Source: an uncultured Selenomonadales bacterium
GTDB taxonomy: Bacteria; Bacillota; Negativicutes; Selenomonadales; Selenomonadaceae
DNA: 41,847 nucleotides
Reading direction: 5' to 3'
Assembly: GCA_946408105.1 (NCBI GenBank)
Contig: CAMJQS010000004.1
Location: 1 to 41,847, forward strand
Below the pieces are notes generated by a model. It had not been told where the DNA came from. It made no database searches and saw only the letters and a list, made by a program, of their open reading frames with translations. How positions within the stretch are numbered: position 1 is the first letter of the stretch; every line of letters begins with the position of its first letter. Below, in pieces: positions 1 through 41,847 of the stretch. A program made the position numbers and the translations under genes.

Positions 1-29
1 TGAGCAAATGGGATTAAGGAGGAGTTGTA

Positions 30-2678
30 TTGGACACGTCACGAAAAATTTGCACTGTCTTGACCGCAGAGGATTTGTCAACGGAAAAAATTTCCGAGAC
101 TGCTGCGACAATCGAGCAGAACTTGAACAAAGTTTATCTGCTGAATCCGAGCGTAAGGCTTTGCAACGTCATCGATCGTTTGAGTAAAGTCATTCGCAAG
201 AAAAGTGCGCTGACCAAAACGCGCATGGCTTATAATTTGTCGTTCGGGCTTAAAACCGTGCTCAAGACCGGCAACGACCTTTCCGCCGACGGCGTCGAGG
301 TAAAAACTTGCGCCGACCTGTTGGAACTCATCTTGGACGAAAATCTTTCTCTCAAGCGCGAAGATTATCACGTCATCATCGACGACGAAAATTTGACCGA
401 CAAAGAACTTGCCAATAAAGCCGTCGCAAAACTTTTCCAGCAGACGATTTTTCTTAACATCGGGCTCGACATTCAAAAGAAGTCCGAAATCAAAATGGCG
501 ATAATGAAAGACCGTTTCCGCGCAAATTATTCCGAACTCGTCGAGCAGATTAAGCAGCAGAAAAATTTTCTTAATTCGGCACTTCAACACGCGGGGCTCA
601 ACGACAGCGGAAAAAAGCGCGTCACTGAAATTTTGAGCGCCTTGAAACAAACCGAGGAAAGACTTGCGGCGGCTAAGATGCGGCCGTTGCGTATCGCGGC
701 AATGGGCACCAAAAAAGCCGGCAAGAGCGTCGTCATCAACGATTTGCTTCGCCGCGACTTTGCGCCGACAAGTATCCTTCTTCCCACGCCCAACACGGTT
801 AAATACATTCCTATCGCTCCCGACGGTCAACTTACTCTCGACTACGACGGCAAAAAGCTTACCTTCGACACGGCGGAAGCCATTAAAAAATTTATCGGCG
901 ATGAGTTTACAAAAGCGCAGGAGAAAACCGGCAAAGGTGCCGCGCTTCCCGACATGACGATTTACTATCCTTGCGACGATCTCAACGGCTACGAGATTTG
1001 GGACACGCCCGGTCCGAATTACGCGGGCGCGGGCGACGAACATCGCAAGAACGCCGAAGCTTGTATCCGCGAAGTTGACGTTTGTATTTTCGTTATGGAT
1101 TATTCCAAATACCTCACCGACGACGAGGTGAACTTTTTAAAAGACATTCGCTCCGCCTTTCAAAAGAACAATAAATTTTACTCGCTGTTCATCACCGTCA
1201 ACAAAATCGATTTGATTTACACGTCGGAAGGTCAAAAGTCCGTCAATCTCGTGCTCGACTATATCGGCGGCAAACTCGAAGCCCTCGACTACAAAAATAT
1301 CGTCGTCTTCGGGACGAGTGCCTTGCAGAGTTTTTATCTGGACAAAGTTATTGAGCTTGCCAAAGCCGACGGCGCAACGAAGCCGCCCTTTGTCACTACT
1401 GATTCAGTAAATGAACTCGAAGAAAATCACGAGGAAGAAGACGAATTGCTTTTGACGCAAATTGATTTTATTCAAGGTATGATAAATAATTTGCGGCGTT
1501 TTCACGGCATTAAAGGTGCGACAGAAAAAGAAATCGAAGCGTTCAGCGGCATTCCCCAGCTCCGCCGCTACACGAAATATATCGGCGAGACGAAAGCGGA
1601 CATGGAAATCGTCAACAAGGTTGTCGGTGACTGCGAAGGACACTTTGCAATGATTAAAAGCGCGCTTGACGTTGTTGTCTACCAAACTTTGAGCGACGAG
1701 GCTAAAAAATATCTTGAACAAGTCGTTCCGAAAATCGACGAAGTCAACAACATGGCTAGAGATATGAAAGCAAGCTTGAGCAGCCTTTTGGATTTAAAAG
1801 CCCTGCATGAAGCAAAGGTCAACGCTCAAAAAAGCAACGACAGCATAAAGAGGCAAGCCATTAACGATTTTGATGCCAACGTCAATGACATCGTGAAGCG
1901 CAAATTGCCGAATAACGACAGCACGGGAAAATTTATTCGCGAATTTGTCGACAACCCCGGCGATAATCACGATTTCATAGACAAAATTTTTTCGGACGTG
2001 GCGGACGGATTCAAGTATATTACAAACAGCGCGGGCGAAGAAACTCAAAGAATTGCGAAAGATGTGGCGGGTAACAGAAAAGAAAAAATTGAACGCGGAC
2101 TGACAACGGTTACGGCAAAGATTGTCGAGAAGGTCAAGAAGATTAACGACATGCTGAAAAAATCAGGCGTGCCGACTATTACCTTGCCGAGTTTCCCTGT
2201 TTCCGTTTCGATAGATGTGAAAAGCGCGCAATTTAAAGAGCACTTTGACGCGCAAAAAATTTTCAACTTCGCGGAGGGTTCCATTAAGAAAGTTGAGCGC
2301 ACAGGATTTTTCGGCTGGATTGCGGATATATTCACAACGAAAACCATCGTTGACATTGAAGAATTCCAAAGAAATCTTTCCGCCGAAATTAAAAGAATCG
2401 GTCACCCGGAACTTGAACGCGAATTTAATAATCTGTCGCGGCAATTAAATGACGAGCTTGAAAAAGTTTTTATTCGTTTCGATAAAGATTGCGATGACAC
2501 GCGGAAAATTTACATGACGATTTTTGAGAACACCAACCGCAACATAATTGAAGTTCGCGACGAAACCGGCAAGAAGAAAGCCGAACTCGACCGCAACATT
2601 GCCGCGCTTAAGGAGATTTCCGCCCACTTTCAGCCGTATTTTAAAATTTGGAGCGATATTCGAGTGGAGGACGAGTAA
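30..2678 (+). CDS. Dynamin-like large GTPase (882 aa, TTG start)
   Basis: G1/P-loop GTKKAGKS, G3 DTPGPNYAG, G4 NKID, long helical C-terminal region with a hydrophobic patch (FFGWIADIF); SD AAGGAGGA upstream of TTG at 30. Confidence 0.85.
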   Translation: MDTSRKICTVLTAEDLSTEKISETAATIEQNLNKVYLLNPSVRLCNVIDRLSKVIRKKSALTKTRMAYNLSFGLKTVLKTGNDLSADGVEVKTCADLLELILDENLSLKREDYHVIIDDENLTDKELANKAVAKLFQQTIFLNIGLDIQKKSEIKMAIMKDRFRANYSELVEQIKQQKNFLNSALQHAGLNDSGKKRVTEILSALKQTEERLAAAKMRPLRIAAMGTKKAGKSVVINDLLRRDFAPTSILLPTPNTVKYIPIAPDGQLTLDYDGKKLTFDTAEAIKKFIGDEFTKAQEKTGKGAALPDMTIYYPCDDLNGYEIWDTPGPNYAGAGDEHRKNAEACIREVDVCIFVMDYSKYLTDDEVNFLKDIRSAFQKNNKFYSLFITVNKIDLIYTSEGQKSVNLVLDYIGGKLEALDYKNIVVFGTSALQSFYLDKVIELAKADGATKPPFVTTDSVNELEENHEEEDELLLTQIDFIQGMINNLRRFHGIKGATEKEIEAFSGIPQLRRYTKYIGETKADMEIVNKVVGDCEGHFAMIKSALDVVVYQTLSDEAKKYLEQVVPKIDEVNNMARDMKASLSSLLDLKALHEAKVNAQKSNDSIKRQAINDFDANVNDIVKRKLPNNDSTGKFIREFVDNPGDNHDFIDKIFSDVADGFKYITNSAGEETQRIAKDVAGNRKEKIERGLTTVTAKIVEKVKKINDMLKKSGVPTITLPSFPVSVSIDVKSAQFKEHFDAQKIFNFAEGSIKKVERTGFFGWIADIFTTKTIVDIEEFQRNLSAEIKRIGHPELEREFNNLSRQLNDELEKVFIRFDKDCDDTRKIYMTIFENTNRNIIEVRDETGKKKAELDRNIAALKEISAHFQPYFKIWSDIRVEDE

Positions 2679-3280
2679 TGTTTACGACGTCGGCTTTTAA
2701 TTTAATAAGGCGAAATTGTCCCGAAGACCTCGATGAACTTTTGCGGCTCTTGGATATTAAGGACGAGCCCGATTGGGAACATGGCGACGAATTTGACATT
2801 GCTCAAGACTTGGACAAAAAGATTGACGAAAAAATTTGCGCGTTGCTCAACAGCGATTCGGACTTGGCGGGCTACGCGAAATTACTCGACATGGGCGGCA
2901 TAAAATTTTCCGTCAGCGAAACGCGCAAAGAACGGCTTGCGAAAATCATTGATAATCGCGACCAAATTTTGAACGGTAAAAACTCCACTGCAAAATTCAA
3001 ATGCATGAAGGCGTCAAGCTTTGATTTAAACATCCCTGTTAAAAGCCTTTTGAATACGTTGACGGGTGCCAAGTTGATTGTTGCGTTAGAAAGAGAATGT
3101 GATTTAAGTTCCGATGCTAAACAAAGAATAAAAAATATTATCGTTGAAGAACTTGGCGCGGTCGATGAAATTTTATTGGCGGTAATTCCTTCCAAAACTT
3201 TTTCTGTGCCGCCGATTCGCGATTTGGATAAGGTGTTTGAAATTTTGACGCAGGTCGATGAAATCTACAAAAAAATTTAA
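2678..3280 (+). CDS. Hypothetical dynamin-operon protein, paralog A (about 200 aa)
   Basis: ATG at 2678 overlaps the GTPase stop (TAATG), so likely translationally coupled; N-terminal ~100 aa closely matches the next ORF. Confidence 0.8.
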   Translation: MFTTSAFNLIRRNCPEDLDELLRLLDIKDEPDWEHGDEFDIAQDLDKKIDEKICALLNSDSDLAGYAKLLDMGGIKFSVSETRKERLAKIIDNRDQILNGKNSTAKFKCMKASSFDLNIPVKSLLNTLTGAKLIVALERECDLSSDAKQRIKNIIVEELGAVDEILLAVIPSKTFSVPPIRDLDKVFEILTQVDEIYKKI

Positions 3281-3301
3281 GACAAAGGAGGAGACTGAAT
3301 T

Positions 3302-3802
3302 TTGTTTACGGCGTCGGCTTTTAGTTTAATGCGGAAAAATTGTCCCGCTGAGTTGAATGAACTTTTACGGCTCTTAAAAATTAACTACAAGCCCGATTGG
3401 GAACACGGTGACGAATTTAAAATTGCTGAAAAACTCGACGACGAGATTAACAAAAAAATTTGCGCGTTACTCAAGAGCGATTCGGATTTGGCGGGCTACG
3501 CTAAGTTGCTTGATATGGGCGGCATTAAATTTGATTCGGGCGAGACGCGCAACAACATGCTGAAAAAAATTCTTGCCAATCGCAATAAAATTTTAAACGG
3601 AGCCGCCGCGCAAGTCGGCAATAAAAATTCTTCGTCTGATTCGGATTTATCACTTTGGGCAAGGATAGTCAGGTTCTTTAAAAGATTATTCGGCTTAGAT
3701 GAACCTGCGCCGCCTCAACCGTCGGATAAACTTTCGAGAGAAGAAATTAAAAACGTGTTTCCGATTTTGGAACAGGTGAATAAAATTTTTAACGCAATCT
3801 GA
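3302..3802 (+). CDS. Hypothetical dynamin-operon protein, paralog B (166 aa, TTG start) with basic amphipathic segment
   Basis: SD AAAGGAGG upstream; shares MFT.SAF.L.R.NCP..L.ELLRLL....PDWEHGDEF.IA..LD..I..KICALL.SDSDLAGYAKLLDMGGIKF with paralog A; SLWARIVRFFKRLFGL segment. Confidence 0.8.
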   Translation: MFTASAFSLMRKNCPAELNELLRLLKINYKPDWEHGDEFKIAEKLDDEINKKICALLKSDSDLAGYAKLLDMGGIKFDSGETRNNMLKKILANRNKILNGAAAQVGNKNSSSDSDLSLWARIVRFFKRLFGLDEPAPPQPSDKLSREEIKNVFPILEQVNKIFNAI

Positions 3803-3822
3803 TTTTCGTCATGGATTCTTTG

Positions 3823-3852
3823 CACGGGTGCTCCATGCGCCTGTGTTTTTTT
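3823..3852 (+). terminator. Rho-independent terminator closing the dynamin operon
   Basis: CACGGGTGC-TCCAT-GCGCCTGTG hairpin (two G-T pairs) followed by TTTTTTT. Confidence 0.75.
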
Positions 3853-3951
3853 GTCTGCCGGAAGAGCGGAAGCTTTCTGATGTAAATTTTTTGTGTTACA
3901 ATCGACGACGGAAAAATTTTTTTTGCACAGAATCTTGAGGAGGCGAACGCC

Positions 3952-4941
3952 GTGGGTCTTGTTGTAAGAAGTTTCGTGGATGCACCAAAATTTAATTTCA
4001 CAGATGAAGAATTTGTTTTGTTTTCCGCGCCACCGAACTTTGATTATCGTCCGCTCCTAAAAAAATTCGACGCGGCGGCAATCGCAAAATCGCCGATAAA
4101 ATATTTCGACGCGCTGTTGAACGTGGCCGACGAACTTTTGAAATTTTTGGAAGAGTACGGAGCCGCGCAGAAAGAGACAATCGCGGAAGGTTTGAAATTA
4201 ACGCTCAAGCTCAAAGCAAAATACGTCGACGACCCGAAGCTCACGCCCGAAGAAAATTTTTTGTTCGCCGAACGTCAAAAATTTTTGGCGCAACGACTCG
4301 ACCTTTCAACCGACGCGCCCGCCAAAAAAATTTTGTCCGTCAAAGCTCAAGCCGAAAATTTTTTCGCGCAACTGGACGCAATAAACAGCGACAACCGCTC
4401 CGTTCACGACTTGGCCGAACTGCAAGCCGAGCCGCGCGCAGAGTTTGAATTTCTCGTCGAAAATTTGGCGCGAATAATCTTGGATGCGCAACGCAAAGTC
4501 GACTTCTTCGCCGCACACAAAAATTTTGTTTCCGCCGTCGTGAATTTTCATTCCGAGTGGCACGACGCTTACAAATCTTTCAAGACGGGCTTGCGCGAAG
4601 AATTTTTTGCCATATGCCGCAAAGAAAATATCGGCGAAGAAATTTTCGTTGCGCGTTACGAAGATTGGCGGACGAAACGTTTTGAGCTTGAGGAAAAAAT
4701 TTTGCCGCTCGTCGCGTTCGTGCTCAAAGGGAATTTGCTCGACGCGGCCGAAAAAATTTTTAAAATCCTGCGCGCTTATCGGGAGGCCGTCGACAAATTT
4801 TATCTGCACGAACGGAAAAATGTTTGTCCAAAGTTCGCGGCGGCCGACGACCTGCAAAAAATAATTTCTTCGCGCAAAAAGACCGAAGAGAAAATTTTTC
4901 TTTTGCGTTGGGCGGAACCGTTTTTGAATTGCGAATCGTAA
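3952..4941 (+). CDS. Hypothetical helix-rich protein (329 aa, GTG start)
   Basis: Long ORF with SD GAGGAGG before GTG; no family recognised. Confidence 0.7.
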   Translation: MGLVVRSFVDAPKFNFTDEEFVLFSAPPNFDYRPLLKKFDAAAIAKSPIKYFDALLNVADELLKFLEEYGAAQKETIAEGLKLTLKLKAKYVDDPKLTPEENFLFAERQKFLAQRLDLSTDAPAKKILSVKAQAENFFAQLDAINSDNRSVHDLAELQAEPRAEFEFLVENLARIILDAQRKVDFFAAHKNFVSAVVNFHSEWHDAYKSFKTGLREEFFAICRKENIGEEIFVARYEDWRTKRFELEEKILPLVAFVLKGNLLDAAEKIFKILRAYREAVDKFYLHERKNVCPKFAAADDLQKIISSRKKTEEKIFLLRWAEPFLNCES

Positions 4942-5032
4942 ACTTTTTCGCGAACCGAGCGACGCTTGACTTTGCATTGGTTTTGCATTAACCTTGAAAA
5001 AATTTCGCAGAAGTTGAGGACGATAAAAACTT

Positions 5033-5836
5033 ATGACGGACGTACAAAATCAAGCAGACGGGCGCGGCATAAAAATCCGGAGGACGGGAGTAACGAGAGT
5101 GCACCTGCCGTTTTTTATTTCGGACGGCGGGGACGTTCAACAAGTCGCGGCGCAAATTCGATTCACGGTCGCGCTGGCAGAAAATTTGCGCGGGACGCAC
5201 ATGAGCCGCCTGACAGAAATTTTGACGGATTGGACGCGCCGCCCGATTAAAATTCCCGACGTGGAAAAAATTTTGCTCGACGCGCTGGAAAAACTTTCGA
5301 CGGACTTTGCGACTATTTCCATCGCGTTCAAATATTTTTTTGAAAAACTTTCGCCCGTGTCGTCGAAGGCGTCGTACAGTTCGGTTGAGAGCGAATTTAT
5401 CGGCGAGCTTGAGCGCGGCGGCCGCATGAAATTTACTTTGGGCTTGAGCGTTCCGTTTACGTCGCTTTGTCCGTGCAGCAAAGAAATTTCGGACTTCGGC
5501 GCGCACAACCAACGCTCCGTCTGCCGCGTTAAGTTGGACTTCAAAAATTTTGACGACGTGTCGATAAAAAAATTTGTTCGGCTGATTGAAGCTCAAGGCT
5601 CCACGGAAATTTTTCCAATCCTAAAGCGCGAAGACGAAAAATTTATAACCGAAGCCGCCTATCAAAATCCAAAGTTCGTGGAAGATATTTTGCGGGACGT
5701 GGTGCTTGCACTTCGCCGCGAAAAAAATTTATCGGCGTTCGCTGTCGAGTGTGAGAACTTTGAATCGATTCACAACCACAACGCCTTCGCCAGTCACGAA
5801 GAGCAACGTGACGTTGCATCCAATGAGCGCGCTTGA
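5033..5836 (+). CDS. folE2: GTP cyclohydrolase I type IB (FolE2/MptA family)
   Basis: GTHMSRLTEIL, LCPCSKEISDFGAHNQRS and HNHNAFASHEEQ motifs characteristic of FolE2. Confidence 0.93.
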   Translation: MTDVQNQADGRGIKIRRTGVTRVHLPFFISDGGDVQQVAAQIRFTVALAENLRGTHMSRLTEILTDWTRRPIKIPDVEKILLDALEKLSTDFATISIAFKYFFEKLSPVSSKASYSSVESEFIGELERGGRMKFTLGLSVPFTSLCPCSKEISDFGAHNQRSVCRVKLDFKNFDDVSIKKFVRLIEAQGSTEIFPILKREDEKFITEAAYQNPKFVEDILRDVVLALRREKNLSAFAVECENFESIHNHNAFASHEEQRDVASNERA

Positions 5837-5903
5837 GTTAAGAAAAATTTTTAATCGCTCGCCGCGTTTGAAACTTTATTACCACGAAGAAATTTTGTAA
5901 AAG

Positions 5904-5937
5904 AAAAACTCCCCGCCGTTTGACGAGGAGTTTTTTT
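5904..5937. terminator. Bidirectional terminator between convergent folE2 and sucD
   Basis: AAAAACTCC ... GGAGTTTTTTT inverted repeat. Confidence 0.75.
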
Positions 5938-5952
5938 GTTGCAAAAAATTTT

Positions 5953-6855
5953 TCAACAGGTGTGACAGATTTCGTAAATGCCTGCGCGCTTGAGCGTGTC
6001 AACGACGGTGTCGCCGATGTGAGCGACGGTATCGGCCACTTGAATTCCGACGGCGTTCATTGCTTTAATTTTGTCGGCCGCCGTGCCTTTGCCGCCGCTG
6101 ATAATCGCGCCCGCGTGCCCCATGCGTTTGCCGGGAGGAGCCTGGCGTCCTGCGATAAAAGCCGTCACGGGTTTTTCGGGCATGTTCTGAGCAATCCAAC
6201 GCGCGGCGTCCTCTTCGGCGTCGCCGCCAATTTCGCCGATAAGCAAAACGGCTTTGGTCTCGTCGTCCTCTTTGAAAAGTTTCAAGATGTCAATGAAGTC
6301 CGAGCCTTTGACAGGGTCGCCGCCGATGCCGACGCTGGTCGTAATGCCGATGCCCGCGTTCATAAGTTGAAAGGCCGCCTCATAAGTCAAAGTTCCCGAA
6401 CGCGAAACCAAACCGACGTGGCCTTTCTTCTGGACGTTGCCGGGAATGATTCCGAGTTTGGTTTCGTCCGTCGTCATAATGCCGGGGCAGTTCGGGCCGA
6501 TGAGCCGAGTTTTTTTGCCGAGCATGTACCGACGAACTTTAACCATATCCACAACGGGAATGTGTTCGGTAATGCAGACGACCAAATCCAATCCCGCGTC
6601 GACCGCCTCAAGAATCGAATCGGCCGCGAACGGTGCGGGCACGTAGATAACGGAAGCCGTCGCGCCCGTGGCTTTAACGGCGTCCTCCACCGTGTTGAAA
6701 ACGGGCACGCCTTCGACGGTTTGTCCGGCCTTGCCGGGTGTCACGCCGCCGACAATCTTTGTGCCGTAAGCGAGCATTTGTTTCGTGTGGAAAGTCGCCG
6801 CCTTGCCGGTTATGCCCTGGACGATGACTTTCGTGTTTCTGTCAGCCAAAATCAC
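5953..6855 (-). CDS. sucD: Succinyl-CoA synthetase (ADP-forming) alpha subunit
   Basis: [38 protein letters not shown] motifs. Start at GTG 6855 preferred over ORF-track start 6864 on SD spacing (AAGGAG). Confidence 0.92.
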
Positions 6856-6885
6856 TTTATCCACTCCTTGAAAAATTTTTATCGC

Positions 6886-7806
6886 TTAAAAAAATTCCTT
6901 GTCGATAATCTTGTCATAAATGTAACCTTCGCGGACGCCCGAATCGCTGTAGAGAATGTGCAGGCTGCCGAAACGTTTTGCCAGCACGTCGGCGATTATC
7001 AGCCCCGGCATAAACGTATGCATTCTTTCGGGCACGGTCTTCATCAGCAAAATTTTGTCGGGGACAATCAGCTCGTGGTCGCGGCGGAAGCGGTGCAAGA
7101 TGTCTTGAATCCTGCGGACTTCCATGCGCATGTTTTGTCGTGTCATTCCGTACATTGCGTTGTAAAGAGCCATCGCGCCTTTGAACGTTCCGCCTATCCC
7201 GCAAATTTGAGCGTGACTTACGGCTTGAAATTCTTTAACCGCGCTGACGGTCGCTTCCGCCTCGGCGTACATTTCCGCAATCTCAACCGTGCTGGGCAAA
7301 ATGTGTACGCCCGTGTAGCGCGTGTGGAAACTCAAGCTCCCGATTGGCAAGCTGGCTTTAACTTGAATCTCGCGTTCTTTGAAGTAAACAATTTCGGTGG
7401 AGCCGCCGCCAATGTCAATGAGCAAACCTTTCTCGTCGATAAGGTCGTGGGTCGCGCCGATAAAATCGTAAGTCGCCTCGTCGTCGCCGCTCATCAAAAT
7501 AATATTTATGCCCGTGCGGAAAGAAATTTCGTCGACGGCCTGCGAACCGTTAATTGCGTTGCGCAGGGCAGCCGTGGTGAAGGCGGTCACTTGCGTTATC
7601 CCGAAGTCGTCGAGGAAGTGACGGTATTCGCCGATAATCTCAACCACTTTGTCGATGCCCTGCCGTTGCATCACGCCGTCGCGAACGTAAGAGGCAAGTC
7701 CGACGGTGTGTTTCCTTTTCATGAGCATTTCGACGCGGTCGCCGTCAATGTCGTATACTGCCATGCGAATCGTGTTCGAGCCGACATCAATCATAGCGTA
7801 GAGCAT
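6886..7806 (-). CDS. Ppx/GppA-family exopolyphosphatase / pppGpp phosphatase
   Basis: N-terminal MIDVGSNTIRMAVYDI, LIDIGGGSTEIVYF and GIGGTFKGA motifs; ATG 7806 preferred (SD GGAGG). Confidence 0.88.
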   Translation of the reverse strand: MLYAMIDVGSNTIRMAVYDIDGDRVEMLMKRKHTVGLASYVRDGVMQRQGIDKVVEIIGEYRHFLDDFGITQVTAFTTAALRNAINGSQAVDEISFRTGINIILMSGDDEATYDFIGATHDLIDEKGLLIDIGGGSTEIVYFKEREIQVKASLPIGSLSFHTRYTGVHILPSTVEIAEMYAEAEATVSAVKEFQAVSHAQICGIGGTFKGAMALYNAMYGMTRQNMRMEVRRIQDILHRFRRDHELIVPDKILLMKTVPERMHTFMPGLIIADVLAKRFGSLHILYSDSGVREGYIYDKIIDKEFF

Positions 7807-7868
7807 TGCGCCCACCTCCTTGCCAAAAGTTTATTCGGCGCGTTTTGCGATTAACCTGCTTTAAATTC

Positions 7869-7939
7869 AATTAGGAATGCGAAATGCGTAATGCGAAATG
7901 CGTAATGATTTTTTAATTGCGCATTGCGCATTCCTAATT
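7869..7939. repeat. AATGCG-type short tandem repeats flanked by 13-bp inverted repeat
   Basis: AATTAGGAATGCG (7869-7881) / CGCATTCCTAATT (7927-7939), with AATGCGAAATGCGT repeated between. Confidence 0.8.
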
Positions 7940-7958
7940 ACGCATTGCTTTTTTGGGC

Positions 7959-7987
7959 TTGACATAAATTTTATTCAAGTATAAAAT
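7959..7987 (+). promoter_or_regulatory. Putative sigma-A-type promoter for rpoBC
   Basis: TTGACA, 17-nt spacer, TAAAAT. Confidence 0.6.
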
Positions 7988-8067
7988 TTACAGCTACTGA
8001 TTGAATTAGGATGGATTAATTTTGCGCGACTTCAGGCATTTAAATTCAGCGAGGAGGACGACGGCCT

Positions 8068-11000
8068 ATGTTTAATCCCGTCAGAGTCGGAAAACAAACA
8101 CGCTACAGCTACGCCAGAATCAAAGAAGTCATGGAGATGCCGCACCTTTTGGATATTCAGCGGAACTCTTATGAGTGGTTCAAGAGGGAAGGCCTGCAGG
8201 AAATTTTTCGCGATATCTCGCCGATATCAGATTTTTCCGGTAACCTGGAACTTTTTTTCGGAGAATCTACCTTCGGCGAATGTAAATATTCTCTGGAGGA
8301 ATGCAAGAAACGCGACGGTACCTATGCCGCGCCCGTCAGAGTCAAAGTCCGTCTTCATAACAAAATTAAAGGGGATGTTAAAGTACAGGAAGTTTTTATG
8401 GGCGATTTTCCCATTATGACTGAAACCGGTACTTTTGTCATTAACGGCGCAGAACGTGTTATCGTCTCTCAGCTGGTGCGCTCCCCCGGCGCGTATTACG
8501 ACAAAAACGTCGACACCGCCGGCAATAATATTTATTCCGCTACCGTCATTCCCAATCGCGGAGCTTGGCTCGAACTCGAAACCGATGCAACCGGTGCCAT
8601 TTCCGTCAGAATCGACCGCACTCGCAAAATGCCGCTCACTTATTTGCTGCGCGCGCTCGACTTTGAAACCAATCAACAAATTCTCGACCTCTTCGACGTG
8701 AAATTCTTCGTTCAAAGCAAGATGACTGAACTGGGCCTCGACGACGTGCCCCTTATCGACGAAGACGACCTTTCTTTTTACAGACGCGTTTTGGAGAAGG
8801 CCGCTGCCATTCAAGAAAAAAACGCCCTCACTGCAGGTTACCTTGCTTTGTGCGTCATGCTCGACAACGACCGTAAAAACGGCGACGACAATAAGGAAAA
8901 AGCTTTAATCGGGATTTACAGTCGCTTGAGGCCCGGCGAACCGCCCTCGGCCGAAAACGCCGCCTCGCTTCTCCAGTCACAATTTTTCGACCCGCGACGA
9001 TACGATTTGGCCGCCGTCGGCCGTCACAAAATCACTAAGAAATTGGGGTGGCGCAGGCGCATTTTGGGGCAAGTACTCGCCGAAGATTTTTGCTCGACCA
9101 AAACCGGCGAAGTTCTTATTCCGAAAGACACACTCGTTGAGCCCGATATCCTCAAAAACATTTCGGACGACGAATTTTCCGTCGACGCGCCCGTTGTTAT
9201 TAAAATCAAAACTTTAAGCGGGTCTTTTGCCTCGCTTTGCTCACATACCGCAGGCGGTCGCCTGCTTGCAATTTCCGATATTCTTGCCGCCATTGATTAT
9301 ATTTTCGCGCTGATGAGCTCGGCCGGCACGCAAGACGACATCGACCACTTGGGCAACAGGCGCGTTCGCTCCGTCGGCGAATTACTGCTCAATCAATTCC
9401 GTATCGGCATGGCGCGCATGGAACGCGTCGTTCGCGAACGCATGACGAGCCAAGACGCCGAAATTGTCACTCCTCAAAACTTAATCAACGTTCGACCCGT
9501 TGTGGCCGCCATCAAAGAATTTTTCGGTTCCAGCCAACTTAGCCAATTCATGGACCAACATAATCCTCTTTCCGAACTTACTCACAAACGACGCTTATCC
9601 GCTCTCGGACCCGGCGGCCTCAGCCGCGAACGCGCCGGTTTTGAAGTTCGCGACGTTCACAACTCTCACTACGGCAGGATGTGTCCCATTGAAACGCCCG
9701 AAGGTCCCAATATCGGCCTTATCGGCTCACTGTCCAATTTCGCTCGCGTTAATCAATTCGGCTTCATCGAAACTCCTTATCGCAAAGTCGACCACATCAA
9801 CCACCGCGTCACTTCCGCCGTTCAATACCTTACCGCTGACGACGAAGAATCTCTTATTATCGCTCAAGCCAACGAGCCGCTCGACGACGACGACCGCTTT
9901 ATTAACGAATACGTCACTGCTCGCGTCAACGAACAGACTACCAGAGTCCCGCGCGACAGCGTCGACTTCATGGACGTCAGCCCCAAGCAAGTTGTTTCCA
10001 TTGCCACCGCTCTTATTCCTTTTCTCGAAAACGACGACGCCAACCGCGCGCTTATGGGCGCAAACATGCAACGTCAAGCCGTTCCTCTTCTTAAAACTCA
10101 AGCTCCTCTCGTCGGCACCGGCATGGAATTCAAAGCTGCTTGCGATTCCGGCGTTATGATTCTTGCCAAACGCCCGGGCACCGTTACCTTCGTCGATTCT
10201 TCTTCCATTTCCATTCTGCCCGACGACGGTAACCACTCCGACACTTACCGCCTTCAGAAATTCGCTCGCTCCAATCAAGGCACCTGCATTAATCAAATTC
10301 CCATCGTCACTGTCGGTCAACACGTCGAACAACTCGAACCCATTGCCGACGGGCCCGCCACTTCCTTCGGCGAACTTGCTCTCGGTTATAACATCCTCGT
10401 CGCTTACATGCCTTGGGAAGGTTACAACTACGAAGACGCCATTCTTCTTTCCGAAAACCTTATTAAAAATGACATCTTCACTTCCATTCACATCGAGGAA
10501 TATCAATGCGACGCTCGCGACACCAAACTTGGTCCCGAAGAAGTCACCCGCGATATTCCCAACGTTGCCGAAGACGCTCTTACTCATCTCGACTCCGACG
10601 GCGTTATCGCTGTCGGCGCCGACGTTCGCACCGGCGATATCCTCGTCGGCAAAGTCACTCCCAAAGGCGAAACCGAACTCACTGCCGAGGAACGTCTCCT
10701 TCGCGCCATCTTCGGCGAAAAGGCTCGCGAAGTTCGTGATACTTCCCTGCGCGTTCCTCACGGCGAAGCCGGTAAAGTTGTCGCCATTCATTCTTTCACT
10801 CGCGATTCCAACGACGAGATGCCTCCCGGCGTCAATAAGCAGATTCGCGTTTACATTGCTCAAAAACGCAAAATCTCTGTCGGCGATAAGATGAGCGGCA
10901 GGCACGGCAACAAGGGCGTCGTCTCTGCCATTCGTCGTCAAGAGGATATGCCCTTCCTGCCCGACGGCACTCCTGTCGATATTGTTCTTAATCCTCTCGG

Positions 11001-11751
11001 CGTTCCTTCACGCATGAATATCGGTCAAGTTCTCGAAACTCATTTGGGCATGGCTGTTCGGCAAATCGGTATTCGCATTAACCGGCACGACAAAGATATT
11101 GAAAAAGATTTGCGCGACTTCGGTTTTGACGTCGACTCTTACGGATTGCCCAAACCTGCCGCTGCCGGCGTTAATATCGCCACGCCCGTTTTCGACGGCG
11201 CGCGCGACTCCGACATTGCCAAAACCATTAAACTTGCAAAGCTCGACGAGGACGGCAAAACTGTTCTCTACGACGGCCGCACCGGTGAACCTTTCCTTAA
11301 CCGCGTTACTGTCGGCTGCGTTTATATGCTCAAGCTTCATCATCTCGTCGACGACAAAATCCACGCGCGCTCCACCGGGCCTTACTCTCTTGTCACTCAA
11401 CAACCTCTCGGCGGCAAAGCTCAATTCGGCGGTCAACGCTTTGGCGAAATGGAAGTCTGGGCTCTGGAGGCTTACGGTGCTTCTTATACTCTGCAGGAAA
11501 TTCTTACTGTTAAGTCCGATGATGTCGTCGGCCGCGTTAAGGCTTATGAGGCCATTGTTAAGGGTCAGAATATTCCCGAACCCGGCGTTCCCGAATCTTT
11601 TAAAGTCCTTATTAAAGAGCTCCAGTCTATCGGCCTCGATATTCGCGTTCTCTCTCGTAACTCTAAAGAAATTATCATTCAAGATGATGACGACGACGAC
11701 GAACGCTCCGCCAAGAAGAAAGCCGATGAATTGGGCGTCGAGGAGGTTTAA
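8068..11751 (+). CDS. rpoB: DNA-directed RNA polymerase subunit beta
   Basis: [62 protein letters not shown]. Confidence 0.99.
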
Positions 11752-11753
11752 TT

Positions 11754-14700
11754 ATGATTGACGTTAATATTTTTGAATCTATGCGTATCGGCCTCGCTTC
11801 CCCGGATAAAATTCGTCAGTGGTCTTTCGGCGAAGTCAAAAAGCCCGAAACCATTAATTACCGCACTCTCAAGCCCGAACGCGACGGCCTCTTCTGCGAA
11901 CGTATCTTCGGACCCACTCGCGATTGGGAATGTCATTGCGGCAAATATAAACGCGTTCGCTACAAAGGCACCATTTGCGACCGCTGCGGCGTCGAAGTCA
12001 CTCGCGCCAAAGTCCGCCGCGAACGCATGGGCCATATCGAACTTGCCGCCCCCGTCAGCCACATCTGGTACTTTAAAGGTATTCCCTCTCGCATGGGTTT
12101 GTTACTCGATATGTCGCCCCGCGCTCTCGAACGTGTACTTTACTTCGCCTCCTATATCGTTCTCGACCCCGGCTCAACTGACCTTAAGCAGAAAGATTTG
12201 CTCTCCGAAGGCCAATTCCGCCTCTACAAAGAGAAATTCGGCAAAAATTCTTTTACAGTCGGCACCGGCGCACAGGCTGTTCAGGAACTTCTTATCCATA
12301 CCGACTTGGACGCACTGCGCGACGAGCTGCGCGCTCAACTTAAGGCCTCCAACGGCCAGAAACGTATTCGCGCTATCCGCCGCCTTGAGGTCGTCGAGGC
12401 CTTCCGCAAATCAGGTAACAAGCCCGAATGGATGATTCTTACCGTTCTGCCCGTCATTCCTCCCGAACTGCGCCCCATGGTTCAGCTCGACGGCGGCCGT
12501 TTCGCCACTTCCGATTTAAACGACCTGTATCGGCGCGTCATCAACCGCAACAATCGCCTTAACCGTCTCCTTAAACTCAAAGCTCCCGATATCATCGTTC
12601 GAAACGAAAAGCGCATGTTGCAAGAGGCTGTCGACTCCCTTATCGACAACGGCAGACGCGGCAGACCCGTCGCCGGGCCCGGTAATCGTCCGCTCAAATC
12701 TCTCTCCGACATGCTTAAGGGCAAGCAGGGCCGTTTCAGACAAAACCTCCTCGGCAAGCGCGTTGACTATTCCGGGCGTTCCGTCATCGTCGTCGGCCCC
12801 GAACTCAAACTTCACCAATGCGGCCTCCCCAAGGAAATGGCTCTCGAACTTTTTAAGCCCTTCGTCATGAAAAAACTTTCCTCCGACAACAATCTCACCA
12901 TCAAAGCTGCCAAAAAGAAAGTCGAACGCGCTACTCCCGACGTTTGGGCTGTTCTCGAAGACGTCATCAAAGAACACCCCGTTCTTCTCAACCGCGCTCC
13001 TACCTTGCACCGCCTCGGCATTCAAGCTTTTGAACCCGTTCTCTCCGAAGGTCGCGCTCTCAAACTTCACCCGCTGGCCTGCACTGCCTACAATGCCGAC
13101 TTCGACGGCGACCAAATGGCGATACACCTGCCGCTTAGTGCCGAGGCCCAAGCCGAAGCCCGCGTGCTCATGCTGGCGGCCAATCACATCTTGGCCCCCA
13201 AAGACGGCAAGCCGATAATCGTGCCGACGCAAGACATGGTTTTGGGGACGTATTATCTGACGAAAATCAGACGCGGTGCCTTGGGCGAAGGGAAATATTT
13301 CTCGTCGTTTTCGGAGGCTCTACTGGCCTACGAGAGTAAGAAGCTGGATTTGCAAGCTCAAATAAATGTACGGCTCTCTGACTCGCAGTCCTGTTTAACC
13401 AGTGTGGGGCGGTTGATATTCAACGAAAAACTCCCCAAAGAGTTGCGCCACTTTTCCTCTGTGGACGGGAAGACTGTCTTGGGCAAGGTTATGAATAAAA
13501 AAGAGTTGTCACTTCTGGTGGCGCAATGTTTCAAGGAGTTTGGGGCGACTCGCACTGCCGAGGTTATCGACTCGGTAAAAAACCTTGGTTATCACTTTGC
13601 GTGCCTGGCCGGCATGACCGTTGCCATTTCAGATGTAATTGTGCCGCCGCAAAAAGCTGACATAATTGCTCAAACCGCGGCGCGGGTAAAAAAAATACAA
13701 GCTTACTTTGAGCGCGGGATTTTAACAGAGAAGGAGCGATATAACAAAGTCGTGGATTTGTGGAACAAAGCGACCGAGCGCGTAGCCGACGCCATGATGG
13801 CCAACATGGATGAGTTCAACCCGATTTTTATGATGAGTGACAGCGGCGCGCGCGGCAATAAGCAACAAATGCGCCAGCTTGCCGGCATGCGTGGGTTAAT
13901 GGCAGATCCTTCAGGCAAGATTATCGACCTGCCCATAACTGCCAATTTCCGCGAGGGCTTAAGCGTTAGTGATTATTTTATCTCCAGTCACGGGGCGCGC
14001 AAGGGCTTGGCTGACACTGCTCTTCGCACTGCCGACTCAGGCTATTTAACTCGCCGCCTTGTCGACGTCGCTCAAGACGTTATCGTTCGCGAGGCCGATT
14101 GCGACGTAACGCAAGTCAATTTGATTCCGATAAGAGCTGCTTATGTAGCAGACCCCTTGGACGCCTTGGAAATTTTGAATGAATATCTTATCGGGCGCGT
14201 CTTGGCCGCCGACTTTATCGACTCCAAATCAGGCGAAGTCATTTTAAGTGCCGACACTGTCTTGGACGATGACGCTTTGCTTAAATTGGCTGATTGCCTC
14301 GACGGCCCCGCCTCGTTGTACCTGCGGCAAGTGCGCTCTCCTGAGTGTGTCCGCTTGTCGGGTGCCGAAACTGCCCTCCAAAATTTCTTGGCTCAATTTT
14401 CCGGTAAAGAACTTGCTCGCTCCGTTTTGCAGTTTAAGGCCGGGCAAATCTTAACCGACTCCGACTTGAAAGTTTTATTGGCCGCCGAAGACGTGACCGA
14501 AATTTTTATCAAAGAAAATCACGTCCGCCCCATTCGCGTCGAGGCTATCTTTGAGGGCGCAAGTTTAATTGAACCCCTCCGCGACCGCTTGCTCGGCCGT
14601 ACTCTTGCCGAGGATATCAGGGACGGCGATGTCTTGATTGCCAAAAAAGATGACTTAATCGACGAGCCTTTGGCTGATAAAATCTGCTCCGTCAGAAAAA

Positions 14701-15650
14701 GCGTCTTGATAAGAAGTGTCTTGACTTGCCGCGCCGCGTCGGGCGTCTGCCAAAAATGCTACGGCCGCGATTTGGCCAACCGTACCGAAGTCGAAATCGG
14801 CGAGGCAGTAGGAATCATAGCGGCACAAAGTATAGGAGAGCCCGGCACGCAATTAACGATGAGAACGTTCCACACGGGCGGCGTTGCCGGCGGCGATATC
14901 ACCCAAGGCCTCCCCCGCGTCGAAGAGCTCTTCGAGGCCCGTAAACCCAAAATGGCCGCCATCCTCTCCGATATCTCCGGCACAGTAAAAATAGGTAAAG
15001 CCGATAAAAACGACCTCACCCAAGTAACAGTCGAGCCCGTCTCTTCCTCCTCCTTCAAACGCGAATACATCATCACCTACGGCATTAACCCCTGCGTCAA
15101 AGACGGCGACACAATCCAAGCCGGCGACAACATAACAGACGGCCCGAAAAACCCCCACGACATCCTTCGCATCTGCGGCCTGAAAGAAACCTACCGCTAC
15201 CTCGTCAAAGAAGTCCAAAAAGTTTACAAGTCTCAGGGCGTCGAAATAAACGACAAACACATCGAAGTTATGGTAAGGCAGATGCTCCACAAAGTGAAGA
15301 TTGAAGACAGCGGCTCCACGGAATTTTTGCCGGGCGAATTTGTTGAAATGAACATTTTCGAGGAGGCCAACACCAAAGCTATCGAAGAAGGCGGAGCACC
15401 CGCCGTCGCCAAACCGATTCTTTTGGGCATAACAAAGGCGTCGTTGGCGACCGACTCTTTCCTTAGCGCGGCCAGCTTCCAAGAGACGACCAGAGTTTTG
15501 ACGGACGCGGCGATTAAAGGAAAGATTGACCCGCTTATCGGCCTGAAAGAAAATGTCATCATCGGCAAGCTGATTCCTGCCGGCACGGGCATGGCTCGTT
15601 ATCGTGAGCTGACGGTTGTCGACAAAGAAGCCGAGGCCGCCGTCGAGTAA
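11754..15650 (+). CDS. rpoC: DNA-directed RNA polymerase subunit beta'
   Basis: [24 protein letters not shown] zinc site; [10 protein letters not shown] catalytic motif; [21 protein letters not shown]. Confidence 0.99.
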
Positions 15651-15670
15651 TTTATTCAAGGAGAAATTTT

Positions 15671-17221
15671 ATGGCAGAAAATATTTTGGACTTCAAAACT
15701 TTTTCGCAGGTCACCGACGCCCGTTGGTATCCGCGCTATCATCTTGCCGCGCCGTTCGGCTGGTGCAACGACCCTAACGGCATGTGCTTTTACAAAGGGC
15801 AATATCATTTTTTCTATCAGCACTATCCTTACGCGCCGCAGTGGGGCCCGATGCATTGGGGGCACGCCGTCAGCGACGATTTGGCTTATTGGAAACATTT
15901 GCCGATTGCTTTAAAACCCGACGCGCCTTATGAAGTCGGCGGCGGTTGCTTTTCGGGCAGTGCAATCGAAAAGGACGGCAAGCTTTATCTCATGTACACG
16001 GGGCACTTAAGCGCAACGCCCGAAGAAGAAGCCGCGATAGGTTACGGCCACATCGAATTTCAATGCCTTGCTTCCTCGGAAGACGGCGTTCACTTTGAAA
16101 AATCCGAAAAGAATCCCGTTATCGAAGACACAGACGTTGAGGACAAAGATATTTCTATCCACGACATTCGCGACCCGAAAGTTTGGGAGCACAACGGAAA
16201 ATATTATGCGGTACTCGGTTCGCGCACGCCCGATATGGCGCACGGGCAAATTCTTCTGTTCGTGTCGAAAGATTTAACCAAAGCTTGGAGATTGAAAGCA
16301 ATTTCTGCGCGCAGCGAAGGCAACCTCGGCGGCATGTGGGAATGCCCGAACTTTGCAGAGATTGACGGGCAAGACGTTTTGATTTTCTCGCCCATGGATT
16401 TGAGAACGGACGACGGAACTTTTTATCACGACAAAGCGGCGGGCGTCCTTATCGGCAAGCTCAATTACAAGAGCGGAATTTTTAAGCACGGCGACTTCCA
16501 ATACCTCGACAAGGGTTTTGACTTCTACGCGCCGCAAGTCATGCAGACGCCCGACGGCCGCGCAGTCATAATCGGTTGGTTGGATATGTGGAACGTCGAC
16601 ATGCACGAAGCCAAAGACGGTTGGGCGGGACAAATGACTGTTCCGCGCGAGTTGCACGTTAAAAACGGAAAAATTTTCTCCACGCCTGTTAAAGAACTTG
16701 AGAAGTTGCGCAAGTGGAAGCCGATAACTTTCGGAAACCTTGTAATTGACGAGGCGACGACCTTCGACGGCGTTTCCGGCGAGGCTTACGAACTTGTCTT
16801 GACGATTGACGCCGCGAAGTCTCAAAAATTTTCAATCGCTTTGCGCGCCTCCGAACTCGAACAGACCGTTTTGACTTACAATGCAAACGGCACTTTTAAA
16901 CTTGACCGCACGCAAGCCGGCGAAGTCATCAACGGGATTGCTTCCGTTCGTGAAATTCAAATCGAACCGCAAGACAAGCTCAAGCTCCACATTTTCGTTG
17001 ACCGCTCAAGCGTGGAAGTCTTCATCAACGACGGCGCGGAAGTTCTTTCGGCGAGGATTTATCCCAAGCGCACTTCGCAAAAAATTATCTTCACGCCCGA
17101 AGACGAAACGCTCGTGATTGATTCGCTGGAATATTACAAGCTCGACTTCGGACTGCCGCACCCGCACATCAAAGACACGCCCGAAGATTTGACGAAAAAA
17201 TTTCCTTTCCTAAAATCTTGA
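15671..17221 (+). CDS. Glycoside hydrolase family 32 sucrose-6-phosphate hydrolase / beta-fructofuranosidase
   Basis: GWCNDPNGMCFYKGQYHFFYQHYP nucleophile motif, DIRDPKVW, MWECPN. Confidence 0.93.
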   Translation: MAENILDFKTFSQVTDARWYPRYHLAAPFGWCNDPNGMCFYKGQYHFFYQHYPYAPQWGPMHWGHAVSDDLAYWKHLPIALKPDAPYEVGGGCFSGSAIEKDGKLYLMYTGHLSATPEEEAAIGYGHIEFQCLASSEDGVHFEKSEKNPVIEDTDVEDKDISIHDIRDPKVWEHNGKYYAVLGSRTPDMAHGQILLFVSKDLTKAWRLKAISARSEGNLGGMWECPNFAEIDGQDVLIFSPMDLRTDDGTFYHDKAAGVLIGKLNYKSGIFKHGDFQYLDKGFDFYAPQVMQTPDGRAVIIGWLDMWNVDMHEAKDGWAGQMTVPRELHVKNGKIFSTPVKELEKLRKWKPITFGNLVIDEATTFDGVSGEAYELVLTIDAAKSQKFSIALRASELEQTVLTYNANGTFKLDRTQAGEVINGIASVREIQIEPQDKLKLHIFVDRSSVEVFINDGAEVLSARIYPKRTSQKIIFTPEDETLVIDSLEYYKLDFGLPHPHIKDTPEDLTKKFPFLKS

Positions 17222-18100
17222 GACTCCCGACAAATTAAAATTCGGAATAAAATTTTTGTCGGCGGTCTTGCCGACCTGCACGAAACAATTTTTCACGCCA
17301 ATATTTGCCGCGTGCTCGACGACAGAATTATATTCAAAAGTCGTCAGCGCGCGGCTTATTTTTTTGTGTTCGGCGGCGCGGAAAATCGGCGTGTACTGAT
17401 TCATCAAGCTGATAAAAATTTCGTCGCCAAAATTTTCGTAAAGCCAATCGACAATTTTAATCGCGTCGCGTCTGAAGTTCGGCAAAACCAAATGGCGAAC
17501 GATTATTCCGCGCGTCATCAAGTTTCCGTCGAATTTTGCGGAGCCAACAAGTTCAAACATTTTTTTTATCGCGGCGGTGGCGATTGAAAAATAATTCGGC
17601 GCGGCTGAAAAAATTTTTGCCGCTTCGTCGTCGAAATATTTTAAGTCGGGCAAAAAAATATCCACGCGCCCGCGCAAAAGTTCCAGCGTCGAAATATTTT
17701 CGTAAGCGTTTGAGTTCCAGACAATCGGCAGGCGCAGTCCAAAACTTTTTGCCAAGTCAATCGCCGCGCAAATTTTTTCTGTGTAATGCGTCGGCGTGAC
17801 CAGTTCGATATTTGCCGCGCCGCGATTTTGTTGCTCGATAAAAATTTCTGCCAGACGTTCGACAGAAATTTTTTCGCCGAAGCCTTCGTGGCTGATTGAA
17901 AAATTTTGGCAGTAAACGCATTTCAAGTTGCAGTGCGAGAAAAAAATTGTTCCCGCGCCGCGTTCGCCGACGAGGCACGGCTCCTCCCACTTGTGCAGGC
18001 TCACGAGGGCGACGCGCAAATTTTCTTCCGCGCCGCAAAATCCAAGACGATTCACGCGGTCGACACGACATTTTCTCGGACAAAGTTCACACGGCTCCAT
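17210..18100 (-). CDS. Radical SAM protein, pyruvate formate-lyase-activating-enzyme-like (COG1313 type)
   Basis: CELCPRKC N-terminal motif and CNLKCVYC (CX3CX2C); start set at ATG 18100 (MEPCELCPRKC) after SD, not at the ORF-track start. Confidence 0.88.
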   Translation of the reverse strand: MEPCELCPRKCRVDRVNRLGFCGAEENLRVALVSLHKWEEPCLVGERGAGTIFFSHCNLKCVYCQNFSISHEGFGEKISVERLAEIFIEQQNRGAANIELVTPTHYTEKICAAIDLAKSFGLRLPIVWNSNAYENISTLELLRGRVDIFLPDLKYFDDEAAKIFSAAPNYFSIATAAIKKMFELVGSAKFDGNLMTRGIIVRHLVLPNFRRDAIKIVDWLYENFGDEIFISLMNQYTPIFRAAEHKKISRALTTFEYNSVVEHAANIGVKNCFVQVGKTADKNFIPNFNLSGVSRF

Positions 18101-18161
18101 AAAAATTTCCTCCTCAAAAAATTTTTTCGTTAAATCTTTGGTTAAAAGTTGCCGGTGCGCG

Positions 18162-18190
18162 TTGATTTTCTTTAAGCCGCAGTGTATTAT
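18162..18190 (+). promoter_or_regulatory. Putative promoter of marR-ABC unit
   Basis: TTGATT, 17-nt spacer, TATTAT; nearby palindromes TGTATTATACA and AAGGTACCTT. Confidence 0.55.
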
Positions 18191-18232
18191 ACAACTCGTA
18201 AGGTACCTTGAATATACGGGAGGTCTGTACAG

Positions 18233-18685
18233 ATGGAAAAGCAAAATGACTTGACGGGCACGCTCCTTGAGACGCATCATTTGCTGCGCCGCTACAACAT
18301 GATTTGGTACGGGAAAAATTTCGGCGGCCTCGACCCGCGGCAAGGGCAAGGGCGGATTTTGTCGGCACTTCGCCGCATGAACAGCGTCACGCAAAAGGAA
18401 CTCGGATTTATTTTGGACATTCGGCCGCAGTCTTTGGGCGAGCTGTTGCAAAAGCTGGAGAGCAACGGTTATGTCACGCGGCACCGTTCGACGACCGATA
18501 AACGTTCGCTCATCGTGGAGCTGACGGAGAAGGGCGAAACTTTTCAGCTGCAGAAGCCCGACTACGAAGAACTTTTCATCGGCCTCACCGCGCAAGAAAA
18601 AAAATTTTTAAAAAGTTCGCTGGAAAAAATTTCCGCGCAACTGAACGAACTGATTGACAGAGAAACCGAAGACGATTTTTTCTGA
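18233..18685 (+). CDS. MarR-family transcriptional regulator
   Basis: Winged HTH: LGFILDIRPQSLGELLQKLESNGYVTRHRSTTDKRSLIVELTEKG. Confidence 0.9.
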   Translation: MEKQNDLTGTLLETHHLLRRYNMIWYGKNFGGLDPRQGQGRILSALRRMNSVTQKELGFILDIRPQSLGELLQKLESNGYVTRHRSTTDKRSLIVELTEKGETFQLQKPDYEELFIGLTAQEKKFLKSSLEKISAQLNELIDRETEDDFF

Positions 18686-18709
18686 CAGCTTGGCAAGGAG
18701 TGATTGGCA

Positions 18710-20434
18710 ATGCTCAAGGAGAGAATAAATTTTTTCGCGGAAAGTTACGCGGCACACAAGCGGGCGTTTTTGTTCGTTGCAATCGGCTCTTTAATCTGCG
18801 CGGGGCTCGGTCTCTTGTCGCCCATGCTGATTCGTCACGTCATGGACGAACTTTTGCCGCACGGCATTTCGGCGGAGATGATTTTGACGGCGGGCGCACT
18901 CTTGATGATTTACGCGGCGTCTTACTTCCTCAATTACAAAATCGAAGTCGTCGGTCGCGGCATGGGCGCGAAAATCGAATTCACCATGCGCGAAAAACTT
19001 TTCCGTCATCTGTTGCGCATGGGCTATTCTTTCTACGACAACGCGCAAAGCGGACAGCTTCTCTCGCGGCTCGTCAACGACATTTCCGAAGTCGGCAACT
19101 TGATGTTCGCAATCCCTCATCTGTTTATAATTTGCTCGATAACTTTGCTCGGCTCGGCCGCGCTGCTTTTTTATCTGAATTGGCAGCTGGCGACGGTCGT
19201 GACGGCTCTGTTGATTTTTAAAACGTTCACGACGATTAAACTTAACGGCGACATGAAAAAAATGTTCATGCAGGCGCGACAAAACACGGGCGACTTAAGC
19301 GGACAAATCGCGGAAAGCTTGCAGGGCATTCGTCTCGTAAAAATTTTCGGCTGCGAAGAAAAAGAACTCAACAAAATGCTCTGCGCGGGAGAAAATCTTT
19401 TGTCCGTGCAGAAAAAATCTTTCCAAACCGTCGGCAAACTTCACGGCGGCGTAGATTTTTTTTCCAACGTCGTAAACTTGGCGATAATAATTTTGGGCGG
19501 CGCGTTGATAAGTTTGGGCGCAATGACAATCAGCGACCTGGTTGCGTTCCTTTTGTACATGATGCTTTGCATGCGGCCGGTCTTCCAGCTGATGATGTTG
19601 ACGGAAGTTTATCAGCGGGGCATGGCGGGCGTCGAACGTTATCGCGAACTGATGAATCTTCCCGAATCGAACGAACTTTCAGCGGAGCGCGTGACAAAAC
19701 TCGACAGCGCGTCGGCGATTGAATTTTCTCACGTAAATTTCGGCTACGAAAATAATTCGCCGATTTTTAACGATTTTAACTTGAGCATTGCGGCGGGCGA
19801 ACACGTCGGGATTGTCGGCATGACCGGCGGCGGCAAAACGACTTTGTGCGAACTTTTGCTTGGAATGTACGACCTCGACGGCGGAAAAATTTCTATCGAC
19901 GGCCGCGACATCAAAACTGTAAAGACGGACAGCCTGCGCCGCGAAGTCGGAATGATTCAGCAGGATACGTTCCTTTTTTCCGCCAGCGTCCGCGACAACA
20001 TTGCTTACGGCAGAGAGGACGCAACCGACGAAGAAATTTTTGAGGCGGCCAAACTTGCCGAAGCCCACGAATTTATTTCCGGACTGCCCAAAGGCTACGA
20101 TACTTTTGTCGGCGAACGCGGCGTAAAATTGAGCGGCGGACAGAAACAGAGAATTGCAATCGCCCGAATGTTTTTGCGCAATCCGAAAATTTTAATCCTC
20201 GACGAAGCAACTTCAGCCCTCGACAACGAAACCGAACGCCAAATCCAACGCGCCATGCAAAAACTTTCAGAGAATCGCACGACGATAACCGTCGCTCATC
20301 GTCTTGCGACCGTCCGAAACTCCAACAGGATTTTGGTTTTGGAACACGGAAATATCACCGAGGAAGGCACGCACGAAAATTTGATGGCGCGTCGCGGCGT
20401 TTACTACAACTTGTCCACGAACGCCGCCGCTTAA
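18710..20434 (+). CDS. ABC exporter, fused permease/ATPase
   Basis: Walker A GMTGGGKTT, signature LSGGQKQRIAIAR, Walker B ILILDEATSALD, N-terminal TM region; ATG 18710 preferred on SD spacing. Confidence 0.93.
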   Translation: MLKERINFFAESYAAHKRAFLFVAIGSLICAGLGLLSPMLIRHVMDELLPHGISAEMILTAGALLMIYAASYFLNYKIEVVGRGMGAKIEFTMREKLFRHLLRMGYSFYDNAQSGQLLSRLVNDISEVGNLMFAIPHLFIICSITLLGSAALLFYLNWQLATVVTALLIFKTFTTIKLNGDMKKMFMQARQNTGDLSGQIAESLQGIRLVKIFGCEEKELNKMLCAGENLLSVQKKSFQTVGKLHGGVDFFSNVVNLAIIILGGALISLGAMTISDLVAFLLYMMLCMRPVFQLMMLTEVYQRGMAGVERYRELMNLPESNELSAERVTKLDSASAIEFSHVNFGYENNSPIFNDFNLSIAAGEHVGIVGMTGGGKTTLCELLLGMYDLDGGKISIDGRDIKTVKTDSLRREVGMIQQDTFLFSASVRDNIAYGREDATDEEIFEAAKLAEAHEFISGLPKGYDTFVGERGVKLSGGQKQRIAIARMFLRNPKILILDEATSALDNETERQIQRAMQKLSENRTTITVAHRLATVRNSNRILVLEHGNITEEGTHENLMARRGVYYNLSTNAAA

Positions 20435-20491
20435 CTTGATAAAAAATTTTTTCGCGAATATAATTGCTCAAGACTGAAAGGAGGCTCTCCC

Positions 20492-22735
20492 TTGAATCTT
20501 GAGCAAAATTTTTTTGACACGACGAAAATTTTTAAAGACTTGAATCCTCAACAACGCGCGGCGGTCAATCATCTCGAAGGACCTCTTTTGATAATGGCGG
20601 GCGCGGGCTCCGGCAAGACGCGCGTTTTGACTTGTCGAATCGCAAATTTAATCGCGCAAGGAATTTCTCCGTGGAATATTTTGGCGATAACTTTCACGAA
20701 CAAGGCCGCCAACGAAATGAAATCCCGCGCGGAAAAATTAATCGGCTCGCCCGCAAAAAATATCGTCTTGAGCACGTTCCATTCTTTTTGCGCACGGCTT
20801 CTGCGAAGAGAAATTCACGTCACGGAAAAATTTAACGGCAACTTTGCGATTTACGACGTGGGCGACAGCAAAAATTTAATCAAGCAGTGCATAATGGAAT
20901 TGGATTTGAACGTCGATTTTTTTTCAAACGTCAACTTGAAAATTTCCGACTTAAAAAATAATCTCGTCGACCCCGAACACTGCCGCGAAAAAATTTTCGG
21001 CGACGATTCTGCTTACAAGTTCAACGTCCAAAAAATTTACGCGCTCTATCAGAAAAAGTTGCAGGCGAACAACGCGCTGGACTTCGACGACTTGATTTTT
21101 TTTGCCGTGAAAATTTTTAAAGAGCACCCCGAAATTTTGGAGAAATATCAAGAGCGTTTCCAATATATTTCCGTCGACGAATACCAGGACACGAACGTTG
21201 CGCAATATGTTTTGACAAATCTTTTGGCCGACAAATACAAAAATCTTTGCGTGGTCGGCGACGCTGACCAATCGATTTACGGCTGGCGCGGCGCGGACAT
21301 GCGCAACATTTTAAATTTCGAGCGCGATTATCCCGAAGCGCGCGTTATAAAGCTTGAACAAAATTATCGTTCGACGAAAACGATTTTGACTGCGGCCAAC
21401 GCCGTCATAAAAAATAATATCGAACGCAAGCCGAAAAATCTTTGGACGGAAAACGAGAGCGGCGAAAAAATTCGTTTCGTTCACTGCATGAACGACGGAG
21501 AAGAGGCGTTCGTCGTCGCGCAAGAAATTCAGCGGCTCGTTTACCACGAAAATTTTACTTACAACGACATCGCCCTGCTTTATCGCACGAACGCCCAATC
21601 GCGCTTGTTCGAGGAAATATTTATGCGGGCGGGCATTCCCTACGTCATCATCGGCGGCCTGAAATTTTACGACCGCAAAGAGATTAAAGACATCACGGCT
21701 TATCTGCACGTCACGGCCAACCCGCGCGACAACATTCACCTTCTGCGGATAATCAACACGCCGCGGCGCGGAATCGGCACGACGAATTTAAATCGGCTGT
21801 CGGCTTTCGCGGACGATTACGGGCTGTCGATTTTGGAAGTCGTCGCCGACGAAAATCTTTTAAAGCAGGTCGACGGGCTCACTCCGAGATTTCGAGCCGC
21901 CGTCAGAAATTTTGCGGCAATGATGATGAGCTTTACCGAATCCGCGAAAAATTTTTCCGTCGACGAGCTGATTAAAATTATTCTTAAAGAGTCGGGTTAT
22001 CTGAAAATGTTGCGCGAAGACAGAGAGAACGGCAAGCAGGAAAATACTTCGCGCGAAGAAAATTTGGGCGAGTTCATCGGCAGCGCGAAAGAATTTGTCG
22101 AGCAATACCCTCACGGCACGCTGGAAGATTTTTTGAATCACGTCGCTTTGATAACCGATTTGGATACCGTCAACGAAAACGAATCGCTCGTGAAGCTGAT
22201 GACCGTGCACGCCGCCAAAGGTTTGGAGTTCCCCGCGGTGTTCGTCGTCGGCATGGAAGAAAAACTTTTTCCGCACGCAAATTCTTTGGACAGCAGAAGA
22301 GATTTGGAGGAGGAGCGGCGCGCTTGCTACGTCGCCTTGACCCGCGCCGAGAAAAAACTTTACATCACGGCGGCGGCTTCGCGAATGTTTTTCGGCAACA
22401 TTAAAAGGCAAGAAATTTCTCGTTTCGTTAAAGAAATTCCCGCGGCTTGTCTTGCCGGTGACGTGGCCGCTTTGCCAAAGAAAAAAATTTCGCCGCCCAA
22501 AGTTCAATCGACTTACAGGCCGCCGACGGCTTATCGCAGTCCTCAAATAAAACCCGCCGCAAAAAAATCTTCGCCGCTCGAAAATTGGCACGTCGGCGAC
22601 AGAATCAACCATAACAAATTCGGGTTCGGCACAGTCGTCGAAGTCAAAGGCGATAACATCACGGTTGCTTTCGCCAATCCCGAATTCGGCACAAAAATTC
22701 TCAATTCGACAATCGCGCCGATTAACAGACTTTAA
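20492..22735 (+). CDS. pcrA: ATP-dependent DNA helicase PcrA/UvrD
   Basis: LNPQQRAAVNHLEGPLLIMAGAGSGKTRVL, VDEYQDTN, VVGDADQSIYGWRGAD, TVHAAKGLEF; C-terminal VGDRINHNKFGFGTVV. Confidence 0.95.
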   Translation: MNLEQNFFDTTKIFKDLNPQQRAAVNHLEGPLLIMAGAGSGKTRVLTCRIANLIAQGISPWNILAITFTNKAANEMKSRAEKLIGSPAKNIVLSTFHSFCARLLRREIHVTEKFNGNFAIYDVGDSKNLIKQCIMELDLNVDFFSNVNLKISDLKNNLVDPEHCREKIFGDDSAYKFNVQKIYALYQKKLQANNALDFDDLIFFAVKIFKEHPEILEKYQERFQYISVDEYQDTNVAQYVLTNLLADKYKNLCVVGDADQSIYGWRGADMRNILNFERDYPEARVIKLEQNYRSTKTILTAANAVIKNNIERKPKNLWTENESGEKIRFVHCMNDGEEAFVVAQEIQRLVYHENFTYNDIALLYRTNAQSRLFEEIFMRAGIPYVIIGGLKFYDRKEIKDITAYLHVTANPRDNIHLLRIINTPRRGIGTTNLNRLSAFADDYGLSILEVVADENLLKQVDGLTPRFRAAVRNFAAMMMSFTESAKNFSVDELIKIILKESGYLKMLREDRENGKQENTSREENLGEFIGSAKEFVEQYPHGTLEDFLNHVALITDLDTVNENESLVKLMTVHAAKGLEFPAVFVVGMEEKLFPHANSLDSRRDLEEERRACYVALTRAEKKLYITAAASRMFFGNIKRQEISRFVKEIPAACLAGDVAALPKKKISPPKVQSTYRPPTAYRSPQIKPAAKKSSPLENWHVGDRINHNKFGFGTVVEVKGDNITVAFANPEFGTKILNSTIAPINRL

Positions 22736-22748
22736 GCAGGTGAGCTTC

Positions 22749-24767
22749 ATGGAAATTTCTAAAGTCAAAGCGGAACTTTTGCAGTTGCGCAAGGAAATTC
22801 GTCGGCACAACAAAAAATATTACGAACTGGACGCGCCCGAAATTTCCGATTACGAATACGACAAGCTGATGACGCGGCTGAAAGATTTGGAGGCGGCTTA
22901 TCCCGAATTCGTCACGGCGACTTCCCCGACGCAAACTGTCGGCGGCGCGGCTCGTCGCGAAGCCGGAAAACTCGTGGCGCACGATGTCCCCATGCTTTCG
23001 TTGCAGGATGTCTTCACCCGCGCGGACGTAGAAAATTTTATCAACGACGCAACGGAAAAACTCGACGCGCCCGAATTCGTCGTGGAGGAAAAAATCGACG
23101 GGCTGTCGTTGGCTTTGCGTTACGTCGACGGAAAATTGACGCAGGCAATCACGCGCGGCGACGGAATTAATCAAGGCGAGGACGTCACGGAAAACGCGCG
23201 GGTGATTGATGATGTCGTTCAAAGTTTGGTCGACGCGCCGAAATATTTTGAGATTCGCGGCGAAGTTTACATGACGCGGAAAAATTTTTTGGCGGTCAAC
23301 GCGCGACAAGAAAAACTCGGTCTGAAAATTTTCGCGAACCCAAGAAATTGCGCGGCGGGCACTCTTCGCCAGCTCGACAGCAGAATCGTCCGCGAAAGAA
23401 AACTTTCAATGTTTGTTTTCAATCTGCAGAAACTAATCCCCAGTCCCCAGTCCCCAGTCCCTACCAGCCACGTCGACGCTTACAACTTCATGGCGCGCAA
23501 CGGCATAAAAATTATTCACGCGTACAAAGTCTGCAAAACTTTCGACGAGGTTTGGCGGGCGATTGAGGAAATCGGCACGCGGCGAGAAAATCTCGACTAC
23601 GACATCGACGGCGCGGTCGTCAAGATAAATTCTTTTGCGCAACGCGAACAACTCGGCGCGACAAGCAAATTTCCGCGCTGGGCTGTCGCGTACAAATATC
23701 CGCCCGACGAACGCGAAACCGTTTTGCGGAAAATTGAATTGAGCGTCGGGCGCACGGGAAGAATCACTCCGACGGCGATTTTCGACGCGGTGAACTTGAA
23801 CGGCACGAAGGTCGAACGCGCGACTTTGCACAACCAAGATTTTATCGACGCGCTGGACGTCCGAATCGGCGACACGATTAAAGTTTACAAGAGCGGCGAA
23901 ATTATTCCGCGCGTGAGCGGCGTCGTTAAGTCGAAGCGTCCGGAAAAATCTGCGCCGTTCAAATTCCCCGACACGTGCCCCGCCTGCAACCACAAACTCG
24001 AACGCGAGGAGGCCGCCGCCGATTTTCGCTGCGTCAATCCGAACTGCCCCGCGCAACTCGAAAATCATCTGCTCAATTTCGTCGGCCGCAACGCGATGGA
24101 CATCAAAGGCCTCGGCGAAACTTCCATTCCGAAATTAATTTCCGAAGGCCTCGTGAAAAATGTTGCCGACGTTTACAAACTTCACACACACCGCGACGAA
24201 TTGCTTGCAAAAAAAATTTTCGGGCTTGCGAAGGCGACGGACAAAATTTTGGCGGCGATTGAAGAGAGCAAAAAAAATTCGCCCGCAAAACTTTTGACGG
24301 GCTTGGGGATTTTCGGCGTGGGCGGCGCGGCGGCTCGTGATTTGATTGAACATTTCGGCGGCCTGGAAAAACTTTCGGCGGCGACTGAAGATGAACTTCA
24401 GCAGGTGGCGGACATCGGCTCGGTCACTGCGCGCCACGTCAGAGAATTTTTTGACGACGCGGACAATCTTAAAATTTTAAAGGAGTTGACGGACATGGGC
24501 TTGACGGTCGAGCAGGAAGAAAAAATTTTCGCGGAAGACTCACCCGTCGCGGGAAAAATTTTTGTCTTGACGGGCAAGCTGGAAAAATACACGCGCGAGG
24601 CGGCAGGCGAACTTATCACGGCACGCGGCGGAAAAGTTGCAAGCTCGGTCAGCAAGAAAACCGATTACGTTATCGCGGGCGAAAAGCCCGGCTCCAAACT
24701 CAAGAAGGCGACGGAGCTCGGAATAAAAATTTTGAGCGAAGACGACTTCGAGAAGCTTTTGTCATAA
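22749..24767 (+). CDS. ligA: NAD-dependent DNA ligase
   Basis: KIDGLSLALRY adenylation motif, Cys4 zinc finger (CPAC...CVNPNCPAQ), C-terminal BRCT; ATG 22749 preferred over ORF-track start. Confidence 0.96.
   Translation: MEISKVKAELLQLRKEIRRHNKKYYELDAPEISDYEYDKLMTRLKDLEAAYPEFVTATSPTQTVGGAARREAGKLVAHDVPMLSLQDVFTRADVENFINDATEKLDAPEFVVEEKIDGLSLALRYVDGKLTQAITRGDGINQGEDVTENARVIDDVVQSLVDAPKYFEIRGEVYMTRKNFLAVNARQEKLGLKIFANPRNCAAGTLRQLDSRIVRERKLSMFVFNLQKLIPSPQSPVPTSHVDAYNFMARNGIKIIHAYKVCKTFDEVWRAIEEIGTRRENLDYDIDGAVVKINSFAQREQLGATSKFPRWAVAYKYPPDERETVLRKIELSVGRTGRITPTAIFDAVNLNGTKVERATLHNQDFIDALDVRIGDTIKVYKSGEIIPRVSGVVKSKRPEKSAPFKFPDTCPACNHKLEREEAAADFRCVNPNCPAQLENHLLNFVGRNAMDIKGLGETSIPKLISEGLVKNVADVYKLHTHRDELLAKKIFGLAKATDKILAAIEESKKNSPAKLLTGLGIFGVGGAAARDLIEHFGGLEKLSAATEDELQQVADIGSVTARHVREFFDDADNLKILKELTDMGLTVEQEEKIFAEDSPVAGKIFVLTGKLEKYTREAAGELITARGGKVASSVSKKTDYVIAGEKPGSKLKKATELGIKILSEDDFEKLLS
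23438..23461 (+). repeat. Heptanucleotide tandem repeat (CCCCAGT)x3 plus partial CCC inside ligA
   Basis: CCCCAGT CCCCAGT CCCCAGT CCC read directly. Confidence 0.9.
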
Positions 24768-24773
24768 AAAAAA

Positions 24774-24808
24774 TTTCCCGCAGGATTTTTCCCGCGGGAT
24801 TTTTTTTG
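24774..24808. terminator. Terminator between convergent ligA and flhA
   Basis: TCCCGC...GCGGGA hairpin with T-tract (A-tract on other side). Confidence 0.65.
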
Positions 24809-24815
24809 CGTTGAT

Positions 24816-26909
24816 TTAAATTTTGACGACGCCGATAATTTGAATCTCAACCGACTGATCAATTTCGGCGTGAGAAACAATCGTGAGGCCTTGAACGGAA
24901 CGCGCGACGAGTTTGCGGAAGTAAAGACGAACGGCGGGGCTCGTCAACACGACGGCGGAGTAGCCTTGGTTGGCGAGCTTTTCCGTTTCCTTGTTCAGCG
25001 AAGCAATCATGCGGCGCATCGAGTCCGGGTCGAGGCTGACGTAAGAGCCGTGGTCTGTGCGCTGAATGCTGCCGACAATCCGATTTTCCAACGCAGGGTC
25101 GAGCGTGATACACGGCAAAACATTTCCTTGAACGACTTGCTGCGTGATTTGTCTGCCCATGGCGTGGCGCACGTATTCCGTCAAAATTTCGGGGTCTTTC
25201 GTGGCGCGCCCGTAATCGGCGAGCACTTCCATAATCGTGGCCATATCGCGAATCGAAACGCGTTCGTTGAGCAAGTTGGCCAAAACTTTTTGAATTTCGC
25301 CGATGCCCAAAAGTTCGGGGACAACTTCGTCGACGAGCCCGCGATTGGATTTTGCGAGGTTGTCGACGAGGTTTTGAGTTTCTTGGCGGCCGAGAATTTC
25401 CGAAGCGTGTTGCTTGATAATTTCTGTTAAGTGCGTGGCGAGAACCGACACCGCGTCGACGACGGTATAACCGCTGAGCTCTGCCTGTTCGCGTTGCGCT
25501 TCGGGAATCCACAGGGCGGGCAGTCCGAAGGCCGGCTCCACCGTTTCAATGCCGGGAATTTCTTCAAAGACCGTGCCGGAGTTCATCGCCAAGAAGTGGT
25601 CGAGCATGAGTTCGCCGCGTGCAATTTCCATGCCCTTTAACTTGATGATGTAAGCGTTCGGTTTGATTTGAATGTTATCGCGGATACGAATCGTCGGGAC
25701 GACCAAGCCGAGTTCGAGGGCGCATTGTCGACGAATCATAACGATACGGTCGAGCAAGTCGCCGCCCTGCCCCGTGTCGACGAGCGGAATCAACGAGTAA
25801 CCGATTTCCAATTCCATGGGGTCGACCTGCAGCAGCGAGATAATATTTTCGGGGCGCGTGGCCTCCGTTTTTTCTTTAGCCTGCTGCTGTTCCTCTTTGA
25901 CTTCTTCGGGCACGATATTTTTCTTGTGCAAGCTGTAGCCGATGAACGCGCAGATGAGAGCCAGCGACGCGAACGGTATGCCGGGCAAGCCGGGGACGAT
26001 TGACAGCATGAACAGGACGCCCGTGTTGATGAAGAAAATTCTTTCGTTGTTGAAAAGTTGCTTAACGAGGTCGGCACCGAGGTTTCCTTCAGAGGCGGCA
26101 CGCGTGACGATGATACCTGTCGCCGTGGAAATTAACAGCGCGGGAATTTGGCTTACGAGACCTTCGCCGACGGTTAGCAGTGTGTAAGTTTGCAGAGCGG
26201 TCGCGGCGTCCATGTCCTTTTGCACCATGCCGATGATGAAGCCGCCGCCGATATTAATCAACATGATGATAATCGCGGCGATTGCGTCGCCTTTGACGAA
26301 CTTTGAGGCACCGTCCATCGCGCCGAAGAAATCCGCCTCGCGCTGAATTTTCGTGCGGCGTGCTTTTGCCTCCTCGTCGGTTATCGCGCCCTGGTTCAAG
26401 TCCGCGTCGATTGCCATTTGCTTACCGGGCATTGCGTCCAACGTGAAACGCGCAGAAACTTCAGCGACGCGCTCGGAGCCTTTGGTTATGACGATAAAAT
26501 TTATGATAACCAAGATGATAAACATGATGAAGCCGACGACGGGATTGCCGCCGACGACGAAATTTCCGAACGCCGTAATGACTTCGCCCGCGTAACCGTT
26601 AATCAAAATCAACCGCGTCGAGGAAATGTTCAAAGCCAATCGGAAAAGCGTCGTCACCAGGAGCAACGACGGGAAGACGGACAAGTCCAGAGCCTCCTCG
26701 TTGTAAATCGCGCTCATGATGACGACCAGGGCGATTGTGATGTTCAAACAGATGAGCAAGTCCAAAAGCGCAGTCGGCAACGGGATAATCATCATGATAA
26801 CAATCATGACGAGCGTCACGGCGATTATAACGTCGCTGTACTTTTGGATAATCGAGCCGAGTGTTCGCGGTTCGCTTTCTAAAATATCTGCGGGTGCGGG
26901 CATAATCAT
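24816..26909 (-). CDS. flhA: Flagellar biosynthesis protein FlhA
   Basis: Multi-TM N-terminus, RFTLDAMPGKQMAIDADLNQG motif, 697 aa. Confidence 0.97.
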   Translation of the reverse strand: MIMPAPADILESEPRTLGSIIQKYSDVIIAVTLVMIVIMMIIPLPTALLDLLICLNITIALVVIMSAIYNEEALDLSVFPSLLLVTTLFRLALNISSTRLILINGYAGEVITAFGNFVVGGNPVVGFIMFIILVIINFIVITKGSERVAEVSARFTLDAMPGKQMAIDADLNQGAITDEEAKARRTKIQREADFFGAMDGASKFVKGDAIAAIIIMLINIGGGFIIGMVQKDMDAATALQTYTLLTVGEGLVSQIPALLISTATGIIVTRAASEGNLGADLVKQLFNNERIFFINTGVLFMLSIVPGLPGIPFASLALICAFIGYSLHKKNIVPEEVKEEQQQAKEKTEATRPENIISLLQVDPMELEIGYSLIPLVDTGQGGDLLDRIVMIRRQCALELGLVVPTIRIRDNIQIKPNAYIIKLKGMEIARGELMLDHFLAMNSGTVFEEIPGIETVEPAFGLPALWIPEAQREQAELSGYTVVDAVSVLATHLTEIIKQHASEILGRQETQNLVDNLAKSNRGLVDEVVPELLGIGEIQKVLANLLNERVSIRDMATIMEVLADYGRATKDPEILTEYVRHAMGRQITQQVVQGNVLPCITLDPALENRIVGSIQRTDHGSYVSLDPDSMRRMIASLNKETEKLANQGYSAVVLTSPAVRLYFRKLVARSVQGLTIVSHAEIDQSVEIQIIGVVKI

Positions 26910-26928
26910 ACCTCAATTCAAATTTTGT

Positions 26929-27297
26929 CTAATCCTCTTGACCGGCACGAATACACAATTCTTTTATCGTATCGAAGATAGAAACCTTAGCTTGCTCGGA
27001 ATTCAATTCCTCAAGGAGTTTTTCCTTCGGATAATGACTTAAAAAGCAGGAGAACATTTTATCAGAGTCTTGCTCCATTATGCCGACTTGCAAACGCCAT
27101 TCGTCCTCGTGAATCAAATCTTTCACGATGATAATATGCGCAAGAAGAGAACTGCGCGGCACGTCAAAGCAAACATGAGCCGGGAAGTTCCTTTGCTCAA
27201 TCAAAACTCTGCAAGCCTTCTCGATAAGCTTCCGCGTTAAGTCGTCCGGCTTTGAATCTTCCTTCTTTCTCCAAAAAGCAAAATCCTTAATGTTCAT
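26929..27297 (-). CDS. Hypothetical protein between flhB and flhA (122 aa)
   Basis: Co-directional, short intergenic gaps on both sides; no family recognised. Confidence 0.7.
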   Translation of the reverse strand: MNIKDFAFWRKKEDSKPDDLTRKLIEKACRVLIEQRNFPAHVCFDVPRSSLLAHIIIVKDLIHEDEWRLQVGIMEQDSDKMFSCFLSHYPKEKLLEELNSEQAKVSIFDTIKELCIRAGQED

Positions 27298-27308
27298 AGT
27301 TTCACCCT

Positions 27309-28448
27309 TTAAGCAACTTTGCGGTGCTTGATTCGATAGACGTAAGCGAGAATTTCTGCGACGGCTTGATAAAGTTCGGAAGGAACGGAGCCGCCCACTT
27401 CGACGCTCTCGTAAAGTGCGCGCGCCACGGGTTTGTTCTCGACGATCATCACGTGATGTTCGCGGGCAATCTCTTTGATTCTTTCGGCGACGAGGTCTTG
27501 ACCTTTTGCAACGACGGTCGGCGCAATCATTCCTTTTTTGTAGCTGAGCGCAACCGCCAAATGCGTCGGGTTCGTGATGATGACGTCGGCTTTTGGCACT
27601 TCCTGCATCATGCGCTGCATTGCCATTTGCCGCTGCTTTTGTTTAATCTTGCCTTTGATTTGCGGGTCGCCTTCCATTTGCTTGAACTCGTCTTTGACTT
27701 CCTGCTTGCTCATCATCAAGTCTTGCGTCGTCTGCCACTTTTGATAAGCGTAGTCCGCCGCCGCCATTATCATTATCACGCCGATAACTTGAAACGCCAT
27801 TGTGAAGATAACGTCCGCGGCCGTCGCCAAAGATTGTGGCAGGTCGAAGAAAATAAATTGCGGCAAGAGAGGAATTTGGTCTTTCAAATAAAGATAAAGA
27901 AAATATCCGATGACGACGATTTTAAAAAGCGATTTGAAAAGCTCGACGATTGACCGCTTGGAAAAAATTCTTCCGAAGCCGTTAATCGGGTTGAGGTTTT
28001 CAAGTTTCGGCTCAAGTTTTTCCGTCGACAGCATTAAGCCGACTTGGAAAAGATTTATCGCAAGCCCGACAATCATTATCGAAAACATGACGGGCATAAC
28101 CGTTTTTGCCAAAAGAATCATTATCCCGATAAAAAGTTCGGAGATTGCCTCGGTCGACGTTGTGTTCGACAGGTGCGAATAAAGATAAACCGTGTACTCG
28201 GCGATGTTGCCGTAAATGAATTCCCACAAGACGCGCAGAATCGTAAAGCCGATTAACAGGACGAACGCCGTATTGAGTTCTTGGCTGCGCGCGACTTGAC
28301 CTTTCTTGCGGGCGTCTTCGCGCTTCTTGGCGGTCGGCTCTTCGGATTTTTCGCCGTCGAAGCGTTGCAGGTCGAAGACAAAATTTTTTAAATCGTCGTC
28401 AAGGGGCAAGGGCTTTGAGGGCAATGGAAATGTTCGCGTACATTTCAT
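27309..28448 (-). CDS. flhB: Flagellar biosynthesis protein FlhB
   Basis: EKSEEPTAKKREDARKKGQV N-terminus and NPTHLAVAL autocleavage site. Confidence 0.96.
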   Translation of the reverse strand: MKCTRTFPLPSKPLPLDDDLKNFVFDLQRFDGEKSEEPTAKKREDARKKGQVARSQELNTAFVLLIGFTILRVLWEFIYGNIAEYTVYLYSHLSNTTSTEAISELFIGIMILLAKTVMPVMFSIMIVGLAINLFQVGLMLSTEKLEPKLENLNPINGFGRIFSKRSIVELFKSLFKIVVIGYFLYLYLKDQIPLLPQFIFFDLPQSLATAADVIFTMAFQVIGVIMIMAAADYAYQKWQTTQDLMMSKQEVKDEFKQMEGDPQIKGKIKQKQRQMAMQRMMQEVPKADVIITNPTHLAVALSYKKGMIAPTVVAKGQDLVAERIKEIAREHHVMIVENKPVARALYESVEVGGSVPSELYQAVAEILAYVYRIKHRKVA

Positions 28449-29208
28449 TAAAAATCACGTCCAAAAAGAGAATGTAAAACGGCAACACCATGGAAATCAT
28501 GCCCGTGCCGATTGTCAGCTGAAGCGGAATGCCGACGACAAAAATATTCATCTGCGGCATCGTTCGCGCAAGGATACCCATTCCCACGTTCGTCAGCAAA
28601 ATTGCAAAAGTCACGGGCATTGCGATTTTCATTCCGTTCATAAAAATTCCCGCCGTCAAATCGTTTATCAGTTGCGGCAGCGAAGTATTCCAGACCATTG
28701 CGTTGAGCGGAATGATTCTGAAACTTTCGGCCAGCGCGGAAATAATCACGTGGTGGCCGTTCGTCACGACAAAATAAATTACCGTCAAGTTGTAAAGAAA
28801 AGAACCGATAAGGCCGGCTTGCTGCTGCGTCGTCGGATCCATCATGCTGACCATTGCGAAGCCGACCTGCATGTCCATGATTTTGCCGGCCATGTTCACT
28901 GCGGAAAGAGTTATGTAGCCGACGAGCCCGATTAGCCAGCCGACGAAAAGTTCCTTGACGACGGTGAACGCGAACAACAAAAGCGTCGCGGGAGCTTCCA
29001 CGACGTACATTTTCACGACGACGGGAAAAAGAATTACAGCCAGTACGACCGCCGCGCATGCTCGTATCTTTATCGAAATGTTCAAGCTGCCCAGGAACGG
29101 CGAAATAAAAAAAATGCCGCTCGTCCGTGTCAGCACAAGCAAAAAGCACGCCACTTGCCCTTGAAGAATGTCGAAAAAATCTACCTCTGTCAAAGCTTCG
29201 ACCTCCAA
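28399..29208 (-). CDS. fliR: Flagellar biosynthesis protein FliR
   Basis: RTSGIFFISPFLGS, multi-TM, position between fliQ and flhB. Confidence 0.94.
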   Translation of the reverse strand: MEVEALTEVDFFDILQGQVACFLLVLTRTSGIFFISPFLGSLNISIKIRACAAVVLAVILFPVVVKMYVVEAPATLLLFAFTVVKELFVGWLIGLVGYITLSAVNMAGKIMDMQVGFAMVSMMDPTTQQQAGLIGSFLYNLTVIYFVVTNGHHVIISALAESFRIIPLNAMVWNTSLPQLINDLTAGIFMNGMKIAMPVTFAILLTNVGMGILARTMPQMNIFVVGIPLQLTIGTGMISMVLPFYILFLDVIFNEMYANISIALKALAP

Positions 29209-29217
29209 GCAAGGAGC

Positions 29218-29487
29218 TCAGCCGATACGCGACGGCAAGCCGATAAATATTCCCGAAAAAAATTCAACCATGATTCTAAGCATCCACGGCCCGAAAATTA
29301 AAATCGCCACGAAGACCGCGATAATCTTCGGGATAAATGCGAGCGTCTGTTCTTGAATTGAAGTTGTGGCTTGAAAGACGCTGACCATCAAGCCGACCGT
29401 CAAGCCCAAGCCGAGCATCGGCGCGGAAACAATCAGCACGACCATCAACGCCTCTTGCCCCAGCTGAATTACCAAATCTCCCGACAT
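29218..29487 (-). CDS. fliQ: Flagellar biosynthesis protein FliQ
   Basis: 89 aa, two TM segments, SVFQATTSIQEQTLAFIPKI motif. Confidence 0.96.
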   Translation of the reverse strand: MSGDLVIQLGQEALMVVLIVSAPMLGLGLTVGLMVSVFQATTSIQEQTLAFIPKIIAVFVAILIFGPWMLRIMVEFFSGIFIGLPSRIG

Positions 29488-29507
29488 GACGCACCTCTAA
29501 AAAATTT

Positions 29508-30204
29508 CTAAGCAAATTTAACAAACTGCATGTGCATTTTTGTAATCTGATTCTGCGCGACGAATTGATTTACCTTTGCGAAGTTATAACGGAGATATTC
29601 TTTCTCCGCGGCCACGTAGAATCTGTTTATCGCGAAATCAAAAGCAAAAATATAATCGTTTTCCAAGAGCAAGTCTTCCCATTTATCGTGGCAAGGAATG
29701 TTCGTCCCGGGAAGCGTCGCCTCCATTACAAAAATCCACGGGCGAAATTTATTCCAATCCTTTACGCCTTCAAGGACTTGTCGCTCGTAACCTTCGACGT
29801 CGATTTTGCAGAAGTGAACATCTTGATTCGGGGGGGGGGTATTTTTCGCAAACTTCCGAGAGCGTCAAAATATTTTTCTGACTCTTGCGGGTGTTTTGGT
29901 TTGCGAATTCCGGCAAAAAAGTTGAACCTTCGCCGGCCTCAAAAATTTCAAGCTTGCCGCGTTCGCTGCCCAGACCGACACAAAGATTAATGTCACGCGG
30001 GCGCATTTCAGAAAGGAGCGCGCACTTGTCCGTCAGCGGCTCGATATTAATTCCGTGCCAGCCTCTGTCGTAGAAAAATTTCGTCACGCTGAGTAAAGTG
30101 GGATCGTTCGCGCCGACGTCGATATAAAAGCCTTTGTCAACATCTTTCAGCGCGCAATACAAAATCATATCTTCAAAAAATTGCGCGTAAGATTCAAACC
30201 TCAA
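29508..30204 (-). pseudogene. FkbM-family methyltransferase, frameshifted at a C10 (G10 on +) tract; possibly phase-OFF rather than a true pseudogene
   Basis: ORF 29770..30204 (EDMILYCALKDVDKGFYIDVGANDPTLLSVTKFFYDRGWHGINIEP) runs into C10 and a foreign frame. With C9 it continues as YPPPNQDVHFCKIDVEGYERQVLEGVKDWNKFRPWIFVMEATLPGTN into ORF 29508..29726. Confidence 0.88.
29830..29839 (+). repeat. Homopolymeric G10 tract (C10 on coding strand)
   Basis: gattcGGGGGGGGGGtattttt read directly. Confidence 0.95.
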
Positions 30205-30218
30205 TTAAAACACCTCCG

Positions 30219-30959
30219 CTATCGGAAACTTACAATTATCGATTGAATCAGCAAATGCCAGCCGTCAATCATCACGAACAGCAAAATTTTGAACGGCAAA
30301 GAAATCATGACGGGCGGCAACATCATCATGCCCATTGACATCAGCGTCGTGGCGACAATCATATCTATGACGATGAACGGCACGTAGAGCATGAAGCCGA
30401 TTTGAAATGCAGTTTTCAGTTCGCTGATTATGAACGCGGGAATCAGCGTGAACGTCGAGACGTCTTCTTGAGAGTTCGGGCGTTCGGCCTCCGACAAGTT
30501 CACGAACAGTGCCAAGTCCGATTCGCGCGTTTGACGGAACATAAATTCGCGCATGGGTTCGAGGACGTTTGTTATCGCTTCTTCCTGCGAAATTTGTCCC
30601 GCCAGGTAAGGTTGCAAGCCGTTGTCGTTCGCCTGCGACCAGTAAGGAGCCATTATGTAAAACGTCAGGAACATTGCCAACGAGACGATAACTTGGTTCG
30701 GCGGGACGTTTTGAGTGGCCAGCGCGTTCCGCAGGAAGCCGATTATCACAACGATTCGCACGAAGGAAGTCGTCATCATCAAAATTCCCGGCGCGATTGT
30801 CGCCAAAGTTAAAATCGCAATGACTTGCAAAGTCGAGGCGACCTGTTCGGGATTTTCCGCCGTGCCGACTTCCACGTTGACGGACGGAATGAGCGGTGCC
30901 GCCTCCGCGCAGTTCACAAAAAATACGCCGACCGCGCAGATTAAAAAAAATCTTGTCAC
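30219..30959 (-). CDS. fliP: Flagellar biosynthesis protein FliP
   Basis: TSFVRIVVIIGFLRNALATQNVPPNQVIVSLAMFLTFYIM. Confidence 0.97.
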   Translation of the reverse strand: MTRFFLICAVGVFFVNCAEAAPLIPSVNVEVGTAENPEQVASTLQVIAILTLATIAPGILMMTTSFVRIVVIIGFLRNALATQNVPPNQVIVSLAMFLTFYIMAPYWSQANDNGLQPYLAGQISQEEAITNVLEPMREFMFRQTRESDLALFVNLSEAERPNSQEDVSTFTLIPAFIISELKTAFQIGFMLYVPFIVIDMIVATTLMSMGMMMLPPVMISLPFKILLFVMIDGWHLLIQSIIVSFR

Positions 30960-31474
30960 TTTCCGCTACCTCTTTTGAAGAGTGGGATTTTCTTAACCAA
31001 ACCCGACAGCGTGCCGAATTCTTGCGAAAACATGTCGCCCGAATTGATTGCTTGCGCGTGCAGGTGTTCGATTAAATTTTTGTCGGTTATCTCGCCCAAA
31101 AGGTTTATGTTGTGGTCAGTCACTCCTAACAAAAACACCCTGCCGGCCATTTCAACTGTGCAGACAGAGCGATTAGGTCCGAGTGGTAAATTTTCCAGAA
31201 TCCTGCCGCCGCTTGCCGCCATACGCGCCGCGTTGAAACGTCCGCCGATAAATCTTGCGGCGAAATACGCCATAACCAGCACGACGGCGAAGACGACCAA
31301 CAGGCTCACAAGATAAGCAAGCGTCGACCACCACGAGACGCCGGTGGGTCTTGGGTCGACTTCCTCGTAGCCTTCCAAGTACCCGCCGGCAGCCTCCCCG
31401 ACAGAGCCGCCAAAGTAAATCAAACAGAAAAGCAAGAGCGCAGCCGGGAGATAAAATTTTATTTTGTCAGTCAT
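30956..31474 (-). CDS. fliO: Flagellar biosynthetic protein FliO
   Basis: TM segment then RILENLPLGPNRSVCTVEMAGRVFLLGVTDHNINLL; overlaps fliP start. Confidence 0.85.
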   Translation of the reverse strand: MTDKIKFYLPAALLLFCLIYFGGSVGEAAGGYLEGYEEVDPRPTGVSWWSTLAYLVSLLVVFAVVLVMAYFAARFIGGRFNAARMAASGGRILENLPLGPNRSVCTVEMAGRVFLLGVTDHNINLLGEITDKNLIEHLHAQAINSGDMFSQEFGTLSGLVKKIPLFKRGSGK

Positions 31475-31836
31475 CAGCCGACGGCTTTGCGCACTGCTTC
31501 AAGCACGCGATCCGCCTGGAAGGGTTTGACGATAAAGTCGCGCGCGCCCGCCTGAATTGCCTCGATAACCATCGCTTGTTGTCCCATGGCACTGCACATG
31601 ACGATTTTGGCTTTCGGGTCAATTTTTCTGATTGCTTTGACTGCCGAGATGCCGTCCATTTCGGGCATCGTAATATCCATCGTCACCAAATCGGGGCGCA
31701 ACTCCGCAAATTTTTCGACTGCCTTCATTCCGTTTTCGGCCTCTCCGACGACCTCATATCCGTTTTTGGAAAGAATATCTTTGACCATCATCCGCATAAA
31801 AGCCGCGTCGTCGACGACCAAAACTCGTACTGCCAT
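31474..31836 (-). CDS. cheY: Chemotaxis response regulator CheY
   Basis: VLVVDDAAFMRMMVKDIL, DLVTMDITMPEMDG, KPFQ; ATG 31836. Confidence 0.94.
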   Translation of the reverse strand: MAVRVLVVDDAAFMRMMVKDILSKNGYEVVGEAENGMKAVEKFAELRPDLVTMDITMPEMDGISAVKAIRKIDPKAKIVMCSAMGQQAMVIEAIQAGARDFIVKPFQADRVLEAVRKAVG

Positions 31837-31949
31837 AATACATCTCTCCCGTTTAAAAATTTTTTCAATATCAACATTAATCTTTAGGCTATTGATTATA
31901 ACCGATATTTTGACAATCGGCAAGACTTTAAAACGCCGAAAAAATTTTG

Positions 31950-33176
31950 TCACTTCAAATGGGCGGCGCGTTCGGCGGGCGAAGCAATTTCCGTTATCCT
32001 CACGCCGAAGTTTTCGTCAATGACGACGACTTCGCCTTTGGCAAGGTAATGACCGTTGACCAAAATTTCCACGGGCTCGCCCGCCAATTTATCCAGCTCG
32101 ACGATTGAACCTGTCGCCAAGTCTAAAATTTCTTTTATCGTCTTTTTCGTCCGTCCGAGCTCAACCGTCACTTGTAACGGCACATCAAAAATCAAACCGA
32201 TATTCGCCTCGTTGATTTGCACGGGCTCTGTTGAAAGCGGCGTGAATTGCGCGGGCGACACGGGCATATTTGTCACGACATTTGGTTGCATTTGATTTCC
32301 CCCGTATCCGTAATTCGGCGGCGGCGCGTAACCTTGCGCGGGCTGTGCATATCCTTGCGGCGGAGGCGGCGGAGGATAATTCGGTTGCGGCGCAGGAGCG
32401 GCCGGCGCGGGTTGCGGAGGCGGAGGCGGTGCAGGTGTTGCCTTCGGCGGTGGAGGAGGCGGAGCCGGTTCGGGTTCGGGCTCGTCGCCGCCCATGAGCG
32501 CGTTGACCATTTCTTTTGCGACCTTGACCGTGATAATTTGCATTATCTCGCTGTCAATCAGGCCGTCGACTTCCATGCGGAACGCCGCGCGGACAACGGG
32601 CTCTGTGCTGTCTTTGTCGGGCAGGTCTTCTTTGCCGAAGTCAACCAGATTAACTTTTGGCGGCGAAATATCAATTTTTTTATTGAACATCGTCGACAGG
32701 CTGGTTGCGACTGCGCCCATCATTTGGTTCATCGCTTCGCCGACCGCGCTCAAATGAATTTCGTTAAGTTCGGAATCGGGATTCGTGCCGTCGCCGCCCA
32801 TCATCAAATCGGCGATAACTGCGGCGTCCGTCGCTTGAATTGCAAAGACGTTGTTGCCGTCAATGCCGACGGTGTACGCGACCTCGACGACAAGATAGGG
32901 CAACGGATAATGCTGTTGGATGACGTTCATCGGCGCGACGGAAACCGAAGGCGTCGTTATGGAAACTTTGTGACCGAGCAGGGTGGAAAGAGTCGTTGCC
33001 GCGCTGCCCATTGAAATATTTCCGATTTCGCCGAGCGCGTCCTTTTCCATTGCGGACAAAAGCTCTTCGCTTTCGTCGCCCGATAAAGCGTCGCCGCCCG
33101 ACGAATTGTCGTTTGAATCGCCGCCGGCTCCCGACAGCAGAGCATCAATTTCAGCTTGAGACAAATCACTCATCAT
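31950..33176 (-). CDS. fliY: Flagellar motor switch protein FliY (FliN-type, CheC-like plus SpoA domain)
   Basis: MSDLSQAEIDALLSG N-terminus, CheC-like GEIGNISMGSAATTLS, C-terminal VTVELGRTKKTIKEILDLATGSIVELDKLAGEPVEILVNGHYLAKGEVVVI. Confidence 0.95.
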   Translation of the reverse strand: MMSDLSQAEIDALLSGAGGDSNDNSSGGDALSGDESEELLSAMEKDALGEIGNISMGSAATTLSTLLGHKVSITTPSVSVAPMNVIQQHYPLPYLVVEVAYTVGIDGNNVFAIQATDAAVIADLMMGGDGTNPDSELNEIHLSAVGEAMNQMMGAVATSLSTMFNKKIDISPPKVNLVDFGKEDLPDKDSTEPVVRAAFRMEVDGLIDSEIMQIITVKVAKEMVNALMGGDEPEPEPAPPPPPPKATPAPPPPPQPAPAAPAPQPNYPPPPPPQGYAQPAQGYAPPPNYGYGGNQMQPNVVTNMPVSPAQFTPLSTEPVQINEANIGLIFDVPLQVTVELGRTKKTIKEILDLATGSIVELDKLAGEPVEILVNGHYLAKGEVVVIDENFGVRITEIASPAERAAHLK

Positions 33177-34173
33177 CAGCCGCATCCTCTCCTTTTTGCA
33201 CGACTTGAGTTATTTGCACCGCCAGCTTTTTGCCGAAAGTGCCGGGTCTGCAGAGGAATTTTGCATTCGTGCCGACCATGCAGGGGAAATCTTCTTTAAC
33301 TTTTGTATTGAGTTGAAGCACGTCGCCGAAACCCAACGTCAGGAATTCGCGAATCGTAATTTGCACGCGCCCGACTTCGACGACGAACGGAACTTTTGTG
33401 TTGTTGAGTTTTTTGCGGATAATTTCTGCGTAGCCGCTCTTGTCGTCTTTGGCGGCGGAGGCGGCAACCCAGAAAGTCGTCGTCAACTTCGACATAATCG
33501 GCTCCAAGACGAGATAAGGAATACAAATATTCATCAAGCCTTCGACTTCGCCAAGTTTGGCGTTCATCGTGACGACAACGACCATATCATTCGGCGGGAC
33601 GATCTGCGTGAACTGCGGATTTGATTCCGTCGCCTCAAGCACGGGGTTCATCGGCGTGACGTTCGACCAGGATTCTTTGAAACGCTCCATCGCCGAATTG
33701 ACGAAGCGGCGCATGACCGCATCTTCAATTTCTGTGAGGACGCGCGTTTTTATTGCCGTGGTGCCGTCGCCGCCGAACACGCGGTCGAGATAAGCAAAGG
33801 CGATTTCGCTGCTCAATTCAAAGATTATGTTGCCTTTAAGAGGCGGGACGCCGAGTATCGTTATCACGCTTGGATTGAACAGCGATTGAACGAATTCTTG
33901 ATAAGTGGACTGTTCGACCGAGGCCACGTCGACATTAACCAACGTGCGCAGGTGCGAGCTCATGTAAGTGTTCAGCAGGCGCGCAAAACTTTCGTGGAGC
34001 ATGTAAAGCGTGCGGATTTGGTCTTTGGAAAATTTATCGGGGCGTTTGAAGTCGTAGGTTTTAATTTTCCGAGTAGTTTCTTCCTTCTTCAGTTGCTCCA
34101 AGTCGGTTGATTCGTCATTGGCGGCACGAAGCAGCTCATCTATCTGCTCTTGAGTTAATACGTCAACGGACAA
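33166..34173 (-). CDS. fliM: Flagellar motor switch protein FliM
   Basis: LTQEQIDELL, YDFKRPDKFSKDQIRTLYMLHESFARLLNTYMS. Confidence 0.97.
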   Translation of the reverse strand: MSVDVLTQEQIDELLRAANDESTDLEQLKKEETTRKIKTYDFKRPDKFSKDQIRTLYMLHESFARLLNTYMSSHLRTLVNVDVASVEQSTYQEFVQSLFNPSVITILGVPPLKGNIIFELSSEIAFAYLDRVFGGDGTTAIKTRVLTEIEDAVMRRFVNSAMERFKESWSNVTPMNPVLEATESNPQFTQIVPPNDMVVVVTMNAKLGEVEGLMNICIPYLVLEPIMSKLTTTFWVAASAAKDDKSGYAEIIRKKLNNTKVPFVVEVGRVQITIREFLTLGFGDVLQLNTKVKEDFPCMVGTNAKFLCRPGTFGKKLAVQITQVVQKGEDAADDE

Positions 34174-34188
34174 GTTCTTTCCCTCCCG

Positions 34189-34728
34189 TCATTGCAAGAG
34201 GAAACTCGTAATGTAAACGTCATAGACGGAGCCTCCGCCGAGTGCGGCGTTGAGCGCGTCTTTGAGTTGCTTTTTAAATTCGTCTTGCTTGTCGGCGTCG
34301 AAGTCTTCAATGGAAGTCGCGCGCAAAAATTGTGTGGCCACGTCGTTTACTTTAACTTCGGCGTCGGGCTGAAGGGCGTGCGTGTCCTCGTTTATGATAG
34401 CCTTTTTGACGGGGTTAAACTCGACGATGATGCTTGCCTTCAAATATTTTCCGCTGCGCGGGCCGCCGACGTTGACGAGGATACCTTCTTTTGGGTCGCC
34501 CAGCTTAACGAAAACACCCGCGTCGTGATAGCGCGGCCCCGAATCTTCTTCCTCCGAGCCGCTGCCGGAAACGTCGCCCATAACTTTTGTCACGACGAAA
34601 AGCGAAATGCCCGCCGCCAAAGCCAAGCCGACTATCACGAGCACGACGATTAAAATTATTGTTTTCTTCTTAGACGATTTGGCAGGAGGAGCGGCTGTTG
34701 TCTCGACTTCCTTTTCTTCATCCGGCAT
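34189..34728 (-). CDS. fliL: Flagellar basal-body-associated protein FliL
   Basis: Single N-terminal TM helix and C-terminal FliL-like domain, position before fliM. Confidence 0.85.
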   Translation of the reverse strand: MPDEEKEVETTAAPPAKSSKKKTIILIVVLVIVGLALAAGISLFVVTKVMGDVSGSGSEEEDSGPRYHDAGVFVKLGDPKEGILVNVGGPRSGKYLKASIIVEFNPVKKAIINEDTHALQPDAEVKVNDVATQFLRATSIEDFDADKQDEFKKQLKDALNAALGGGSVYDVYITSFLLQ

Positions 34729-34746
34729 AACTTTTTCCCTCCACGG

Positions 34747-34947
34747 TTAAAATTGTCTCAAGGCGCGGCGATATTTCATCACGCGGCGCACCACTTCGTC
34801 GGCAGGTTCTTCGACGATAAGTTTCTTTTCGTTCACCAAAGTGATTACCGTGTCGGGCGTCGTCTCGATTGTTTGAATCAGTTCCGCGTTGAGGATAAAC
34901 TCGCCGCGCTTCTTCGAGTCCGAATTAAATCTCGTGAGCTGTATCAT
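34747..34947 (-). CDS. flbD: Flagellar FlbD family protein
   Basis: MIQLTRFNS..KRGEFILNAELIQTIETTPDTVITLVNEKKLIVEEPADEVV. Confidence 0.93.
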   Translation of the reverse strand: MIQLTRFNSDSKKRGEFILNAELIQTIETTPDTVITLVNEKKLIVEEPADEVVRRVMKYRRALRQF

Positions 34948-35139
34948 GAATTGACCTCCTGTATCAGTGCATTTTATAAAAAAAAACTTCGCCGCAAATT
35001 TTCAAAACCCTTTAATAGGCAAACCAAAAATTTCGCAAAAATAATTTTACACCGCCGCGCCGCTTTGTCAATACGCCGCTTGATAAAAGCCGCCGCGTGT
35101 TATACAATCGAAAAAATTTTTGGAGCGTGGTGAATTCCC

Positions 35140-36285
35140 TTGGAGGAAAATTTTTATTTGGAAAAACTTTTGAAGCTGAAAAATAATTTCTCCGTGAAAA
35201 TAATTTCGGGCGTGCGCGGCGTCGGCAAAACTTCTTTGCTGAAAAATTTCGCGGAACATTTGCGAGCGGAAGGCGTCGCCGAAGACGAAATTATTTTTGT
35301 CGACTGTTCGGCCGAAGACCGCCCGAAAGATTTTCAAGCGTTTTATGAATTCGTCGAGGCGCAAACTTTTGAGCGGGAAAAATTTTTTTTGCTCGTCGAT
35401 GACTTCGACCGCGTGGCCGAGGGCGAAAAGGCAATCAACGCGCTGTTCGTGAGTTCTCCCGCCGAAATTTATTTGACGGTTTCGAGTGAAGCCTTTGCCG
35501 AAAAAATTTCCGCGCTCCTTCCCGAAAACTGCGACGCGCTGAAAATTTATCCGCTGTCTTTAGTCGAATGCGCAAAATTTTCTTCGGCGGAAGACGCGCT
35601 GAAAAATTATCTGCACTTCGGCGGGCTGCCCGGCGCACTCGGCGCGGACGAAAAATTTTTGCCGAAACTTTTGCGCGGACTGACTTACGAAATCATGTTC
35701 GACCTGCTGGAAAAAAATTCACTTCAACGCGCGGAGCTTTTCCGTTTGCTCATGGAGACTTTGGCGCAAAATGCCGGCAAGCCGACCACCATAACTTCCA
35801 TGGCGAATCGTTTGATAAAGTTCAGCACGGCATTGAGCACCTTCAAAAATTATTTTGCTTGCGGCGCGAGTCTCTTCCGAAAAATTCCGCGCTTCGACAT
35901 CAAGACAGAAAAATTTTTGCCGGGCGCAGAAAAATTTTACTGCGTCGACAACGGAATACTTTTCGCGCTGAACCCGAAGGCCGACGAAAATATTTTGATT
36001 GATAACGCGGTTTGCGTCGAGCTTTGGCGGCGCGGCTGTTCGGTGAGCAGCGGGAAGTTCGGCGCGATGGATATAACTTTTGTGGCGGAGCGCGACGGCG
36101 AAAAATTTTTCGTCCAGGTTTTGCCGACGAGCGGACTCAGCGCACAAAGAGCCACGCGACCTCTGCGAGCACTGCCCGCCGACGCGAAAAAATTTTTAAT
36201 CACTTTGAAGCGCGAAAAAAAATTCGACGGCGTGACGAACATAACCTTGCGAGATTTTCTTTTGGACGCCGAAAAAATTTTTTAA
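35140..36285 (+). CDS. AAA_14/DUF4143-type ATPase (TTG start)
   Basis: ISGVRGVGKTSLLKNF P-loop, FFLLVDDFDRV Walker B, C-terminal nuclease-like half. Confidence 0.75.
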   Translation: MEENFYLEKLLKLKNNFSVKIISGVRGVGKTSLLKNFAEHLRAEGVAEDEIIFVDCSAEDRPKDFQAFYEFVEAQTFEREKFFLLVDDFDRVAEGEKAINALFVSSPAEIYLTVSSEAFAEKISALLPENCDALKIYPLSLVECAKFSSAEDALKNYLHFGGLPGALGADEKFLPKLLRGLTYEIMFDLLEKNSLQRAELFRLLMETLAQNAGKPTTITSMANRLIKFSTALSTFKNYFACGASLFRKIPRFDIKTEKFLPGAEKFYCVDNGILFALNPKADENILIDNAVCVELWRRGCSVSSGKFGAMDITFVAERDGEKFFVQVLPTSGLSAQRATRPLRALPADAKKFLITLKREKKFDGVTNITLRDFLLDAEKIF

Positions 36286-36475
36286 AAATTTTTTTCAACC
36301 TTGCAGGAATTTTTTCACTAAGGATAGAATATGTTCAACCCTTAAAGATGTCGTTAAAGATTTTTTTCAGATAGATGAGGTCGGTAATGTTTTTCGAGGA
36401 GAGGAGGTTTGTATTATAGGGAAAAAAATTCGCTGTCGCCCGCGTAGAATTTCTGCAGGGACACTTAAAAAAAAC

Positions 36476-36503
36476 TTGTGGAAAAAATTTTCAATGTTAT
36501 AAT
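36476..36503 (+). promoter_or_regulatory. Putative promoter of yopX-like gene
   Basis: TTGTGG, 16-nt spacer, TATAAT. Confidence 0.5.
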
Positions 36504-36551
36504 TGCGGGCATGAAATTTTGATTTGTTAAAAAAGTCGGAGGTGTCCTTTC

Positions 36552-37037
36552 ATGGCTGAACGTGAAATTAAATATCGCGGCTTAAAAACTTTTCAAATAT
36601 TCAGCGGCGAAATGAAGAGTGTTTGGATTTACGGTTTTTACCTTAAACGCGGAACATACGGCGACCCCGGCCCGCAAGCGCACATTTTCGTTTATGAAAA
36701 CGGCTACGAGGGCTATCGCGTGGACGCAAAGACAATCGGACAATTCACCGGGCTTGTCGACAGCACCGGCAAAGATATTTACGAAGACGACATAATTTCT
36801 TCGGAGGACGGACGAATCGGCATAGTGGAATTTCACAACGGAAGTTTCGTCGTCAATTACGGCGACGGAATTCGGCAAGCTCTTTACGAAGTGCAGAATT
36901 GGAACGTGACGATTTTGGGCAACCGTTTCGAGAATCCCGAACTTTTGGTGAACAGCATTGCGCCAAAAAAAAACGCAACAGAAGAACAAGAAATTCAATC
37001 AAACGAACTTGAAATGGAGCTCCTCGTGAGGAAGTGA
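36552..37037 (+). CDS. YopX-family protein (161 aa)
   Basis: IKYRGLKT, GQFTGLVDSTGKDIYEDDII, VEFHNGSFVV, LGNRFENPELL typical of YopX domain. Confidence 0.85.
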   Translation: MAEREIKYRGLKTFQIFSGEMKSVWIYGFYLKRGTYGDPGPQAHIFVYENGYEGYRVDAKTIGQFTGLVDSTGKDIYEDDIISSEDGRIGIVEFHNGSFVVNYGDGIRQALYEVQNWNVTILGNRFENPELLVNSIAPKKNATEEQEIQSNELEMELLVRK

Positions 37038-37042
37038 CTCTG

Positions 37043-37600
37043 ATGCTCAAAAAGTTTTCGGCGGCGTTGTTAATGAGTTTCCTGCTGACGAGCGGAGCGG
37101 CTCAAGCTTACGACCTCCCGAAATTTAAACCCGACAAAAAAATTTCCAAGACTGCCGAGCAAAAGAAAGGTCCGATGCTCAAAAGCGATTGGGAGAGCGC
37201 GGAATTGTTCGAGCAAAAAATAAAGGCGCGCTTGGCCGAAGGCGAAAAACTTTCGCCCGACGACCCCGCGCGGGTATCGACGGATAAAAATTATGTGTTC
37301 ATCGCGTTTTACAACAACGCACCGTACTTTCTGGACAAGTATTCAATCAAAGTTAAAGAGAATTCGGAAGCCGCGAAAATCTGGGAACAAAAAATTTTCC
37401 CGATAAGCAAAAACTACTCGAACCGGAACGCGAAGGCAACGACTCAAAAGTTTTGCCTGGCGGACGGAAAATTTTTCAACTCAACCAAAGCCAAGGACGC
37501 ATTGAAGGATGTGACCAACGAAGCAGACAGAATTTTTCTGGAGGAATGTTTCAAAGTCGGTTACTTCTTTGCATTTGGCGAGGAGGTACAAGGAAGTTAA
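37043..37600 (+). CDS. Exported hypothetical protein with signal peptide
   Basis: MLKKFSAALLMSFLLTSGAAQA signal peptide; ATG 37043 preferred on SD spacing. Confidence 0.7.
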   Translation: MLKKFSAALLMSFLLTSGAAQAYDLPKFKPDKKISKTAEQKKGPMLKSDWESAELFEQKIKARLAEGEKLSPDDPARVSTDKNYVFIAFYNNAPYFLDKYSIKVKENSEAAKIWEQKIFPISKNYSNRNAKATTQKFCLADGKFFNSTKAKDALKDVTNEADRIFLEECFKVGYFFAFGEEVQGS

Positions 37601-37672
37601 ACACGGCAAACAAAAAAGTCGTCGGCAAAAATGTCGGCGATTTTTTTTTGTGCAAAGAGATTGAACGACGAA

Positions 37673-38626
37673 TTAAATTTCAAACTTCGCGGCGGCGGCA
37701 AAGTCGTCGGAAATTTTTTCGAGATAATCGCGTCGCTTTAAAATTTTAAGCCACTCGTCGGGAATTGCTTCCGCGCCGTAAAAAATTCCCGCGAGGCCGC
37801 CCGCAATCGCAGCGGTCGTGTCGGTGTCGCCGCCCAAGTTCACGGCCTTGAGCGCGAGCGTTTTGTAATCGTCGGTCGTGAGCAGACACCACAGCGCGGC
37901 CTCCAGCGCGTCGAGGACGTAGCCCGAACTTGAAATTTTTTCTTCGGGGAGCGCGGCAAAATTTTCGTCGCGCAGCCGAGAAAAAATTTTGAACGAATCG
38001 TCCGCGCCGTAAAAATTTTTCGCGTCGTTCATGCCGAGCGTAAAAGCTTCAGAAAGATTTTTTCCGTTCAAAAGTTGCGCGGCGATTAAAGAGTAAATCC
38101 CGCAAGCAATTTTGCTGACGGCGTGACCGTGAGTGAGCGCGGAGAATTCGTGAATAATTTCCAGCTCGTCGCCGCCGATTTTCCCGCGCGTGCCGAAAAG
38201 ATACAGCGTCGCGGGTAAAATCCTCATAAGCGAGCCGTTGCCGTTGGAATTTTCGGTCGTCGCGCCGCATTTTGTCGGCGGCAAAAGTTTTCGGGCGAAG
38301 CGAACAATCGCCGCGCGAGTCGTTTTGCCGATGTCGAATCTTTTGCCCGTGGCGGTGAAGTCGTCGTGTTCAAACCAGCGCAAAAAATTTTGCATGATGT
38401 CTTGGAAGTCAATCTTTCCGAGCCGCGCGATACTTTCCATGACGGCAATCGTCAAGCTCGTGTCGTCCGACCAAGTGCCGGCCGCTTGTCCCCACGTGCC
38501 GAAGCTGCGCATGTTCGTGACGGGTTCGGCCTTCAAACTTCTGCGCGAATCAAATTCAACGGGAACGCCCAACGCGTCGCCGACAGCCAAACCGAGAAGC
38601 ATTCCTTTAACAATTTTTACGTCCAT
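37673..38626 (-). CDS. ADP-ribosylglycohydrolase family protein
   Basis: GMLLGLAVGDALGVPVEF, TWSDDTSLTIAV, NLGGDTDTTAAIAGGLAGIFYG metal-binding motifs. Confidence 0.93.
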   Translation of the reverse strand: MDVKIVKGMLLGLAVGDALGVPVEFDSRRSLKAEPVTNMRSFGTWGQAAGTWSDDTSLTIAVMESIARLGKIDFQDIMQNFLRWFEHDDFTATGKRFDIGKTTRAAIVRFARKLLPPTKCGATTENSNGNGSLMRILPATLYLFGTRGKIGGDELEIIHEFSALTHGHAVSKIACGIYSLIAAQLLNGKNLSEAFTLGMNDAKNFYGADDSFKIFSRLRDENFAALPEEKISSSGYVLDALEAALWCLLTTDDYKTLALKAVNLGGDTDTTAAIAGGLAGIFYGAEAIPDEWLKILKRRDYLEKISDDFAAAAKFEI

Positions 38627-38743
38627 TTAATCGAGCCTCCTTTGCGGACATTATACACGAAAAATTTTTTTCGGAAACTTGACGCGGGCAAGCGCAAAGG
38701 ATACACTGCAGAAAAAATTTTTTGCAAAACGGGAGGCAATGTC

Positions 38744-39136
38744 ATGAAAAAATTTTTTGCAGTGTTCGCGTTCGTGCTGACGGCCGCGCTCGTTTCTTTC
38801 GTGCCGCAAGCTTCGGCAGAAATTTACATTGACTTTTCGCAAGTCGAATTCAATCCGACGGAGCACAAAATTATTTTCTACGCGAAGATGGGCAACACAA
38901 TCGACAAGCCCGTTGTCGTCAAAAAAATTGACGTGCGCTCGATAAGCATTTACGACGCCAACGGAAATTTACTTTGGAACAACTCGGCGACCTTCGAGAA
39001 TATCGATATTCCCGTTCCCGCCAACGGCGAAATTGAACTGCCGATTACGATTAACGACGCGCCCGACGTGCCCGAATACGAAGGCGCAATCTCGACGAAG
39101 GACGACACGTGGATAGAGTGGATGGTTACGGAGTGA
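38744..39136 (+). CDS. Exported hypothetical protein (130 aa)
   Basis: MKKFFAVFAFVLTAALVSFVPQASA signal peptide; start at ATG 38744 rather than ORF-track 38366. Confidence 0.75.
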   Translation: MKKFFAVFAFVLTAALVSFVPQASAEIYIDFSQVEFNPTEHKIIFYAKMGNTIDKPVVVKKIDVRSISIYDANGNLLWNNSATFENIDIPVPANGEIELPITINDAPDVPEYEGAISTKDDTWIEWMVTE

Positions 39137-39156
39137 TAAAAAAATTTTTTTGTCTT

Positions 39157-39187
39157 CGCGAGAAAAATTCTTGCGGGGGCTTTTTTG
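39157..39187 (+). terminator. Putative terminator upstream of gyrB
   Basis: CGCGAGAAAAATTCTTGCG hairpin followed by TTTTTT. Confidence 0.5.
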
Positions 39188-39237
39188 TTGTCACGAAAAA
39201 TTTTCTGTGATAAACTTGCCGCGAGAAACGGAGGTAA

Positions 39238-41298
<2,061 letters not shown>

Positions 41299-41305
41299 AC
41301 GGCAA

Positions 41306-41338
41306 AATTTTTCCCGCAAAGTTCGCGGGAATTTTTTT
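41306..41338 (+). terminator. Terminator downstream of gyrB
   Basis: TTCCCGC-AAAGTTC-GCGGGAA followed by TTTTTTT. Confidence 0.8.
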
Positions 41339-41383
41339 GTCGAAAAATTTTTTGGGGCACTTGACTTTTAATTTTAAAGGTGT

Positions 41384-41399
41384 ATTTTGTATACAAAAT
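41384..41399. promoter_or_regulatory. Perfect 16-bp palindrome, candidate operator of aspA
   Basis: ATTTTGTATACAAAAT is identical to its reverse complement; just downstream of TTGACT-16-TATTTT. Confidence 0.6.
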
Positions 41400-41453
41400 T
41401 TTTGGAGCGGCAGTTGGAACTCCGAACACAAATTAAAGAAAGGGAGTTTTTGC

Positions 41454-41847
41454 ATGAGCAGGAAAGAGCACGATTTTTTGGGAGAACTCGAAATTCCCGA
41501 CGAGGCGTATTACGGCGTCCAGACCATGCGCGCGATTGAAAACTTTACAATCACCGGCCGCAGACTCGACGAAGATTTTATCAAGTCGTTGGCAAAAGTT
41601 AAGAAGGCGGCGGCGCAGGCCAACATGGAAACAGGACGTCTCGACAGAAAAATCGGCAACGCGCTCGTTCAGGCGGCCGAAGAAATTATCGACGGCGAAT
41701 TCATTGACCAGTTTCCCGTCGACCCGATTCAAGGCGGCGCAGGCACTTCAATCAACATGAACATGAACGAAGTCCTTTGCAACCGCGCGCTTGAAATCAT
41801 CGGCGAGGCAAAAGGGCGTTACGACATCATCAGCCCGAACAACCACG
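41454..41847 (+). CDS. aspA: Aspartate ammonia-lyase (5' partial, runs off window)
   Basis: DFLGELEIPDEAYYGVQTMRAIENFTITGRR...PVDPIQGGAGTSINMNMNEVLCNRALEI (fumarase/aspartase superfamily). Confidence 0.88.
   Translation, partial: MSRKEHDFLGELEIPDEAYYGVQTMRAIENFTITGRRLDEDFIKSLAKVKKAAAQANMETGRLDRKIGNALVQAAEEIIDGEFIDQFPVDPIQGGAGTSINMNMNEVLCNRALEIIGEAKGRYDIISPNNH

Follow-up and report, generated by a model that had tools for sequence, protein, structure and literature searches.

The closest described systems are the phasomes of Campylobacter, where R-M systems and the genes for flagellar glycan, LOS, and capsule carry intragenic G/C tracts of 7–13 bases (PMC6321876, PMC8355987). FkbM genes are, in addition, annotated alongside GT41 glycosyltransferases in the flagellin glycosylation islands of Enterobacteriaceae (PMC4875605). 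The Quinella genome paper describes complete flagellar gene sets, the words homopolymer and frameshift are absent from it, and electron microscopy of one Quinella preparation showed cells of two kinds, one with a granular or electron-dense surface and the other with a smooth one (PMC9585023). No paper in the open-licence literature searched links phase variation to Quinella or to Selenomonadaceae, or treats it together with homopolymeric tracts in Selenomonas; the tract-switch mechanism is known, and its occurrence and genus-wide scale in Quinella appear to be unreported in that literature.

The locus described here, a putative fkbM gene, resembles Campylobacter maf1/maf4, cj1295, and cj0170 (a SAM-dependent methyltransferase) in its intragenic G/C tract, its probable role in surface-glycan modification, and the presence of several such loci per genome. 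It differs from them by a host from another phylum (outer-membrane Firmicutes/Negativicutes), by its place in the fliP-fliQ export operon, and by its FkbM family; moreover, the host possesses MutS1, and neither Maf-type nor NeuB genes were found in its genome, which is 61% complete. With the flagellin islands of Enterobacteriaceae and Geobacillus it shares the gain and loss of FkbM genes at flagellar loci, frequently in the company of GT41 (PMC4875605), but those islands adjoin flagellin genes (fliDC/AZ) and no tract has been reported in them, whereas the Quinella-type gene would be a single tract-switched gene between fliP and fliQ. As in the phasevarions of Campylobacter, Helicobacter, and Neisseria, the host has a methylase gene with a tract: a G11 run (L041, G000:C26, 3218-3228) lies near the 3' end of an ORF fusing a C5 cytosine methylase to an HpaII-type endonuclease, which makes it a candidate phase-variable restriction-modification gene. 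Unlike the phasevarions, this fusion is HpaII-like type II, and its locus is separate from fkbM.

The window, that is, the whole 41.8-kb stretch of DNA analyzed (41,847 nucleotides), is contig C4 of a MAG of 1.85 Mb in 232 contigs. This MAG shares its GTDB genus with Quinella sp. 1Q5 and 1Q7 (Selenomonadaceae, rumen), and the host organism, uncultured and from the rumen, belongs with Quinella. By Pfam, the operon order is fliL, fliM, fliY/N-like, a cheY-like response regulator, fliO, fliP, [fkbM], fliQ, fliR, flhB, and flhA. The features around the tract are as follows.

30219..30959, minus strand: fliP, the upstream neighbor (PF00813)
30213..30217, minus strand: GGAGG Shine-Dalgarno of fkbM, read in the sequence
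29770..30204, minus strand: assembled fkbM, 144 aa from its TTG start to a premature stop, matching PF05050 positions 1-84
29830..29839, minus strand: C10 tract (coding strand) exactly where the frame breaks, proposed as the switch
29508..29829, minus strand: second part of fkbM in the offset frame, from the KIDVEGYE motif onwards to the natural stop, matching PF05050 positions 111-173
29494-29498, minus strand: AGAGG Shine-Dalgarno of fliQ, read in the sequence
29218..29487, minus strand: fliQ, the downstream neighbor (PF01313)
28399..29208, minus strand: fliR (PF01311)
27309..28448, minus strand: flhB (PF01312)
24816..26909, minus strand: flhA (PF00771)

The gene is thus placed inside the flagellar export operon: its TTG start at 30204 lies 14 nt from the end of fliP, with GGAGG 8 nt upstream, and its natural stop at 29508 is followed by the fliQ ATG 20 nt further on. 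An earlier note, made from the DNA alone, had placed a methyltransferase-like gene between fliP and fliQ, about 14 nt from fliP, broken exactly at the C10 run with a stop at 29770; sequence and Pfam neighbors confirm its position, and reading of the ORFs confirms the break. The note's arithmetic, a protein of 231 aa from two frames offset by one base, is also right. In the assembled 144-aa product, the residues past the tract are out of frame. The tract itself is beyond chance, is intragenic, and sets the reading frame of fkbM: G/C runs in the window have lengths of 1 to 5, followed by one single run of 10, while a Markov model predicts 0.0003-0.008 runs of at least 10.

Both halves of fkbM separately match PF05050 (Methyltransf_21), each over the cut-off and on different parts of the profile. 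The read-through protein, built with an X at the frame break, scores 81.4 bits over the complete profile (1-173/173, cut-off 22.7), which bears out the FkbM identity suggested in the earlier note, and it also matches TIGR01444 (NCBIfam) with 61.6 bits (cut-off 37.7). The motifs DVGANDP, IEPL, and KIDVEGYE are present and are conserved among the homologues, and a sequence search returned no PDB relative of the protein. The product is a probable sugar-modifying, S-adenosylmethionine-dependent methyltransferase of the FkbM family. Truncation removes the second half of the domain, KIDVEGYE motif included, and should leave the product inactive.

We surveyed homologues in 60 genomes of the genus, all draft MAGs, one per species. 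The fliP-fliQ slot carries fkbM in the host genome and in seven others (G039, G030, G046, G016, G002, G051, and G010); in G044, fkbM stands behind fliP and extends up to the contig end. Eight homologues, host included, possess a G/C tract of 7-11 bases at one of three positions in the gene, the lengths coming from short-read draft assemblies and possibly being off by one base.

Host: C10 near codon 125, out of frame
G046: C11 near codon 125, out of frame
G016: C8 near codon 125, out of frame
G030: C7 near codon 125, in frame
G010: G7 near codon 25, out of frame
G002: G8 near codon 25, out of frame
G051: G9 near codon 25, out of frame
G036: G11 near codon 105, out of frame; homologue at another locus, not fliP-fliQ
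G039: no tract at the poly-C site (CCACCCCC), intact

Both phases and differing tract lengths are thus observed among the homologues, in a comparison that is between species only. Seven of the eight tracted copies are out of frame, not significantly more than the random expectation of about 5.3. The three locations indicate that tracts arose separately within one gene family.

The slot itself is variable. The gap between fliP and fliQ is 10-25 bp in most of the genus genomes examined (16 bp in the closest) and 733-820 bp in those bearing fkbM. In G022, the slot is occupied by a different gene of 315 aa (L118, 548-1495, minus strand) with no Pfam/NCBIfam match, glycosyltransferase-like by reading only. 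Occupancy is patchy on the fliP-fliQ tree even among very close genomes, G030 being occupied and G055 and G032 empty, on a tree where several nodes are weakly supported and where recombination may affect fliP and fliQ too. Gene gain and loss appear to be frequent at this slot, which would make it a site of gene exchange for surface-modification genes inside a core operon.

Similar tracts are found across the genome. The host MAG contains 18 C or G runs of at least 9 bases, where Markov models fitted on the window predict 0.1-1.8. The median density of such runs in the genus is 6.3 per Mb versus 1.4 in 123 other genomes of the family, an approximately 4.5-fold difference (Mann-Whitney p = 1e-21, a value that overstates independence, the genomes being related). 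All 60 genus genomes have at least one such run; elsewhere in the class, genomes mostly have 0-4. One other genus of the family (g14, three genomes, G120-G122) is equally tract-rich, with about 9 per Mb, so that the trait could be an older one or have two origins. All 121 family genomes searched have a MutS1 match, which exceeds the cut-off in 115, and the host copy is intact; loss of mismatch repair was accordingly rejected as the source of tract richness.

The host genes broken or bordered by tracts appear, from their domains, to serve mostly surface glycans (glycosyltransferase, methyltransferase, capsule, and LPS functions), protein names without a Pfam/NCBIfam match being a reading of sequence alone. 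They include GT2, GT8, GT92, WavE, Caps_synth, two SAM methyltransferases besides fkbM, a radical SAM protein, UbiA, a hexapeptide acyltransferase-like protein, and the HpaII-type fusion; three tracts are intergenic or without an assigned gene. Of the coding tracts sampled and flanked on either side by long open frames, 8/28 are in frame, or 8/29 with the window (some 28%), close to the third that free drift over three frames would give; at one sampled locus (L049), the tract may sit upstream of the true start. In G003, listed as 100% complete, there are 88 G/C tracts of at least 9 bases, and neighboring GT8, GT2, and TonB-receptor genes stand in rows, each with its own tract. Eight scanned of the 30 tracts sampled from this genome (L121-L150) affect GT8, GT2, GT11, two FkbM, a radical SAM protein, a PglD-like protein, and a TonB receptor. 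A C9 tract also breaks the frame of the third of three tandem flagellin genes in the host (L159, G000:C1, 509-6168). Since the N-terminal start region of this gene is missing as well, the copy is probably silent or damaged, and it was not retained as firm support for a phase-variable flagellin.

We consider it very probable that fkbM is a contingency locus, that is, an FkbM SAM-dependent methyltransferase gene whose poly-C tract turns production of the enzyme on or off as bases are gained or lost. Slipped-strand mispairing at replication would change the length of the tract and shift the frame between full-length and truncated FkbM; the full-length enzyme would O-methylate a sugar on a surface glycan, flagellin being the most likely carrier on a judgment that is evenly poised. 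About 18 tracts, mostly in glycan genes, would together let the population present many surface variants, which could serve, for example, against phages, protozoa, or antibodies. The phase-variable reading offered in the earlier note is well supported by tracts at three positions, both phases, purifying selection, and similar tracts in surface genes genome-wide. Against it, MutS1 is intact, so that slippage would have to escape repair, and the genome, at its 61% completeness, offers no Maf-type or NeuB gene supporting a known flagellin glycan.

The switch could instead act mainly on the operon, untranslated RNA in the OFF state lowering fliQ-fliR-flhB-flhA and the tract tuning motility. The genes form a same-strand operon, and the OFF stop (29770) precedes the fliQ start by 282 nt, which would go untranslated and make an effect on fliQ-flhA possible. 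A tract acting on a downstream gene has, moreover, been proposed for cj0045/cj0044 of Campylobacter (PMC8355987). As fliQ possesses its own Shine-Dalgarno, however, any OFF effect would be transcriptional polarity only. The purifying selection described below shows that the methyltransferase protein itself matters, and the other tract genes lie mostly outside flagellar operons. We therefore regard motility tuning as unlikely to be the main role, while an operon effect could coexist with a contingency locus.

A plain pseudogene, in which one indel in a chance homopolymer fixed a broken state and the gene is decaying, would agree with the out-of-frame state of the host copy and of 6/7 other tracted homologues, and with the lack of fkbM in most genus genomes, which marks it as dispensable. 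Yet no second lesion, be it a further stop or a frameshift, was found in any copy of the homologues, and the dN/dS ratios stay far below 1 upstream and downstream of the break alike, at 0.08-0.23 (Nei-Gojobori; dS is saturated in several pairs other than G002/G010). The second part of fkbM against its relatives gives 0.08-0.19, and even the OFF-OFF pair G002/G010 gives 0.13 upstream and 0.23 downstream of the break. The gene thus appears to be under purifying selection on either side of the break, and the lack of a second lesion together with the low dN/dS fits switching and not long-standing inactivation. Uniform C10 with further decay in relatives, which the earlier note had named as the mark of a pseudogene, was looked for across species and not seen. 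Since tracts also have separate origins at three positions and G030 is in frame with C7, simple decay is quite unlikely.

An error in the homopolymer, the true gene being intact, has to be weighed for a short-read MAG, homopolymers being error-prone. But a tract of at least 9 bases is itself unexpected, and independent assemblies from different studies place tracts at differing points of this one gene. Nor would consensus errors give the excess seen across the genus or an in-frame share of about one third, and we find such an error very improbable. CCC codon runs favor frameshifting by tRNA-Pro, so that the OFF state may leak, but programmed ribosomal frameshifting or transcriptional slippage that yields the full-length protein from an out-of-frame gene is most improbable of all, and its conserved programmed form was rejected: across the tract, four homologues are offset one way and three the other, and poly-G tracts (Gly codons) occur as well as poly-C ones, which leaves no conserved recoding signal; G030 and G039 are simply in frame.

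Among possible surface-glycan targets, those on flagellin are the most likely because of the place of fkbM in the flagellar export operon. The host genome has ten flagellin N-domain matches and, at 61% completeness, no match to Maf-type (PF01973) or NeuB proteins. About 1 kb from a flagellin gene lies a GT41 (O-GlcNAc-transferase-like) gene (L160, G000:C21, 1810-3633, minus strand), a candidate flagellin glycosyltransferase. From the position of fkbM and the GT41 gene beside flagellin, we give a flagellar glycan about an even chance of being the FkbM target.

Taken together, the tract set suggests a bacterium whose cell surface is continually reshuffled, as in Campylobacter. More tentatively, and with somewhat less than an even chance, Quinella-type rumen Negativicutes would have evolved a large G/C-tract phasome independently of Campylobacter and with MutS1 intact, their populations being mosaics of surface variants. 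Flagellar, capsule, LPS, outer-membrane receptor, and restriction genes would fall under such a phasome, which, if true, would account for the two surface types seen by microscopy (PMC9585023). Quinella is an abundant, uncultured rumen genus and one linked to low-methane sheep, and its tract loci are traceable, with no need to grow the organism, in rumen metagenome reads that already exist. Most cataloguing of tract-driven phasomes has concerned Campylobacter and Neisseria; a similar set in this genus would extend the principle to a commensal of a dense microbial community.
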